Shown here in pieces: positions 1 through 64,000 of a stretch of DNA of 64,000 bases (position 1 is its first letter; each line of letters begins with the position of its first letter). The position numbers were made by a program, and so were the translations under genes. The DNA is from Lutibacter agarilyticus (GTDB taxonomy: Bacteria; Bacteroidota; Bacteroidia; Flavobacteriales; Flavobacteriaceae). Under the pieces are notes generated by a model. The model had not been told where the DNA came from, made no database searches, and saw nothing but the letters and a program-made list of their open reading frames with translations. The stretch covers positions 1 to 64,000 of the forward strand of contig NZ_FZNT01000004.1 of assembly GCF_900188235.1 (NCBI RefSeq), written 5' to 3'.

Positions 1-10
1 TTAGCGGCTG

Positions 11-43
11 CAAATGTACAACCTTTTTCCTTTCCTAAACAAA
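11..43 (-). promoter_or_regulatory. Promoter for a gene beyond the left edge
   Basis: Read on the minus strand, TACATTTG (11-18) matches the Bacteroidota -7 consensus TAnnTTTG. A TTTG (40-43) lies 21 bp upstream, as expected for the -33 element. The gene it would serve begins left of position 1 and is not visible. The motif match is seen; promoter function is inferred. Confidence 0.5.
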
Positions 44-657
44 CTTTTTATCTGGTTTTTATTAAGTTTTTTTGAAGTGAAATATACAGCGCTGAAAACG
101 TGTAACTTATAATACATACTTCTATTTGAATTCTAACATTTAAATTTTTAAAGACTCATAAAACAATCCTTTTTTTATTTCTTCTAAAAAATAAAAGCAA
201 TCCTACATATTTTAAACTCCTGTTATAAGGAATAAGATTCTTACAAATATTTAATTCTATCACTTGAATTTGGCTTCTTAAATAATGACTCTCTTAAATA
301 CAAATCAATAACTACCTTATAACAGATGGCTTCAATCTCTTTATAAAAAATCATGTGGTATATTAATACAACTTAGAATTAGTGTTAAGCATACAATCTT
401 AATTTTAACAAATGAACCGAGATAGAAAAATTTATGACCTACTTTGAAACATAAGCAGTCTAATTAAGCAATAACAGAAGTAATAATTTCGAATTAACTA
501 ACATCCCAATCTATTTTTAAAACTAATGAGATTCTAGTTTCGTCTTGTTCTTTCTCCTTCTGATTATTTATTTATGGTCTAAATTAAAATCAATACTGTT
601 TTACAAACGTAGGTAGGACATGTATTTAAAACACCTAACAGTAAACGGTTAAAATAA
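44..657. other. AT-rich intergenic region with no recognised gene
   Basis: I found no open reading frame with coding character, RNA gene or clear hairpin terminator here. The region separates the polysaccharide locus from the leftward gene whose promoter lies at 11-43. It may simply be the 3' flank of the sugar transferase transcript. Confidence 0.5.
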
Positions 658-2055
658 TTAATATGCGTTTTCTTCCTTTTTAAATAATATAGTATAAACG
701 GTTCTTAGGATAATTTTAAGATCTAACATAAAACTCCAGTTTTCAATATACCAAATATCAGCCATTGCTCTATTTTTCATATCTTTTACGGTCTTTGTTT
801 CTCCTCTAAATCCTAATATTTGCGCCCAACCAGTAACACCAGGTTTGGCAAAATGACGCACCATAAACTTATCAACCAACAAACGATATTCTTCGGTATG
901 CTTTAACATATGTGGTCTTGGACCTACCAACGACATATTATTTAACAACACATTCACAATTTGAGGTAGTTCATCTAAGCTTGTTTTTCTTAAAATTGCT
1001 CCTACTCTTGTAATACGTTTATCATGTTTCTTTGCTTGTATGTTATCTGAATCTGCATTCACCTCCATACTTCTAAATTTGTAGCACTTGAATGTTTCTC
1101 CATCCCTACCTGTTCTTTCTTGAGCAAAAAATACAGGCCCCTTACTTGTTGATTTAATAAGAATAGCGATTAAAGGAAACAGCCAAGAAAATACAAAAAC
1201 AATTAACAAACTTGAAAAGACTACATCAAAACCTCTTTTTAGGATGCGGTTGGTTAAACTTTGCAAAGGTTCCCGTCTAAATTTCAATACAGGAACATTT
1301 TCAATATAATTAATCGTGAATATTTGCGATAAATATTCTGAAAATTCGGGTATCACACTAACTCTTATTAAATTATTATCGGCATACTGTAACAATTCAT
1401 TGATAAATTTGGCTTGTGTATGAGGTAACGAAATGACGATTTCTTTGGTTTTGTTTTGCTCTAAAAATTTAATAGCATCTTTTAATTTACCCTTTTTTAA
1501 TGCTCCTAGCTTGCCCTTTAAAGGTGCCTCTGTAAAAATGGCTTTAATTTCATAACCATATTTTGGATCTAGATATACTGTTTTAATAAACCTTTTAATA
1601 TGATTATTGAATCCTATAAATACTAACTCAGTAAACCTATACCTTTTTTTGGCACGGTACTTTTTAAAAAAGAATAGAAACAACGCTCTCCAAATAAGTA
1701 CAAAAGCAGAAAATAACAAGAGCGTAGTGATAAAAAATATTCTTGAAAATTTATAATTGGTACTAAAAAACACAACTGTTGCACTTAAAAAAACAAATGC
1801 GATTAATGCTTGAGCATTTTTGGAAATTAGTTTATCTATGTATAATATTCGTGGTATTTCATACAAATTAAATTTTAGTACTAGCAATACCCAAATTGTT
1901 TCCCAAATTAAAAATAAAGTATAATAAAAGGAATCCTTGGGAGATAGAACTCCAAATTTTATATAATTAGAAATAAAAAAAGCAAATGCTAATAACAGTA
2001 AATCTACTGAAAATGAGATTGTAAGAACTACCTTTGATTTTGGTTGAGGCATCAT
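658..2055 (-). CDS. Exopolysaccharide polyprenyl-phosphate sugar transferase (WcaJ/WbaP type)
   Basis: This protein would transfer a sugar-1-phosphate from a nucleotide sugar to undecaprenyl phosphate, starting assembly of the repeat unit at the inner membrane. The 465 residues begin with about four hydrophobic segments (roughly 9-125). A CoA-binding-like middle domain follows (about 140-260), then another membrane helix and the bacterial sugar transferase domain. Visible family motifs include KCYKFRSM, SLDELPQ and SLVGPRPH. The length and layout fit the long polyisoprenylphosphate hexose-1-phosphate transferases. It is the last gene of the polysaccharide locus and is separated from wzi by a 500-bp repeat-containing gap, so it probably has its own promoter (2170-2177). 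The sugar specificity cannot be read from the sequence. Confidence 0.92.
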   Translation of the reverse strand: MMPQPKSKVVLTISFSVDLLLLAFAFFISNYIKFGVLSPKDSFYYTLFLIWETIWVLLVLKFNLYEIPRILYIDKLISKNAQALIAFVFLSATVVFFSTNYKFSRIFFITTLLLFSAFVLIWRALFLFFFKKYRAKKRYRFTELVFIGFNNHIKRFIKTVYLDPKYGYEIKAIFTEAPLKGKLGALKKGKLKDAIKFLEQNKTKEIVISLPHTQAKFINELLQYADNNLIRVSVIPEFSEYLSQIFTINYIENVPVLKFRREPLQSLTNRILKRGFDVVFSSLLIVFVFSWLFPLIAILIKSTSKGPVFFAQERTGRDGETFKCYKFRSMEVNADSDNIQAKKHDKRITRVGAILRKTSLDELPQIVNVLLNNMSLVGPRPHMLKHTEEYRLLVDKFMVRHFAKPGVTGWAQILGFRGETKTVKDMKNRAMADIWYIENWSFMLDLKIILRTVYTILFKKEENAY

Positions 2056-2169
2056 TGTAAAAACTATTATTTATAACAGCAAAAAAACCTATTCAATTTA
2101 TAGCTTGCAAGTAAAGTATTCGTATTTATGGTTGGGGTTTTAAACATCTCTTTCTTTTTTATAGGTTGA

Positions 2170-2177
2170 CAAATATA
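2170..2177 (-). promoter_or_regulatory. Probable -7 promoter element of the sugar transferase gene
   Basis: The minus strand reads TATATTTG, an exact TAnnTTTG match, about 115 bp before the start codon. It would give a 5' leader of roughly 110 nt and a transcript separate from wzi. No convincing -33 TTTG was identified. Confidence 0.4.
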
Positions 2178-2280
2178 TTAATTTATTTCTTCTACTGAAT
2201 ACAATTAACGAAAGTATTGAAGAGTTATTTTGTTTAGTTGATATTTTTATTGATAGCGATTGGAGATTGGTTGTTTATAA

Positions 2281-2452
2281 AACCGTCATACCGCACTTGA
2301 TGTGGTATCTGTTGTATAGGAACTAAGATGTAGAAAATCATGAATAAATTTCAGAATGACGTTCCTTAGTGAACCGTCATACAGCACTTGATTCGGTATC
2401 TGTTGTATTAGAACTAAGATGTAAAAGATCCTGAAATAAATTCAGGATGACG
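2281..2452. repeat. Tandem pair of 81-bp mosaic hairpin repeats (BIME-like)
   Basis: Two 81-bp units, 2281-2361 and 2372-2452, are direct repeats with a 91-bp period and only scattered differences. Each unit has the same internal plan. It opens with an inverted hairpin element of the form CGTCAT-stem-loop-stem-ATCTG, continues with a spacer of about 22 bp, and closes with the same element type in the opposite orientation, ending ATGACG. The unit is therefore bounded by CCGTCAT and ATGACGG inverted ends. No coding potential is evident. Related single elements occur at 19905-19985 and 22999-23156. Confidence 0.75.
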
Positions 2453-2488
2453 GTGTTTTTTTTGTGGTTGTTGTTAGTGATTGGCAGT

Positions 2489-2556
2489 TCACTGCTGAGC
2501 ATACGAAGCAACTGTTCACTGCTCACTGTTCATCGTTCACTGCGAAGCAATTTCAC
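2489..2556. repeat. Degenerate short-unit repeat (TTCACTG/GCGAAGCAA)
   Basis: The stretch is built from repeated variants of CACTGTTCACTGCTCACTG, with GCGAAGCAA or ACGAAGCAA recurring at both sides. It is low-complexity intergenic DNA immediately before the wzi stop codon. Confidence 0.5.
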
Positions 2557-2559
2557 ACT

Positions 2560-3963
2560 TTAAAAGGCTAACCGCTTATATATTTTTAAAAAACCTCCAA
2601 AATTATTAGGTAACCTATTACTTAGATCAAATGATGTTCCTAATTCAATCCCTAAAGGCCAGTTTAGTAATGAAGAAATATCAACTTCAGCAAAACCAGA
2701 AAATTGCGTAGGTGTTGTTTCAAAGGTTTCATCAAACCACGCATAATAATGCACATAACTTAGCAACATATTGTAAGGTACTTTTTTATTGATAAATCCT
2801 TTTGCACCAATATTGAATGCTAAAAAACGATTGTAACTTAAATCGGGTCCTGTAGCAATACCATTTTCATCAACTTCAGTAATTATATATGGAGTTCCTA
2901 AAGTTTTACCAAAATAAGACCAACCAGATGCGTATATATAGTTTTTAAAATACTGATCCCTTCCACTTGCAGCTACAGGGTTTCCATTTTCATCGATATA
3001 ATGCGGACTTGAACCACTCACATTTCTGGTATAAGTTACTTCAGCTACTATATAATTAATGAATGTTTTGTTTTTTTTCAAATCAAAAGCCAAACCATAC
3101 AACGCATCTGGCCAGTTCATCAGTTCTCTTCCCGAGCGATCTTCAAAAGGATGCGACCAATAAAAATGCCAATTGAAATTATCACCTAAATGATTTAATT
3201 GAATTGAATAATTCCCCATATGATTTCCCAAGGCATTGATTTGATCTCCCTCATTTGCATTAGAGCCTCCTGCTGCTCCAAACACCATTTTTAAATAGCT
3301 ATTAAAATCTTCTGGTTGTTGGACTCCATTAGGTGTTATACCTCCCCATTGCGCCCAATCATCCAATCCAACACTAAAACTAAAGGTTTCTGAAGTTTTA
3401 AAGTTGAAATGTAAACTTTTATGATGTGCATGTGTTCCATCTACAAGCCTATCATCATTCATTAAATATTCTGCATAATTTGCTTTTACTGAGAACCAAT
3501 CTTTCCAAAAACCTACGGTAACAAAACCATTGGTTTCTAAATTAATACCTGGCATAGCACGCGCATTGACTGACTTTATAAAATTACCATTTGATGAAGA
3601 TAATCCTTGCCATTTTACAGCGTCATTTTTATTTCCTACTGTTAATATAAGTTTCCTAAAACGAACGCTTCCATACAATTCATTTACAAAAGCTAAATTA
3701 TCGGTTGCCAAATAGCCTGTAAATGAACCTTTATATGAAAAATCCCAATTTTTATGCTGATTCTTAAAAGCATGACCAACATAGGCATTAAGCGAGCCAT
3801 AAGTACTATTAGGAATAGCTCCATATTGATTGGCTGTTGCCCAAAAAGGCAAAGTTGATTTGGTGGAAATACCTGAATTAACTTCTACACCTAAGTCTAA
3901 GCCAGAATGTTGCGCATAGCCAACTAAAGTTACGATATATATTAGTAAGACAATCCTTTTCAT
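2560..3963 (-). CDS. wzi: Capsule assembly Wzi family outer-membrane protein
   Basis: The 467-residue product has a short signal peptide (about 1-17, ending near AQH). A series of alternating polar and hydrophobic stretches rich in aromatic residues follows, as in beta-barrels, and the last residue is Phe. The opening of the mature protein, with VEVNSGISTKSTLPFWATAN and then QYGAIPN, is characteristic of the capsule assembly Wzi family, which anchors or organises surface polysaccharide at the outer membrane. Its stop and start positions abut rfbA: wzi begins at 3963 where rfbA ends, so the two are translationally coupled. Assignment rests on family resemblance and context; the ligand is unknown. 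Confidence 0.88.
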   Translation of the reverse strand: MKRIVLLIYIVTLVGYAQHSGLDLGVEVNSGISTKSTLPFWATANQYGAIPNSTYGSLNAYVGHAFKNQHKNWDFSYKGSFTGYLATDNLAFVNELYGSVRFRKLILTVGNKNDAVKWQGLSSSNGNFIKSVNARAMPGINLETNGFVTVGFWKDWFSVKANYAEYLMNDDRLVDGTHAHHKSLHFNFKTSETFSFSVGLDDWAQWGGITPNGVQQPEDFNSYLKMVFGAAGGSNANEGDQINALGNHMGNYSIQLNHLGDNFNWHFYWSHPFEDRSGRELMNWPDALYGLAFDLKKNKTFINYIVAEVTYTRNVSGSSPHYIDENGNPVAASGRDQYFKNYIYASGWSYFGKTLGTPYIITEVDENGIATGPDLSYNRFLAFNIGAKGFINKKVPYNMLLSYVHYYAWFDETFETTPTQFSGFAEVDISSLLNWPLGIELGTSFDLSNRLPNNFGGFLKIYKRLAF

Positions 3964-4838
3964 TAATTGCCTACTAATTTTAATAAATATTTTCCGTAAT
4001 CATTTTTGCTAAGTGGCTGTGCCATTTCTTCTAATAATTGATCGGAAATCCAACCTTTTCTCCATGCTATTTCTTCTAAACAAGAAACCATTAGTCCTTG
4101 TCTATTTTGAATGGTTTCAATATAATTTGATGCTTCTAATAAAGATTGATGTGTGCCAGTATCTAACCAGGTAAATCCACGCCCCATTAAACTCATCTTC
4201 AATTCATTTGCATGCAAATAATGCTCATTTACCGTAGTTATTTCTAATTCTCCTCTTTTAGAGGGTTTTATGTTTTTTGCAACTTTAATTACTGAATTAG
4301 GATAAAAATACAATCCGACAACTGCAAAACTAGATTTAGGTTTTTCTGGTTTTTCTTCAATACTTATTACATTTCCTTCACTGTCAAACTCAGCAACACC
4401 ATATCGCTCTGGATCATTTACATAATACCCAAAAATACTGGCTTTATTTTCTTCTTCAACATTTTTTATTGCATCGTTTAATAGCTCTGGAAACCCGTGC
4501 CCGTAAAAAATATTATCACCCAAAACTAAACAAACATTATCGTCTCCAATAAAATCTTCTCCTATTAAAAATGCTTGTGCCAAACCATCAGGAGAAGGTT
4601 GCACTTTATATGTTAAGTTAATACCCCATTGCTCACCTGTCCCTAAAAGGTTTTCAAATAATGGCATATCTTGTGGTGTAGAAATTATTAAGATATCTTT
4701 AATACCTGCCAACATTAAGGTGCTTAATGGATAATAAATCATTGGCTTGTCAAAAATTGGTAATAATTGTTTTGAAATACCTTTTGTTATAGGGTATAAT
4801 CTTGTACCTGAACCTCCTGCTAAAATAATTCCTTTCAT
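3963..4838 (-). CDS. rfbA: Glucose-1-phosphate thymidylyltransferase
   Basis: RfbA/RmlA makes dTDP-glucose from dTTP and glucose-1-phosphate, the first step to dTDP-L-rhamnose. The 291 residues match the usual family length. Visible motifs are [11 protein letters not shown] near the N-terminus (nucleotide binding), the LGDNIFYG segment with its catalytic Asp near residue 108, EEKPEKPKS near 160 and WLDTGTH near 224. It is the last of the four rhamnose genes in transcription order (rfbC-rfbD-rfbB-rfbA) and is followed by wzi. The complete set supports rhamnose in the polysaccharide. Confidence 0.97.
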
Positions 4839-4865
4839 ATCTATTATTTTTAATTTAAAAAAACA

Positions 4866-5924
4866 CTATCTTTTTGTATACTGTTTTTCGTAATATTCTT
4901 GATAATTTCCACTTGTTACATTCTCCATCCACTCGACATTTTCTAAATACCAATCAATTGTTTTTTCCAATCCTTCTTCAAATTGTAAACTAGGAACCCA
5001 GTTTAACTCATTTTTTAATTTTGTGGAATCAATTGCATAACGCAAATCGTGACCTGCACGATCTTTCACATACGTTATTAATTTTTCAGAAGTTCCCTTA
5101 TCTCTGCCTAATTTTTTATCTAAAATAGCACACATTACCTTAATTAAATCAATATTCGTCCATTCATTATGTCCACCAATATTGTAAGTTCCACCTACTT
5201 TTCCTTTATGAAAAATAACATCAATTGCACGTGCATGGTCTTCAACCCATAACCAATCTCTTACATTCTCTCCTTTTCCATAAACAGGTAATGGTTTGTT
5301 ATTTTTGATATTATTAATAAATAATGGAATTAGCTTTTCAGGAAATTGAAAAGAGCCGTAATTATTAGAACAGTTTGAAATTAACGATGGTAAACCGTAG
5401 GTATCAAAATAAGCTCTTACAAAATGATCTGAACTTGCTTTAGATGCCGAATACGGGCTATGCGGATCATAATTTGTTGTTTCTGTAAACAAGCCTTCAT
5501 CTCCTAAAGAGCCATAAACCTCATCGGTTGAAACATGGTAAAACAATTTATCCTTAAAATTATCTTTCCAAATGCTATTGGCTGCATTTAATAAATTTAC
5601 CGTTCCTATTACATTTGTAAAAACAAATTCTGTTGGGTTGGTAATAGATCTATCTACATGCGATTCTGCAGCTAAATGAATTACTGCATCAAATTGGTAT
5701 GCTTCAAATAATTTAAACATGGCTTCAGCATTAACAATATCTGCCTTTACAAATTCATAGTTTGGTTTGTTCTCAACATCTTTTAAATTAGCTAAATTAC
5801 CTGCATAAGTTAATTTATCAAGGTTTATAACCTTATAATTAGGATATTTATTTACAAATAATCGTACTACGTGTGAACCTATAAAACCGGCGCCTCCAGT
5901 TATTAATATTGTTTTGCTTTCCAT
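4866..5924 (-). CDS. rfbB: dTDP-glucose 4,6-dehydratase
   Basis: RfbB converts dTDP-glucose to dTDP-4-keto-6-deoxyglucose using bound NAD. The 352-residue short-chain dehydrogenase has GGAGFIGSH at 10-18 for NAD binding, the catalytic Thr133-Asp134-Glu135 in VSTDEVYGS, and the active-site Tyr158-xxx-Lys162 in YSASK. The TDE triplet separates the dehydratase from plain epimerases. It lies 27 bp upstream of rfbA and 37 bp downstream of rfbD in the same transcript. Confidence 0.97.
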   Translation of the reverse strand: MESKTILITGGAGFIGSHVVRLFVNKYPNYKVINLDKLTYAGNLANLKDVENKPNYEFVKADIVNAEAMFKLFEAYQFDAVIHLAAESHVDRSITNPTEFVFTNVIGTVNLLNAANSIWKDNFKDKLFYHVSTDEVYGSLGDEGLFTETTNYDPHSPYSASKASSDHFVRAYFDTYGLPSLISNCSNNYGSFQFPEKLIPLFINNIKNNKPLPVYGKGENVRDWLWVEDHARAIDVIFHKGKVGGTYNIGGHNEWTNIDLIKVMCAILDKKLGRDKGTSEKLITYVKDRAGHDLRYAIDSTKLKNELNWVPSLQFEEGLEKTIDWYLENVEWMENVTSGNYQEYYEKQYTKR

Positions 5925-5961
5925 TTTATTTTTTTAATATGAATATAGATTTTCAATAAAG

Positions 5962-6834
5962 TTATTTATCAGCTTCATTCAATATTTGAATACATTTTTT
6001 TAAACTACTTTTCCAATGTGGAATTTCAATTCCAAAATCAGTTTTTATTTTTTCTTTATTTAACACACTAAATGAAGGTCTAGGTGCCGGTGTTGGATAT
6101 TGGAAAGTTTCAATTGGATACACCCTGCACTTTAAGTTTGATAAACTCATAATTTCAACTGCAAAATCGTACCAAGAAGCAATTCCTTCATTAGAATAAT
6201 GGTAAACCCCTTTTTTTGTACTACCTGCTTCTAATTGTTTAAGTATCTCTAATATGGTTTGAGCTAAATCACCCGCAAAAGTTGGTGTTCCAACCTGATC
6301 AAAAATAACATTTAGTTGATCTCTTTCAGCTCCTAATTTTTGCATTGTTTTTACAAAATTTGCACCAAAAGAAGAGTACAACCAAGCTGTTCTTATAATA
6401 ATTGAATTTGAACATTCAGCCAAAACTTCCTGTTCGCCTTCTAATTTTGTACTTCCATATACACTTAAAGGATTGGGTTGATCGGTTTCCTTATATGGTA
6501 AATAATGTTTACCATCAAATACAAAATCTGTAGAAATATGAATCAATTTTATCTTATAAAGACTCGATAACTTCGCTAAATTTTTGGCTCCAAGCACGTT
6601 AACAGCATATGCAATTTCTTGATTTGATTCCGCAGGATCAACAGCTGTATAAGCGGCACAATTCACAATAGCATGAATAGATTCTTCTTTAATTAAGTTT
6701 TCAAGCAGTGCTTTATTGGTTATATCTAAATCTGGTAAATCTTTATAAATAAAATTCCAATTATTATAATTAAACGCTAACTGTTTTATTTCATTTCCTA
6801 ATTGTCCGTTTGAACCTGTTATTAAAATATTCAT
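5962..6834 (-). CDS. rfbD: dTDP-4-dehydrorhamnose reductase
   Basis: RfbD carries out the last step to dTDP-L-rhamnose, NAD(P)H reduction of the 4-keto intermediate. The 290 residues begin with MNILITGSNGQLG, the Rossmann dinucleotide site of RmlD. HISTDFVFDG and the YGSTKLEGE active-site segment (Tyr-xxx-Lys) follow. The start codon shares its first base position with the end of rfbC, which indicates translational coupling. Length and motifs are typical. Confidence 0.96.
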   Translation of the reverse strand: MNILITGSNGQLGNEIKQLAFNYNNWNFIYKDLPDLDITNKALLENLIKEESIHAIVNCAAYTAVDPAESNQEIAYAVNVLGAKNLAKLSSLYKIKLIHISTDFVFDGKHYLPYKETDQPNPLSVYGSTKLEGEQEVLAECSNSIIIRTAWLYSSFGANFVKTMQKLGAERDQLNVIFDQVGTPTFAGDLAQTILEILKQLEAGSTKKGVYHYSNEGIASWYDFAVEIMSLSNLKCRVYPIETFQYPTPAPRPSFSVLNKEKIKTDFGIEIPHWKSSLKKCIQILNEADK

Positions 6835-7412
6835 TAATAGGTAGCTTCTTTATTAAATTGTTCAAATGTAAAATCCTTTATTTCAGTTAGTGAAGGTTGA
6901 TGTTTATCTTTTTCAGATAATTGAATTACTGAATTTGGTAATAACCAATCTATATGAATTGCTGGATCATTCCAAGCGATGCCTCCGTCATGTGTTGGGG
7001 CATAATAATTATCACATTTATAGCTAAATAGTGCTGTTTTACTTAAAACTACAAATCCGTGGGCAAAACCTTGTGGCACCCATAATTGCCTTTTATTTTC
7101 TCCTGATAGTTTTTCAGCTACATATTTTCCATAAGTTGGAGAACCTAAACGAATATCAACAGCAATATCTAAAACTTCCCCTTGCATAACCCGAACCAAT
7201 TTACTTTGCGTAAAAGGTGGACGTTGAAAATGCAAACCTCTTAAAACACCATATTCTGAAAAAGATTCATTGTCTTGCACAAAATTCACATTCCCTATAT
7301 ACTCTTTAATTTTATCTTCTCTGAATGATTCCATAAAATACCCTCTTTCATCACCATAAATTGTTGGTTCAAAAACAAGTACATCTGGTATTGAAGTTTT
7401 TATAACTTTCAT
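6834..7412 (-). CDS. rfbC: dTDP-4-dehydrorhamnose 3,5-epimerase
   Basis: RfbC inverts C3 and C5 of dTDP-4-keto-6-deoxyglucose. The 192-residue cupin protein shows GVLRGLHFQ with the catalytic base His61, the QGEVLDIAVDIR strand, WVPQGFAHGF and the catalytic Tyr131 in SYKCDNYYAP. It is the first rhamnose gene in transcription order. It overlaps the upstream glycosyltransferase by 4 bp (ATGA-type overlap at 7409-7412), joining rhamnose synthesis to the glycosyltransferase block. Confidence 0.96.
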   Translation of the reverse strand: MKVIKTSIPDVLVFEPTIYGDERGYFMESFREDKIKEYIGNVNFVQDNESFSEYGVLRGLHFQRPPFTQSKLVRVMQGEVLDIAVDIRLGSPTYGKYVAEKLSGENKRQLWVPQGFAHGFVVLSKTALFSYKCDNYYAPTHDGGIAWNDPAIHIDWLLPNSVIQLSEKDKHQPSLTEIKDFTFEQFNKEATY

Positions 7413-8521
7413 TTTTGTTTTTTTATAATAATTGATTTAAAATGATTTAGGTATTGTTTGATTATTACTTCCCACGAATAGGTAGTTTTTATTTTTATAG
7501 AATTATTATCTAATAATTTTAAATTTTCGTTCTTTTTAATATCCTTTATATATGATGCTACATCTTTTTGATCTTTAAAATAAAAAGCATCACTTCCCAA
7601 AATAGACTTGTTAAAAATATTATCATTAGCACAAATTAACGAATTAGACCCCATGGCCTCTAAAAGTGATGGATTTGTTCCTCCAACAGTATGACCATGA
7701 AAATATAGATTCGAATAATAGCGTAAATTATTCAATACATTAATATCATATATTCCACCTAAAAAACAAATATTTTTATTACTCTTAAATTTATTCTTTA
7801 AAAACTCACCAAACTTTGTTTCATGGTTTCCAATTACTAATATAGGAACTTCTAACTTTGATAAAACAACACCATCAAGAATAGTTTCAATACTATTCTC
7901 TGGTTCTAATCTTGCAATTAGCATATTATAATTGTAGGAGACCACATTATATTCTTCTAATATTTCCTCATTACATTTTTCAAATAAATGAGAACCATAT
8001 GGTATATAGTCCGATTCTTTACCATATTTATTTCTAATATGTTCCTGTATTCCTACTGAATCAGCAATTAAATGGTCACTATACTTTACACCTAATTTTT
8101 CAGCATATTTTAAAAAAAATTGTATTGGTTTTGAGAACTTAGTGCGTTTCCACTCTAAACCATCCATATTTGTTGTTACTATACTTTTTTTACGAGGTAA
8201 TAACCACCCCCAAATGGAGCTACTTGTATATCCTAATTGTAGAATAATATCATAGTTTTTTTTTCTCGTATCCATAATACAATTAAAATCATATATAAAC
8301 TGACCAACTGTACCATATTTGTGTTCAGGGTCATTACAATGAATAATTTTCACACTATTCCATTCTGATTTTTGATAAGGATGCTTATGTGAATTGTAAA
8401 CTGTTACATGATGACCTTGTTTAACAAGGCCAACTGACAAATATTCTGCAAATTGTTCGAAACCCCCGTAATGGTTAGGAATACCTCTTGTCCCTATAAT
8501 AGCTATTTTCATTTTACTCAT
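7409..8521 (-). CDS. DUF1972-type glycosyltransferase, probable rhamnosyltransferase
   Basis: The 370-residue GT-B protein opens with KIAIIGTRGIPNHYGGFE, the hallmark of the DUF1972 N-terminal domain found in rhamnosyltransferases of the RfbF/WsaD/WbsE kind. The C-terminal half has the GT1/GT4 pattern, with NYNMLIARLEPEN and HGHTVGGTNPSLLEAMG providing the donor-site Glu. It is cytoplasmic and expected to extend the lipid-linked repeat unit. Its position directly before rfbC makes dTDP-rhamnose a plausible donor; that is inference. The start at 8521 overlaps the upstream gene by 8 bp. An alternative ATG three codons in is equally reasonable. Confidence 0.88.
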   Translation of the reverse strand: MSKMKIAIIGTRGIPNHYGGFEQFAEYLSVGLVKQGHHVTVYNSHKHPYQKSEWNSVKIIHCNDPEHKYGTVGQFIYDFNCIMDTRKKNYDIILQLGYTSSSIWGWLLPRKKSIVTTNMDGLEWKRTKFSKPIQFFLKYAEKLGVKYSDHLIADSVGIQEHIRNKYGKESDYIPYGSHLFEKCNEEILEEYNVVSYNYNMLIARLEPENSIETILDGVVLSKLEVPILVIGNHETKFGEFLKNKFKSNKNICFLGGIYDINVLNNLRYYSNLYFHGHTVGGTNPSLLEAMGSNSLICANDNIFNKSILGSDAFYFKDQKDVASYIKDIKKNENLKLLDNNSIKIKTTYSWEVIIKQYLNHFKSIIIKKQK

Positions 8522-9602
8522 TAATTAAATTTAAGTAGTTATAAAATTTATAAGCAATTTTATTCCAATTATACTTAGCTATAACACTTTTATTTATTTC
8601 TTCAAAAGGATAATCATTATCATTCAAACATAAGCTTAAAGCTTCTTCAATTTCTCCTTCATTGTTTGGATTAAATCTATATTTAAAAAAACTAAAGTCT
8701 TCCATCGCTGTTTGATTGGAACAAACTACTTTAGTATTATTTAAAGAAGCCTCTATTGGTGGAATTCCAAATCCTTCAGCTAGTGATGGAAAAACAAAAC
8801 ACTCTGCATAATGATAAAAAGAATGTAGTTCTTCCCAATTTAAGTTTTCGAAAAATTTAACTTTCGAATTATTATCCAATAAATTAACTTCTTTTTTTAA
8901 TTCATTAAACGTTTCTATTTCAATTGCCTCTGTTTTACTTCCAACAAAGACTAACTCATAACCTTGTTTATCTAAACTAAGATTATAAAAAGCTGCTAAT
9001 AATTTACTATGGTTTTTCCTAGGCTCAAATCTACTAACATATAGTATGTATTTATTAAGATTATATTTCATTTTAATATCTAAGTAATCTCCTATATAGA
9101 TATCTACAGCATTAGGTGTCACAAAAATTTTATTCTTCGGTAAATTAAACTTCTTTATTAAGTCTTGCTTTGAATATTCTGAAACTGTAAGTAAGATATC
9201 TGACCTAAAAGCTGATAAATAAAATAAAACCCAATTCTTTATTCTATATTTCCATGGAAAATATTGTTTAAAATCTAAAAATAAAAGATCATGTATTGTA
9301 TTTATATATTTACAACCTTTTATAATAGGTGTAACATATTGAAAATGTGCGTAGTCATATTTATTTTCTTTTATTATTTTAGGTATTTCAAAAATTAATC
9401 TTTGCCATTTTGATGTTGATTTAAGTTTGACAAATTTAAATCTAGGATCCTTAAAAATAATTTTTAGCTTTTCAATATTATTAGCACATAAACTAATTTC
9501 AAAACCTTCAACTTTAACTAATTCAGAATATAAACCTTTTATATATGAAGCCGTCCCTTGGTATGATTTATCAAAAATATGAGCATCAACTAGTATTTTC
9601 AT
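8514..9602 (-). CDS. Glycosyltransferase family 4
   Basis: The 362-residue GT-B protein has INTIHDLLFLDF in the N-terminal acceptor domain. The donor domain carries ILYVSRFEPRKNHSKLLAAF and then VFPSLAEGFGIPPIEAS, the E-x7-E type motif of retaining GT4 enzymes related to mannosyl- and rhamnosyltransferases. It overlaps both neighbours by a few bases, so it is translated in the same operon. Donor sugar and linkage are not deducible. Confidence 0.9.
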   Translation of the reverse strand: MKILVDAHIFDKSYQGTASYIKGLYSELVKVEGFEISLCANNIEKLKIIFKDPRFKFVKLKSTSKWQRLIFEIPKIIKENKYDYAHFQYVTPIIKGCKYINTIHDLLFLDFKQYFPWKYRIKNWVLFYLSAFRSDILLTVSEYSKQDLIKKFNLPKNKIFVTPNAVDIYIGDYLDIKMKYNLNKYILYVSRFEPRKNHSKLLAAFYNLSLDKQGYELVFVGSKTEAIEIETFNELKKEVNLLDNNSKVKFFENLNWEELHSFYHYAECFVFPSLAEGFGIPPIEASLNNTKVVCSNQTAMEDFSFFKYRFNPNNEGEIEEALSLCLNDNDYPFEEINKSVIAKYNWNKIAYKFYNYLNLINE

Positions 9603-10192
9603 TCTTTATTTTTCTTATAATATTCATTATATGCATTCATAATATACTGGTCTGATTTAAAACCATGATTACTCATAATCTCGCTATAACTTCCTCCTAC
9701 ATCAATAAAATCTATTAATTCATTGTCATTATCAATCATTTTAATGTATTTCTCAACACCTTTGTCAATAGTCCCAATTATTTTACATGGACTACCAACT
9801 ACGACAGATCTAGGAGGAATTGATTTATTAATAATAGTCCCTGCTCCTATTAGAGAAGATTCTCCAATTCTAACACCAGGCAAAATAATTGAATTTACAC
9901 CTATATACACATTACTCTCTATAATAATTTTACCATATTTTGTTGGTAATTTTCCAAAAATATTAGCATAGGAAGAATCATGATTCACTAATCTTACTCC
10001 TGCCGCAATTACAACTTCATCTTGAATTTCTATTAGTTCTGCACACCAAGGTTCATATAAAAAACTTCCCTTATCTACTATTTGCACATTCTTTCCTATT
10101 ATAGCTCCCTGCTTTCTTAATTTATTCAAAAATATTGTATGAGGGTTATATACCCTCTTTAATTGTATTTTAATCCTTTTTAAAAAGCTCAT
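9599..10192 (-). CDS. Left-handed beta-helix (hexapeptide repeat) acyltransferase
   Basis: The protein shows irregular hexapeptide repeats typical of O-acetyltransferases of the WcaF/LacA kind: IGKNVQIVDKGSF, then VNHDSS, YIGVNSIILPGVRIGESSLIGAGTIINKSI and VVGSPCKIIG. It probably acetylates a sugar of the repeat unit using acetyl-CoA. I chose the ATG at 10192 (MSFLKRIK). An in-frame TTG at 10204 would add four residues but is less likely. The gene lies 19 bp after the GH99-like gene and overlaps the next glycosyltransferase by 4 bp. Confidence 0.88.
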   Translation of the reverse strand: MSFLKRIKIQLKRVYNPHTIFLNKLRKQGAIIGKNVQIVDKGSFLYEPWCAELIEIQDEVVIAAGVRLVNHDSSYANIFGKLPTKYGKIIIESNVYIGVNSIILPGVRIGESSLIGAGTIINKSIPPRSVVVGSPCKIIGTIDKGVEKYIKMIDNDNELIDFIDVGGSYSEIMSNHGFKSDQYIMNAYNEYYKKNKE

Positions 10193-10211
10193 TTTATCAA
10201 TCAAATTATAT

Positions 10212-11282
10212 TTATATACCTTTTTTCAACCCACTTAAAGGGTTAAATCCATCCTTCGAAGGTGTCAACCATGCTCCCTCTCCATACTCATTCCAAGAAT
10301 AAATTAAAACGAGTCTTTCCTTAGTCAGTTTTATTTTATTCGTTTTCAACCATTCTTTTGACAATTTAATTGATCTAAAAATAGTTTCTTCAGAATACTT
10401 ACCAAAGTTAGGAACTATCTTTCCTTTTTTCCATGGTGAATCATCCCAATTAAGAGTAATAGTGGGAATTATGGGTAATTTTGTTAAAGTTGAATTTGAA
10501 CTCCATATATTCAATTGCTCATTCGTATTAAAATTTAAACTTCTCTTTTCATCTTCAATTGCATTCCTATAATTCTGTTTTTTCAACAACACGGAATGAT
10601 CATTATAAGTAGTAAAAATATCAAAGTCTGTTTTTTTTAACTCATCGTGTATTTCTATTAAAATACTTGAGGATATTGCAATACTCACACCGGAAAATCC
10701 CTTTTTATTAACTGTTTTTCTAAAATATTTTAATGCTTTATTTAATTTACGTCTACTACCAAAACTTTCAATTAGTTTATTAAAATCATAAAAAACAATT
10801 AAAGGCCTCCCCTCCACTTTTAAATAATTTTTTTGTCTAAAAAGTTCTGTCCAATAATCGACTAAACCAGGCCAGTCTTTTTTATTTAAAGAGTAAGTCC
10901 CATGATTTACTACCATGATATTAAATTCAAACCCACTATAATCTTGTGATTGAATATAATATTTAAGAGCATTATTTAATTTATTACCTCCTATTTTTGA
11001 GTTTTCACTTTCTTTATGATACCAACAAAAAGTAAAAAACTTCAAGCCTGAGTTATACGCTAATCCAACCTGTTTTTTTACAATTTCATAAGTACTTGTT
11101 TGCCAACCCCAAATTGGTTCTCGGTTTTTATTATTAATAAGTTCTAACGTTAAATGTTTTGGAGCCCCATCCCATCCATCAAAATAATATGCTCCAAATT
11201 TTAATTTATTATAATCATTTTGGCTATTTAAATTTATAACAAAACTAAATATAAGTATAATAAATATTATTCTTTTTAACAT
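10212..11282 (-). CDS. Secreted GH99-like (WbsX-type) domain protein
   Basis: The 356-residue product begins with a hydrophobic segment (about 3-19, ending LNSQN) that looks like a signal peptide or membrane anchor. The body has FGAYYFDGW near the start, FFTFCWYH, and the C-terminal IYSWNEYGEGAWLTPS. The last motif is typical of proteins annotated as glycoside hydrolase family 99-like or WbsX; true GH99 enzymes are endo-alpha-mannosidases. WbsX proteins are normally found in O-antigen loci. A secreted form between an acetyltransferase and a GT2 gene suggests action on the polysaccharide in the periplasm or at the surface. Catalytic activity is not established from the sequence. Confidence 0.7.
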   Translation of the reverse strand: MLKRIIFIILIFSFVINLNSQNDYNKLKFGAYYFDGWDGAPKHLTLELINNKNREPIWGWQTSTYEIVKKQVGLAYNSGLKFFTFCWYHKESENSKIGGNKLNNALKYYIQSQDYSGFEFNIMVVNHGTYSLNKKDWPGLVDYWTELFRQKNYLKVEGRPLIVFYDFNKLIESFGSRRKLNKALKYFRKTVNKKGFSGVSIAISSSILIEIHDELKKTDFDIFTTYNDHSVLLKKQNYRNAIEDEKRSLNFNTNEQLNIWSSNSTLTKLPIIPTITLNWDDSPWKKGKIVPNFGKYSEETIFRSIKLSKEWLKTNKIKLTKERLVLIYSWNEYGEGAWLTPSKDGFNPLSGLKKGI

Positions 11283-11286
11283 ACCT

Positions 11287-12177
11287 CTATTTTTTTAATA
11301 AATTATGAAGCCTAACAATTAGCTTATAATAAAGTGGCACTATTAAATTTAAGCTTGAAATTTTCTCATTCACATAAGATGGATTATTCTTTTGCCTCCC
11401 TATTAAAGTTCTATATATACATTTATCTATATAAATATTAAGATTTTTATTTAGCTCATTTTTATTTTGTAAAAACCTTTTAACAGCAATTCTAAGAAAA
11501 ACATAATCATCAATTAATTTAATTGTTCTTTCTGGGCTCAAAGTCCTTGTAATAGAATTGTCTGGTTCATAAATTACTGTATTAAAACTTTGATCTAAAG
11601 TAAAGAGTCCACCGTTTTTAATAATTTTAAATAACAATTCATATTCCTGTGAAGAACTTAATCCAATTGTCCACCCATTTACTTCTTCTAATTTAGTCTT
11701 TAAATATAAATTTGCACTTGTTATACCAAGGTTTGAAGACACAAAAGATTTCCAAAAATCATTACACACATTTACTTTAAACTTTTTGTACTTATCTCCC
11801 TTAGTTTTTAAAAAACTACCTAAAACAACATGTGATGAATATTGCTCTATTAATTCAATTTGCCTTTTAATTTTACCTTCAAACAAAACATCATCAGCAT
11901 CTAAAAATTGAATGTATTTTCCTTTTGCTAAATTTAATCCTGCATTTCTGGCATAAGGAGCTCCAGGTTTTGATTCAACAATTGATGTTATTATTTTTGG
12001 ATGCTTCCCTACTAATTGATTAATTATTGATATTGTATTATCTTTTGAATTATTATCTATCAGTATAATTTCAAAATTCGATAATTTTTGAATAAATACA
12101 CTTTCTACCGCTCTTTCTAAAAAATCTTCGGCATTAAAACAGGGTATTATTATTGAAGTATTTATATTTGAATCCAT
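11287..12177 (-). CDS. Glycosyltransferase family 2
   Basis: The 296-residue GT-A protein opens with TSIIIPCFNAEDFLERAVESV and has FEIILIDNNSKDNT, followed by ARNAGLNLAKGKYIQFLDADD, whose DAD-type motif binds the metal and nucleotide sugar. These are standard inverting GT2 motifs. It sits in the run of glycosyltransferases, 4 bp upstream of the GH99-like gene. The acceptor and sugar are unknown. Confidence 0.93.
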   Translation of the reverse strand: MDSNINTSIIIPCFNAEDFLERAVESVFIQKLSNFEIILIDNNSKDNTISIINQLVGKHPKIITSIVESKPGAPYARNAGLNLAKGKYIQFLDADDVLFEGKIKRQIELIEQYSSHVVLGSFLKTKGDKYKKFKVNVCNDFWKSFVSSNLGITSANLYLKTKLEEVNGWTIGLSSSQEYELLFKIIKNGGLFTLDQSFNTVIYEPDNSITRTLSPERTIKLIDDYVFLRIAVKRFLQNKNELNKNLNIYIDKCIYRTLIGRQKNNPSYVNEKISSLNLIVPLYYKLIVRLHNLLKK

Positions 12178-12195
12178 TTTTTATCTAGGTCTGTA

Positions 12196-13248
12196 TTAAA
12201 CTTTATAGAGATTATGGTATTTGCTAATAACATTTGTAATATCGTTATTTTCTAGTATATATCTATACGCATTATAGCCATATTCATCTAAAATATATTT
12301 ATCCTTTATCCATTCATTATAAACCTGTTTCAGTTGTTTTTTTAAGTTTAAAAAATGCTCTTCCTCAGATGCATAATCATAACTAAAAACTTTTATATGA
12401 TCTTTAACGTCCAAAACTGTTCCAATATTTGGGCATATAACCGTTTTTTTTAATGAAAATGCTAAAATAACAGATCCTGAATTTAAACTACTCGATATTG
12501 AATAAGGTAAAACTATAATATCATGGTTTCCTATTTCTTCAACCAGCTTAGAATCTTCAATAAATGATAATGATAAGTTAATGTTTTTGGTGTGCTTCAC
12601 CAACTCCTTTAAACTATTTGCATATGTTTTACTATTAGGACTACCGATAATACTAAATTCAATATCACTTCCTTCAAACTCCTTTGCTGCTTTCACAATT
12701 AGCTCTATATTTTTATATTGCTTAACTGCTCCAAAAAAGAGAATTTTCAACTTCTCTCTATTTTCAACATTAGTACCTTTTTTAAAATCCTTATAAACAT
12801 CAATATAATTTGGATGTGGTATATAATATATTTTATTCACAGGTTTATTATATTTTTCAACCAATATATTTCTTGAAAGATGAGAATGTATTACAATTTT
12901 ATCACTAAACTTAATTAATAGCCAAGTAAGTACTCTACTATAATGTGATGCTTTATTATCGTGGCTCACTTTATTATGCATTGTCCAAATAATTTTTTTA
13001 TTAAAAATTAATAAAATGACCAATTTAAATAATTGCTTCAAAAACAATAAAATTATGTTGTAAACTTTATCCCCCTGGATACCTTCAAACCAATTTAAAT
13101 GAACATAAGAAGCAGAAATAAAAAACCTTGGACTTCTTATCGAATCTCCAAATGATTTAACATTAAAACCACTCTTTTTCAAACCTTCAACAATAATACT
13201 AATATATTTATTTCTTGGGTTAAAGGAGGGGTCAAAAATAATATTCAT
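12196..13248 (-). CDS. Glycosyltransferase family 4-like protein
   Basis: The 350-residue protein has a GT-B layout. The N-terminal half contains KKIIWTMHNKVSHDNK and a SDKIVIHSHLSRNIL segment. The donor half has LKILFFGAVKQYKNIELIVKAAKEF and DIIVLPYSISSSLNSGSVILAFS. The last motif is a divergent form of the GT4 donor loop: the usual EGFG-xx-xxE segment is replaced by a Ser-rich stretch, as in some GT4 relatives of mannosyltransferases. It is in the polysaccharide operon and probably adds one sugar to the repeat unit. Confidence 0.8.
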   Translation of the reverse strand: MNIIFDPSFNPRNKYISIIVEGLKKSGFNVKSFGDSIRSPRFFISASYVHLNWFEGIQGDKVYNIILLFLKQLFKLVILLIFNKKIIWTMHNKVSHDNKASHYSRVLTWLLIKFSDKIVIHSHLSRNILVEKYNKPVNKIYYIPHPNYIDVYKDFKKGTNVENREKLKILFFGAVKQYKNIELIVKAAKEFEGSDIEFSIIGSPNSKTYANSLKELVKHTKNINLSLSFIEDSKLVEEIGNHDIIVLPYSISSSLNSGSVILAFSLKKTVICPNIGTVLDVKDHIKVFSYDYASEEEHFLNLKKQLKQVYNEWIKDKYILDEYGYNAYRYILENNDITNVISKYHNLYKV

Positions 13249-13266
13249 AAATATTTTTTAATTAAA

Positions 13267-14676
13267 TTAACTTATTGATTTTATTTCTTCCAATTTTGTC
13301 TCTTTCAAAAAAACTCTAGCAAAATAACCTATCAGAATAATTATTGGAAAAACTTGGAAATTGAAAGGTGACCAACCAGTAAAACCATAAACAAAGATAG
13401 CTATTAACATTCCTGTAAATGATAAACTTAAAATATTGTCATCAAAATATTTTGTGTTTGTGTTTTTTGAGTAAAAATTAATTTTGCTTATAAAATATAT
13501 GAACCAACATGAAATGCCAATTAAGCCTGTTTCTGCTAAAACAATAATATGAATGTTATGTATTGGGCTTCTTAAATAAAATGCAGAAGATTCACTACCT
13601 GTATTTGGTAAAAGATTAACATTAAATACTTGTTGCATATAGTATATATGTTCATTAATACCTACCCCAATTATTGGTGAGCCTCTCCATATTTCATATC
13701 CAATAAAATAATGAACTAAGCGATTTTGAACTTGACCTAAAGCTTCAACACCCAAAAACATTTCACTTAAAGGCGTTAAATACAAAACGAATATTGATAC
13801 AAAAAAAAGAATTAAAAAAATAATGATATTTTTAATTGAAAAAATCCCTTCTTTTTTCTTACTAATTATTGTTAATAAAAGCATCACTAAAACTGCCCCC
13901 ATATATGTAGTTCTTGAAAAAGTCAGCGCTATAATAAAAATATTAATTGCTAAAAACATTTTTGATTTTGTCTTTTTATAATCATTTAGAAAACTAGCAT
14001 AAAAAAATATTAAGGTCAATAAACACGATAATGAAAAAGTGCCTGGATGACCAAAAACACCTACCGCTGATTTCACACCTCTCCTTAAAGACCAACTAAG
14101 ACCAGAATTACCACTAAAGACTGTAACAGCAGTCTCAATACCTAATATTGGATAACAGATTGTTAACAGTAGATTTAATAATGAATACATCGCCAACCCA
14201 TCATAAATACCACGTAAAATGTCTTTTCTTGACAAATTTATCTCAATTAGTTTTAACAGAAACACAAATTGAATAATAAAAAAAAACAGAGGAGTAAATG
14301 ATAATGGCACAAAATTCACAGGGTTAAAATATGATATTCCACATAAAATTATAAAAACATAAAACCATATATTTTCCTTAAACACAAAAGCTTTTTTTGA
14401 AAATTTAGAAAATCCAAAAAGAATAAATATTATAACGAAAATAAATTCCGTCCCTATTTTTATACTATTATAAAAAGCACCTATAACCAAATTGTGCCCA
14501 CCACCTATTTCATAACCACTAAAAAAAGTAAATAAACTTTTTCCAAAAGCAAACGGGATAATTTGGATAAATGTACTTAAAAGAATATATTTAGAATCCT
14601 CTTTCTTCTGTCTTTTTAAAAGGTATCTAATGATTCCAATTAAAACTAATACAAATATTATTATCGTTTTAAACAT
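13267..14676 (-). CDS. wzy: O-antigen ligase/polymerase-like membrane protein (Wzy)
   Basis: The 469-residue protein has about eleven or twelve hydrophobic segments and a larger loop around residues 305-375 (ALGQVQNRLVHYFIGYEIWRG and PIHNIHIIVLAETGLIG). That loop matches the periplasmic loop of the Wzy/WaaL O-antigen polymerase-ligase family. With a Wzx flippase and Wzz-like protein in the same transcript, polymerisation of lipid-linked repeat units is the likely role. Ligase function cannot be excluded from the sequence. It lacks sequence signs of substrate specificity. Confidence 0.82.
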   Translation of the reverse strand: MFKTIIIFVLVLIGIIRYLLKRQKKEDSKYILLSTFIQIIPFAFGKSLFTFFSGYEIGGGHNLVIGAFYNSIKIGTEFIFVIIFILFGFSKFSKKAFVFKENIWFYVFIILCGISYFNPVNFVPLSFTPLFFFIIQFVFLLKLIEINLSRKDILRGIYDGLAMYSLLNLLLTICYPILGIETAVTVFSGNSGLSWSLRRGVKSAVGVFGHPGTFSLSCLLTLIFFYASFLNDYKKTKSKMFLAINIFIIALTFSRTTYMGAVLVMLLLTIISKKKEGIFSIKNIIIFLILFFVSIFVLYLTPLSEMFLGVEALGQVQNRLVHYFIGYEIWRGSPIIGVGINEHIYYMQQVFNVNLLPNTGSESSAFYLRSPIHNIHIIVLAETGLIGISCWFIYFISKINFYSKNTNTKYFDDNILSLSFTGMLIAIFVYGFTGWSPFNFQVFPIIILIGYFARVFLKETKLEEIKSIS

Positions 14677-14698
14677 AAACCTATACCTAATTTCAGTA

Positions 14699-15817
14699 TT
14701 ATATGTTTTTTAAAAAAAATTCACTTTCCTTTTTCCATGCCTCTATTTCTTTGTTAATAGGACCCCATTCGATTTCCTTTGAGTATAAATAATCAAATTT
14801 AGTTTTATTAAAACCATCCATTATATGCTTTGTAAGACCCAACCTATCAAGTAAACTCTCAATTCTTTCATTCATTCCTTTGGCATCACCTGAATTAAGT
14901 AAAATAATAAAATTGACATTATTAATAATACAAAAAACCATGCCATGGAAGGATGTGGTTATAACTAAATTAGAAGTTCTTATATAATTAACCCATTCTT
15001 CAATTGAAGGTGCAACATCCCCAGAATAATCATTATTAGCAGCTGCATGAATTACATTACAATCGTTTTGCTTTTTAGCGTAATTCTTAAACTTATTTTT
15101 ATCTTTTATTAAACTATTACCTAAAGTATAAATAAATATTTGTTTAATATTTTCTTTCTTATCAAATGCCTTAAGATTTAAAATATCTTCCCATTCTTTT
15201 TTATTAAATAATAGAGTTGGATCAAGAACCCATTGAGTTTTATCGTCTCCTAGTTTATTACAAATATTAACACCACTTTTTTCTCTTACACTTATTGAAT
15301 CAAATGAAGGGAAATAACGACAAAACATTTTTTCTGTGTCTTCACTTAACTCCTTTTGCCCAAAACTAGCAGCGTACGCAACACGTTTAACCTTTTTATT
15401 TCCAAACCCTAATAAAAAGGCTTCAGCAGAAACATTAAAACTATTATTCCATACCTGATCACTTCCTGCTAGATAAATATCTGCTTCGGGAGGATTATTT
15501 ATTAAGCAATCAAATGAATCATATTCATTTGATCCAAAAATTATATTTCGAGATTTAAAATCATCAAATTTCCTATTCCCATCATTAATCAATGATTTCT
15601 TATGTGTATTATTTAATTTATTATATATTTTAGTAAATACTTCAGGGGAAAATATTTTTTTTAAAATAGATTCTTTATGAGGTTTTCCTATTCTTTTATA
15701 TTTTATTAAAAATGGAGTATGCCCTAATTTTATCAATGCTTTTTGTAATGCAAAAAGCTGTAAAATTTGCCCATAGTTATTTTTAGACTCCCAAAAAGTC
15801 ATTATTCCAATCTTCAT
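14699..15817 (-). CDS. Polysaccharide pyruvyl transferase family protein
   Basis: The 372-residue cytoplasmic protein matches the pyruvyl transferase family (PF04230). It has GIMTFWESKNNYGQILQLFALQKAL at the N-terminus, DIYLAGSDQVWNNSFN around residue 110, and a C-terminal VITTSFHGMVFCIINNVNFI segment with the conserved His-Gly. These enzymes add pyruvate ketals to polysaccharide sugars from phosphoenolpyruvate. It lies 23 bp downstream of an FrhB-like iron-sulfur protein. These two families are often paired in capsule loci. Confidence 0.87.
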   Translation of the reverse strand: MKIGIMTFWESKNNYGQILQLFALQKALIKLGHTPFLIKYKRIGKPHKESILKKIFSPEVFTKIYNKLNNTHKKSLINDGNRKFDDFKSRNIIFGSNEYDSFDCLINNPPEADIYLAGSDQVWNNSFNVSAEAFLLGFGNKKVKRVAYAASFGQKELSEDTEKMFCRYFPSFDSISVREKSGVNICNKLGDDKTQWVLDPTLLFNKKEWEDILNLKAFDKKENIKQIFIYTLGNSLIKDKNKFKNYAKKQNDCNVIHAAANNDYSGDVAPSIEEWVNYIRTSNLVITTSFHGMVFCIINNVNFIILLNSGDAKGMNERIESLLDRLGLTKHIMDGFNKTKFDYLYSKEIEWGPINKEIEAWKKESEFFLKNI

Positions 15818-15840
15818 AATCTTTATTTTATTAAAAAAAA

Positions 15841-17205
15841 CTATTTTCTCTGAATTCTTTTTATTATTCTTTTTTTACGCTGATACAAATATGTTAAATA
15901 TCCTAAAATACTTAGTTTCCTTTTTATAGCAGCATCAAAAGCTAAAGAATTTTTATTTTTAGCCCAAATATACAAGCTAAAACTCCTTACTTTCATTCTA
16001 TAACGTTGCACTAACTTAAAATCATTAGTAATATTATAATTAGAATGTCTTTTTGGAGGTACAAGAAAACCTCTTTTCTTAGCTCTTTTAACACGATATT
16101 TTAAGGCTGTATGTCTATGATTAAAACTTCCTTGCTGAGACATCAAAATATTTTCAAGAGAAATATTTTCTATAGTAACATCACCCTTTTTAATTCCATC
16201 TTGAATAATTATTTCTGATAAATTCGTCCTAGAAATTAACACATTAGTACCTCTCCCATCTTTATTAAAAGGATGAATCCATGCATCACCAATTGAAATA
16301 TCTGCTAATTCAGTAGTTACATCATCGCAAAAATCGCAAGCATTAGCCTTAAACATTCCTGTACCCCACATATCACCTACCTCACGCATTTTTATTGTTT
16401 TTTCTTTACCGTCATCTTCATCAAGACAACCAAAAGAATAATCACTTGCGGTACTGTTTAAATCCTTTATTCTAAACTCTGGCTTACGTATGTTTTCAAG
16501 CTCAACATCAATTTTCCCTGATAAATATTCGGTAAAAAAACGGCTTTTAACACCGCCACAAATAATCCCAATTAAAAAAGGAATCTTCTCTCTAAGACTT
16601 GGATTTTTATGCTGAGCTAAACGAATAGCTTTAATAAAACAACCAACCCCTACAATTGCAACTTTGCCTTTTAATTCATTAATCTTTGGTAACACAGTAG
16701 CTAAAGTAACAGGGAAATATCTTGTTTTAGATGCATTCAATAATTCTTCTTTAGTACTAGCTATTGAATATTCATAATTTACTCCAACTTTTGTAGAGTC
16801 TTTTACTGAAAAAACATAATCAACAATATTTTCTTCCAATAGTTTAATAAAAACATAAGTGGCTAGTCCGCCAGAAGAAGAAGTTAATCTATATTGGTTT
16901 GAGTAACCTGCATAAATCCCTAAATATTTTCCGATTTTTGAATGATGTTTAGTCGCATCATTTAAATAAACATCTGCCAAATCATCTTCTGTAGTCACTT
17001 CCTTTTTAGGAATTGGGTTAAAAGGACATACATCCAGACAACCACCATCGGAATCACAAACTCCTGATATTTCTGGAATTAAAAAACCTTTATCATTCCA
17101 TTTCATTTCTAGTGCATTTGATGGACATTGATAAACACAAACACCGCAGCCAATACATAAATCGTTTTTTACAACTAAGTCTATTACTTTTGGAATTTTA
17201 ATCAT
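15841..17205 (-). CDS. FrhB-like coenzyme F420 hydrogenase/dehydrogenase beta-subunit family Fe-S protein
   Basis: The 454-residue protein has an N-terminal two-cluster ferredoxin domain: CIGCGVCVYQCP near residue 17 and CDSDGGCLDVCP near 50. The FrhB_N/FrhB_C domains follow, with SSGGLATYVF, AIVGVGCFIKAIRLAQ and ACDFCDDVTTELADISIGDAW. Proteins of this family in polysaccharide loci have no proven need for F420. A flavin- and Fe-S-dependent redox step on a sugar or carrier is plausible but unproven. It overlaps wzx by 4 bp and precedes the pyruvyl transferase, so the three are coexpressed. Confidence 0.85.
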   Translation of the reverse strand: MIKIPKVIDLVVKNDLCIGCGVCVYQCPSNALEMKWNDKGFLIPEISGVCDSDGGCLDVCPFNPIPKKEVTTEDDLADVYLNDATKHHSKIGKYLGIYAGYSNQYRLTSSSGGLATYVFIKLLEENIVDYVFSVKDSTKVGVNYEYSIASTKEELLNASKTRYFPVTLATVLPKINELKGKVAIVGVGCFIKAIRLAQHKNPSLREKIPFLIGIICGGVKSRFFTEYLSGKIDVELENIRKPEFRIKDLNSTASDYSFGCLDEDDGKEKTIKMREVGDMWGTGMFKANACDFCDDVTTELADISIGDAWIHPFNKDGRGTNVLISRTNLSEIIIQDGIKKGDVTIENISLENILMSQQGSFNHRHTALKYRVKRAKKRGFLVPPKRHSNYNITNDFKLVQRYRMKVRSFSLYIWAKNKNSLAFDAAIKRKLSILGYLTYLYQRKKRIIKRIQRK

Positions 17206-18740
17206 TTAAGAAATTTTATTTTTTTATAAATATTTAAAACTAATAGGCGTTCATTTTCATTCAGTCCAAATAGAAATATAAAAACTAAATAGAAAATGAA
17301 TGATAAAATTAGATTATACATGAAATGCATTTCAAAAAAGGTTAATAGTACATAACTAACAGCGACAACTCCAATAATTGGAATTATCTCTTTTCTAAAC
17401 ACAACGTTTACATATCTCTTTATAGATAATCCTAATTTTTCTTTTGCAAAAATTAACCTTAAAACACAAGCAATAAGTTCTATAAAAACAAAAGAAATTA
17501 ACACAAAATACGAAGGAAATGAACCATATTTTATTAGAAGGTAAGCTATGGGTAAATTTAATAATAATACACTCCCAACAACTGCTTGATATAATTTTAT
17601 ATCTCCCGAAGCTTGCATGGCTGATTGCAAACCAATTGTTAATTGATTTGCCAAGCTTGCAAATAAAATTAAACGACAAAAAATCACTGTATTTACTGGC
17701 ACTTCTTTTAGCCAAAATCCCAAAATAGATTCCATTTCAAATATTATAGGAATCGCAAATATTGAAAGTAAGAAAAAACCAAATTTACTTGCTATCATTG
17801 ACAGTCTCAACATTCGCTCTCTATCATTTGCCCCTTCACTTTTCATAATTTGCGGGTTTAAAGCCCTAAGCATCGTATTTGAAAAAAACATCAATTGCGT
17901 ACCAACCTGATTTGCAACACCATAAGCCGCATTTACAATTGTCCCGAAAAATATATTTAAAATTAAAGCAACCCCTTGATTTCTTCCCATTCCACACATT
18001 GCTCCAAATAAATTCCACCCTGCAAATGAGCCCAGTTCTTTTAAAAAAGTGATTTTTGGTTTTAACACTCCTTCTAAAGTACATTCCTCGTAATTTTTAA
18101 GGCAAAAAACTGCATATAAAATAAAACTAATTATTGTTATACTCGCTGTAAGCATTCCAAAAACAACTAATCTATCTGAAATGACGACATATAAAAGTAA
18201 TGCCACACCAAGCTTAAGGAAAGTTTCTATTATATTAACTATTGCTACCCACAACATGTTTTCATGTGCAATTAATACACTATTAAAAGGGACAGAAACA
18301 ATTGTAAAAAAAACTGTTAAGGACATATAGTGATAAATAATTTTAGCACTATCAATGCGATCGTATGGAATATTCAAAAAACCATTAAACAAGAAAAAGC
18401 CTAAAACCTCAAGAAAAACAACAACAATAAAACCAATAATAATATGAAGGAATAAACTATTCGTGAAAATTTCTTTTTGTTTTTGAATATCTCCACTTGA
18501 ATGATAAAACGATAAATAGCGCTGAGTTGAAGTTGCCATTGCCGAATTAAGGAATGAAAGCATTAAAATAATTCCTGCCAACAAATTGAATATACCGTAA
18601 TCGGAAGTACCAAGAGCGTCTAACACTAACCTTGTAGAATACAAGGTAATCCCCATAGTTAGTATCATTCTAGAATATAGAATGACAGTATTTAGGATTA
18701 CTTTATTTGCCGGCTTCATTGTACTCTCTTTTGCAATCAT
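17202..18740 (-). CDS. wzx: Oligosaccharide flippase (Wzx-type MATE/PST transporter)
   Basis: The 512-residue protein has 12-14 hydrophobic segments and the polysaccharide transporter pattern: LYSTRLVLDALGTSDYGIFNLLAG near the N-terminus and an AATSTQRYLSFY-like loop. It would flip undecaprenyl-linked repeat units across the inner membrane. Two starts are possible: the ATG at 18740, or the ATG at 18719 giving MKPANKVIL. The second better fits the usual short N-terminus of flippases. It overlaps the FrhB-like gene by 4 bp. Confidence 0.9.
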   Translation of the reverse strand: MIAKESTMKPANKVILNTVILYSRMILTMGITLYSTRLVLDALGTSDYGIFNLLAGIILMLSFLNSAMATSTQRYLSFYHSSGDIQKQKEIFTNSLFLHIIIGFIVVVFLEVLGFFLFNGFLNIPYDRIDSAKIIYHYMSLTVFFTIVSVPFNSVLIAHENMLWVAIVNIIETFLKLGVALLLYVVISDRLVVFGMLTASITIISFILYAVFCLKNYEECTLEGVLKPKITFLKELGSFAGWNLFGAMCGMGRNQGVALILNIFFGTIVNAAYGVANQVGTQLMFFSNTMLRALNPQIMKSEGANDRERMLRLSMIASKFGFFLLSIFAIPIIFEMESILGFWLKEVPVNTVIFCRLILFASLANQLTIGLQSAMQASGDIKLYQAVVGSVLLLNLPIAYLLIKYGSFPSYFVLISFVFIELIACVLRLIFAKEKLGLSIKRYVNVVFRKEIIPIIGVVAVSYVLLTFFEMHFMYNLILSFIFYLVFIFLFGLNENERLLVLNIYKKIKFLK

Positions 18741-18755
18741 TAAACTAGATTTGTT

Positions 18756-19874
18756 TTATGTTCTTTTTGCAAATAAAGGTTTTAAATAAAAATTTCCAAA
18801 AACAATACCTACCCCAATCATTCCTCCTAAAAAAGAATATATAACCAATATCATAATTCGCTTTGGCTTGTATTTTTCAATAGGAACCATTGCTGGTTCA
18901 AGAATTGTAAATACAGGAGTATCTTCTCTTACCTTAATGTATTGCGCTTCTAATTGCTTTGCTAATTGTGAATACACACTATATTGCAAATCGTATTCAT
19001 CCTGAAGTAGTTCTAAAGTTGTTCCACCCAAAGCTGTGACAACATTTTTGTTACGATCTCTATACTTGGCTAATTTTTGCTGAGCATCTTTAAATTTCAC
19101 TTCTGCCTCCGTATAACGCGAATTCATAAAATCTAATTGTTCTTTTGATTTTTGAACTTTAAAATCTATCAGGTATTTTTGCAATAATAGCTGTGTATTA
19201 TACGCTAATTCAGCACTTGCAATTGGTTGAGGCATATTTGTTGATATAGTAACAAAACCGTCATTTTCATTTACTTCTAAAAAAACTTGATCTTTTAATC
19301 TTTCAATTAACTCATATTCATCTTCTGTAATTATTATTACTTGATTCTGAGAAGTGTTAAATTTTTCTTCTGAATAGCTAGTATTCTTACTCTTAAATAT
19401 ATTTCTTACCAGATTAGGTAATTTAATTGTATATTTCTTTACATAACCTATAAGACTTGGCCTATATATTAAGTCATAATAGTCATAAAAGCTTACCTTA
19501 TCTTTTTCTCCATCAATTGTTAGTTTAGTTTTCAACAGCTCTCTTTGAAATGGAATACTACTCATTATCTGAGGATATAGGCTAGGAGGAATACCTGAAT
19601 CCCCTCCAAGTCCGCCAATATTAAGGCCCGCCATTGCCGCTAACCCTCCTAAGCTCCCTTTAATTTCACTATCTGAAGATTGTGGAATAAATTTTGTGAT
19701 TGATAAATATTCCTTTTCAGAAAATATAGCAACGAATAAACCAATCGCCATAAAAATTAGGGTGGTTTTTATAACTGTTTTACGACCTCCCCAGAGGGTT
19801 TTGGCGAGAGCTATCAAATCTATTTCATCTTCATCAGATGAATTCTGTTGTATTTTTGAATTTTGTTCAGTCAT
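18756..19874 (-). CDS. Wzz/GumC-like polysaccharide chain-length regulator without kinase
   Basis: The 372 residues contain a membrane helix near 35-55, a long periplasmic part and a second helix near 345-365, the layout of Wzz/PCP proteins. The N-terminal part has a Gly-rich stretch (LGGLAAMAGLNIGGLGG) common in Bacteroidota members. The central region (about 220-290) is predicted coiled coil, and VPIEKYKPKRIM precedes the last helix. There is no C-terminal P-loop kinase domain. It is expected to control Wzy-dependent chain length. It lies 15 bp upstream of wzx and downstream of the SLBB export gene across a repeat-bearing gap. Confidence 0.86.
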   Translation of the reverse strand: MTEQNSKIQQNSSDEDEIDLIALAKTLWGGRKTVIKTTLIFMAIGLFVAIFSEKEYLSITKFIPQSSDSEIKGSLGGLAAMAGLNIGGLGGDSGIPPSLYPQIMSSIPFQRELLKTKLTIDGEKDKVSFYDYYDLIYRPSLIGYVKKYTIKLPNLVRNIFKSKNTSYSEEKFNTSQNQVIIITEDEYELIERLKDQVFLEVNENDGFVTISTNMPQPIASAELAYNTQLLLQKYLIDFKVQKSKEQLDFMNSRYTEAEVKFKDAQQKLAKYRDRNKNVVTALGGTTLELLQDEYDLQYSVYSQLAKQLEAQYIKVREDTPVFTILEPAMVPIEKYKPKRIMILVIYSFLGGMIGVGIVFGNFYLKPLFAKRT

Positions 19875-19904
19875 ACTATAATACTTTTTATTTCCAAAGG
19901 AAAC

Positions 19905-19985
19905 AGATTCCGAATCAAGTTCGGAATGACGTTCTTTATAATTTTACTTATTAACACGAGATTCCTAGCCAAGCTGAGAATGACG
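19905..19985. repeat. Two short hairpin repeats of the GAT..ATGACG family
   Basis: 19905-19931 forms a perfect hairpin (TTCCGA, loop ATCAAG, TTCGGAA) ending ATGACG. 19958-19985 is a decayed copy with stem TTCCTAGC/GCTGAGAA and the same ATGACG end. Both have the same orientation and lie in the gap between the wzz-like and SLBB genes. They match the half-elements of the units at 2281-2452. Confidence 0.6.
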
Positions 19986-20009
19986 ATAACTTCTAATTCT
20001 TAACGCATT

Positions 20010-22418
20010 CTAAAAACTACTAATTAACAAGCCTAAAGTTGATAGTGCAGTAGTAATTGCCAATACTTCGGTAATTGACACTTTTGATCTTTCTCCTTTA
20101 TTTGGTACAACTACCATTGCTCCTGGCGCTAATTTTGGATAGGTTTTAAAAAACATGAAGTTCTTAGTAGCCTTGATATCTCCATTGGCATAAATCACAT
20201 AGGATTTACTTTTTTTAGCTCTCAACGCATACCCTCCAGAAAAATTAACGTAATCTTTTAACGAATGTTTTTTATCGAAACGAATTAATGAAGGTGACAA
20301 TACTTCGCCTCTAATAGAAACTGTTTGTTTTTCAGAAGGAATTGTTAATTTATCTCCTTCTTCTAAAATTAAATCGTGCTTAGAGCCTTTACCTCCAGAA
20401 CTCATAATTTTGGAAAGATCTAAACCTATTTTCAATTCTTTTTCCAACACCTCTGCATTAGCTACAGAATCTTTAGCGGTTAACTGATCTAATAAGGTGA
20501 TTTGAGAATTTTCAATAGCTTCACCAACTCTTCTTGATAAATATGCTCCTTCAATAAATGCATAAGGAGATAACCCGCCTGCAACATCTATCAAATCCGA
20601 AACTCGTTCATTCTTATTCACTATAGCGTAACTACCCGGATAACTAACCTCCCCAAGTACTGTTACATTTTTTTGAGTTGTGTACCCTCTTAAATAACGT
20701 ACAGATACTCTATCAAAAGGTTCTAAATAAAAGTCTTTATTCTCATCGATCAATAAATTATTTGAACCAGAACGTTTGATTGATTTACTAATTGTTTCAA
20801 AACGATCATCATTAACTCTTCTAAAAACATCAATCACAGTGGCATCAGCTCCTTCTTTAAAACCTCCAGACATGGCGATTAAATCTTCTAAATGCATCTG
20901 ATCCATAAACACAACAGTTTGTGGATTATTAATAGCTCCGTCAATTGAAACTGTGTAATCCTCCTTTAAACTTGCTGCGCTAAAAATTTGGATACTATCT
21001 TCTCTTTTCAATACAACATTTGAAGTTTTATCTAATATTTCAGACACTGAAAACGAAACAATTTCTTTTTTTACATCATCAATAGTTCTATAAATCAATC
21101 CTCGATCTAAAAAAGCATCTTTTGTTACTCCATCTGCTTTTTGCAACAAGTCTAATAAAGTAAGTTCTTTTGTTAATTCATAAGTTCCTGGTCTATATAT
21201 TGCGCCTTCTAATTGAACTCTATTTTCATATCGGTCTAGAATTGTACCAATGGTTAATTCATCACCATCCTTCAATAAAAAATTTGGTTGTTCTTTAAAA
21301 ACAATTTCATTGACTTCTTTTTGTGAGCCATTTACACGCTCAACAATAATACGGTCTTGATAAGCATCAGCTGTAAATCCACTAAAATATTTAGCTAAGT
21401 CTGAAATAGTTTCTCCTTGCTTTAACTCATACAAACCTGGTCGTTTTACATTCCCTGAAACTGTAACAATGTTTTCATAAGGCTTTACAATAATAATATC
21501 TTGATCTCTTAATAAAATGTTCCCTTCTTCAGAACCATTTATTAAATAATTATAAATATCGAACTCTTTTAAATGCTTACCTCCTCTTATAACTTGTATA
21601 CTTCTAAAAGTACCATTTTCTGTAGGTCCTCCAGCAGCATATAAAGCATTTAAAACAGATGAAAGTCCGCTTAACGAATAGGTGCCAGGCACTTTAACTT
21701 CCCCAATAATATTTACTTGAACGGTACGCACATTTACCAAAGATATATCGGCATGTACTTTTTCATAACTATCACTTGAAGCAGTAATACCGCTATAAAT
21801 TTTTTGTAAATAAGAAATTATTTTTGCTTTGGCTTTTTCAACAGACAAGCCACTTACATAGATAGGACCAATACTTTCAATTTTAATAGCCCCTTCGCGA
21901 TTTACTTGTTTGATGTAATTGTTTTCTGCAGCTCCCCAAATATCAATCAATAGTTCGTCTCCAGGTCCTAACTCATAGGTACTTGGAGTTGCCATATTTA
22001 AATTGGGTGTGAATGAAATATTTGGATTGCTAAAAAAATCATAACCGAATAAATCATTTTTTTCAGAAGGTTCCTCAGCCCCTCCCAATAAACCAAATGT
22101 CTCAGTGCTTGAAATTTCACTAGCATCTGTTGTCTCAGTATCTGTTGAAGAAGTATCTTTAAAACGTAAAGCACTAATACGCTGCTTTAATTTTGAAATT
22201 TGACTTGCAGGCATTCCTTTTGCCTTTGCCATTACTTCCAACTGATTTAAAGTATAACCTTCTGCCTGTGCTTTATTCCAATATGTTTCAATTTGCTCAT
22301 CAGACAATTCATCAATATTGATGCTTGCCATTTGAGCTTGACTTACGTTTTGGGCTATTGTTAATTGCGTTGTAAAAATAAAGATGAGCATGAAACATGC
22401 CCTCATCCAGTATCTCAT
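20010..22418 (-). CDS. SLBB-domain polysaccharide export protein (large Wza-like)
   Basis: The 802-residue protein has a signal peptide (about 1-22, ending AQN) and a helical region with TETTDAS-like low complexity. A Poly_export domain begins near 148 (STYELGPGDELLIDIWG). At least six SLBB repeats follow, recognisable as V-x-G-E-V-x-x-P-G-x-Y/L segments such as IIGEVKVPGTYSL, VSGNVKRPGLYEL, LEGAIYRPGTYEL, VLGEVSYPGSYAI and IRGEVLSPSLI. The C-terminus ends in a hydrophobic helix. The multi-SLBB form is much longer than E. coli Wza (about 380) but usual in Bacteroidota. It should form the periplasmic and outer-membrane export channel. Confidence 0.9.
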   Translation of the reverse strand: MRYWMRACFMLIFIFTTQLTIAQNVSQAQMASINIDELSDEQIETYWNKAQAEGYTLNQLEVMAKAKGMPASQISKLKQRISALRFKDTSSTDTETTDASEISSTETFGLLGGAEEPSEKNDLFGYDFFSNPNISFTPNLNMATPSTYELGPGDELLIDIWGAAENNYIKQVNREGAIKIESIGPIYVSGLSVEKAKAKIISYLQKIYSGITASSDSYEKVHADISLVNVRTVQVNIIGEVKVPGTYSLSGLSSVLNALYAAGGPTENGTFRSIQVIRGGKHLKEFDIYNYLINGSEEGNILLRDQDIIIVKPYENIVTVSGNVKRPGLYELKQGETISDLAKYFSGFTADAYQDRIIVERVNGSQKEVNEIVFKEQPNFLLKDGDELTIGTILDRYENRVQLEGAIYRPGTYELTKELTLLDLLQKADGVTKDAFLDRGLIYRTIDDVKKEIVSFSVSEILDKTSNVVLKREDSIQIFSAASLKEDYTVSIDGAINNPQTVVFMDQMHLEDLIAMSGGFKEGADATVIDVFRRVNDDRFETISKSIKRSGSNNLLIDENKDFYLEPFDRVSVRYLRGYTTQKNVTVLGEVSYPGSYAIVNKNERVSDLIDVAGGLSPYAFIEGAYLSRRVGEAIENSQITLLDQLTAKDSVANAEVLEKELKIGLDLSKIMSSGGKGSKHDLILEEGDKLTIPSEKQTVSIRGEVLSPSLIRFDKKHSLKDYVNFSGGYALRAKKSKSYVIYANGDIKATKNFMFFKTYPKLAPGAMVVVPNKGERSKVSITEVLAITTALSTLGLLISSF

Positions 22419-22443
22419 AGTTGTGTTGAATTAATTTTTGCGA

Positions 22444-22451
22444 CAAATATA
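22444..22451 (-). promoter_or_regulatory. Probable -7 promoter element upstream of the SLBB export gene
   Basis: TATATTTG on the minus strand matches TAnnTTTG and lies 26-33 bp before the start codon. It could drive the long transcript from the export gene towards wzi. No clear -33 element at the standard spacing was found. Confidence 0.45.
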
Positions 22452-22518
22452 GAACTATTTATCACAAATACCCTAATTAATTACTATTAACAAGCTTCCA
22501 TTTTATCTATGAAAATAT

Positions 22519-22938
22519 TTATTTTTTACTTTCTTTGACAGCTATTTCTTTGCGTAAACCACTGCTTGAAAAACGATGATCACGACCGTTATAATACAAT
22601 TCAATTCCTTTTTCAATACAGTATGCTTTCCCTGTAAAATCTTTAAATTCGTATTCATCACCTACAATACGCACATCAATTTTAAAGGATTTTAAAATAT
22701 CTTCCAAATCTTGCTCCATCGTATAAGGAACAATTTCATCAACAAATTTACAGCCTTTCAACTGAATATAACGTTCTACTACAGTTTGTATCGGCTTATT
22801 TTTTTCTGGGCGGTTAATCGTTGGATCCGTTTGTAACCCGCAAATTAAATAATCGCATTGACTTTTTGCTTCTTCTAACATTTTAATATGACCTGCATGC
22901 AATAGGTCAAAAGTACTAAAGGTAATTCCTATTTTCAT
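22519..22938 (-). CDS. TagD-like cytidylyl/adenylyltransferase
   Basis: The 139-residue protein is a nucleotidyltransferase of the glycerol-3-phosphate cytidylyltransferase type. It has GITFSTFDLLHAGHIKML with the HxGH catalytic motif, and a C-terminal RFSSSGLRKEI in place of the family RTEGISTS. Members activate phosphorylated small molecules as CDP or ADP derivatives. In a polysaccharide locus a CDP-activated substituent is plausible, but the substrate is not deducible. The gene sits alone between the uxs gene and the SLBB export gene. Confidence 0.85.
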   Translation of the reverse strand: MKIGITFSTFDLLHAGHIKMLEEAKSQCDYLICGLQTDPTINRPEKNKPIQTVVERYIQLKGCKFVDEIVPYTMEQDLEDILKSFKIDVRIVGDEYEFKDFTGKAYCIEKGIELYYNGRDHRFSSSGLRKEIAVKESKK

Positions 22939-22998
22939 TTTTTATAATATTCTTTAATATTAAACATATAATTCTAAAGTTTAAAACTTAGATGGAAA

Positions 22999-23156
22999 AG
23001 ATCTCGCATCAAGTGCGAGATGACAGTTAGTAATAGTATGCTATACAATAAATAATACTAACCGTCACATCACCCTCAGTTTGACTTAGAATCTTTTTTT
23101 GATTTAAAAAAAATCGAAGTTTCTAATTAAATAATCTCGTATAAAGTGCGAAATGC
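22999..23156. repeat. Hairpin repeat cluster of the GAT..ATGACG family
   Basis: 22999-23024 is an intact hairpin (stem CTCGCA/TGCGAG, loop TCAAG) ending ATGAC. An oppositely oriented decayed copy (CCGTCACATCACCCTCAG) starts near 23062. 23133-23156 is a third decayed copy. They fill the gap between uxs and the nucleotidyltransferase gene. Confidence 0.55.
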
Positions 23157-23184
23157 TTATAAACTATATAAATAAACTTATACT

Positions 23185-24120
23185 TTAAAGCAACGATTCA
23201 AAATAAGCAATGGTTTTACTCAAGCCTTCTTGTAATTCAATCTTTGGTTCCCAGCCGTTTAATTTTTCTTTTGCTAAAGAAATATCTGGTTGACGTTGTT
23301 TAGGGTCATCTTGTGGCAATGGTAAATGAATAATCTTTGACTTTGAATTCGTTAAACCAATCACAGCTTGAGCTAATTCTAACATTGTAAATTCATTTGG
23401 GTTTCCTAAGTTTACGGGACCTAAAAATGATGGATCTGAATGCATCATACGCACCATTCCCTCTACTAAATCATCAACATATTGAAATGAACGCGTTTGT
23501 AATCCGTCTCCGAATATTGTAATATCTTCACCTTTTAAAGCCTGCACAATAAAATTAGAAACCACTCTTCCGTCAGAAGGATTCATATTTGGGCCATAGG
23601 TATTGAAAATTCTTATAATTTTAATTGCTACCTTATTTTGAATGTGGTAATCCATAAATAATGTTTCAGCGCAACGCTTCCCCTCATCATAACAAGAACG
23701 AATTCCTATTGGATTTACATGACCCCAATAACTCTCTGGCTGTGGGTGCACTGCAGGATCTCCATAAACTTCACTGGTACTTGCTTGTAAAATTTTAGCT
23801 CCAACACGCTTCGCTAAACCTAAAGTATTTATAGCACCCATTACGGATGTTTTTATGGTTTTAATTGGATTGTGTTGATAATGAACTGGTGAAGCAGGAC
23901 AGGCTAAATTGTATATTTCATCTACTTCTGCATAGTACGATTCTGTAACATCATGACGTACCATTTCAAAATAAGGATTATCTAACAACTTAATAATATT
24001 CTTTTTAGCTCCTGTAAAATAATTATCTAAACAAATAACTTCATTTCCTTCATTTAATAAGCGTTCGCACAAATGAGATCCAACAAAACCAGCACCTCCT
24101 GTAATTAATATTCTTTTCAT
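23185..24120 (-). CDS. uxs: UDP-glucuronate decarboxylase (UDP-xylose synthase)
   Basis: The 311-residue extended short-chain dehydrogenase has [14 protein letters not shown] for NAD binding, [13 protein letters not shown], the active-site STSEVYGDP and YDEGKR (Tyr-xxx-Lys), and [25 protein letters not shown] and the decarboxylase-type C-terminus are characteristic of UXS. It would convert UDP-glucuronic acid to UDP-xylose. It follows ugd by 55 bp, giving a complete UDP-glucose to UDP-xylose route. This implies that xylose, or its precursor glucuronate, enters the polysaccharide. Confidence 0.93.
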
Positions 24121-24175
24121 ATGATTGTTTTTGTATTCATTAAATACTTTTAAACCTTTTCTGAATTAAATTCGA

Positions 24176-25501
24176 CTATTCTTTTCCTATTTGGAAATAT
24201 TCGAATCCGTTTTCGTCTAATTTAAAAATATTGTACTGGTTTCTTCCATCAAATATGATTGGATTCTTTAATTGCGCTTTAATTTCTTCAAAATCTGGAG
24301 AACGGAATTCTTTCCATTCTGTCAATAAAATCAATGCATCTGCATTTTGAAGTACTTCATATTTTGAAGTACAATAAGTAATATTTTCAACATCTTTTAA
24401 ATAACATTCCTTTGCTTCTTCAATAGCTTTTGGATCAAAAGCCTGAATTTTAGCACCTCTTTTTACCAACTCATTAATCACATAAATTGCAGGCGACTCT
24501 CTCATATCATCAGTTCCCGGCTTGAATGCCAATCCCCAAATACCAAAAGTTTTACCTGTTAAATCTTCTCCAAAACGTTTTACTACTTTTTGTGCAATCA
24601 CCAATTTTTGTGCATCATTTACATCTTCAACTGAAGTGATTAATTTTGCTTCATATCCATATTCTTCTGCAATTTTCTTTAAGGCTTTTACATCTTTTGG
24701 AAAACAAGAACCACCATAACCAGCTCCGGGATAAATAAAACTATAGCCAATACGAGAATCAGAACCAATTCCTACTCTAACCTTATTTGCATCTGCACCT
24801 ACCTTTTCACAAATATTTGCAATTTCGTTCATAAATGAAATCTTTGTTGCCAACATTGCATTTGCGGCATATTTAGTCATTTCCGCAGAGCGTATATCCA
24901 TTGCAATTAAACAATCATGCGACATAAAAAATGGATTGTACAATTGCTTCATTTTATCAATTGCATAATCTGTATCAGCACCAATAACCACACGGTCTGG
25001 TTTCATAAAATCGTTAATTGCAGCACCTTCTTTTAAAAATTCCGGATTAGAAACCACATCAAAATCTAAAGAAGAATCTCTTTTATCTAATGCTGTTTGA
25101 ATGGTTGCTTTAACTTTATCTGCTGTTCCAACAGGTACTGTAGACTTATCAACCACAACAATACGTTGCTGCATCGTTTCTCCTATCGATTTTGCTACTG
25201 CTAACACATATTGTAAATCTGCAGAACCATCATCTCCCATTGGAGTACCAACTGCAATAAACACAATAGCGGCACCTTTAATAGCCTCTCCTAAATTAGT
25301 AGTGAAAAATAAATTCCCTGCTTTTACATTTTTAAGAATCATGGGTTCCAATCCTGGTTCGTAAATTGGGATGATTCCATTTTTAAGTTTTTCAATTTTT
25401 CTTTCATCAATATCTACACAGGTAACTTTATTCCCCATTTCAGAAAAACAAGTTCCTGACACTAAACCAACGTATCCTGAGCCAATAACTACTACTTTCA
25501 T
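24176..25501 (-). CDS. ugd: UDP-glucose 6-dehydrogenase
   Basis: Ugd oxidises UDP-glucose to UDP-glucuronate in two NAD-dependent steps. The 441 residues begin with MKVVVIGSGYVGLVSG. They show IYEPGLEPM, the VAVGTPMGDDGSADL loop, VVDKSTVPVGT, and the catalytic-Cys segment GAGYGGSCFPKDVKAL (Cys near residue 260). GLAFKPGTDDMRESP lies near 325. All match the family, which is about 440 residues long. It precedes uxs in the operon. Confidence 0.97.
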   Translation of the reverse strand: MKVVVIGSGYVGLVSGTCFSEMGNKVTCVDIDERKIEKLKNGIIPIYEPGLEPMILKNVKAGNLFFTTNLGEAIKGAAIVFIAVGTPMGDDGSADLQYVLAVAKSIGETMQQRIVVVDKSTVPVGTADKVKATIQTALDKRDSSLDFDVVSNPEFLKEGAAINDFMKPDRVVIGADTDYAIDKMKQLYNPFFMSHDCLIAMDIRSAEMTKYAANAMLATKISFMNEIANICEKVGADANKVRVGIGSDSRIGYSFIYPGAGYGGSCFPKDVKALKKIAEEYGYEAKLITSVEDVNDAQKLVIAQKVVKRFGEDLTGKTFGIWGLAFKPGTDDMRESPAIYVINELVKRGAKIQAFDPKAIEEAKECYLKDVENITYCTSKYEVLQNADALILLTEWKEFRSPDFEEIKAQLKNPIIFDGRNQYNIFKLDENGFEYFQIGKE

Positions 25502-25558
25502 ATATTATTTTTTATTTAAAGATGGTATATCTTTAGGGTTTAACAAAAATGTTTAAAA

Positions 25559-25566
25559 CAAATATA
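25559..25566 (-). promoter_or_regulatory. Probable -7 promoter element of ugd-uxs
   Basis: TATATTTG on the minus strand matches TAnnTTTG and lies about 58 bp before the ugd start codon. The 259-bp gap between cysC and ugd otherwise shows nothing recognisable, so ugd may start a new transcript. Confidence 0.45.
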
Positions 25567-25760
25567 ACGAAACTTTTAAGTGGAACCCTTCTAAATTAAC
25601 CGAATATTGAAAGAAATTCACTTTTCATTTGATTATTTCATTCAAACTCACTCCATATTAATGCTCAAGTTTTACTTATCGAACAAATAAAAACCAAAAG
25701 TCTAACATTTCAAGGATATGAAACTGAAAAGGTTATCTGTTCACTAAAAATTCAATGCAA

Positions 25761-26351
25761 CTATAATTTACTTTTTATCACCTCCATTATTTTTGAAACA
25801 GCAACATCAGGTGAATCTGACGGTGTTTTAATTTCAATAGTTGGGTTTACAGGCGCTTCATAAACTGAATTAATTCCTGTAAAATTTTTAATTTCACCTG
25901 CTCGTGCTTTTTTGTACAATCCCTTTACATCGCGTTGTTCACAAATTTCCAAAGAAGTATTTACAAAAACTTCAATATAATTCTCGGCGCCTACTAACTC
26001 TTTGATTTCTTCGCGTGTTTTTATGTAAGGAGAAATAAATGCAGCAATGGCTACCACTCCAGCATCAACAAATAATTTTGCGACCTCAGCTGCACGACGT
26101 AAATTTTCGTTCCTATCGTCTTTTGAAAAGGTTAAGTTCTTATTGAGTCCGCTTCGTAAATTATCACCATCTAACGAATACGTATGCACGTTTAATTCGT
26201 GTAATTTTTTTTCTAATAAATTAGCTATGGTAGATTTTCCCGAACCTGACAAACCTGTAAACCAAACTAAAAAGGACTTGTGTTTGTTTAATTTTTCGCG
26301 ATCTAATCTGTTTATTGCATACTCGTGTTTAACAATATATACTGGATTCAT
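25761..26351 (-). CDS. cysC: Adenylylsulfate (APS) kinase
   Basis: CysC phosphorylates APS to PAPS. The 196-residue protein has the P-loop GLSGSGKST near residue 33, SLDGDNLRSGLN, FSKDDRNENLRRAAEVAKLF, and the AFISPY motif with the conserved Ser. Length and motifs are typical of a stand-alone kinase. It lies 2 bp after cysQ, which recycles the PAP formed when PAPS is used. No cysDN sulfate adenylyltransferase and no sulfotransferase gene is visible in this window, so the consumer of PAPS is not known. Confidence 0.94.
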   Translation of the reverse strand: MNPVYIVKHEYAINRLDREKLNKHKSFLVWFTGLSGSGKSTIANLLEKKLHELNVHTYSLDGDNLRSGLNKNLTFSKDDRNENLRRAAEVAKLFVDAGVVAIAAFISPYIKTREEIKELVGAENYIEVFVNTSLEICEQRDVKGLYKKARAGEIKNFTGINSVYEAPVNPTIEIKTPSDSPDVAVSKIMEVIKSKL

Positions 26352-26353
26352 TT

Positions 26354-27148
26354 TTATTGCACTTTAAAATATGGATTTAATAAATTTTGTTTATTATATT
26401 GTAATTCTTCTTTACCAGTTGCTTGCATAACTTTTAAGCCAACAGCATTGCAAATAGCGTGACCTGCAGCCGTATCCCACTCCATTGTAGGTGCAAATCT
26501 TGGATATACTTGAGCTTTACCTTCAGCAAGCAAACAAAATTTTAACGAACTTCCTTTAGCAACTATTTCAACTTTTTTTTCTGCTGCTTTAATGCTTTCA
26601 ATAAAAGCGGTAGTTTCTGCACTATTATGAGAACGACTTCCTACAACTTTTATAATACTGCTATTTTTTGATGGGTGAATTTCATCCGCTACATTCATTA
26701 GATTTTCTTCTGAAAAATAATGTTGTTGCAAAACTGTTTTATAACTTTTTTGCGCTTCAACCAAACTATAATACAAAGTTTTAGTTACAGGTACATAAAT
26801 AACGCCAAGTACAGGTTTATTTTTATGAATTAAAGCAATATTTACGGTGAATTCACCATTTCGTTTTACAAATTCTTTAGTTCCATCTAAAGGATCAACA
26901 ATCCAACAGGTTTCCCAATTTTTACGTTCCAAAAAATCAACTTGCTTGTTCTCTTCACTTATAATTGGAATGTCAGTCTTGATTAAGTATGCATTGATGA
27001 CCGAATTTGCATTTTGATCTGCAATTGTAATGGGCGAATTGTCTGATTTTAATTCAACCTTAAAATCCTCAGTATACACTTTCATAATTTCAATACCAGC
27101 TTCAATGGCTGCCTTTATTGCAATGGCAAGTAATTTTTTCATAATCAT
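26354..27148 (-). CDS. cysQ: 3'(2'),5'-bisphosphate nucleotidase
   Basis: CysQ hydrolyses PAP to AMP. The 264-residue inositol-monophosphatase-fold protein has ISEENKQ, WIVDPLDGTKEF (metal site) and the C-terminal MEWDTAAGHAI. The second Met (27142) is an alternative start. Coupling to cysC suggests a PAPS production and recycling pair, used for sulfation or assimilatory sulfate reduction. A -7-like TAAGTTTG lies at 27270-27277 on the minus strand, about 120 bp upstream. Confidence 0.93.
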   Translation of the reverse strand: MIMKKLLAIAIKAAIEAGIEIMKVYTEDFKVELKSDNSPITIADQNANSVINAYLIKTDIPIISEENKQVDFLERKNWETCWIVDPLDGTKEFVKRNGEFTVNIALIHKNKPVLGVIYVPVTKTLYYSLVEAQKSYKTVLQQHYFSEENLMNVADEIHPSKNSSIIKVVGSRSHNSAETTAFIESIKAAEKKVEIVAKGSSLKFCLLAEGKAQVYPRFAPTMEWDTAAGHAICNAVGLKVMQATGKEELQYNKQNLLNPYFKVQ

Positions 27149-27481
27149 ATTTCTGAATAAAAATAAGTTATTTACTCCTTATGAGTTTTAATAAAATCTC
27201 ATCAATTCTTATCGAAGAACAAATATTAAAATCACTTGAACTAACGTTGTACTATTATAAAATATACAACAAACTTACTTAATTAAATATACTATTTTTC
27301 TTTCAGTAAATAAAAAGATCGTCCCTGTAAATTTTATGTTCTTTTTTTACCTTCAAGCAGCATATTTACTTTTTACTGGTAAAATAACATTTAAATACAG
27401 CACATTTATGGTAATTTAGCACAGTTTATTTTCAATGTAAAAAATTAATTTTGTGGCTTATAAATCATTAATAAAACACTT
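27149..27481. other. Divergent intergenic region between cysQ and the phosphorylase gene
   Basis: This 333-bp AT-rich gap contains only candidate promoter elements. TAAGTTTG at 27270-27277 (minus) would serve cysQ, and TAATTTTG at 27446-27453 (plus) the glucan phosphorylase gene 28 bp downstream. No ORF or RNA gene was recognised. Confidence 0.5.
27446..27453 (+). promoter_or_regulatory. Probable -7 promoter element of the glucan phosphorylase gene
   Basis: TAATTTTG matches TAnnTTTG and ends 28 bp before the ATG at 27482. No good -33 TTTG was found at 19-21 bp upstream. Confidence 0.4.
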
Positions 27482-29125
27482 ATGAGTAGCGAATACAGTA
27501 CATGGCATCATCCTTATAAAATTGCCAAAGAATACAAAAAAAAGGCAGCTTATTTTAGCATGGAATTCGGAATTCACCAAGCCTTAAAAATTTATTCAGG
27601 AGGTCTTGGCTTTTTAGCCGGTTCTCATATGCGTTCAGCATTTGAATTGAAACAAAATATGATTGGTATTGGTATGCTTTGGAAATATGGATATTATGAC
27701 CAAGCTAGAAACGAAGATCAAACTTTGCGTACCGATTTTATTGAAAAAACATATAATTTTTTAGAAGATACAGGTATTGAGGTTGAAGTGCCTTTACATG
27801 ACAACCCAGGAGTAAAAGTCCGTGCCTACGTTTTAAAACCTGAAATATTTGGCTGTGTACCAATGTATTTATTAAGTACAGATGTTGAAGGAAATGACCA
27901 TTTATCAAGAACAATTACCAATCACTTATACGATTCTAATGAACTTACGCGTGTTTCGCAAAGTATTATTTTAGGTATTGGTGGTGCAAAAGTAGTTGAA
28001 GCTTTAGGTGGTGCAGATATGTATCATTTAAATGAAGGTCACGCATTACCTGCATTTTATTACTTACGCGATCAGGGTGTAAAAAAAGAACAAATGGCAT
28101 TTACTACTCATACACCTGAAAAAGCAGGAAATGAGGAACGTGACGGTCGTCATTTAAATCGTTGTGGTTTCTTCGGAAGAACTTTATCTGAAGAAGAATT
28201 AAGAAAAGAAATGGTGAATGACGGAATGATTAATTACACGGTTTCAGCTTTAAGAATGGCTAATAAATCAAATGCCGTTTCTAAACTACACGCCGTTGTT
28301 TCTAATGATATGTGGAAAGATTTTGATGGTGTTTCAGAAATAATTCCAATTACCAATGCTCAAAATCAGACTTTTTGGCAAGACAATGATATTAAAAAAG
28401 CTTGGAAAAAGAAAAATGTAAAAGCTTACAAAAAAAGAAAGTCAGAGTTGAAATCTGAACTTTTTGATGAAGTATTGAATCAGACTGAAAAGATTTTTGA
28501 CCCTAATGTATTAACTGTTGTTTGGGCAAGACGTTTTGCTGGGTACAAAAGAGCTGATATGTTGTTGTACGATTTAGAACGTTTTGAAAAATTAATTTCA
28601 AACTCTAAATATCCAATACAAATTATTTGGGCTGGAAAACCATATCCAAAAGATTATCACGCGATTGAAACATTTAATCATTTGATTAATTTTTCAAAAA
28701 AATCTAAAAACTTAGCGGTGTTGGTTGGTTATGAAATGGATTTATCTCGTAAGTTAAAACTAGGTTCTGATGTTTGGCTAAACACGCCTAGAATAACTCG
28801 TGAAGCTTCTGGAACTAGTGGTATGACTGCTGCTATGAATGGTTCTGTAAATGTTTCTATTAATGATGGGTGGATTCCTGAATTTCAAAAGAATGGCGAA
28901 AATTGTTTTGTTTTACCTGAATTAGATTATAAACTACCTGTTTGGGAACAAGACGAAAAAGATTGCGCTAATTTATTTGATATTTTAGAAAACGAAGTAT
29001 TACCAACGTATTACGACGCTCCAAAAAAATGGCAACAAGTAGTATGGAACGGCATTGATGATGTACTTCCTGAATTTGGAAGTCATAGAATGGCAGATCA
29101 ATATTATAAAGAATTGTATAAGTAA
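27482..29125 (+). CDS. Alpha-glucan phosphorylase family protein with altered PLP-lysine site
   Basis: The 547-residue protein belongs to the short bacterial/archaeal glycogen phosphorylase-like family (GT35, TIGR02094 type), much shorter than E. coli GlgP (about 815). It has AYFSMEFGIHQALKIYSGGLG near the N-terminus, the MYHLNEGHALPAF segment, ARRFAGYKRADML, and EASGTSGMTAAMNG near residues 441-454. In active phosphorylases the last motif carries the lysine that binds pyridoxal phosphate (GM/NM-K). Here the codon at 28826-28828 is ACT, giving Thr449. The protein may act as a non-PLP glucosyltransferase or be catalytically altered. It is a single-gene unit with a 3' terminator. Confidence 0.85.
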   Translation: MSSEYSTWHHPYKIAKEYKKKAAYFSMEFGIHQALKIYSGGLGFLAGSHMRSAFELKQNMIGIGMLWKYGYYDQARNEDQTLRTDFIEKTYNFLEDTGIEVEVPLHDNPGVKVRAYVLKPEIFGCVPMYLLSTDVEGNDHLSRTITNHLYDSNELTRVSQSIILGIGGAKVVEALGGADMYHLNEGHALPAFYYLRDQGVKKEQMAFTTHTPEKAGNEERDGRHLNRCGFFGRTLSEEELRKEMVNDGMINYTVSALRMANKSNAVSKLHAVVSNDMWKDFDGVSEIIPITNAQNQTFWQDNDIKKAWKKKNVKAYKKRKSELKSELFDEVLNQTEKIFDPNVLTVVWARRFAGYKRADMLLYDLERFEKLISNSKYPIQIIWAGKPYPKDYHAIETFNHLINFSKKSKNLAVLVGYEMDLSRKLKLGSDVWLNTPRITREASGTSGMTAAMNGSVNVSINDGWIPEFQKNGENCFVLPELDYKLPVWEQDEKDCANLFDILENEVLPTYYDAPKKWQQVVWNGIDDVLPEFGSHRMADQYYKELYK

Positions 29126-29158
29126 TTTAGTTATCAAAAGAGATTCTTTAAAACTATT

Positions 29159-29195
29159 AAAACCTAACAGATTTAAAATTTGTTAGGTTTTTTTT
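29159..29195 (+). terminator. Terminator of the glucan phosphorylase gene
   Basis: An inverted repeat (AAAACCTAACA and TGTTAGGTTTT) separated by an AT loop and followed by a T run lies 33 bp after the stop codon. This is a classic intrinsic terminator. Confidence 0.8.
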
Positions 29196-29384
29196 ATGCG
29201 ATAGAAACTATAAAAAATACAATATTGAACCTTTATAAAGGTCTTAACTAAATTAACTTAGACAAGCTCAGTTTGACAAAATAAATCATAAAAATTACAT
29301 ACAATATCATATTGAGCCTCTCGAAAAACCTTGAAACAACACTAATTAATAGCAACTTATAAAAGTCTGTTTGATATTCCCAAA

Positions 29385-29411
29385 CCTATCAGGTTTCAGA
29401 AACCTGTTAGG
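29385..29411. repeat. Hairpin with CCTATCAGGTTT/AAACCTGTTAGG arms
   Basis: Twelve-base arms with one mismatch and a 3-base loop lie just beyond the stop of the S9 peptidase gene. The arms resemble those of the terminator at 29159-29195. The T-rich side faces the plus strand, so it is not a good terminator for the minus-strand peptidase gene. It may be a repeat copy. The rest of the 301-bp gap holds only a decayed AAGCTCAGTTTGACA-type repeat near 29258-29277. Confidence 0.5.
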
Positions 29412-29426
29412 TCTATTTTTTAAAAA

Positions 29427-31328
29427 CTATAACGTTTCTTTCAACCATTTAAAAAATTCACGCTGCCACACAATACTATTTTGCGGATTTAACACCCAAT
29501 GATTTTCTTCTGGAAAATATAGTAATCTACTTTTTATTCCTTGTAATTGTGCTGCCTGAAAAGCTTCTAACCCTTGCCCAATTGGGACTCTATAATCTTT
29601 TCCCCCTTGAATAATTAAAATGGGTGTATTCCATTTTGAAACAAAATTTGCAGGATTGAATTGTTCGAATGTTTTTTGAGCAGCAGCATTACTTGTATCC
29701 CAATACGGACCTCCTAAATCCCAATTCACAAAAAACAACTCTTCCGTAGTTCCATACATACTTCTCAAGTTAAACATTCCGTCGTGTGCTATAAAACTCT
29801 TAAAACGATTGTTGTGAATGGCGGCTAAATAAAATACAGAGAAACCTCCATAACTTGCTCCTACTGCTCCTAACCTATTAGTATCAACATATTCTTCCTT
29901 TGAAATATCATCAATAGCTGCTAAATAATCTTTCATATTTTGCCCACCATAATCTTTACTAATTTGTTCATTCCATTCCACACCGTGCCCTGGCATTCCT
30001 CGTCTATTTGGTGCAATTACTATATACCCGTGTGCCGCCATAATTTGAAAATTCCAACGGAAAGAATAAAACTGACTCAATGCTCCTTGCGGACCACCTT
30101 GACAATACAATAAGGTTGGGTATTTTTTTGAAGGATCAAAATTTGGAGGGTAAATAACCCACGAAACCATTTCTTTTCCATCAGTAGTCGTTACCATTCT
30201 TTTTTCAACTGTACTCAATTCAATACTATTGTAAACTTCATCATTAACGTGTGTTAATTGTTTTAGCTCACCACTTTTAAGATGGTAAGTGTATAACTCA
30301 ACGGCGTGATTCATATCTCTACGATTTACAACCAACGTGTTTTTTGCCTGACCAACAATACCACTGACATCAAACTGACCATTTGTAAGTTGTTTTGGTA
30401 CTTTATTTTTAGTTGAAATCTCAATTTCAAACAATTGTACAGTTCCATCAACTGGAGCTATAAAATAAATAGCATTTCCTTTTTCATTCCACACAAAACT
30501 ATTTACAGTTCCGTCCCATCCTTCAGTTAAATTTACCTGAACTCCGTCTATGTCTACAATAATATCATTTTTATCAGCCTCATATCCATCACGTTTCATT
30601 TGCAACCACGCCAATTGTCCTTTTGAAGAAAAAGAGGGCTGTGTGTCGTATCCCTTATTATCAGGCGTTAAATTAACTGTTTTTTTGGTTACCAAATTGT
30701 ATTCATAAATATTTGTATTTGTACTTGTAGCATACGCTGTACCACTTAATTTTTTAGATACATATAAAATACTTTTTCCGTCTGGGCCCCAACAATAATC
30801 TTCAGAACCACCAAAAGGTTTTTGCGGACTATCATAAGGTTCGTTTGGCATAATATCAATTAATTCATAATCTGACGCATTTACAGCACCATAAAACACA
30901 TGATTAAAAGTTCCGTCAGACCAAGTATCCCAATGGCGATAATTTAAAGCATTGTATATTTTAACATTTGATTTTGGGACATCATTATGTACATCAACAC
31001 CTAATACATTTTCTAACTTTACTTCTTTTGAAGTTAATTTAAAACTACCATCAGGAGAAATATTAGTATCAACTAACAAGTTACTAACATCTTTAATTTC
31101 AGTTGGTGAACCTCCTTCTAAAGGAATACTAAATGTTTTTTTAGTAGTTGTATCGGTTTTTAAATTATAGGTTGAAACTGTGTAAATCACATTTTTGGTA
31201 TCTTTAGTAATTCCTTTTCCAGAAACCTTTCCTAGCTGAACCAATAGTTCAGGCGTCATCATTTTTTGAGCGGTCATTTGATTGATTGTAAGTACGAATA
31301 AAAAGAATAATAGTATGCTACGCATCAT
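29427..31328 (-). CDS. Secreted S9-family prolyl oligopeptidase-like peptidase
   Basis: The 633-residue protein has a signal peptide (about 1-20, ending MTAQK), a beta-propeller-like N-terminal domain with WD40-like segments, and a C-terminal alpha/beta hydrolase domain from about 390. The catalytic Ser is in GASYGGFS, the Asp in GGKDYRVP and the His in ENHWVL. It resembles dipeptidyl/acylaminoacyl peptidases that act in the periplasm or outside the cell on short peptides. It is monocistronic, with a -7 element at 31354-31361. Confidence 0.9.
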   Translation of the reverse strand: MMRSILLFFLFVLTINQMTAQKMMTPELLVQLGKVSGKGITKDTKNVIYTVSTYNLKTDTTTKKTFSIPLEGGSPTEIKDVSNLLVDTNISPDGSFKLTSKEVKLENVLGVDVHNDVPKSNVKIYNALNYRHWDTWSDGTFNHVFYGAVNASDYELIDIMPNEPYDSPQKPFGGSEDYCWGPDGKSILYVSKKLSGTAYATSTNTNIYEYNLVTKKTVNLTPDNKGYDTQPSFSSKGQLAWLQMKRDGYEADKNDIIVDIDGVQVNLTEGWDGTVNSFVWNEKGNAIYFIAPVDGTVQLFEIEISTKNKVPKQLTNGQFDVSGIVGQAKNTLVVNRRDMNHAVELYTYHLKSGELKQLTHVNDEVYNSIELSTVEKRMVTTTDGKEMVSWVIYPPNFDPSKKYPTLLYCQGGPQGALSQFYSFRWNFQIMAAHGYIVIAPNRRGMPGHGVEWNEQISKDYGGQNMKDYLAAIDDISKEEYVDTNRLGAVGASYGGFSVFYLAAIHNNRFKSFIAHDGMFNLRSMYGTTEELFFVNWDLGGPYWDTSNAAAQKTFEQFNPANFVSKWNTPILIIQGGKDYRVPIGQGLEAFQAAQLQGIKSRLLYFPEENHWVLNPQNSIVWQREFFKWLKETL

Positions 31329-31353
31329 TTTTAATTTAAATTATTAAGCCTTG

Positions 31354-31361
31354 CAAATTTA
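31354..31361 (-). promoter_or_regulatory. Probable -7 element of the S9 peptidase gene
   Basis: TAAATTTG on the minus strand matches TAnnTTTG, 26-33 bp before the start codon. Confidence 0.45.
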
Positions 31362-31438
31362 TTAATTTATACTGCAAGAAATACATCTTAAATTTGAAAT
31401 TAGTAATAGTATTGTTGCATATACAAACATTTGAAGCT

Positions 31439-31473
31439 AAAAAAAGGCGTTAAAATAAATTTCAACGCCTTTA
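31439..31473 (-). terminator. Terminator of the pta-ackA transcript
   Basis: On the minus strand, AAAGGCGTT and AACGCCTTT arms enclose an AT-rich loop and are followed by a run of Ts. It lies about 23 bp after the ackA stop codon. Confidence 0.8.
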
Positions 31474-31495
31474 TAAAATTGTTATTACGAATTGA

Positions 31496-32686
31496 TTAGT
31501 TAATCAATTCAAAAGATTGTTTTGCTATTTCTACTTCTTCATTTGTAGGAATAATTAAAACTTTCACTTTAGAAGTTGCTGTTTGAACTTCAAGAATTTC
31601 ACTAGCTCTAGTATCGTTCTTTTCTTCATCAAGTTGAATTCCTAAAAAGTCTGTATTTTCGCAAATCAATTTACGTATCACATCAGAGTTTTCTCCAATT
31701 CCGGCAGTAAATACAATCGCATCTAATCCGTTCAAAATAGCGGCATAACTACCTAAATATTTCTTTATTCTGTATGCAACCATGTTTAAAGCAACCTGAC
31801 ATTTTTCATCTCCTGCTGCAGCTTCAGCCTCAATGTCTCTATAATCAGATAAACCATCAGTTAACCCAACCATACCACTTTCTTTTTGTAGCATGTTGTT
31901 CACTTCATTTAGTTCATATCCTAAGTTATTTACTAAATGAAAAATAATTGACTGATCAATATCTCCACTTCTACCTCCCATAATTAAACCAGCAACTGGC
32001 CCAAATCCTAATGAAGTATCTATACTTTTCCCGTCTTTAATAGCTGTCATACTACAACCACCACCTAAATGAATGGTGACAATTTTTGAAGCGTTTTCAG
32101 CACCTAAATACTGAATAGCTTGTTCAGCTACATATTTATGACTTGTTCCGTGGAAACCATATCTACGAATTTTATACTCGTCTAAAAACTTATTTGGAAT
32201 CGCATATTTATAAGCTTCAACAGGCATTGTTTGATGAAATGCTGTATCAAAAACTGCTACTTGTTTTGCTTCAGGGAAAATTTCTTCAGCAACAATAATT
32301 CCTTCGTAATTTGCAGGGTTATGCAATGGTGCTAAAGAAAATAATTCTTTAATTTTTTCCTTCACTACATCATTAATTACAACTGTTTCAGAAAATGTAC
32401 TTCCACCGTGAACAACTCTGTGCCCAACTGCACCAATTTCTGAAGTTGATTTAATTACTCCTACTTTTTCATCAAGTAAAAACTTGACTACTTTTTCTAA
32501 ACCTGTTTTATGGTCAGAAATTCTACAAACCTTTTCAATTTTCTCAGTTTGAGATTTGTATTTAATTTTTGGATTATTTAATCCAATTCGTTCAACTAAA
32601 CCTGAACAAATCACCTCTTCAGAAGGCATATTAAATAATTGATATTTAATAGATGAACTTCCTGAATTAATTACTAAAATTTTCAT
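31496..32686 (-). CDS. ackA: Acetate kinase
   Basis: AckA interconverts acetyl phosphate and ADP with acetate and ATP. The 396 residues show the ASKHA-fold motifs: VINSGSSSIKYQLF at the N-terminus, GHRVVHGG, VFDTAFHQTMP, YGFHGTSHKYV, HLGGGCSMTAIKDGKSIDTSLGF and FTAGIGENS. The length is typical. It starts at the base where pta ends, so the two are translationally coupled and form the acetate overflow/ATP pathway. Confidence 0.98.
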   Translation of the reverse strand: MKILVINSGSSSIKYQLFNMPSEEVICSGLVERIGLNNPKIKYKSQTEKIEKVCRISDHKTGLEKVVKFLLDEKVGVIKSTSEIGAVGHRVVHGGSTFSETVVINDVVKEKIKELFSLAPLHNPANYEGIIVAEEIFPEAKQVAVFDTAFHQTMPVEAYKYAIPNKFLDEYKIRRYGFHGTSHKYVAEQAIQYLGAENASKIVTIHLGGGCSMTAIKDGKSIDTSLGFGPVAGLIMGGRSGDIDQSIIFHLVNNLGYELNEVNNMLQKESGMVGLTDGLSDYRDIEAEAAAGDEKCQVALNMVAYRIKKYLGSYAAILNGLDAIVFTAGIGENSDVIRKLICENTDFLGIQLDEEKNDTRASEILEVQTATSKVKVLIIPTNEEVEIAKQSFELIN

Positions 32687-34779
32687 TATATTCCTTGTGC
32701 TTGTATTGCTGTTAAAATAACTGTGTTAAAAATATCGTCTATGGTACAACCTCTACTTAAGTCGTTTACAGGTTTGTTCAACCCTTGTAACATTGGCCCT
32801 ATAGCTAAGGCTCCTGTTTCACGCTGAACTGCTTTATAAGTATTATTTCCAGTATTTAAATCAGGAAAAATTAATACATTTGCTTGTCCGGCAACTTCTG
32901 AATCTGGCAGTTTACTTTTACCAACTGTACTATCTACAGCAGCATCGTATTGTATTGGCCCTTCAACTTTTAAGTCTGGTCGTTTTTCTTTTACTATTTC
33001 GGTTGCTCTTCTTACAATATCAACATCAGCTCCTTTTCCTGAAGAACCTGAAGAGTAAGATAGCATTGCTATTTTTGGATCCATTCCAAAGTTAATACTT
33101 GAATCTGCAGAAGAAATAGCAATTTCAGCCAATTGTTCTGAATTTGGATTAGGATTGATAGCACAATCTCCAAATACTGAAACACGATCATCTAAACACA
33201 TAAAGAAAATAGATGAAACAACTGAAACGCCTGGTTTTGTTTTTACAAACTGCAAAGCAGGTAAAATAGTATGTTGTGTTGTATGTGCAGCTCCAGAAAC
33301 CATTCCGTCAGCCAAGCCTTTATGCACCATCATTGTACCAAAATACGAAACATCAGCCATTAAATCCATAGCCATATCAATGGTCATTCCTTTCTTTTCT
33401 CTTATTTTAAATAAGGTTTCTGCAAAGTCTTCGTAATGTTCAGAATCAATAGGATTTACAATATTTAATTTTTCGATATCAACATTCAATCCTAAACGAG
33501 CAATTGCTTCAGCAATTTTATCATATTCACCTAATACTGTTAAATCTACAATATCTGTTTCAACTAATCGTGCAGCTGCAGTAATAATTCTATCGTCAGA
33601 CCCTTCTGGCAATACAATGTGTTTACGTTCAGTTTTAGCACGTTTCACTAAATTGTATTGGAACATTCTTGGTGTAAGCCCATCATTTTTAAATGCAACT
33701 AATTTTTCAGTTAACTGCTCTAGTTCAACATATTTTTCAAATGTATTTATTGACTTTATAATTTTCTGCTTATTGTCAGCATACATATGTGAACGTACTG
33801 AACCAATTTTGTTAGCTGTACCAAAAGTGCCTTGCTTTACTGAAAGTATTGGAATAATTTGAGATAACCCTTCTATTAACTTAACAATAGGTTCTTCTGG
33901 TATAATTCCTCCTGTTAAAACAATTCCTGCTACAGATGGATAATTAGACGAAATATTTGCTTGAAGCGCTCCTAAAATAATATCGGCTCTATCACCTGGG
34001 GTAATAATTAAGTTATCGTTTTTTAAATGTGTTAAGTAATTTCTTAACTGCATTGCTCCAACCGTAAAGCTATCTGTTTGATTGTTGATATGCTCTTCTC
34101 CAAATAATATTTTGGCATCAATAGCGTCTGCAATTTCTTTAACTGTTGGATTTTTTAATTGAGCTATTAAAGGAATTACACTTACAAAAACATCTGCAGG
34201 TAAATTTGCTTCTAATTCCTTTTTTGCAATTTCAATATTCGCTTCTTGAACTTTATTAGCAATTACAGCCAACACTTCAACTTCTTTTTCTTTGAAAGAA
34301 TCATACGCCAAGTGCAAACCTTCTGTAAAATCGTCTAATGTTTTATCAACACCACTTGAAACGATAATTGCAGGTATCCCTAAATTTTTTGCTATTTCGA
34401 TATTTGCATCCAATTCAATAGCACTTCCTTCCCCTGAAAAATCAGAACCTTCAACTAACACAAAATCATTTTTTTCTTCTAAGGCCTTGTATTTTTCAAT
34501 TATGGTATCAAAAATCTCACCTTCTTTTCCTTTATTACGCTTACTAATAAATTCTTTACGCGTACAAGCAAAAGCATCATTTGGATCGATATCTAATTGA
34601 AAATGAGAAATTATTGTTTGAATGTGATTGTCATGTCCACCTTTTGTCACATCATCAATAATCGGCCTAAAATATCCTACTTTAGCTGTTTTACCAAGTA
34701 ACATACTCATTAACCCTAAAGCAACAATTGATTTACCACTATCGGCCTCGCTTGTTGCAATATATATAGCTTTATTCAT
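32686..34779 (-). CDS. pta: Phosphate acetyltransferase (three-domain form)
   Basis: Pta converts acetyl-CoA and phosphate to acetyl phosphate. The 697-residue long form has an N-terminal BioD-like P-loop domain (MNKAIYIATSEADSGKS), a DRTGG regulatory domain (about 215-320), and the C-terminal PTA_PTB catalytic domain from about 370 (HIVLPEGSDDRI, YSSGSSGKGADVD, ALAIGPMLQGLNKPVNDLSRG). The upstream region shared with hutI carries a -7 element and a Crp/Fnr-type palindrome, suggesting redox or metabolic control. Confidence 0.97.
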   Translation of the reverse strand: MNKAIYIATSEADSGKSIVALGLMSMLLGKTAKVGYFRPIIDDVTKGGHDNHIQTIISHFQLDIDPNDAFACTRKEFISKRNKGKEGEIFDTIIEKYKALEEKNDFVLVEGSDFSGEGSAIELDANIEIAKNLGIPAIIVSSGVDKTLDDFTEGLHLAYDSFKEKEVEVLAVIANKVQEANIEIAKKELEANLPADVFVSVIPLIAQLKNPTVKEIADAIDAKILFGEEHINNQTDSFTVGAMQLRNYLTHLKNDNLIITPGDRADIILGALQANISSNYPSVAGIVLTGGIIPEEPIVKLIEGLSQIIPILSVKQGTFGTANKIGSVRSHMYADNKQKIIKSINTFEKYVELEQLTEKLVAFKNDGLTPRMFQYNLVKRAKTERKHIVLPEGSDDRIITAAARLVETDIVDLTVLGEYDKIAEAIARLGLNVDIEKLNIVNPIDSEHYEDFAETLFKIREKKGMTIDMAMDLMADVSYFGTMMVHKGLADGMVSGAAHTTQHTILPALQFVKTKPGVSVVSSIFFMCLDDRVSVFGDCAINPNPNSEQLAEIAISSADSSINFGMDPKIAMLSYSSGSSGKGADVDIVRRATEIVKEKRPDLKVEGPIQYDAAVDSTVGKSKLPDSEVAGQANVLIFPDLNTGNNTYKAVQRETGALAIGPMLQGLNKPVNDLSRGCTIDDIFNTVILTAIQAQGI

Positions 34780-34795
34780 TTATATATTTTTTTTG

Positions 34796-34803
34796 CAAAT
34801 ATA
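34796..34803 (-). promoter_or_regulatory. Probable -7 promoter element of pta-ackA
   Basis: TATATTTG on the minus strand matches TAnnTTTG, 17-24 bp before the pta start codon. The palindrome at 34847-34860 would be centred about 63 bp upstream of the inferred transcription start. Confidence 0.5.
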
Positions 34804-34846
34804 ACCACAAATAATTGGTCAACCAGTTTTTTGCTATTATTTTTTG

Positions 34847-34860
34847 GTGATATATGTCAC
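34847..34860. promoter_or_regulatory. Crp/Fnr-type palindrome between pta and hutI
   Basis: GTGA-N6-TCAC is a 14-bp dyad with the half-site and spacing of Crp/Fnr-family operators. It sits about midway between the divergent pta and hutI promoters, near -63 and -65 respectively, so one site could act on both. The palindrome is seen; the binding protein is inferred. Confidence 0.4.
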
Positions 34861-34905
34861 GTTTTTAGATAATTTCGCATTAAATTAAGATTTATAAAAT
34901 ATAAG

Positions 34906-34913
34906 TACCTTTG
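34906..34913 (+). promoter_or_regulatory. Probable -7 promoter element of hutI
   Basis: TACCTTTG matches TAnnTTTG and ends 20 bp before the hutI ATG. Confidence 0.45.
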
Positions 34914-34933
34914 ATTTACCAATCTATTTATCT

Positions 34934-36169
34934 ATGACAACCTTATTTACTCATATAAAAGAACTTATTCAAGTTGAAGAATATCCAAATAAAATGGTTT
35001 CTGGAGCTGAAATGAAACTGCTTCCGACCATTAAAAATGCTTTTCTTTTAATTGAAAATAATACCATAAAAAAATTCGGTAAAATGAAGGATTTACCAAC
35101 TATTAAAGTCGATAAATCTATGAACCTTGAAGGCAAAATGATATTACCAACTTGGTGTGATAGCCACACTCATATAGTTTATGCGGGAAATAGAGAACAA
35201 GAATTTATTGACAGAATTAATGGTTTATCTTATGAAGAAATAGCACAAAAAGGTGGTGGAATTTTAAATTCAGCACATCAATTACAGCTAATTTCTGAAG
35301 AGGAATTGTACCAGCAATCTTCCAAGCGTTTGGAAGAAATCATGAAATTAGGTACAGGAGCTGTTGAAATTAAATCTGGCTATGGTTTAACCAAAGAAGC
35401 TGAACTAAAAATGCTACGAGTGATAAAAAAATTAAATAAAAATTACCCTATTGCTATTAAAGCTACTTACTTGGGTGCACATGCAGTACCCGTTGATTAT
35501 AAAAACAATAAAAAAGGCTATTTAGATCTAGTTATAAATGAAATACTTCCTTCAGTTGCCAAAGAAAATTTAGCTGATTTTATTGATGTTTTTTGTGAAA
35601 AAGGCTATTTTACTGTTGAAGATGCCGAGCGTTTACTAAAAGCAGGTGAAAAATATGGATTGATTCCTAAAATTCATGTGAATCAATTTCATGCTATTGG
35701 CGGTGTACAAGCTGGTGTAAAATTTAAAGCACTTTCTGTAGATCATTTAGAAGAAATGAGAACCGAAGACATTGAAAGCTTAAAAGATTCGCAAACAATG
35801 CCCGTTGCCTTACCTTCTTGTTCTTATTTTTTAGGAATTCCATACACTCCTGCTCGAAAAATGATAGACGCCGGACTACCATTAGCACTTGCCTCGGACT
35901 ATAATCCAGGTTCTACACCTTCTGGAAATATGAATTTTGTAATTTCTACTGCATGCATTAAAATGAAAATGACTCCCGAAGAAGCCATAAACGCTGCAAC
36001 CATAAATGGTGCTTATGCAATGAATTTAGAAAAAACACACGGTAGTATTTGTAAAGGTAAAAAAGCTAACTTTATAATTACAGAACAAATCCCTAGTTAT
36101 GGTTTTATTCCCTATTCATTTGGAAATCATAAAATTGAAGCTGTTTATTTAGAAGGAAACCCTATTTAA
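34934..36169 (+). CDS. hutI: Imidazolonepropionase
   Basis: HutI hydrolyses imidazolone-5-propionate to N-formimino-L-glutamate in histidine degradation. The 411-residue amidohydrolase has the metal motif HTH in WCDSHTHIVYAGNR, FIDRINGLSYEEIAQKGGG, IKSGYGL, GAHAVP, HVNQFHAIGG with metal ligands, and ASDYNPGSTPSGNM. Other hut genes are not in this window. Its stop codon overlaps, antiparallel, the stop of the convergent wzc gene (36166-36169). Confidence 0.96.
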   Translation: MTTLFTHIKELIQVEEYPNKMVSGAEMKLLPTIKNAFLLIENNTIKKFGKMKDLPTIKVDKSMNLEGKMILPTWCDSHTHIVYAGNREQEFIDRINGLSYEEIAQKGGGILNSAHQLQLISEEELYQQSSKRLEEIMKLGTGAVEIKSGYGLTKEAELKMLRVIKKLNKNYPIAIKATYLGAHAVPVDYKNNKKGYLDLVINEILPSVAKENLADFIDVFCEKGYFTVEDAERLLKAGEKYGLIPKIHVNQFHAIGGVQAGVKFKALSVDHLEEMRTEDIESLKDSQTMPVALPSCSYFLGIPYTPARKMIDAGLPLALASDYNPGSTPSGNMNFVISTACIKMKMTPEEAINAATINGAYAMNLEKTHGSICKGKKANFIITEQIPSYGFIPYSFGNHKIEAVYLEGNPI

Positions 36170-38613
36170 CTTTTCTTTATTTTTTTAAAGATATTCTTAA
36201 TCCAAGATTGCTTGTCATTTTCATGATAAGCATTGGAATATTTAGCGTAGCCGTAGCCATAACCGTAGCCATAACCATATTTAGTTTTTACTTTAAAATC
36301 ATTTAAAACAATACTAATATTGGTAATTTCTTCTTTTGAATGCTTTTCATTGATTAATTTTAACATCCCCTTTTCAGAATAATTTTGACGTACCACATAA
36401 ATAGTAGCATCTGTATATTTTATCAATTCAATAGCGTCACTTACCAAACCTATTGGAGGTGTATCTAAAATAATATAATCATATTCTGCTTTTAGTTGGT
36501 TTATCAATTCATCCATATCATTACTTATTAATAGTTCTGACGGGTTTGGAGGAATAGGTCCAGACGGAATAACATCTAAATTTGAAATTTTTGTCTTATA
36601 AATAATCTCTGAGCGATTTTTTTCGCCAATTAAATAATTTACAACACCTGTTTCATTCGAAAGTTCAAAATCTTCTACAATTTTTGGTTTTCTTAAATCT
36701 AACCCCACAAGAATCGTTTTCTTTCCACCTAAAGCAAACACCGATGCCATATTGATAGAAACAAATGTTTTTCCTTCTCCACTTATAGATGAGGTAACTA
36801 AAATTGTTTTCGACTTATCTTTAGCTTCTCTGTGAAATAAAAACTGAATATTTGAACGTAACGCACGTATAGATTCTGCAACTGATGATTTTGGCTTTAG
36901 AAACACTGCTAAATTATTTTCAGCAGTACTTTTACCAACAACTCCTAAAATTGGAATAGGAGAAATGCGTTCAATTTCTTCAACCGTATGAATTTTACTA
37001 TCCAAAATTTCAATAGCAACTATTACAAATAATGGTAATATAATTCCTAATAATAAAGCTATCATATAGTTGAACTGAATTCTTGGCAAAATAGCTCCTT
37101 GCCCTGTATCTTTTGCTGAATCTAGTACTGTAATATCTGAAACACTTGCTGCAATTGCAATATCAGCTTCGTATCTTTTTTGCATTAAAAACACAAAATT
37201 TGATTCTGTTAAAGAATACTTACGTTCAAAATTTAATAATTTTTGTTCTTTGTTTGGTAATTTATCTAACTCGTAATTGTAACTATTTAACCTTTTTTTA
37301 CTGTTGTTTAAACTTATAAGTGTTGTATTTTTTAAGGAAGATAAATTTTCTAATAAAACGCCACGTGCAGTATCAATTTCATCGTTTTTTAATTTTAATG
37401 AAGGATGGTTGGCTGTAACCTCTGTTACTAATTTATTTTTTTCAATAGACAAACGCGTTAATTCGCCCATCATAGTAGCTATAGAAGCATCTTCAATATT
37501 AATAATTGCAGGTGCAGGAATCTTCTCGTAATTAGATGTAGTTTCTATGTAGTTTTCTAAATTTTCAAAATAAACGATTCTATCTGTCAGCTGCTTTTGC
37601 ATTTCATCTAAACCTGTAGTTCTAGAAAAAATTAACCCGCCTTGTGCGGATAAATCATAAATATCATTTTCTTGTTTAAACTTGCCAATATTAGCTTCAA
37701 TCAATTTTAAACTATCAGAAGTATTTTTAAATTGAGCATCAATAAATGCTTTAGTACTTCGAGCATAATTTGTTTTTTGCTCTAATTCATCTTCTGCTAA
37801 AACCTGAATGGTGGTGTTTAAATAATCCACAATACGATTTTTATTTGCCCCGGTTAACGATAATTGAATTAACGAGGTTCCAGACAAACCACTTGCTCTT
37901 ACATTTTGATACTTACTAGTAACCTGATTTATAGCGTTTAATTTCACATAATAAGAACTCCCTTTTATGGAATTTATAGAGTCAGTTTTTAAAACCTGCG
38001 CTTTTAAAAATGGTAAATTTATATACTCATCAACTGTAAAAGTTTTAGTTATTTTTGGTTCTTCAACAGCTAATGTTTTTTTTGTTTCATCTTTATAATT
38101 CATTAAATTATAAGACGTATTTTCACCAAAATCAACTGAAATTGTAAAAGTATTTTCTTCAATAAAATCAATTTTTATAAGTGTGTTTAATAATTGATAT
38201 TGGTTGGGCTGTAGAATAAATTTAAAAGGTGTTTTTCCGTAAACATCTTCTTTTCTAAATTGCCCTTCTTTTAAATAATCAATATAAAAGTTCAATCTTT
38301 TAATTACTTTTTCATTATGTGAACGCGAGGTCAATGCTTTCCTAATAGATTCTACCTTATCACTTACCCCACCCCAATTAAATGCAATATTTGTTCCTGT
38401 TGAAAAAAGTGGGTTTTGTTTTTCCTTTACCGCAATTGTTGAAGATAAACCATACAATTTTGGCGCTGAAATATTGTAGTAATAGGCAATTCCTAAAGCT
38501 ATTACCACAGACAATACAAACCATTTCCAATTTGCTAAAACCCTAAAAATATAGTCTTTAATATCTGAAATATGTTCTTTCGGGTTTTGGATGAATTTAA
38601 ATTGATTTTCCAT
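36166..38613 (-). CDS. wzc: Wzc-type polysaccharide co-polymerase with tyrosine autokinase domain
   Basis: The 815-residue inner-membrane protein has a Wzz-like domain with a helix near 30-50, a long periplasmic coiled-coil region (about 290-480) and a second helix near 515-535. The cytoplasmic BY-kinase domain begins near 580. It shows Walker A SSISGEGKTF, Walker A' ILVGLDLRKPK and Walker B YDYIILDTPP. The C-terminus has a Tyr cluster formed by five Gly-Tyr dipeptides, then more Tyr, probably the autophosphorylation tail. It lies 7 bp after a Wza lipoprotein gene. Together they form an export module physically separate from the main polysaccharide locus. Confidence 0.92.
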   Translation of the reverse strand: MENQFKFIQNPKEHISDIKDYIFRVLANWKWFVLSVVIALGIAYYYNISAPKLYGLSSTIAVKEKQNPLFSTGTNIAFNWGGVSDKVESIRKALTSRSHNEKVIKRLNFYIDYLKEGQFRKEDVYGKTPFKFILQPNQYQLLNTLIKIDFIEENTFTISVDFGENTSYNLMNYKDETKKTLAVEEPKITKTFTVDEYINLPFLKAQVLKTDSINSIKGSSYYVKLNAINQVTSKYQNVRASGLSGTSLIQLSLTGANKNRIVDYLNTTIQVLAEDELEQKTNYARSTKAFIDAQFKNTSDSLKLIEANIGKFKQENDIYDLSAQGGLIFSRTTGLDEMQKQLTDRIVYFENLENYIETTSNYEKIPAPAIINIEDASIATMMGELTRLSIEKNKLVTEVTANHPSLKLKNDEIDTARGVLLENLSSLKNTTLISLNNSKKRLNSYNYELDKLPNKEQKLLNFERKYSLTESNFVFLMQKRYEADIAIAASVSDITVLDSAKDTGQGAILPRIQFNYMIALLLGIILPLFVIVAIEILDSKIHTVEEIERISPIPILGVVGKSTAENNLAVFLKPKSSVAESIRALRSNIQFLFHREAKDKSKTILVTSSISGEGKTFVSINMASVFALGGKKTILVGLDLRKPKIVEDFELSNETGVVNYLIGEKNRSEIIYKTKISNLDVIPSGPIPPNPSELLISNDMDELINQLKAEYDYIILDTPPIGLVSDAIELIKYTDATIYVVRQNYSEKGMLKLINEKHSKEEITNISIVLNDFKVKTKYGYGYGYGYGYAKYSNAYHENDKQSWIKNIFKKIKKS
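36247..36279 (-). repeat. Hexanucleotide repeat coding for the Gly-Tyr tail of Wzc
   Basis: A 33-bp in-frame array of GGY-TAY codons encodes Tyr followed by five Gly-Tyr units. Codons alternate between GGT/GGC and TAT/TAC, so copies are near-identical but not perfect. Slippage would change the Tyr number in steps of one dipeptide without breaking the frame. Confidence 0.8.
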
Positions 38614-38619
38614 ACACTA

Positions 38620-39396
38620 CTATAAAGTATTAATCAATAAAATGGTGGTAGTTACAAACGAAAATACCGTTACTAGTGTTGTAAACGTTTGGAATCCTGT
38701 TGCTCCAAATCCCCAAGTTTTTTGTTTTAAGGGCGCTACATAAATCACATCGTTTGGTTTTATATAAAAATTATCCGATTCAAAAATTTCTATTTCCAAT
38801 AAGTTTACCTTGTATTTTTTAACACCATCTATTGTTTTTCGAACTACAACAATATTTTCCCGATCCCCAAAAGTATTAACATCACCTGCATTGGCAATGG
38901 CATCAACAATAGATACTTCGTTTTGAGACAAATTGATGGTTCCTGGAGAACCAACTTCACCTGTAATTACAAAATTTATTCCGGCTAGTTTAACTGTTAC
39001 AAAAACCGATTCCACTTTTTTGACATACTTCGTCAATTCACTTTCAATTTTTTGGCGGACTTCCTTTTCGGTATATCCAAGTACATTTAAATCGCCTATA
39101 TATGGAATTCTTATATTTCCGTGCCTATCAATAGTATACCCTGTAAAATATAATCCCTCACCTCCTTGAGTAGTTGATGTTGTAGCACTATTTTTAAACA
39201 ATGAAACAATTTCTGGGTTTTCAGCTTTAATATCTATGTACAATATATCATTTACTTGCAACCTGTAAGGCTCGTTATTCAATCTGTAAAGTTCCGATTT
39301 AGTAGCTGGTTCTCCTTGAAAATATGTCAGCTTTTTTGCTGGTATACAGGAAGATAAAAAACATAAAACGAATGCGTATAAAAAAAATTTCTTCAT
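38620..39396 (-). CDS. wza: Wza-like polysaccharide export lipoprotein
   Basis: The 258-residue protein has a lipoprotein signal peptide with lipobox LSSC (Cys near residue 17). A Poly_export domain follows (YRLQVNDILYIDIKAENPE), then a nearby SLBB segment (FVITGEVGSPGTINLSQ) and a C-terminal hydrophobic helix. It should form or anchor the outer-membrane exit pore. It is the partner of the downstream wzc. A TATATTTG -7 element lies at 39416-39423 on the minus strand. Confidence 0.92.
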   Translation of the reverse strand: MKKFFLYAFVLCFLSSCIPAKKLTYFQGEPATKSELYRLNNEPYRLQVNDILYIDIKAENPEIVSLFKNSATTSTTQGGEGLYFTGYTIDRHGNIRIPYIGDLNVLGYTEKEVRQKIESELTKYVKKVESVFVTVKLAGINFVITGEVGSPGTINLSQNEVSIVDAIANAGDVNTFGDRENIVVVRKTIDGVKKYKVNLLEIEIFESDNFYIKPNDVIYVAPLKQKTWGFGATGFQTFTTLVTVFSFVTTTILLINTL

Positions 39397-39415
39397 AAAT
39401 ATAATGTGGACAAAG

Positions 39416-39423
39416 CAAATATA
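39416..39423 (-). promoter_or_regulatory. Probable -7 promoter element of wza-wzc
   Basis: TATATTTG on the minus strand matches TAnnTTTG. It ends only 20 bp before the wza start codon, giving a very short leader. Confidence 0.45.
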
Positions 39424-39482
39424 ATTTTAAATCGCTTATTAAAATAATTTTTCAACTATTTTCGCAGTAAATATAAACTTAT

Positions 39483-40259
39483 ATGTGGTTTAAAATAAAA
39501 TCATATCTAACATTTTTACTGAAATCAACCAATCAGCATGGAGTTCACTCGCCATTTGTATTTGACTTGGTTACCAATTGTTTTTACAAAAAAACAGCTG
39601 CTTCAAAAATAACAACTTTTAAAAAGTTTAAAAAAAACCTTTACAACGATTTAACAGTTATTCATATTACCGATTTTGGAAAGGGTTCTAAAGTATTTAA
39701 AACCAACGAACGAAAGGTTGCTGATATTGCTAAAATTGCTGGAATTTCAAATAAAAAAGCCTTATTACTGATTAGAATTATTGAGTTCTTTGATTTTTCA
39801 AGTATGCTAGAAATTGGCACATCAGTTGGCTTAGCTACTTCAGCTTTAAGTATTGCAAACCCTTCGGCACAAGTTACAAGTATAGAGGGTTGCAAAAATA
39901 CCGCTAAAATTGCTGATAATTTATTTAACCAATATAATTTAAAAAACATTCAATTAATTGTAGGTAATTTTAATGTTACACTTCCGAAGGTTTTAAAAAA
40001 TCAACAATTTGATTTTATTTATTTCGATGGAAATCACCAAAAGGAAGCCACTTTAAACTACTTTGACACTTGTTTAAACACTGTTCATAATAATTCTGTA
40101 TTTATTTTTGATGACATTTATTGGTCTACTGAAATGTTAGAAGCTTGGGAATTCATAAAAAAACACCCGAAAGTGACTGTTACTATTGACACCTATTTTT
40201 GGGGAATTGTTTTTTTTAGAAAAGAACAAAATAAACAAAATTTCACAATAAGATGTTGA
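39483..40259 (+). CDS. Class I SAM-dependent O-methyltransferase-like protein
   Basis: The 258-residue protein has motif I in MLEIGTSVGLATSALS, the acidic residue after strand 2 in VTSIEGCKNT, and FDFIYFDGNHQKEATLNYF, followed by FIFDDIYWS. This is the pattern of SAM-binding O-methyltransferases. The DGNH and DDIYW motifs resemble metal-dependent COMT-like enzymes. It diverges from wza and precedes the PduO-type gene by 57 bp. The substrate is unknown. Confidence 0.85.
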   Translation: MWFKIKSYLTFLLKSTNQHGVHSPFVFDLVTNCFYKKTAASKITTFKKFKKNLYNDLTVIHITDFGKGSKVFKTNERKVADIAKIAGISNKKALLLIRIIEFFDFSSMLEIGTSVGLATSALSIANPSAQVTSIEGCKNTAKIADNLFNQYNLKNIQLIVGNFNVTLPKVLKNQQFDFIYFDGNHQKEATLNYFDTCLNTVHNNSVFIFDDIYWSTEMLEAWEFIKKHPKVTVTIDTYFWGIVFFRKEQNKQNFTIRC

Positions 40260-40303
40260 AAATTGAAATGGTTCATTTTTCATTTTTTTTGATATTAAAT
40301 AAT

Positions 40304-40311
40304 TAAATTTG
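40304..40311 (+). promoter_or_regulatory. Probable -7 element giving a leaderless or near-leaderless pduO-type mRNA
   Basis: TAAATTTG matches TAnnTTTG and ends only 5 bp before the ATG at 40317. Transcription from the usual distance would begin at or next to the start codon. Confidence 0.4.
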
Positions 40312-40316
40312 CACTT

Positions 40317-40892
40317 ATGAAAATATATACAAAAACAGGCGACACAGGAAAAACTTCTTTATTTGGAGGTACAAGAGTTCCAAAATACCACACAAGAATT
40401 GAAGCTTACGGTACTATTGACGAATTGAACGCTTATATAGGTTTGGTTAGAGATCAAGAAATCGATACACATACTTCTGATGTTTTATTAAACATACAAA
40501 CTGAGTTGTTTACGCTTGGAGCGATGCTTGCTACTCCTCCAGAAAAAGAATTACTAAAAAGTGGTAAAGAACGTTTGAATATTGAAAAAACAAACGATGA
40601 AAAAATTTCATTACTAGAACAAGAAATTGATTTAATGAATGAAAGTTTACCTCCAATGACAAATTTTATATTACCAGGCGGCCATACAACTGTGTCATAT
40701 TGTCATATTGCACGTTGTATTTGCAGAAGAGCTGAACGAATTACCACACAGTTAAGTGATGAAAGTAGCGTAAACCCACAAATATTAATGTATTTAAATC
40801 GCCTATCTGACTATCTATTTGTATTGGCACGAAAATTGACACTTGATACTAAATCACAGGAAATACCTTGGATTCCTGTTAAAAATAAATAA
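40317..40892 (+). CDS. Cob(I)yrinic acid a,c-diamide adenosyltransferase (PduO type)
   Basis: The 191-residue protein adenosylates cob(I)alamin using ATP. It has the PduO N-terminal KIYTKTGDTGKTSLFGGTRVPK nucleotide-binding motif, RIEAYGTIDELNAYIGL, LPGGHTTVSYCHIARCICRRAER and LNRLSDYLFVLAR. These are diagnostic for the family, and the length is standard. No other cobalamin gene is in this window. It may supply coenzyme B12 for methylmalonyl-CoA mutase or ribonucleotide reductase encoded elsewhere. Confidence 0.95.
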   Translation: MKIYTKTGDTGKTSLFGGTRVPKYHTRIEAYGTIDELNAYIGLVRDQEIDTHTSDVLLNIQTELFTLGAMLATPPEKELLKSGKERLNIEKTNDEKISLLEQEIDLMNESLPPMTNFILPGGHTTVSYCHIARCICRRAERITTQLSDESSVNPQILMYLNRLSDYLFVLARKLTLDTKSQEIPWIPVKNK

Positions 40893-40927
40893 GTTCTTTT
40901 GAATATTGAAAAAAAAGCAAAAATCAC

Positions 40928-40957
40928 TTGCTTTTATGACTAAAAAAATTATTTTTG
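40928..40957 (+). promoter_or_regulatory. Promoter of the DUF2795 gene
   Basis: TTG at 40928-40930, a 19-bp spacer and TATTTTTG at 40950-40957 match the Bacteroidota -33/-7 arrangement. The start codon lies 24 bp downstream. Confidence 0.55.
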
Positions 40958-40980
40958 CACAAAATTAAATAATACAAATT

Positions 40981-41202
40981 ATGTATTGGACTTTAGAATT
41001 AGCATCTTATTTAGCAGATGCACCTTGGCCAGCAACAAAGGATGAGTTGATTGATTATGCAATTAGAACAGGAGCGCCTTTAGAAGTTGTAGAAAATCTT
41101 CAAGAAATTGAAGATGCAGAAGAAAATTTTGAAACTATTCTTGAAATTTGGCCTGATTACCCTTCCGAAGAAGATTATCTTTGGAATGAAGATGAATATT
41201 AA
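40981..41202 (+). CDS. DUF2795 domain-containing small acidic protein
   Basis: The 73-residue protein, MYWTLELASYLADAPWPATK and onward, matches the DUF2795 family of small cytoplasmic proteins. A helical N-terminal part is followed by a strongly acidic tail (IEDAEENFE... YPSEEDYLWNEDEY). The function is unknown. It has its own promoter and terminator and lies 167 bp upstream of secA. A regulatory or chaperone-like role would be speculation. Confidence 0.85.
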   Translation: MYWTLELASYLADAPWPATKDELIDYAIRTGAPLEVVENLQEIEDAEENFETILEIWPDYPSEEDYLWNEDEY

Positions 41203-41217
41203 GCAAACTACAAAAAT

Positions 41218-41245
41218 AAAAAGTCTCTATAGAGGCTTTTTTTTT
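41218..41245 (+). terminator. Terminator of the DUF2795 gene
   Basis: A hairpin centred on CTCTATAGAG with A-rich and T-rich arms (AAAAAG and CTTTTT) is followed by a T run, 16 bp after the stop codon. Confidence 0.75.
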
Positions 41246-41369
41246 GCTTAATAAACAAAAAAAACAAATAGAATTTGAACTATTTATTTTAAATTCGCTT
41301 ACTATAAAATTAACATATTCTATTACATTTTACACAAGTGTAATTCTTTAAAATAGTACCAAAAAAATT

Positions 41370-44300
41370 ATGAGTATCATAAATTCAATTCTAAAAGTAT
41401 TTGTAGGAGACAAATACAAAAAAGATTTAAAATTACTACAACCTGTTGTTACAGACACACACGCTTTTGAAAGTGAAATAGCAGCTTTAAGCAATGACGA
41501 ATTACGAAACAAAACAACTTATTTTAAGCAAAAGATAAAAGATGCTACAGATACATTTAATTCGCAAATTGAACTTTTAAAAGAAGAAGCTCATAAAGCA
41601 AATGTAGATCGTAAAGAAGAAATTTATGCTGAAATTGATCAGTTAGAAGATGATGTTTACGCCGCTTCTGAAGTTATTTTAAAAGAAATTATGCCTGAAG
41701 CTTTTGCTGTTGTTAAAGAAACAGCTAAACGTTTCACTTTAAATAAAGAAATTATTGTTACTGCCAGTCCTTTTGACAGAGAACTTTCAGCACAAAAAGA
41801 CAATGTTACCCTAGATAACGAAAAAGCCATTTGGTCAAACACTTGGGATGCACAAGGAAAAGAAGTTACTTGGGATATGATTCATTACGATGTTCAGCTT
41901 ATTGGTGGTTCTGTATTACACCAAGGTAATATTGCTGAAATGATGACGGGTGAAGGTAAAACATTGGTATCAACTCTTCCTGTATATTTAAATGCATTAA
42001 CTGGTAAAGGTGTACACGTAGTAACGGTAAATGATTATTTAGCAAAACGTGATGCTGCTTGGATGGCACCAATTTTTGAATTTCACGGGTTAAGTGTTGA
42101 TTGTGTTGACCACCACCAACCTAATTCTGATGCTCGTAGAAAAGCATACAATTCCGATATTACCTACGGTACAAATAATGAGTTTGGATTTGACTACTTG
42201 CGTGATAATATGGCGCATTCTCCAAATGATTTGGTACAACGCCCACATAACTACGCTATTGTTGATGAGGTGGATTCTGTATTAATTGATGATGCGCGTA
42301 CTCCGTTAATTATTTCTGGTGCGACTGCAAATGCTGGTCGTCATGAATTTAACGAACTAAAACCTAGTGTTGATAAACTAGTATCAACTCAACGTAATTA
42401 TTTAACAGGTGTATTAGTTGAAGCTAAAAAATTAATTAGCGAAGGCGACACCAAAGAAGGTGGATTTTTATTATTACGTGTATTTAGAGGTTTACCTAAA
42501 AGTAAAGCTTTAATTAAATATTTAAGTCAGGAAGGAATTAGACAATTACTGCAAAAAACGGAAAATTATTATATGCAAGATAATAACCGTGAGATGCCAA
42601 AAATTGATGAGGCCTTATATTTTGTAATTGACGAAAAAAATAATTCTATTGAATTAACCGACAAAGGAATTACTTTTTTATCAGGTGATGATGGTGACGA
42701 AAGCTTCTTTATTTTACCTGATTTAAGTACTGAAATTGGTAAAATTGAAAGTCAGAATTTAAGTAAAGATGAAATTGTTTCTAAAAAAGATGAATTATAT
42801 AGAGACTTCAGCATAAAAAGTGAACGTATTCATACAATGAATCAACTTCTAAAAGCATACACCTTATTTGAAAAGGATATTGAGTATGTTATTATGGAAG
42901 ACAAAATTAAAATTGTTGATGAGCAAACGGGACGTATTATGGACGGTCGTAGATATTCAGATGGTTTACACCAAGCAATTGAAGCTAAAGAAAATGTAAA
43001 AATTGAAGATGCTACACAAACTTATGCTACCGTAACTTTACAAAACTACTTTAGAATGTACCGCAAACTTTCGGGTATGACAGGTACTGCCATTACTGAA
43101 GCAGGTGAATTTTGGGATATTTACAAATTAGATGTGATTGAAATCCCTACAAATGTTCCTTTATTAAGAAAAGATAGAGAAGATTTAGTATTTAAAACAA
43201 AACGTGAAAAATACAACGCTGTAATTGATGAAATTGAAAATTTAGTAAATCAAGGTCGTCCAGTTTTAGTTGGAACAACTTCTGTTGAAATTTCTGAATT
43301 GTTAGGTAGAATGCTTTCTATCCGTAAAATTAATCACAATGTATTAAATGCAAAACTTCACAAAAAAGAAGCCGACATTGTTGCACAAGCTGGGCAACCA
43401 GGCATTGTAACAATTGCAACCAATATGGCGGGTCGTGGTACGGATATTAAATTGTCTGATGAAGTAAAAGCTGCAGGTGGTTTAGCAATTATTGGTACAG
43501 AACGTCATGATTCTCGTCGTGTTGACCGTCAGTTACGTGGTCGTGCTGGTCGTCAGGGAGATCCAGGATCTTCTCAATTTTATGTTTCCTTAGAAGATAA
43601 TTTAATGCGTTTGTTTGGTTCAGAACGTATAGCCAAAATGATGGATAGAATGGGCTTAGAAGAAGGTGAAGTAATTCAACATTCTATGATTACCAAATCT
43701 ATTGAACGTGCACAACGTAAAGTTGAAGAAAATAACTTTGGAGTTCGTAAACGATTGTTAGAATATGATGATGTTATGAACTCTCAACGTGAGGTAGTTT
43801 ACAAACGTCGTAGACACGCATTGTATGGAGAGCGTTTACAAGTTGATATTGTAAATATGGTATATGATACTTGTAATTTATTGATTCGTGAAAATAAAGC
43901 AACTAGCGATTATCAAAATTTTGAATTTGAATTGATTCGTTTTTCTTCAACAAGTTCTCCTTTTTCTGAAGAAGAATTTAAATCGCTTTCAGAACAAGAA
44001 TTAACCGATCAATTGTTTGATGTAGTTTACAAACATTATAAAGAAAAATTAGAGCGCAGTGCTGCAGCAGCTTTTCCTGTAATCAAGGATGTTTATGAAA
44101 ATCAAGGCGATAGATACGAACGTATTGTTGTACCATTTACTGACGGAACTAAGGAATTAAAAGTTGTTACTAATTTAAAAGAAGCTTACGAATCTGAAGG
44201 TAAAGGTTTGGTAACTGATTTTGAAAAGAACATTACTTTAGCCATTATTGATGATACTTGGAAAGACCATCTTCGTCAAATGGATGAATTAAAACAATCT

Positions 44301-44708
44301 GTTCAAAATGCAACTTACGAACAAAAAGATCCTTTATTAATTTATAAATTTGAATCTTTTGAATTGTTCAACGGAATGCTTGACCGTGTAAATAAAGACG
44401 TATTATCTTTCTTATTTAAGGGGGAATTACCTTCGCAAGATGCAAATCAAGTTTCACAAGCTAAAGAGCAAAAAAGAGAAAAAGTTCAGTTAAGCAAAGC
44501 TGATTATAAGAGTCCTACAGAAGGTACTCAAACAAATCAAACACAAGAACAACAGGTTGTTGAAACTATTGTTAGAACAGAACGTAAAATTGGTAGGAAC
44601 GAAAAAGTAACTATTAAAAATGTACTAAGCGGAGAAAATAAATCTATGAAATACAAACAAGCCATTCCTCTAATTCAAAAAGGTGATTGGGTATTGACTG
44701 AAGATTAA
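41370..44708 (+). CDS. secA: Preprotein translocase ATPase SecA
   Basis: SecA drives protein export through SecYEG. The 1112 residues are longer than E. coli SecA (901), as is usual in Bacteroidota, which carry insertions in the N-terminal half. Visible motifs are Walker [14 protein letters not shown] near 191-203, the [23 protein letters not shown]-type region, [12 protein letters not shown], and [11 protein letters not shown] near 685, followed by [17 protein letters not shown]. The C-terminus ends KGDWVLTED without the Cys-rich zinc motif of E. coli SecA. A bidirectional terminator follows. Confidence 0.98.
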
Positions 44709-44727
44709 ATTCTTTATTTTATAATAC

Positions 44728-44760
44728 AAAAAAGGCTTCAATTAAATTGAAGCCTTTTTT
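44728..44760. terminator. Bidirectional terminator between secA and ppk2
   Basis: Sixteen-base perfect arms (AAAAAAGGCTTCAATT and its complement) have A and T runs on both sides. The hairpin serves secA on the plus strand and the ccoG-fixH-tauE-ppk2-ppk2 transcript on the minus strand. Its right edge touches the ppk2 stop codon. Confidence 0.85.
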
Positions 44761-45545
44761 TATACTTTTCTATTTTTATCGTAAGGAATACTTCTTAATA
44801 CATGGTTAATAACACTTACTCTTGCAAAAGTTTTTCTATTTGCCTTAATTATTTTCCAAGGTACTACGCCATCTTTTGTTTTGGCAAACATTTTATTTTT
44901 ATACTCGGTATAAACATCCCAATACTTCTGAGCCTTTTTATCTACAGCGGTCATTTTCCATTGCTTTAGAGGGTCATTTACAATGTCATGAAAACGTTTA
45001 TTTTGCTCTCTTTTGGAAATTGACATATAGATTTTCACAAGTCTAATCCCAGACTCCGTAATCATACGCTCAAAATCATTTACCTGATTCATGAAAATTT
45101 CATGTTCTTCAATGGTACAAAAGCCGTTGACAGGTTCAACTACAGCCCTATTGTACCAACTTCTATCAAAAAAAACAATTTCACCTGCTTTTGGAAACTG
45201 TCTCACATAACGTTGAAAGTACCATTGTGTTTTTTCATCTTCGGAAGGTTTGCTTAAGGCTACAATTCTAAGTTGACGAGGGTTCATGCGCTCTGTAATT
45301 CTACGTATTGCTCCCCCTTTTCCTGCGGCATCTCTACCTTCAAAAACAACAATAATACGCTCATTTTCATCAATTGCCCAAGATTGTAATCTTATCAATT
45401 CAACCTGTAATTTCTTTAATTTTTTTTCGTATCTAACATACCGAAGCGCCTTTTCTATGTTAAAAGGTTCTTTAGACAATAAGGCTTTTAACCCTTTGCT
45501 TGAATTCAGAATATCAATATCTTCTTGCGTTAAGTTCAGTTCCAT
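44760..45545 (-). CDS. ppk2: Polyphosphate kinase 2 (first of a tandem pair by coordinate)
   Basis: PPK2 enzymes transfer phosphate between polyphosphate and nucleotides. The 261-residue one-domain protein has Walker A FEGRDAAGKGGAIRRI, the lid-region RQLRIVALSKPSEDEKTQWYFQRY, and Walker B FFDRSWYNRAVVEPV. These are class I PPK2 motifs. It lies 2 bp after a paralogous ppk2 gene and ends at a terminator. Preference for ADP or GDP cannot be told from the sequence. Confidence 0.95.
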   Translation of the reverse strand: MELNLTQEDIDILNSSKGLKALLSKEPFNIEKALRYVRYEKKLKKLQVELIRLQSWAIDENERIIVVFEGRDAAGKGGAIRRITERMNPRQLRIVALSKPSEDEKTQWYFQRYVRQFPKAGEIVFFDRSWYNRAVVEPVNGFCTIEEHEIFMNQVNDFERMITESGIRLVKIYMSISKREQNKRFHDIVNDPLKQWKMTAVDKKAQKYWDVYTEYKNKMFAKTKDGVVPWKIIKANRKTFARVSVINHVLRSIPYDKNRKV

Positions 45546-45547
45546 AA

Positions 45548-46405
45548 TTAATCTATTTGTTTAGACGAACGATAATATCTCATAATAATATTTGGATCAG
45601 GTAATAAAGTAGTTAATGCTTCATTTTTACCATCATAATCAAATAATGAAAGAACGTATCTAATACACTCTAACCTAGCTACTTTTTTGTCATTTGCCCT
45701 TACAATAATCCACGGACTATAACTTGTATGTGTTTTACTAAACATTTGCTCTTTGTAATGGGTGTATTGATCCCAAAGTCGCTGCCCTTCTTTATCTACA
45801 GGACTAAATTTCCATCTTTTTAATGGTGTTTTTAGTCGTGCATTAAATCTACGTAATTGTTCATCTTTTGATATTGAAAACCAAAGCTTAATAAGTGTTG
45901 TACCGTCTTCGTATAACATGTGTTCAAACTCGGGTACTTGCAACATGAAATTTTGATATTGAGTTTCCGTACAGAACCCCATAACAGGCTCAACAACAGC
46001 CCTATTATACCAACTTCTATCAAAAAAAACCATTTGGCCTGGGTTTGGTAATTTTCGAATATAACGTCTAAAATACCATTGACCTCGCTCAACATCTGTA
46101 GGTTTCGTTAATGCTACTAAGCGTGTAGATCTAGGATTTAAGTGTTCTGTAAAACGACGAATGTTACCACCTTTACCAGCTGCATCACGTCCTTCAAAAA
46201 TAATAGCAATTCGTTTGTTATTTTTCTTTACCCATTGCTGTAGTTTTACTAATTCTATTTGAAGTTTTTTTAACTCTTCCTCATAAAACAGTCTTTTCTT
46301 TACTTTGTCAATAGGAATTTTTTTACAAGTAATTGCATCAAATAATTCTTCATTTGAAGTTATATTCTGAAAATCTTCAAGCGTTAATTTAGGAGTCTCT
46401 TCCAT
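45548..46405 (-). CDS. ppk2: Polyphosphate kinase 2 (second paralogue)
   Basis: The 285-residue protein has the same motifs as its neighbour: IFEGRDAAGKGGNIRRF, TRLVALTKPTDVERGQWYFRRY and FFDRSWYNRAVVEPV. It has a longer C-terminal tail (LLPDPNIIMRYYRSSKQID). The two are clearly paralogues but diverged, so specialised roles are possible. Its ATG follows immediately on the TAA of the TauE/SafE gene (TAAATG), which implies coupled translation with the cbb3 assembly genes. Confidence 0.95.
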   Translation of the reverse strand: MEETPKLTLEDFQNITSNEELFDAITCKKIPIDKVKKRLFYEEELKKLQIELVKLQQWVKKNNKRIAIIFEGRDAAGKGGNIRRFTEHLNPRSTRLVALTKPTDVERGQWYFRRYIRKLPNPGQMVFFDRSWYNRAVVEPVMGFCTETQYQNFMLQVPEFEHMLYEDGTTLIKLWFSISKDEQLRRFNARLKTPLKRWKFSPVDKEGQRLWDQYTHYKEQMFSKTHTSYSPWIIVRANDKKVARLECIRYVLSLFDYDGKNEALTTLLPDPNIIMRYYRSSKQID

Positions 46406-47128
46406 TTATTCTATCTTTTCAATGGTTACACAATCAGCTGGGTTGTTAGAAATTTGCAATTTAGCATCGGAAGGAGAAATATAAGGAATTCCTAAACCTA
46501 GCCCTCGCAAAATAAACAATAATCCAATAATAACAACAAAAACAGGTATTACTTTCTGAATTTTTGCTCTAATAGATAAATTTACAAAATTTCCTATTAA
46601 TACTGCTGCCGTCATTAAAGGAATTGTACCCAATCCGAATAAGAACATGTAAAAGGCTCCTTGAGAAGAATTACCTGTTGAAATTGAACCAATTAATGCC
46701 ATGTACACTAATCCACAAGGTAAAAAACCATTAAAAAACCCAATTGAAAATATAGATTTATTGGACTTTTTATTTAAATAAAACCCTAGTTTTTTTTTGA
46801 CTTGCCCTATAATTTTATACAAAGGCTTAGAAAAATTATACTTATTAAAAATTGAAGCGGGAATTACAATTAAAAGAATCATAATTACCCCCATTAAAAT
46901 GGATAAACGCTGCTGAAAACCGGCTAAATATAATCCTTTACCAATAAAACCGAATAATAAACCAATTATTGAATAGCTTATCAATCTCCCTAAATGATAC
47001 AAGAATATCTGGTAAAATAATCTAGTCTTTGTAGATCTATCAACTGGTAATACAAAAGCAATAGGTCCACACATACCAATACAATGAAAGCTTCCTGCTA
47101 GTCCTAATACCAGTGCGGTCCAAAGCAT
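46406..47128 (-). CDS. TauE/SafE (DsbD-like) membrane protein of the cbb3 cluster
   Basis: The 240-residue protein has six or so membrane segments and starts MLWTALVLGLAGSFHCIGMCGP, with a Cys-x3-Cys pair in the first helix. Further on it has GFFNGFLPCGLVYMALI. This is the sulfite exporter TauE/SafE-like family routinely found in Bacteroidota cbb3 oxidase clusters. There it is thought to assist assembly, possibly metal or thiol handling; that role is inferred. It lies 1 bp after fixH and touches ppk2. Confidence 0.83.
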   Translation of the reverse strand: MLWTALVLGLAGSFHCIGMCGPIAFVLPVDRSTKTRLFYQIFLYHLGRLISYSIIGLLFGFIGKGLYLAGFQQRLSILMGVIMILLIVIPASIFNKYNFSKPLYKIIGQVKKKLGFYLNKKSNKSIFSIGFFNGFLPCGLVYMALIGSISTGNSSQGAFYMFLFGLGTIPLMTAAVLIGNFVNLSIRAKIQKVIPVFVVIIGLLFILRGLGLGIPYISPSDAKLQISNNPADCVTIEKIE

Positions 47129-47129
47129 A

Positions 47130-47582
47130 CTAGTAATTGATTTTTTCTTTTAACATATAAATGTTATCACCAACCTTCCATTCAACCTTCACATCCCATC
47201 TACCTACCACCAACATATCATCTTTTATTAAAACCTGATTCGCAACTAAATTGATTGGCAATGAAAAATCAATTTTATCATTTGACAATCTTTTAAAATC
47301 TATAGTTCCTGTTATTTTTGAAAAATCAAATTCTGAAGGAAATGAAACTAGCAAACCATCAGCTACTTTTTGCAGGGTAACATTCTCTTTTAAATCAAGA
47401 CCTTTATTTTGCTTATCTATTTCTTGCTGATAATTTAACTCATCCATATAATAATTATCAGAAACTAAATGGTGATCATATTCTGGTAAAAAAGTTACTT
47501 TATATACAAATGACAGAATAAAAATAACAAATGAGGCAATAGCAATTATAATACCTGTAGGCCAACTTATTTTAAATTTCAT
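47130..47582 (-). CDS. fixH: FixH family protein
   Basis: The 150-residue protein has one N-terminal membrane helix (about 8-30, WPTGIIIAIASFVIFILSFV). A FixH domain with DNYYMDELNYQQEIDKQ follows, then a beta-rich C-terminal part ending WRVKVEWKVGD-like (here RWDVKVEWKVGD). FixH/CcoH is needed for maturation or stability of cbb3 oxidase. It lies between ccoG and the TauE/SafE gene. Confidence 0.88.
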   Translation of the reverse strand: MKFKISWPTGIIIAIASFVIFILSFVYKVTFLPEYDHHLVSDNYYMDELNYQQEIDKQNKGLDLKENVTLQKVADGLLVSFPSEFDFSKITGTIDFKRLSNDKIDFSLPINLVANQVLIKDDMLVVGRWDVKVEWKVGDNIYMLKEKINY

Positions 47583-47621
47583 ACGTTATTTTAGTTTTAG
47601 ATTGTAATAAAAAAATCATTA

Positions 47622-49037
47622 TTACTTAATAATTAATGGTCCCATAAAATTAGTAGAAGTTTGTTCTATCAACTTATCATTAGAATAAATACCCATTTTT
47701 AATTTTTCTTTTGACGAATTTAAATCTTTTTTATCAATTTCAACAAATAAAGTTCCTTCCTTTAAACCTTGCTTTTTAACATCAACATTACCACCAACCA
47801 TTTCAACAGAACCTTTGTGTGAAATTAACTTGATAGAAACATTGTTTATGTCTTCAGTTGTTTTATTGATAAACTTAACCGTATATACATTTTTAATGGT
47901 GGTTTCTGTGCTTTGAAAAGTTTGCCCTGGCAATCTTAAAATAGTAGCTTCAACATCGGTTCTTAAAAACAACATTGTAACCAATACACCAATTAAAATG
48001 GTTAAAATAACCGAATAAGCAATTAAACGTGCGTTGAATTTGAATGTTGCTTTTTTCTCAATATCATCTTCAGAAGCATAGCGTATTAAGCCTCTATCAA
48101 AACCTGTTTTGTCCATTATTTCATCACAAGCATCAATACAAGCGGTACAGTTAATGCATTCTAATTGGGTTCCGTTTCTAATATCAATACCTGTTGGACA
48201 AACATGTACACATTGTTTACAATCTATACAGTCTCCATTTCCTAAGGTAGCTCTATCTTCATCTTTTCGTAGTTTTTTCCTTCCATTTTCTCCTTCACCT
48301 CTTACAAAATCATACGCAACATTGATTGATTTATTGTCTAACAACACTCCTTGTAATCTTCCATACGGACAAACAATAATACATACTTGCTCTCTGAACC
48401 AAGCAAATACAAAATAAAATACAGCTGTAAAAACTAATAATTTAATAAGCATTCCTATGTTTGCTAAAGGGCCTTCAGTAATATAACCTAAGACCTCATC
48501 AGAACCAATAATATAAGCCAAAAACACATTTGAAATGATAAATGATATTAAAAAAAATGAAAACCATTTTAAGAATCTTTTTCTAATTTTTTCACCATTC
48601 CATTCTTGCTTTTCTAGCTTAATTTGCTTTGACCTATCACCTTCAATTAAATACTCAACTTTTCTAAATACCATTTCCATAAAAATGGTTTGTGGACACA
48701 TCCATCCACAAAAAATTCGTCCGAAAACTACGGTAAATAATATCACAAAAACAACACTTACCAACATTGAAATCACTAATAAATGAAAATCTTGCGGCCA
48801 AAAAGGAAATCCAAAAATGTGAAATTTACGTTCAATTATATTGAACAATAAAAATTGATTTCCTTTAATTTTCACAAAAGGAGCAGCCAACAAAAAAGCC
48901 AACAATACCCAACTTACATACGTACGATACTTATATAAATCACCTTTAGGTTTTTTAGGAAAAATAAAATTTCTTTTCCCAGATTCGTCTATTGTTGCAA
49001 TAGAATCTCTAAATACTTCTTTGTTTTCTTTATCCAT
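47622..49037 (-). CDS. ccoG: Cytochrome c oxidase accessory protein CcoG
   Basis: The 471-residue membrane protein has several helices, with GRIFCGWMCPQTIFMEMVFR and CIIVCPYGRLQGVLLDNKS. Two ferredoxin motifs follow, CIDCKQCVHVCPTGIDIRNG and CINCTACIDACDEIMDK, then a C-terminal Ig-like periplasmic domain. CcoG is a polyferredoxin reported to take part in copper reduction for cbb3 oxidase assembly. It has its own -7 element (49069-49076), downstream of the ccoP terminator. Confidence 0.95.
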   Translation of the reverse strand: MDKENKEVFRDSIATIDESGKRNFIFPKKPKGDLYKYRTYVSWVLLAFLLAAPFVKIKGNQFLLFNIIERKFHIFGFPFWPQDFHLLVISMLVSVVFVILFTVVFGRIFCGWMCPQTIFMEMVFRKVEYLIEGDRSKQIKLEKQEWNGEKIRKRFLKWFSFFLISFIISNVFLAYIIGSDEVLGYITEGPLANIGMLIKLLVFTAVFYFVFAWFREQVCIIVCPYGRLQGVLLDNKSINVAYDFVRGEGENGRKKLRKDEDRATLGNGDCIDCKQCVHVCPTGIDIRNGTQLECINCTACIDACDEIMDKTGFDRGLIRYASEDDIEKKATFKFNARLIAYSVILTILIGVLVTMLFLRTDVEATILRLPGQTFQSTETTIKNVYTVKFINKTTEDINNVSIKLISHKGSVEMVGGNVDVKKQGLKEGTLFVEIDKKDLNSSKEKLKMGIYSNDKLIEQTSTNFMGPLIIK

Positions 49038-49068
49038 ATTTAATTTAAAATTCTTGAAATGATAATCA

Positions 49069-49076
49069 CAAATTTA
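49069..49076 (-). promoter_or_regulatory. Probable -7 promoter element of ccoG-fixH-tauE-ppk2-ppk2
   Basis: TAAATTTG on the minus strand matches TAnnTTTG, 32-39 bp before the ccoG start codon. I found no good Fnr-type palindrome at -41; a weak ATGATAATCACAA-like sequence overlaps the element itself. Confidence 0.45.
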
Positions 49077-49115
49077 TCAAGATTATTTGACTGCATTAGA
49101 AACTTAAGTGACAAA

Positions 49116-49166
49116 AAAAAGGAAAAGGAAGTTGTTTTTTAAAACTGATACTTCATTTTCCTTTTT
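49116..49166 (-). terminator. Terminator of the ccoS-ccoNO-ccoQ-ccoP transcript
   Basis: On the minus strand, 16-base arms with one mismatch (49151-49166 and 49116-49131) enclose a 19-base loop and run into a T-rich tail. It lies 46 bp after the ccoP stop codon. Confidence 0.75.
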
Positions 49167-49211
49167 ATATAACTAAAATTATAAACTAATTTTATTGTTA
49201 TCAATTAGTTT

Positions 49212-49859
49212 TTATTCTTCTGGCCAAGTAATGTCTCCTTCAGGAGCTTTTGGATTTGCAGGAGTTGATCCTTGCATTGAAATAATATAACTAGCCAATT
49301 GAATTCTTTCTTCTCTGGTAATTGTAGATTCCCAAGCAATCATACCTTTACCCGGTCTTCCTCCATTTGTTAAGGTATTAAAGATCGATTTAACATCACC
49401 TCCTAATATCCATTTATTATCAGTTAAATTAGGTCCAATACTACCTCCTAAATCAGCTAAATGACAAGCAAAACAAGTTTTTGAAGTAAACAATTCTTTT
49501 CCTTTTGCAATACTTTCAGCATCTGTTAAAACAACAATATTTGAATCATCAAATAATTGTGGATTTGCTGCTTTATAAGCATCAACCTCTGCTTTTCCTT
49601 GTGCTACTTCAGCTTTATATTCTTTCTCTTGGCTATATTCTTCTGAATTATAAAATACTTGAAAAATATAAAATACACTTATAGCAATGGTAATGTAAAA
49701 ACCATACAACCACCAAGGCGGCAATACATTGTCTAATTCTCTAATACCATCATAATCGTGGTCTAATAATATATCTTCCTCTGTCCCTAACTCGTGGGCT
49801 TTTGTCATGGATTTCATGAACTTTTTCCAACCCGATAAATTTTCTGAACTTTTACTCAT
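49212..49859 (-). CDS. ccoP: cbb3-type cytochrome c oxidase subunit III (mono-haem CcoP)
   Basis: The 215-residue protein has a FixP N-terminal domain with DHDYDGIRELDNVLPPWWLYGFY and a membrane helix (about 52-70). One cytochrome c domain follows, with haem motif CFACH near residue 129 and the distal GKGMIAWES Met. Classical CcoP has two haem c groups and about 300 residues. Only one CxxCH is present here, so this is a shorter electron-entry subunit. It overlaps ccoQ by 8 bp. Confidence 0.92.
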   Translation of the reverse strand: MSKSSENLSGWKKFMKSMTKAHELGTEEDILLDHDYDGIRELDNVLPPWWLYGFYITIAISVFYIFQVFYNSEEYSQEKEYKAEVAQGKAEVDAYKAANPQLFDDSNIVVLTDAESIAKGKELFTSKTCFACHLADLGGSIGPNLTDNKWILGGDVKSIFNTLTNGGRPGKGMIAWESTITREERIQLASYIISMQGSTPANPKAPEGDITWPEE

Positions 49860-50049
49860 GGTTAATTTCTTTAATATTAGTTTCGTTATCTAAAGGTAAT
49901 TGGCTTATTTCATCAATACTTCTTTTAGGTAATTTAAAAACAAATACAATCATTGTTATAAAAACCGTAAAAAACAATAATAATGAAATTATTGGATACA
50001 TTTCAACACCATCAATACCTTCTAGATTATGTTTGATAAATTTTAACAT
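49852..50049 (-). CDS. ccoQ: CcoQ-like small membrane subunit
   Basis: The 65-residue protein has one membrane helix (about 18-40, MYPIISLLLFFTVFITMIVFV) followed by a polar tail, and lies between ccoNO and ccoP. CcoQ/FixQ proteins are small and poorly conserved; assignment rests on size, single helix and position. It lies 7 bp after ccoNO. Confidence 0.82.
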   Translation of the reverse strand: MLKFIKHNLEGIDGVEMYPIISLLLFFTVFITMIVFVFKLPKRSIDEISQLPLDNETNIKEINHE

Positions 50050-50056
50050 CCTTTAA

Positions 50057-52225
50057 TTATTTTAGTGCTGTTCTTCCTACTTTAATATCTGTACCTAAAC
50101 GTTGTAAATAGGCAATTAAAGCTACAATCTCTTTATTTTGAATATTACTTGAACCGTAATTTTTCACAAACTCAGGATCTTGTCTTAGGTTATTCTCAAT
50201 TTCTTTAGCTTGTGCCAATAATTGTTGTTTAGCTCCAGCAATATCTTCATCTGAATAAGGCACTCCTAAATTAACTAAACCACCCATTTTATCTTCAATA
50301 TTTGAAGCATTTAAATCGTTTTTAATTAACCAAGAATAACGAGGCATAATTGAACCTGGAGATGTTGAACGTGGATCCATCATATGGTTAAAGTGCCAGT
50401 TATCGTTGTATTTACCACCAACTCTATGTACATCTGGTCCTGTTCTACGTGATCCCCACAAAAATGGGAAATCGTATACAAATTCACCTGCTTTTGAATA
50501 TTCTCCATAACGCTCAACTTCTGAACGGAAAGGGCGAATCATTTGCGAGTGACAGTTATTACAACCTTCTCTAATATAAATATCTCTACCTTCTAATTCT
50601 AAAGGTGTATAAGGCTTTACACTTGATATTGTTGGAACATTTGATTTCACCAAAAATAACGGTACTATTTCAACCAAACCACCAATCAAAATTGCCACAG
50701 TAGTCAAAATAGAAAACAAAACTACTTTACGTTCTAACCAAGTATGAAAACCTTCACCAGCTATACGTTTTCCACTAATTTTTTTCAATGGAGCTGCTTC
50801 AGCTAATTCATCCTCAACCGTTGAACCTGCTTTGGCAGTTTTAATAATATTAATCGCCAATAAAACAAAACCTGTTAAATATAAAGTACCTCCAATAGCA
50901 CGCATTGCGTACATTGGTATTACTTGTGTTACTGTTTCTAAGAAGTTACCGTAAACTAATGTACCATCAGGATTGAATTGTTTCCACAAAAAGGCTTGTG
51001 TAAATCCTGCAACATACAACGGAATTGCATAAAATAAAATACCTAAAGTACCTAACCAGAAGTGTGTATTGGCTAACTTTTTAGAGTACAATGGTGTTTT
51101 CCAAAGTTTTTCGGCTAACCAATAAACAATACCTGCAATCATAAATCCATTCCAAGCTAACGCTCCAATATGAACGTGACCTACAATCCAATCTGTATAA
51201 TGACCTATTGCATTTAAGTTTTTAAATGATAACATTGGACCTTCAAACGTTGCCATACCATAACCTGTAATTGCAACTACAAAGAATTTTAACACTGGGT
51301 TTTCACGAACTTTATCCCACGCTCCACGAAGCGTTAATAAACCGTTAATCATACCACCCCAAGATGGGAAAATCAACATAATAGAAAATACAGTACCTAA
51401 GTTTTGTGCCCACTCTGGTAATGCTGTGTATAATAAATGGTGCGGTCCTGCCCATATGTATAAGAAAATTAATGTCCAGAAGTGAATTATAGAAAGTCTA
51501 TAAGAATACACTGGTCTGTTTGCTACTTTAGGAACAAAGTAATACATTAAACCTAATACTGGAGTTGTTAAGAAAAATGCCACGGCATTATGTCCGTACC
51601 ACCATTGTATCAAAGCATCTTGTACTCCTGAATATATAGAGTAACTTTTAAATGCTGTAATTGGCATTTCAAGATTATTAAATATGTAAAGTACAGCAAT
51701 GGTTATTAGTGTTGCAATATAAAACCAAATTGCAACATAAATATGTCTTTGTCTTCTTTTTAAAATAGTACCAATAAGGTTAATCCCAAATATTACCCAA
51801 ATAAATACAACGGCTAAATCTATTGGCCATTCTAATTCTGCATATTCTTTAGATGAAGTTAAACCTAGAGGTAACGTTATGGCTGCAGCTACAATAATTG
51901 CTTGCCATCCCCAAAAGTGAATTCTACTTAAAACGTCATTAAACATTCTTGCTTTAAGCAATCTTTGGGTTGAATAATAAATTCCAAGGAAAATTCCATT
52001 ACCAACAAATGCAAAAATAACGGCATTGGTATGTAATGGACGCAAACGCCCGAAACTTAACCATGAAATAGCGTTATCAGCTCCTGCAAATTCTAATAAT
52101 CCTGGGAAAACAAAAAGTAGCGCTACTAAAAGCCCTACTAACATACCTACAACTCCCCATAGAATTGTAGCCCAAAGAAACATTTTTACGATTTTATTAT
52201 CATAATAAAACTGTTCTTTTTCCAT
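50057..52225 (-). CDS. ccoNO: Fused cbb3-type cytochrome c oxidase subunits I and II (CcoNO)
   Basis: The 722-residue protein joins catalytic CcoN (about 1-480) to the haem c subunit CcoO (about 500-722). The CcoN part has about twelve helices, with FGRLRPLHTNAVIF, WWYGHNAVAFFLTTPVLG (the haem-copper His-Asn/Tyr region), WAGPHHLLYTALPEW with paired His ligands, and HVHIGALAWNGFM. The CcoO part has REGCNNCHSQMIRPF with the haem c site CNNCH and GSRRTGPDVHRVGGKY. Fusion of ccoN and ccoO is known in Bacteroidota. The enzyme is a high-affinity terminal oxidase. Confidence 0.96.
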   Translation of the reverse strand: MEKEQFYYDNKIVKMFLWATILWGVVGMLVGLLVALLFVFPGLLEFAGADNAISWLSFGRLRPLHTNAVIFAFVGNGIFLGIYYSTQRLLKARMFNDVLSRIHFWGWQAIIVAAAITLPLGLTSSKEYAELEWPIDLAVVFIWVIFGINLIGTILKRRQRHIYVAIWFYIATLITIAVLYIFNNLEMPITAFKSYSIYSGVQDALIQWWYGHNAVAFFLTTPVLGLMYYFVPKVANRPVYSYRLSIIHFWTLIFLYIWAGPHHLLYTALPEWAQNLGTVFSIMLIFPSWGGMINGLLTLRGAWDKVRENPVLKFFVVAITGYGMATFEGPMLSFKNLNAIGHYTDWIVGHVHIGALAWNGFMIAGIVYWLAEKLWKTPLYSKKLANTHFWLGTLGILFYAIPLYVAGFTQAFLWKQFNPDGTLVYGNFLETVTQVIPMYAMRAIGGTLYLTGFVLLAINIIKTAKAGSTVEDELAEAAPLKKISGKRIAGEGFHTWLERKVVLFSILTTVAILIGGLVEIVPLFLVKSNVPTISSVKPYTPLELEGRDIYIREGCNNCHSQMIRPFRSEVERYGEYSKAGEFVYDFPFLWGSRRTGPDVHRVGGKYNDNWHFNHMMDPRSTSPGSIMPRYSWLIKNDLNASNIEDKMGGLVNLGVPYSDEDIAGAKQQLLAQAKEIENNLRQDPEFVKNYGSSNIQNKEIVALIAYLQRLGTDIKVGRTALK

Positions 52226-52246
52226 ACTTGTTTGATTAATTAAGTG

Positions 52247-52429
52247 TTAATTATTATTTAATTGTTTGTTCTCTTTTTTTGTGGTAACCAACTCGTCATC
52301 AAAAAGCATACGAACAGATGGCGTGTATGTATCATCATACTGCCCTGATTTGACTGATTTAATAAATGCGATGAAAAAAAATACGGCAACAATAATACTT
52401 ACGCCTATTGTTATGTAGACTACCTCCAT
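52247..52429 (-). CDS. ccoS: cbb3-type oxidase assembly protein CcoS
   Basis: The 60-residue protein has one N-terminal helix (MEVVYITIGVSIIVAVFFFIAF). The conserved CcoS segment AFIKSVKSGQYDDTYTPSVRMLFDD follows. CcoS is required for haem and copper insertion into CcoN. It is the first gene of the oxidase operon and lies 21 bp before ccoNO. An Fnr-type site and a -7 element precede it. Confidence 0.93.
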   Translation of the reverse strand: MEVVYITIGVSIIVAVFFFIAFIKSVKSGQYDDTYTPSVRMLFDDELVTTKKENKQLNNN

Positions 52430-52461
52430 ATTTAATTACGAGTTTTTATAGTTAGTTAACA

Positions 52462-52469
52462 CAAATATA
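52462..52469 (-). promoter_or_regulatory. -7 promoter element of the ccoS-ccoNO-ccoQ-ccoP operon
   Basis: TATATTTG on the minus strand matches TAnnTTTG. The inferred start of transcription is near 52456, which places the Fnr-type palindrome at 52491-52504 at about -41.5, the position expected for a class II activator. Confidence 0.6.
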
Positions 52470-52490
52470 AATTTTATTTCTTAAATTAGT

Positions 52491-52504
52491 ATGATAATTA
52501 TCAA
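52491..52504. promoter_or_regulatory. Fnr-type operator upstream of ccoS
   Basis: ATGATAATTATCAA differs from the E. coli FNR consensus TTGAT-N4-ATCAA at one base and contains the perfect 12-bp palindrome TGATAATTATCA. Its position relative to the ccoS -7 element and a nearby fnr-like gene support function. Binding is inferred. Confidence 0.6.
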
Positions 52505-52546
52505 TTTTAAAAAATAGCTGATTTTATTCTTAAATCCCCTCCTAAA

Positions 52547-54916
52547 TTAAAGCTTTTTTGATATCCAATTCGTAAGAATTGTAACAAAAACAACTATAGA
52601 TATGGAACTTAACGGCATTAGAATTGCAGCTACTACAGGAGTTAATTGCCCCGTTAAAGCAAAATACATTCCAATAATATTATAGCAAAAAGAAACAATA
52701 AAACTTGCTTTTATAACTCCTATTGTTTGTTTTGAAAGCATTAAAAACTCTGGAAATTTATGAAACAATTTAGCATCTAAAATAGCATCACAAGCTGGTG
52801 AAAAAACATTTACGTCTTCTGAAATGGCAATTCCAATAGTACTTTGAGCCAAAGCTCCAGCATCATTTAAACCATCTCCAACCATCATTACTTTATTGCC
52901 TTTACTTTGAAGTTCTTTAATAAACTGTAATTTATCCTCAGGTTTTTGATTAAAATAAAATTCAATATTTGTAGGCAATATTTTCTCTAAATAACTTTTT
53001 TCACCATCATTATCCCCCGATAAAATGATCAATTTGTATTGTCTTGATAGTTCACTAAAAACACTATCTAAACCACTTCTATAACTATTTTTGAACCTAA
53101 AACAACCTTTTAATTGATTGTTTATTTTAATATAAATTGAAGTTTCATTTGTTGTATTTGAATTCACCTCTAAAAAGCTAGATGACCCTAATTTTATATA
53201 ATTATCATTTACTGCCGCTTGTATTCCTTTCCCCAAAATTTCTTCAAAATGTGTTGGCTTTTCCTCGAAGGGTTCTTCGGAAATAAAACGATATAAAGAT
53301 CTGCTTAAAGGATGGTTTGAAGCTCGTAAAACTGTTTTCACCAACCTCAATTCTTCTTCAATCAAATTCTCGCCCTCATAGTTGATTTGAGTTTTATCGC
53401 TTGATGTAATTGTACCTGTTTTGTCAAAAATAATGGTATCTACTTTTGAAATATGTTCAATTGTTTCTGCATTCTTTAAGTAAAATTTATTGTACCCAAA
53501 AATACGCAACATATTTCCTATTGCAAACGGCGCCGATAATGCTAAAGCACAAGGACAAGCAATTATCAACACTGCAGTAATCACATTAAAAGCCATAGAA
53601 GAATCGGTTACATACCAATAAATTCCAGCAAATAGTGCAATTGTTAAAATAGCAATAGTAAAATATTTGCTAATCGTATCGGTTATATTTTTAATGGTAA
53701 TTTCATTTGTTTTACTAAACACATCATTACTCCACAACTGTGTTAAATAACTTTGAGACATGGTGTTTACAACTTCCATTTCTATAGCCCCTGCAGTTTG
53801 CTTACCTCCTGCAAATAATTTATCTCCAGATTGTTTGGAAACTGGCACAGATTCTCCTGTAACAAAACTATAATCAATAGCTGCATTTCCATTTATTAAT
53901 ATTCCATCAACAGGAATTAATTCTTCGTTTCTAATTAGCAAACGATCACCTTTTACAATATCATTTACGGGTATACTCGCTTCAAAAGCATCTATTATTT
54001 TTGTTACAGCAATAGGGAAATACGATTTATAATCACGTTCAAATGATAAAAAATTATAGGTTTTTTGTTGAAAAAACTTCCCTATTAATAGAAAGAAAAC
54101 CAAGCCTGTTAAACTATCAAAAAAACCACTTCCTATATCTAAAAATATTTCAATTGAGCTTCGTATAAATAATACTGAAATACCTATTGCAATAGGCACG
54201 TCTATGTTTAAAATACGATGTTTTAACCCTTTATAGGCAGATATAAAATAGTTTTTTGCTGAATAAAAAACAACAGGAATTGACATAGAAAACATTAAAT
54301 ACCTAAACAGATATTTATATTTTTCTAACCAAAAACCATCTACTTGAAAATACTCTGGAAAAGACAATAGCATGATGTTACCAAAACAAAATGCAGCAAT
54401 GGCAACTTGATAAATTAATGTTTTATCAACTTTGTTTGTTTTAGCATCAGCATCATCTAAACTAATATAAGGTTCGTAACCAATTGAGGTAGATAGTTCT
54501 ACTATTTCTTTTAAAGAAGTTCGCGCATTTTTAAATGTTACACGTAATGTTTTATTTGTAAAATTAACCATTGAAGTAGTAACTCCATTATTTAATTTAC
54601 TTAAATTCTCGAGTACCCAAATACAAGAGCTACAATGAATACTAGGTATATAAAGTTCTACAACAGAAGTGTCACCATCATTAAATTCTAATAGCTTTTC
54701 TACAATAGTTTCGTTTTCTAAATAATTATATTTTCCTTGAATTTCAGATGGGATTGTACCTGGAGTTTTTTCAAAATCATAATAACAACCTAACTCACTA
54801 GTATTCAGTATTTCATAAACTGTTTTACACCCATTACAACAAAAGCTTTTTTCATCAAATAAAATTGCTTTTTTATCACAATCTAATCCACAATGATAAC
54901 AACTTGTTTTACCCAT
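52547..54916 (-). CDS. ccoI: Copper-transporting P-type ATPase of the cbb3 cluster (CcoI/FixI)
   Basis: This P1B ATPase should deliver copper for cbb3 assembly. It has an N-terminal Cys-rich domain (CYHCGLDC, then CCNGCKTVYEI) and an HMA domain with IHCSSCIW. Eight or so helices follow, with TGESVPV, the CPC motif ACPCALALSAPF, DKTGTIT and MVGDGLNDAGAL. I chose the ATG at 54916 (MGKTSCYHCG). An in-frame TTG at 54949 lies upstream of the inferred promoter and is unlikely. It diverges from the Fnr-like gene. Confidence 0.94.
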   Translation of the reverse strand: MGKTSCYHCGLDCDKKAILFDEKSFCCNGCKTVYEILNTSELGCYYDFEKTPGTIPSEIQGKYNYLENETIVEKLLEFNDGDTSVVELYIPSIHCSSCIWVLENLSKLNNGVTTSMVNFTNKTLRVTFKNARTSLKEIVELSTSIGYEPYISLDDADAKTNKVDKTLIYQVAIAAFCFGNIMLLSFPEYFQVDGFWLEKYKYLFRYLMFSMSIPVVFYSAKNYFISAYKGLKHRILNIDVPIAIGISVLFIRSSIEIFLDIGSGFFDSLTGLVFFLLIGKFFQQKTYNFLSFERDYKSYFPIAVTKIIDAFEASIPVNDIVKGDRLLIRNEELIPVDGILINGNAAIDYSFVTGESVPVSKQSGDKLFAGGKQTAGAIEMEVVNTMSQSYLTQLWSNDVFSKTNEITIKNITDTISKYFTIAILTIALFAGIYWYVTDSSMAFNVITAVLIIACPCALALSAPFAIGNMLRIFGYNKFYLKNAETIEHISKVDTIIFDKTGTITSSDKTQINYEGENLIEEELRLVKTVLRASNHPLSRSLYRFISEEPFEEKPTHFEEILGKGIQAAVNDNYIKLGSSSFLEVNSNTTNETSIYIKINNQLKGCFRFKNSYRSGLDSVFSELSRQYKLIILSGDNDGEKSYLEKILPTNIEFYFNQKPEDKLQFIKELQSKGNKVMMVGDGLNDAGALAQSTIGIAISEDVNVFSPACDAILDAKLFHKFPEFLMLSKQTIGVIKASFIVSFCYNIIGMYFALTGQLTPVVAAILMPLSSISIVVFVTILTNWISKKL

Positions 54917-54936
54917 TAATATTCCTATTTCATTGA

Positions 54937-54944
54937 CAAATCTA
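54937..54944 (-). promoter_or_regulatory. -7 promoter element of ccoI
   Basis: TAGATTTG on the minus strand matches TAnnTTTG. The inferred transcription start is near 54931, 15 nt before the ATG at 54916, and the palindrome at 54965-54980 would be centred near -41.5. Confidence 0.55.
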
Positions 54945-54964
54945 TTCAATTATTCCATTCTTTC

Positions 54965-54980
54965 TATGATAAATGTCATA
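54965..54980. promoter_or_regulatory. Fnr-type operator between ccoI and the fnr-like gene
   Basis: TATGA-N6-TCATA is an inverted repeat whose core ATGAT-AAAT-GTCAT has the Fnr spacing. It is about -41.5 for ccoI (activation position) and about -30 for the divergent regulator gene (repression position). Confidence 0.5.
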
Positions 54981-54985
54981 AATTT

Positions 54986-55001
54986 TGTTACATTTGTAAC
55001 A
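54986..55001. promoter_or_regulatory. Perfect 16-bp palindrome overlapping the fnr-like gene's -7 element
   Basis: TGTTAC-ATTT-GTAACA is a perfect dyad. It contains TACATTTG (54989-54996), the -7 element for the regulator gene that starts at 55031. A protein bound here would block that promoter. The half-site differs from the other Fnr-type sites, so it may bind a different regulator, or part of the symmetry may be chance. Confidence 0.45.
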
Positions 55002-55030
55002 TCACAACCACTAAAACAAAAATAGATAAT

Positions 55031-55720
55031 ATGCCTTCAAAGTGCAGACAATGCATCATTAAGAGGTTCAATGCACTTAAAACATTGACCCATGATGAAT
55101 TAGAGAAATTTTCAGATCACAAAACTTCACTTCTTATAAAAAAAGGTGAGAATTTAATGACTGAAGGTAACTCCATAAATGGTTTATATTGTATTAAAGA
55201 TGGGAAAGGAAAATTGACTAAACTTAATACGAATGGTAAAGAGCAAATTATAAAATTTGTAAAAGGAGGAGATATTTTAGGACATCGTTCAATTTTAAGT
55301 GAAGAATTGGTTGGCCTAAATGCTATTGCCTTAGAAGACATGCATGTTTGCTTTATACCTAAAGGTGATATTTTAGATACTATTAGGGAAAATAATAACT
55401 TCTCATTAGATTTAATGCGAAATATTTCACATCAATTAAATGAAGCAAATACTTCTATTTCACAAATGGCTCAAAAGCCTGTAAAAGATCGTTTGGCTGA
55501 AACGCTACTTCATTTAGAAACTATTTTTGGATTAGATAATGAAGATTGTATTGATGTTGTTTTAACTAGAGAAGAAATTGCAAATACTATTGGTACAGCA
55601 ACTGAATCTGCCATTAGACTGCTTTCAAACTTAAAAAAAGATGGTGTTATTGATTTAATTGGAAAAAAAATAAAGATCTTAAATAAAAATTCTCTTAAAA
55701 ATATTTCTGAAGGCTATTAA
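55031..55720 (+). CDS. Crp/Fnr family regulator with partial Fe-S cysteine set
   Basis: The 229-residue protein has a cyclic-nucleotide-binding-type sensor domain (about 20-140), a dimerisation helix and a C-terminal winged helix (VLTREEIANTIGTATESAIRLLSNL). Cys5-x2-Cys8 lies at the N-terminus, and Cys107 in MHVCFIPK aligns with FNR Cys122 (MVCEIPF). The FNR Cys29 equivalent is Asn14. Cys54 might supply a fourth ligand. Given its place beside the cbb3 genes and the Fnr-type sites, it is probably the oxygen-responsive activator of the cluster. A DNR/NO-sensing type remains possible. Confidence 0.9.
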   Translation: MPSKCRQCIIKRFNALKTLTHDELEKFSDHKTSLLIKKGENLMTEGNSINGLYCIKDGKGKLTKLNTNGKEQIIKFVKGGDILGHRSILSEELVGLNAIALEDMHVCFIPKGDILDTIRENNNFSLDLMRNISHQLNEANTSISQMAQKPVKDRLAETLLHLETIFGLDNEDCIDVVLTREEIANTIGTATESAIRLLSNLKKDGVIDLIGKKIKILNKNSLKNISEGY

Positions 55721-55736
55721 TTTAGTTTTTATTCAT

Positions 55737-55770
55737 AAAAAAGCCTTTTAGAAATCTAAAAGGCTTTTTT
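55737..55770. terminator. Bidirectional terminator between the fnr-like gene and the aminotransferase
   Basis: Sixteen-base perfect arms (AAAAAAGCCTTTTAGA and its complement) with a 2-base loop are flanked by A and T runs. It lies between convergent genes and can serve both strands. Confidence 0.85.
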
Positions 55771-55787
55771 TATACTTGTTTTAATTA

Positions 55788-57032
55788 TTACATCATTGAA
55801 GCTGCAATACGCTTATAAATCCCTTTTTCTAATTTCTCACGAATTGCTGAAAAAGATTCGATTGTTATTTTAACATCTTCTAAATTATGAGTTGCCGTAG
55901 GAATTAATCGTAAAATAATTAATCCTTTAGGTATTACAGGATATACAACTATTGAACAGAAAATACCATAATTCTCACGTAAATCATTTACCATAGCCAT
56001 TGCCTCTGGAATATCTCCTTCTAAGAATACTGGTGTAACACAGGTATTTGTTTTACCAATATTAAAACCATTTTCTTTTAAACCATTTTGAAGTGCATCA
56101 ACATTTTCCCAAAGTTTTGCTTTTAACTCAGGCATTGTTCTTAACATATCTAAACGTTTTAGAGCTCCTTTTACCAAGGTCATTGGTAAAGATTTCGCAA
56201 ACATTTGAGAACGCATATTGTATTGTAAGTATTGAATAATATCTTTATCTGCTGCGAAAAAAGCTCCAATACTTGCCATAGATTTTGCAAACGTAGCAAA
56301 ATAAACATCAATACCGTCTTGCACACCTTGCTCAAAACCAGCTCCTCTTCCTCCTTCACCTAAAGTTCCAAAACCGTGCGCATCATCAACTAAAAATCTG
56401 AAATTGTATTTCTCTTTTAATGCAACTATTTCTTTTAATTTACCTTGTTCACCACGCATTCCAAAAACACCTTCAGAGATTACTAAAATACCTCCGTTGT
56501 TATCTTCTGCTATTTTTGTAGCTCTTTGTAAGTTTTTTTCTAAGCTTTCAATATCGTTGTGTTGGTAAGTAAACCTTTTACCGTGGTGTAATCTAACACC
56601 ATCAATAATACAAGCGTGTGCATCAATGTCGTATACTATAACGTCATTTTTACTAACTAAAGCATCAATAGCTGAAACCATTCCTTGGTAGCCAAAATTC
56701 ACTAAATAAGCAGATTCCTTATCTACAAACTCCGCACATTCCTGTTCTAACTGCTCATGAAACTTTGTATGACCAGACATCATTCTTGCACCCATTGGAT
56801 AGGCCATACCATATTCAGCAGCAGCTTCAGCATCAGCCTTTCTTACTTCTGGATGATTTGCTAAACCTAAATAATCGTTAATACTCCAGGTGATAACTTT
56901 TTTACCATTAAATATCATTCTGTTAGATATATCTCCTTCTAGTTTAGGAAATACGTAATATCCTTCAGCTTGTTTAGCCCATTTACCTAATGGACCTTTA
57001 TCTTTTACTATTCTTTCAAATAAATCTTTCAT
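55788..57032 (-). CDS. PLP-dependent alpha-oxoamine synthase family acyltransferase (possible cysteate/serine fatty acyltransferase)
   Basis: The 414-residue protein is a fold-type I PLP enzyme of the KBL/BioF/serine palmitoyltransferase group. It has NDYLGLANHPEV, SGHTKFHEQLE, DIDAHACIIDG with His139, LVDDAHGFGTLG with Asp217 and His219, and the PLP lysine Lys250 in FATFAKSMASIGAFF. It condenses an amino acid with an acyl thioester. Its neighbour is a cysteine-synthase-like enzyme. In sulfonolipid (capnine) producers these two families make cysteate and then acylate it, so this may be the cysteate fatty acyltransferase. Serine palmitoyltransferase or 2-amino-3-ketobutyrate ligase are alternatives. 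Confidence 0.82.
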   Translation of the reverse strand: MKDLFERIVKDKGPLGKWAKQAEGYYVFPKLEGDISNRMIFNGKKVITWSINDYLGLANHPEVRKADAEAAAEYGMAYPMGARMMSGHTKFHEQLEQECAEFVDKESAYLVNFGYQGMVSAIDALVSKNDVIVYDIDAHACIIDGVRLHHGKRFTYQHNDIESLEKNLQRATKIAEDNNGGILVISEGVFGMRGEQGKLKEIVALKEKYNFRFLVDDAHGFGTLGEGGRGAGFEQGVQDGIDVYFATFAKSMASIGAFFAADKDIIQYLQYNMRSQMFAKSLPMTLVKGALKRLDMLRTMPELKAKLWENVDALQNGLKENGFNIGKTNTCVTPVFLEGDIPEAMAMVNDLRENYGIFCSIVVYPVIPKGLIILRLIPTATHNLEDVKITIESFSAIREKLEKGIYKRIAASMM

Positions 57033-57127
57033 TTATATAAATATTTAACATAAGCATAATATAATAACCATACTTAAGAGCATGCAAATTACGTGATTTT
57101 TTTTCGGCTAACAAACGTTATAGATAC

Positions 57128-57167
57128 AAAAAAAGAGGTTAAAATATTAATTTTAACCTCTTTTTTT
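57128..57167 (-). terminator. Terminator of the cysteine-synthase-like gene
   Basis: Eighteen-base perfect arms (AAAAAAAGAGGTTAAAAT and complement) with a 4-base loop and A/T runs lie 19 bp after the stop codon. It separates this gene from the acyltransferase gene downstream. Confidence 0.85.
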
Positions 57168-57185
57168 ATATTTCTGTTTGAATAC

Positions 57186-58229
57186 TTACTTTACATATTC
57201 AACAACTGCGTGTGCTTGTTTTTGTGAATCAAAAAAACCTTGTTCTTTCATCCAGTCGTCACAATATATTTTTTCCATATAACGAGAACCGTGGTCAGGT
57301 AATATCAATACTACTTTTGAATTCTCATTAAAATAACCTTGTTCTGAATATTGCATTGTAGCTTGAATAATTGCTCCACTTGTATATCCTGTAAATAACC
57401 CTTCAGTTACTGCCAACTCTCTTGCTCTATGGGCTGATGCTTCATCTGTTACTTTTTCAAAAACATCAATTACACTAAAATCTGTAGCTGTTGGAATTAA
57501 ATTCTTCCCTAAACCTTCTATTCTGTATGGATAAATTTCATCTTTATCAAACTCTCCTGTCTCGTGGAATTTCTTTAAAATTGATCCAAATGCATCAACA
57601 CCTAACACTTTAATATCTGGGTTTTGTTCTTTTAAATATTTTGCTACTCCAGAAATTGTTCCTCCAGTACCACTTGCAGCTACTAAATGAGTTATTTCAC
57701 CATTTGTTTGCTTCCAAATTTCAGGACCTGTTGAATTATAATGTGCTTCAGCGTTTAATTTATTAAAGTATTGGTTGATGTAAACTGAATTTGCTGTTTC
57801 AGCATGCAATCTTTTAGCAACTTCATAATATGATCTTGGGTCATCGGCTTTTACGTGTGCTGGACACACATATACCTTTGCTCCCATTGCTTTTAACATA
57901 TTAATTTTTCCAGATGCTGCTTTTGAACTTACAGCTAAAATACAGTTATATCCTTTTATTATACTAACTAAAGCCATACTGAAACCAGTATTACCTGAGG
58001 TAGTTTCAATAACAGTACTTCCTTCTTTTAATATACCCTGCCTCTCTGCTTCTTCAATGATATGTAATGCAATTCGATCTTTCATCGAATGTCCAGGATT
58101 AAATCCTTCGTACTTCGCATAAAAATTACCTGGAAGATCTTTTGTTATTTTATTAAGCTTAATAAGGGGAGTATTACCTATAAGGTCTAGAATATTGTTA
58201 CTTATACCAGTATTTTTTGTCATTTTCAA
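57186..58229 (-). CDS. Cysteine synthase/cystathionine beta-synthase family enzyme (possible cysteate synthase)
   Basis: The 347-residue fold-type II PLP enzyme has [11 protein letters not shown], the PLP lysine Lys50 in [11 protein letters not shown], the substrate loop [12 protein letters not shown] (76-85), and the phosphate-binding [21 protein letters not shown] lies near the C-terminal part of the fold. The lysine motif reads GHSMKDR rather than the usual GGS/TGS-V/I-KDR of O-acetylserine sulfhydrylase or CBS, hinting at a different substrate. With an alpha-oxoamine synthase next to it, cysteate synthesis for sulfonolipids is a candidate role. Ordinary cysteine synthase is the main alternative. 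It is a separate transcript. Confidence 0.85.
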
Positions 58230-58289
58230 TAGTTTAATTAAAACATCAAAATTCTGATATTACGAATTTTGATTAATTACTACAACGTG

Positions 58290-58297
58290 CAAATTTA
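58290..58297 (-). promoter_or_regulatory. Probable -7 element of the cysteine-synthase-like gene
   Basis: TAAATTTG on the minus strand matches TAnnTTTG, about 61-68 bp before the start codon. Confidence 0.4.
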
Positions 58298-58315
58298 ATA
58301 ATTTTTTTTAAATGT

Positions 58316-60373
58316 TTATGTAACTTCTAGATCAATAATAAAACTATAGTCTCTAGCAGTCTCTTTTAAAGCATCAAAACGCCCAGAAGCCCCACCATGA
58401 CCGGTTTCCATATCGGTATGTAATAATAATAAGTTTTCATTAGTTTTCAACTCTCTTAACTTAGCAACCCATTTTGCAGGTTCAAAATACTGCACTTGAG
58501 AGTCATGTAAGCCTGTTGTAACTAACAAATTCGGGTAATTTAAACTTTTTACGTTATCATAAGGAGAATACTCCTTCATATAATCGTAATATTTTTTTTC
58601 GTTAGGATTTCCCCATTCATCATACTCACCTGTTGTTAATGGAATGGTATCATCTAACATTGTGGTAACCACATCAACAAAAGGAACTGCTGCAATAGCT
58701 CCGTTAAACAGTTCTGGTTCCATATTTATTACCGTACCAATTAACAAACCTCCTGCTGAACCACCATAACCATATAAATGTTTACTAGATGTATACCCTT
58801 CACTTATTAAATACTTTGCACAATCTATAAAATCATTAAATGTATTTTTTTTCTGTAATAATTTACCGTTTTCGTACCAATTACGACCTAGGTATTCGCT
58901 ACCTCTAATATGCGCAATAGCATATACAAAACCTCTGTCTAATAAACTTAAACGGGTTGAACTAAAGCCGGCATCTATAGTATGACCATAAGAACCATAA
59001 CCGTATAATAACAATGGTGTGTTTTTAGAAAGTTCTGTGTTTTTATGATACACTAAAGAAATTGCAACTTTTTCTCCATCAACCGCAGTTGCCCACAAAC
59101 GCTCACTTTTATAATTTTCTTTATCAAACTTACCACCTAAAACTTCGCTTTCTTTTTTAATGGTTTTTGTTTGATCATCTACATTAAAATCGATAACTGA
59201 ACTTGGAGTTGTCATAGAATTGTATCCATAACGAATGATATTGGTATCAAACTCTGGATTTGAATAAACACCAGCAGCATAAGTTTCTTCTTCAAAAGGA
59301 AGGTAATAATCTGCGGAATTATCCCAACGAATAATTCTAATTTTATTTAACCCCTGCGAACGCTCTTCTAACACTAAAAAATCTTTAAAAATTGAAATAT
59401 CTTCTAACAAAACATCTTCTCTGTGCGGAATTACATCAACCCAATTTTCTTTTGAAGTTTGTGTATCCGGAGTTTTCATTAATTTAAAATTAGTCGCATT
59501 ATCTTTATTCGTCATTACATAAAAATCTGAATCGTAATGCGCAATGCTGTATTCTAAATCTCGTTCTCTTGGTTGAAAAACACGAGTTTCACCTGTAGGA
59601 TTATCGGCTTCTAAAATTCGATACTCTGTAGAAACCGTGCTATACGAACCAATGATAATGAATTTTTCAGATTTTGAACGATACACATATACGCTAAAAG
59701 CTTCGTCTTTTTCTTCAAAAACAAGTTCATCCTCAGCAGGATTTGTACCTAAAACATGCCTAAATATTTTTTCGCTTCGTAACGTTGTAGGATTTTTTTG
59801 TGTGTAAAACACCGTATTATTGTCACTTGCCCAACTAGCACCTCCTGTAGTATTTTCAATTTTTTCAGGATATAATTCTCCTGTTTCTAAATTTTTAAAT
59901 TGAAGTGTATATTGTCTTCTACTAACAGCATCGGTTCCAAAAGCAACCAACTTATTATTAGGACTAACCGAGAGTCCGCCTAACTGAAAATAATTATGCC
60001 CTTCGGCTAATTTATTAACATCGAATAAAATTTCTTCTTTAGCTTCTAAGTTTTGAAATTTACGAGAATACACAGGGTATTGATCTCCCTTTTTGAACTT
60101 TGTAATGTAAAAATAATTGTTCTTTTTATAAGGAACCGACTCATCATCTTCCTTAATTCGAGCCTTCATTTCTGCAAATAGCTCCTCTTGCAACTCATTC
60201 GTATGCGCTGTTACTTCATCAAAATAAGCATTTTCAGCATTTAAATAATCTATTACTTTTGGGTTTTCTTTTTCGTTCAACCAATAGTAATTATCTATTC
60301 TTACATCGCCGTGCATCTCCAACTTCTTTGCAATTTTCTCGGCTTTTGGCAATCTTACTTTATTCACTAACAT
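58316..60373 (-). CDS. ptrB: Oligopeptidase B-type S9 peptidase
   Basis: The 685-residue protein lacks a signal peptide. It begins with VRLPKAEKIAKKLEMHGDVRIDNYYWLNEKENP, as in oligopeptidase B. A seven-bladed propeller region follows, then the catalytic domain with LLYGYGSYGHTID, Ser in GYGGSAGGLLIG, Asp in TGLHDSQVQYFEP and His in GHGGASGRF. It cleaves short peptides after basic residues in the cytoplasm. The start is supported by a promoter (60395-60402) shared back to back with ybaB. Confidence 0.94.
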   Translation of the reverse strand: MLVNKVRLPKAEKIAKKLEMHGDVRIDNYYWLNEKENPKVIDYLNAENAYFDEVTAHTNELQEELFAEMKARIKEDDESVPYKKNNYFYITKFKKGDQYPVYSRKFQNLEAKEEILFDVNKLAEGHNYFQLGGLSVSPNNKLVAFGTDAVSRRQYTLQFKNLETGELYPEKIENTTGGASWASDNNTVFYTQKNPTTLRSEKIFRHVLGTNPAEDELVFEEKDEAFSVYVYRSKSEKFIIIGSYSTVSTEYRILEADNPTGETRVFQPRERDLEYSIAHYDSDFYVMTNKDNATNFKLMKTPDTQTSKENWVDVIPHREDVLLEDISIFKDFLVLEERSQGLNKIRIIRWDNSADYYLPFEEETYAAGVYSNPEFDTNIIRYGYNSMTTPSSVIDFNVDDQTKTIKKESEVLGGKFDKENYKSERLWATAVDGEKVAISLVYHKNTELSKNTPLLLYGYGSYGHTIDAGFSSTRLSLLDRGFVYAIAHIRGSEYLGRNWYENGKLLQKKNTFNDFIDCAKYLISEGYTSSKHLYGYGGSAGGLLIGTVINMEPELFNGAIAAVPFVDVVTTMLDDTIPLTTGEYDEWGNPNEKKYYDYMKEYSPYDNVKSLNYPNLLVTTGLHDSQVQYFEPAKWVAKLRELKTNENLLLLHTDMETGHGGASGRFDALKETARDYSFIIDLEVT

Positions 60374-60394
60374 TTATGTTATTTTTCTAAACTC

Positions 60395-60411
60395 CAAAAA
60401 TACTATATTTG
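60395..60411. promoter_or_regulatory. Back-to-back -7 elements for ptrB and ybaB
   Basis: On the minus strand TATTTTTG (60395-60402) faces ptrB. On the plus strand TATATTTG (60404-60411) faces ybaB, 30 bp from its ATG. The two elements are 1 bp apart, so polymerase binding at one should exclude the other. Confidence 0.5.
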
Positions 60412-60440
60412 CAAACGCAACTTGTTAAAAATATAATAAA

Positions 60441-60764
60441 ATGTTTGGAGATTTATCTGGAATGATGGGCAAATTAAAAGAAGCTCAACAAAAAATTGAA
60501 GAAACAAAAATTAGATTAAACACTATTTTAATTGATGGTGATGCCGGAAATGGAATGGTAAAAGTGACCGTTACTGCAAACAGACAGGTGAAAAATATTT
60601 CTATTTCAGAAGATTTAATAGATAAAGAAGAAATTGAAGATTATTTAATACTTGCTTTAAACACAGCTTTAGATAAAGCCAACAGTGTTAGTGAAGCCGA
60701 ATTGGCTGCTGCTGCAAAAGACGGAATGCCAAATATTCCTGGAATGGATATGTTTGGGAAATAA
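60441..60764 (+). CDS. ybaB: YbaB/EbfC family nucleoid-associated protein
   Basis: The 107-residue protein matches YbaB/EbfC. It has [23 protein letters not shown], a central [20 protein letters not shown] strand region, and a C-terminal helix ending [14 protein letters not shown]. These proteins form dimers that bind DNA and affect gene expression. In many bacteria ybaB lies next to dnaX-recR; here it stands alone. Confidence 0.94.
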
Positions 60765-60776
60765 ATATTAGATATT

Positions 60777-60900
60777 AGATTTTTGAAGTTTGATATTTGA
60801 TACTTGATATTAGAAGTTTGAAGTTTCTAATTTCTATTTATTTCGAAATAACAACTTCGGCCTCCCAACTTTTGACTTTAGACTTAAAACTTTAGACTTC
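60777..60900. repeat. Degenerate TTTGAAGTTTGATA / TTTTGACTTTAGACTT repeat region
   Basis: The left half repeats variants of TTGAAGTTTGATATTTGATA. The right half repeats CTTTTGACTTTAGACTT variants, roughly the complementary sense. The region fills the gap between convergent ybaB and the LytTR gene. Related strings recur at 61675-61690 and 62410-62460. Confidence 0.55.
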
Positions 60901-60904
60901 TATG

Positions 60905-61657
60905 CTACTCTAGCCAATTTTTAAAATCTTTTACTCGTTCTCTGCTCACAATAATTTCAGATTCGTTATACGTTTGAAGTTGTAATTTTAAGCGGCTATT
61001 TGAATACGCTATCATATCTTTTATAGCGTTTATATTTACTACAAATTTTCGGTTTACTCTAAAGAATGTTTCAGGCTGTAGTGTATCTTCTAAGTGGTCT
61101 AAGGTGTTTTCTAACAGATAACTTCTGTTGTCAATAGTATGAATGTGAGTTGCTTTATTTTCACTAAAAAAACATTCAATAGCATCTACTGAAATCATTT
61201 TTAAATGTTGCCCAATTTTTACCGTAAACCGTTTTTTATAATTCTTTTGCGAAGGCGCTACCAACAATTTTAACTGTTCTAAATCAATTCTGCTTTGCGA
61301 TTCACCGTGTTGAAATTCTTTAAATTTAGAAATTGCATGTGCTAACTCGTCACTATCAATTGGTTTTAATAAATAATCGATACTATTTAGTTTGAACGCT
61401 TTTAGCGCATATTCATCATACGCTGTTGTAAAAATAATAGCGCTCTTTACGTCTATTTCTTCAAAAATTTCGAACGACAAACCATCAGACAATTGAATGT
61501 CTAAAAATAATAAATCAGGATGCTCATGATTGCTAAACCAGTTTACAGCTTCTTCTACAGAATGCAACATCGTTAATGGTTCAATTTCTAACTCATGTAA
61601 CATTCTACTCAACCTACGAGCTGCAGGTTTTTCATCTTCTATAATTACTACTTTCAT
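60905..61657 (-). CDS. LytTR-type response regulator
   Basis: The 250-residue protein has a receiver domain (about 1-120): EDE near residue 8, the phospho-acceptor Asp in LLFLDIQLSDG, Thr in IFTTAYDEYA and Lys in YLLKPIDSDE. A C-terminal LytTR DNA-binding domain follows (about 145-245, FRVNRKFVVNINAI). It is the last gene of a transcript that starts with a LytS-type kinase and two 2TM-domain genes, so it is the kinase's expected partner. Confidence 0.95.
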   Translation of the reverse strand: MKVVIIEDEKPAARRLSRMLHELEIEPLTMLHSVEEAVNWFSNHEHPDLLFLDIQLSDGLSFEIFEEIDVKSAIIFTTAYDEYALKAFKLNSIDYLLKPIDSDELAHAISKFKEFQHGESQSRIDLEQLKLLVAPSQKNYKKRFTVKIGQHLKMISVDAIECFFSENKATHIHTIDNRSYLLENTLDHLEDTLQPETFFRVNRKFVVNINAIKDMIAYSNSRLKLQLQTYNESEIIVSRERVKDFKNWLE

Positions 61658-61702
61658 TTTTAGTATTTAATAGTTGGACTTTAGACTTCAGCCTTTCAAA
61701 GG

Positions 61703-62017
61703 CTACTCCCAAAATTCTTTTTTATCCTTATCCATAATTTCTTTTATTTTACGCTCCTCCCAGTCTTTTCCTAATAAAAACTTCATTCCAAATACATTAA
61801 ATGCATGAAAAACAATCCCTATTCCCCAAAATATTAACGTATTGTACGATTGCCATTCCCAAAATATTTTCCATCCGCCATAAGAAACTGCGCTTGAAAT
61901 TAATAAAAAAGCATTGACGATAACAAAAACAGTTAAATGAACATAAAAACCTTTGATAGACTTTACCCGTTTTTTGGCTCTAATATATTTTTGCTCTTCT
62001 AAATTTGAATTTTCCAT
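61703..62017 (-). CDS. 2TM domain-containing membrane protein (copy B)
   Basis: The protein has KYIRAKKRVKSIKGFYVHLTVF, two membrane helices and a C-terminal GKDWEERKIKEIMDKDKKEFWE. It is a clear paralogue of the next gene and of the kinase's C-terminus. I chose the ATG at 62017 (MENSNLEEQK), since the longer form from 62047 would overlap the upstream gene by 26 bp. The function of the 2TM domain is unknown; an association with histidine kinases is known for this family. Confidence 0.85.
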   Translation of the reverse strand: MENSNLEEQKYIRAKKRVKSIKGFYVHLTVFVIVNAFLLISSAVSYGGWKIFWEWQSYNTLIFWGIGIVFHAFNVFGMKFLLGKDWEERKIKEIMDKDKKEFWE

Positions 62018-62021
62018 CTTC

Positions 62022-62318
62022 TTAAAATTTACTATTTTTATCTTCATCCATTATTTCCTGGATTTTGCGTTGCTCCCAATCTTTTCCGAAGATTAAATTA
62101 TTTCCAAACACACCAAATGCGTGGAAACAAACACCTATACCCCAACCTATCATTGGCCAATAAAACCACCAAACTCCTGGAGATGTCATATAATTTATAA
62201 AAAATAAAAAAGGAATTACTAAACAGTATGCTAATAAATTAGCATAAAACCCTTTTATATTATCAACTTTTTTCTTTGCTCTAATGTATTTATCCTCTTC
62301 TGTAAAATATGTTTTCAT
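62022..62318 (-). CDS. 2TM domain-containing membrane protein (copy A)
   Basis: The 98-residue protein reads EDKYIRAKKKVDNIKGFYAN, then two helices (LLAYCLVIPFLFFINY and WPMIGWGIGVCFHAFGVFG) and GKDWEQRKIQEIMDEDK. Identity with the C-terminal domain of the upstream kinase is high across the whole length (KGFY, AYCLVIPFL, GWGIG, DWE-RKIQE). It is probably membrane-inserted with both ends in the cytoplasm. It lies between the kinase and copy B. Confidence 0.88.
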   Translation of the reverse strand: MKTYFTEEDKYIRAKKKVDNIKGFYANLLAYCLVIPFLFFINYMTSPGVWWFYWPMIGWGIGVCFHAFGVFGNNLIFGKDWEQRKIQEIMDEDKNSKF

Positions 62319-62409
62319 TGTTTTTATCGTTTTAGCTACTGGCTTTTGCCTTTAGCTAGTTGCTTAATATTTTTGTTATAAAATTATCGCTTCAACTTCG
62401 CTTAGAAAT

Positions 62410-62460
62410 CAGCATACTTTTGACTTTCAGCTTTTGACTTTTGACTTTAAAATTCAAGAC
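62410..62460. repeat. Degenerate TTTTGACTTT repeat
   Basis: Four or so variants of CTTTTGACTTTCAG occur in tandem in the gap between the kinase and 2TM copy A. They resemble the right half of the repeat at 60777-60900. Confidence 0.5.
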
Positions 62461-62477
62461 TTTCCAACTATATTTAG

Positions 62478-63821
62478 TTACTCCCAATATTGCTTTTTAT
62501 CTTCATTCATATATTCCTGAATTTTACGATCTTCCCAATCTCTTCCTAAAAACGGATTGTACGCAAAGGCCTTTAATCCTTGAAATATCAAACCTATACC
62601 CCACCCCATAGCTGGAAACCAAAACCAGTGAAATTGTGGCACATAGGTGAAATTAATGTACATTAAAAAAGGAATTACAAGACAGTATGCAATTAAGCTT
62701 GAATAAAACCCTTTTATCTCTTCTACACGCTCTACAGCCTTTATGTACTTTGAGCTTTCTATATTTTCTGATGTTTTCATAATTGTTGTTTTTTGAGTTA
62801 ATAACGGTAATTTTACCGTAAATGCTTGTCCTGTTTTATCTACAGACACTTTTTTTAATGTGATTAAATTGTAACGATCTACAATATTTTTCAATCCAAC
62901 TTTTGTTCCTTTTTCAACAATGGTTTTTGGATTGTAATTATTGGTTATAATTAAATAACCATCTTCTTCAATAATTTTTACTGTTAGTGGATTTTCTTCG
63001 GAAACCACATTGTGTTTTATGGTATTTTCTAATAACAACTGAAGCGATAGAGGAACAATTTTTAATTCTGGATTACTTGCTTTCTCTGGAATTTCAAAGG
63101 TAACAGCGTCTTCAAAACGCATTTTTAACAATTCCATATAGGTTTTTGCAAACAATAGTTCTTCATCTAAATCAATTAAATCTTTGTTTTTTTGCTCCAA
63201 CACATACCTGTACACTTTTGAAAGTTTTGTGGTAAACTTTTCTGCTTGTTTCGGGTTTTCACCAATTAAAGAAGTTAAAACATTTAAACTATTGAATAAA
63301 AAATGAGGATCTATTTGACTTTTTAACGACTCATATTTAGCTGTTTCTGTTTTTGCAACTATTTGTTGCTCGGTAACTTTTTTCTCGCTTAAAGCCTTGT
63401 AAAAAAAAATAGCATGAAAAACCAAGCTGGCAATTAATGTTAAACTCAATCCAAATAAATAATAAGTTGTTGCGCCTTCATCATATAAAAAAGTATCTAC
63501 TGGTTTTCCTAAAATTAGAACTAACGTTACAAACCTTAAAAGCACCAAACCTAGCATTGATAGTGTTACTGACCCCAAAGCACCAATTACCAATCTCTTT
63601 TTTGAATGCGCTTCCCAAGAAAATTTTGAATTCAAATAATAGAAAAAATAACCATTGATAGTTGATAGTACAAACGCATACATAAAATGAATACTAAAGA
63701 CCTTAAATAATTGGTCTAAAGGCAAATTAAAACCACCTCCAAAAACAAAACGCTCAATTATAAAAATTACAATGGCAATTATTAATGAAATTTTAAGCAG
63801 GTATTTTAAATCTTTTCTCAT
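62478..63821 (-). CDS. LytS-type sensor histidine kinase fused to a C-terminal 2TM domain
   Basis: The N-terminal part has four membrane helices. A coiled coil follows, then the His_kinase domain with the phospho-acceptor His in LKSQIDPHFLFNSLN and the N-box LLLENTIKHN. The usual ATP-lid glycines are reduced to GTKVGLKNIVDRY. After about residue 355 a complete 2TM domain is appended (SSKYIKAVERVEEIKGFYSS to GRDWEDRKIQEYMNEDKKQYWE). I chose the ATG at 63821 (MRKDLKYLLK). A TTG at 63848 would overlap the preceding gene. It is the likely partner of the LytTR regulator. Confidence 0.92.
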   Translation of the reverse strand: MRKDLKYLLKISLIIAIVIFIIERFVFGGGFNLPLDQLFKVFSIHFMYAFVLSTINGYFFYYLNSKFSWEAHSKKRLVIGALGSVTLSMLGLVLLRFVTLVLILGKPVDTFLYDEGATTYYLFGLSLTLIASLVFHAIFFYKALSEKKVTEQQIVAKTETAKYESLKSQIDPHFLFNSLNVLTSLIGENPKQAEKFTTKLSKVYRYVLEQKNKDLIDLDEELLFAKTYMELLKMRFEDAVTFEIPEKASNPELKIVPLSLQLLLENTIKHNVVSEENPLTVKIIEEDGYLIITNNYNPKTIVEKGTKVGLKNIVDRYNLITLKKVSVDKTGQAFTVKLPLLTQKTTIMKTSENIESSKYIKAVERVEEIKGFYSSLIAYCLVIPFLMYINFTYVPQFHWFWFPAMGWGIGLIFQGLKAFAYNPFLGRDWEDRKIQEYMNEDKKQYWE

Positions 63822-63849
63822 GCTATATGTATTGATTATATGCTGCAAT

Positions 63850-64000
63850 TTAAAACTTAATTTCTAAAATTACGTTGTTATTAGACACTTCAAATTTAGC
63901 ATCTTCAAATTGTGGCGGACCAAAATTCATTACATTGTTTGATACTCCAAAAGCTTCCTTTGGCATTCCGTTTAATTCAAAATCCATTTGACCATTGCTA
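63850..64000 (-). CDS. DUF2141 protein, C-terminal part only (runs off the window)
   Basis: The last 50 codons of a minus-strand gene are visible. They contain MDFELNGMPKEAFGVSNNVM, FGPPQFEDAKFEV and a final VILEIKF, then TAA. MPKE-xx-G-SNN and FGPPxFEDAxF are typical of the DUF2141 family, usually secreted proteins of about 140 residues. The 5' part lies beyond 64000. It ends 28 bp before the kinase start codon and is probably cotranscribed with it. Confidence 0.8.
   Translation of the reverse strand, partial: SNGQMDFELNGMPKEAFGVSNNVMNFGPPQFEDAKFEVSNNNVILEIKF

Follow-up and report, generated by a model that had tools for sequence, protein, structure and literature searches.

Two TGA-N6-TCA dyads at the locus of the high-affinity cbb3 oxidase of Lutibacter agarilyticus appear to be sites for a dimeric activator of the Crp/Fnr family, chiefly the protein encoded at 55031–55720, which would act when oxygen is low at the promoters of ccoS-ccoNOQP and ccoI. 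We put the probability of this reading at roughly 0.78. The sites themselves are secure, while control of both by a single protein is less so. Coordinates refer to the window, the whole 64,000-nucleotide stretch of DNA that was analyzed, unless a contig is named.

The cbb3 genes lie on the minus strand in the order ccoI, then ccoS-ccoNO-ccoQ-ccoP, then ccoG and ccoH. The copper-transporting P-type ATPase for cbb3 assembly is encoded by ccoI (52547–54916; PF12156, PF00403, PF00122, PF00702), and the first gene of the cbb3 operon is ccoS (FixS; 52247–52429; PF03597, TIGR00847). Downstream are ccoNO, in which the catalytic and monohaem oxidase subunits are fused (50057–52225; PF00115 plus PF02433, PRK14485), a ccoQ-like gene with a weak PF05545 match (49852–50049), ccoP (49212–49859; PF14715, PF13442), ccoG (47622–49037; TIGR02745) and ccoH (FixH; 47130–47582; PF05751). 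On the plus strand an fnr-like gene (55031–55720; PF00027, PF13545, PF00325) encodes a Crp/Fnr-family regulator of 229 amino acids. Translation of ccoI probably begins at the ATG at 54916, downstream of the promoter, as orthologues align from that methionine; the TTG at 54949 selected by the ORF caller is an unlikely start. Many relatives (for example L067 and L069) carry a conserved leader, AGGTAAAATGAGCAAA, after the ccoI -7 box, and the ATG within this leader is frequently out of frame with ccoI. Judged by CcoN, the closest named relative is Lutibacter oceani (95% identity).

Both promoters are read on the minus strand, with the -7 boxes TATATTTG (52462–52469) for ccoS and TAGATTTG (54937–54944) for ccoI. 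The dyads, to which no strand is assigned, are ATGATAATTATCAA at 52491–52504 (centre 52497.5) and ATGATAAATGTCAT at 54966–54979 (centre 54972.5), confirming the pairing of dyads with TAnnTTTG boxes that an initial annotation of this DNA had described. The distance from dyad centre to the last G of the box (52462 and 54937) is exactly 35.5 bp in both cases. Because the sigma-A TAnnTTTG box of F. psychrophilum occupies -12 to -5 (PMC9723704), we infer starts at 52457 and 54932, which puts both dyads at about -40.5. The annotation had placed them 41–42 bp upstream of the start; this holds for most relatives (-41.5), but in the window the dyads sit ∼1 bp nearer the start. It had also reported no TTTG at -33, which is true of both window promoters. 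In most relatives the -33 slot after the dyad is filled, not by TTTG but by TTTT (35 of 53 ccoI regions and 47 of 72 ccoS regions). The window holds 22 copies of the TGA-N6-TCA pattern alone where 20.4 would be expected, no more than chance provides, and we dropped the dyad by itself as evidence. The combination of dyad and box at 35.5-bp spacing is rare, with 6 matches in the 4.1-Mb genome, 2 of which are the ccoS and ccoI promoters.

We collected 80 loci through CcoN similarity, blind to the dyads. TGA-N6-TCA is present in 72 of 73 ccoS upstream regions (dinucleotide-shuffle mean 2.8) and in 53 of 54 clean fnr-ccoI intergenic regions (shuffle mean 1.8). The scan of orthologous regions that the annotation had proposed therefore found conservation at both sites, whereas its absence had been named as grounds for rejecting them. 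In most relatives the distance from dyad centre to box G is 36.5 bp; the window and the Lutibacter relatives L001 and L002 have 35.5 bp at both sites, while L003 and L011 each have it at one of the two. Forty-nine ccoS regions contain the dyad together with an exact TAnnTTTG at 35.5 or 36.5 bp, a combination absent from all 200 shuffles. The ccoI box is weaker (AnnTTTG) in most relatives but still stands 36.5 bp from the dyad, and in most loci fnr is divergent to ccoI.

Spacing was then scanned across the L. agarilyticus genome at every value from N8 to N38. Of the 55 matches, N23 accounts for 16, N22 for 6 and N24 for 2, with the other 28 spacings sharing 31 (a background of 1.1 each). From a set of 200 family genomes, the first 60 together give 560 matches at N23 versus 69 at the control spacing N28. 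Such a sharp spacing peak is the signature of an activator acting from a single position. A class II activator site lies near -41.5 and overlaps the -35/-33 region; relative to the predicted starts, the dyads are at -40.5 in the window and -41.5 in most relatives. The class II geometry originally suggested is thus strongly supported by conservation over ∼70 genomes, by the genome-wide peak and by the control spacings. Targets in the same genome were taken as the first downstream ORF, and those other than cco genes were identified by eye from the sequence: they include a second ferredoxin-like gene, Hsp20, a SulP-type transporter and a GAF-type sensor protein. At C17:188697-188769 (L085, L095) a single dyad stands between divergent promoters at N22 and N23, which face a ferredoxin gene and a 2-oxoacid:ferredoxin oxidoreductase gene.

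Another locus of this genome (C20:287045-290087; L098) has two predicted short transcripts without ORFs, at ∼2327-2240 on the minus strand and 2580-2660 on the plus strand. Each has a TAnnTTTG promoter, a common TCTTTTTCATAGCAATTTTCC stretch, which is complementary to gene starts of the ATGAAAAAG type, and a terminator. Their shared 3' part was matched in all 38 Lutibacter-genus genomes searched, usually in multiple copies, and they match no Rfam family; an Rfam scan of the promoter region and candidate RNA loci likewise gave nothing at gathering score. An FNR-type dyad in the class II position accompanies the minus-strand copy. We rejected an FNR-controlled small-RNA family, as the dyad is found in this genome's copy only and is absent from the copies in other genomes.

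Judged from its geometry, the ccoI dyad probably also serves in autorepression at the divergent fnr promoter. The fnr -7 box, TACATTTG (54989–54996, plus strand), predicts a start at 55001, and relative to it the dyad is at about -28.5, over the -33 region. On the fnr strand a TAnnTTTG box lies 22.5–24.5 bp from the ccoI dyad in 29 of 54 regions, the window included, a spacing at which the dyad spans the fnr -33 region as a repressor would. The activation spacing of 36.5 bp occurs on this strand in 7 regions, among them those of Arenibacter, Zobellia, Maribacter and Cellulophaga. We also considered the palindrome GTTACATTTGTAAC at 54988–55001 as a second operator and rejected it, since it has only a partial match in L. 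oceani and is taken as a chance arrangement around the -7 box.

In E. coli FNR an oxygen-labile [4Fe-4S] cluster controls DNA binding; its ligands are C20, C23, C29 and C122, and residues E209, S212 and R213 recognize the half-site TTGAT. The protein encoded at 55031–55720 belongs to the Crp/Fnr superfamily (PF00027, 5.8e-17; PF13545, 8.8e-16), and its predicted model (pLDDT 83) matches CRP/FNR structures. The closest NCBIfam model is Fnr (PRK11161), but the score of 92 bits falls below its cut-off of 228. It does not qualify as a cAMP-CRP, as it scores 61 bits with the NCBIfam CRP model (cut-off 266) and has LSA or LNA in the alignment consensus where CRP has the phosphate-binding Arg82 motif RSA. 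All 42 aligned orthologues share four cysteines, C5 and C8 (a CxxC), C54 and C107, and the set is kept in 16 of 16 distant orthologues that the tree sampled in the phylum's other families and classes. As in E. coli FNR, the CxxC and the beta-roll cysteine C107 align with C20, C23 and C122. Unlike FNR, the regulator has Asn or Ser at the C29 position and so does not carry FNR's own set of four ligands; its extra cysteine, C54, falls opposite an Ala in the FNR sequence. The converse is seen in paralogues (one sits at a nitrate-type locus), which carry CxxCx4C and the C107 equivalent but lack C54, and this reciprocity suggests that C54 is the replacement ligand. The cysteine pattern as read from the sequences suggests a variant Fe-S cluster. 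The best PDB match in both structure and sequence is 2GAU, a Crp/Fnr-family protein of Porphyromonas gingivalis, which when aligned lacks the equivalents of C54 and C107.

Similar differences appear in DNA recognition. The helix TATESAIR keeps the equivalents of E209 and R213, but all 57 orthologues scored have Ile where FNR has S212. The site motif, A/C-TGAY-N4-RTCAT, is FNR-like and not the canonical TTGAT, the outer base being A in 207 (83%), C in 35 (14%) and T in 4 of 250 half-sites. The initial description of the sites as Fnr-type therefore stands as regards the TGA-N6-TCA dyad and an FNR-like regulator, but not as regards the half-site, S212 or the cysteine set. By its sequence the regulator is FNR-like, not a canonical FNR.

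This assignment can be viewed beside a sister family of the same order, probably the Weeksellaceae, whose proteins form one clade adjoining those of the Flavobacteriaceae in the tree. The CxxC is absent from all 50 sampled proteins; C54 is left in 5 and C107 in 3, never both. This joint decay supports the cysteines working as a unit. Nearly all of these proteins retain TATESAIR and the linkage to ccoI. The ccoI dyad is kept in most of the loci (L188-L190, L193-L242) at 35.5, 47–48, 56–58 or 66–67 bp from the box, displacements of about one helical turn (∼10 bp) each that support action through polymerase contact. We lean slightly towards the view that the Bacteroidota have their own class of FNR-like sensor, with a cluster held by the CxxC and the beta-roll C54/C107 where FNR uses three N-terminal cysteines and one other. 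On this view the cluster was lost in the sister family, which retained the DNA-binding helix, the linkage to ccoI and the dyad, and there the dyad moved away from the promoter in ∼10-bp steps, from class II to class I-like positions.

The 55031–55720 protein is probably not the sole user of the dyads, as these persist where a four-cysteine regulator was not detected. Two g175 genomes and one g43 genome yielded no such orthologue among the subset of candidates scored, and all three keep the ccoS dyad at 36.5 bp; the two g175 genomes also keep ccoI dyads, at 36.5 and 37.5 bp. Sequence comparison thus indicates that another Crp-family protein can probably use the dyads, and the likeliest alternative users are response-regulator-Crp fusions, which are widespread in the family and present in two copies in the L. 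agarilyticus genome. It is unlikely, though worth weighing, that a fusion serves as the chief activator at all of the dyads or at some of them: where no four-cysteine fnr orthologue was detected, ccoS, HemN, Usp and Hsp20 genes still have the dyad, the fusion recognition helix (ATETFIR or ATETLIR) has the same E..IR residues, and a fusion gene stands beside a dyad-bearing Usp promoter in two genome pairs. Against this, it is the four-cysteine regulator that is divergent to ccoI across the shared dyad in >50 genomes, and the autoregulatory geometry at ccoI belongs to its gene only, not to the fusion. At L245, L256, L259 and L267 the fusion genes adjoin universal-stress-protein genes, with the promoter dyad at N23.

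It is very improbable that the dyads mark a repressor site or a promoter shelter instead of activation. The dyad does adjoin the promoter, and the TTTT at the -33 slot of many relatives could be a weak -33 element, but the sharp single spacing, the lack of TTTG at -33 and the ∼10-bp steps in the sister family indicate polymerase contact, and cbb3 is induced at low oxygen, not constitutive (PMC9723704). We give hardly any credence, least of all these alternatives, to action at these dyads by the nitrate-locus paralogue at C9:60066, which is 33% identical and has three N-terminal cysteines. Its recognition helix, TTEEQVIR, keeps E..IR; however, its gene (L108, C9:60066-60737, CxxCx4C) sits between nitrate/nitrite transporter-like and NrtA-like genes, and in many dyad-bearing genomes the ccoI-linked copy is the only one at E<=1e-20.

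Taken together, we favor activation by the 55031–55720 protein. A dimer bound in the class II position, near -40.5, would overlap the upstream end of a sigma-A promoter without a TTTG -33 element and would recruit RNA polymerase to ccoS-ccoNOQP and ccoI. An Fe-S cluster on the CxxC, C54 and C107 would survive at low oxygen, when the protein would be active, and oxygen would destroy the cluster, turning the genes off. With the ccoI dyad over the fnr -33 region, the active protein would also limit its own synthesis. The Crp/Fnr fold, the TGA-N6-TCA core, a site near -41.5 and an autorepression geometry are all shared with E. coli FNR, while the outer base A/C in place of T and the Bacteroidota TAnnTTTG-type promoter are not. 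In proteobacteria, Crp/Fnr activators (FNR, ANR, FnrP, FixK) control ccoNOQP and the ccoGHIS assembly genes; here, by contrast, the regulator gene and ccoI diverge from a dyad that they share, the order is ccoS-ccoNO-Q-P and the sigma-A promoter is different.

In F. psychrophilum, a member of the same family, oxygen limitation induces haem genes and the same cbb3 genes as are found here, and the main text of that study names no regulator or site and does not mention Fnr or Crp (PMC9723704). A reactor study placed its Flavobacteriales Crp/Fnr homologue in a MalR-like, carbon-sensing group (PMC8510549), which does not imply kinship to the 55031–55720 protein. We found no description of an FNR-type regulon or cbb3 operator in Bacteroidota in the literature searched. 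With site, spacing and regulator precisely defined, the model lends itself to direct experiment in a phylum that is genetically tractable and has an unusual sigma-A promoter. To judge from the cysteines, an oxygen-sensing cluster may be held here in another way, and the successive dyad positions of the sister family form a natural series showing how an activator site can move along promoters.
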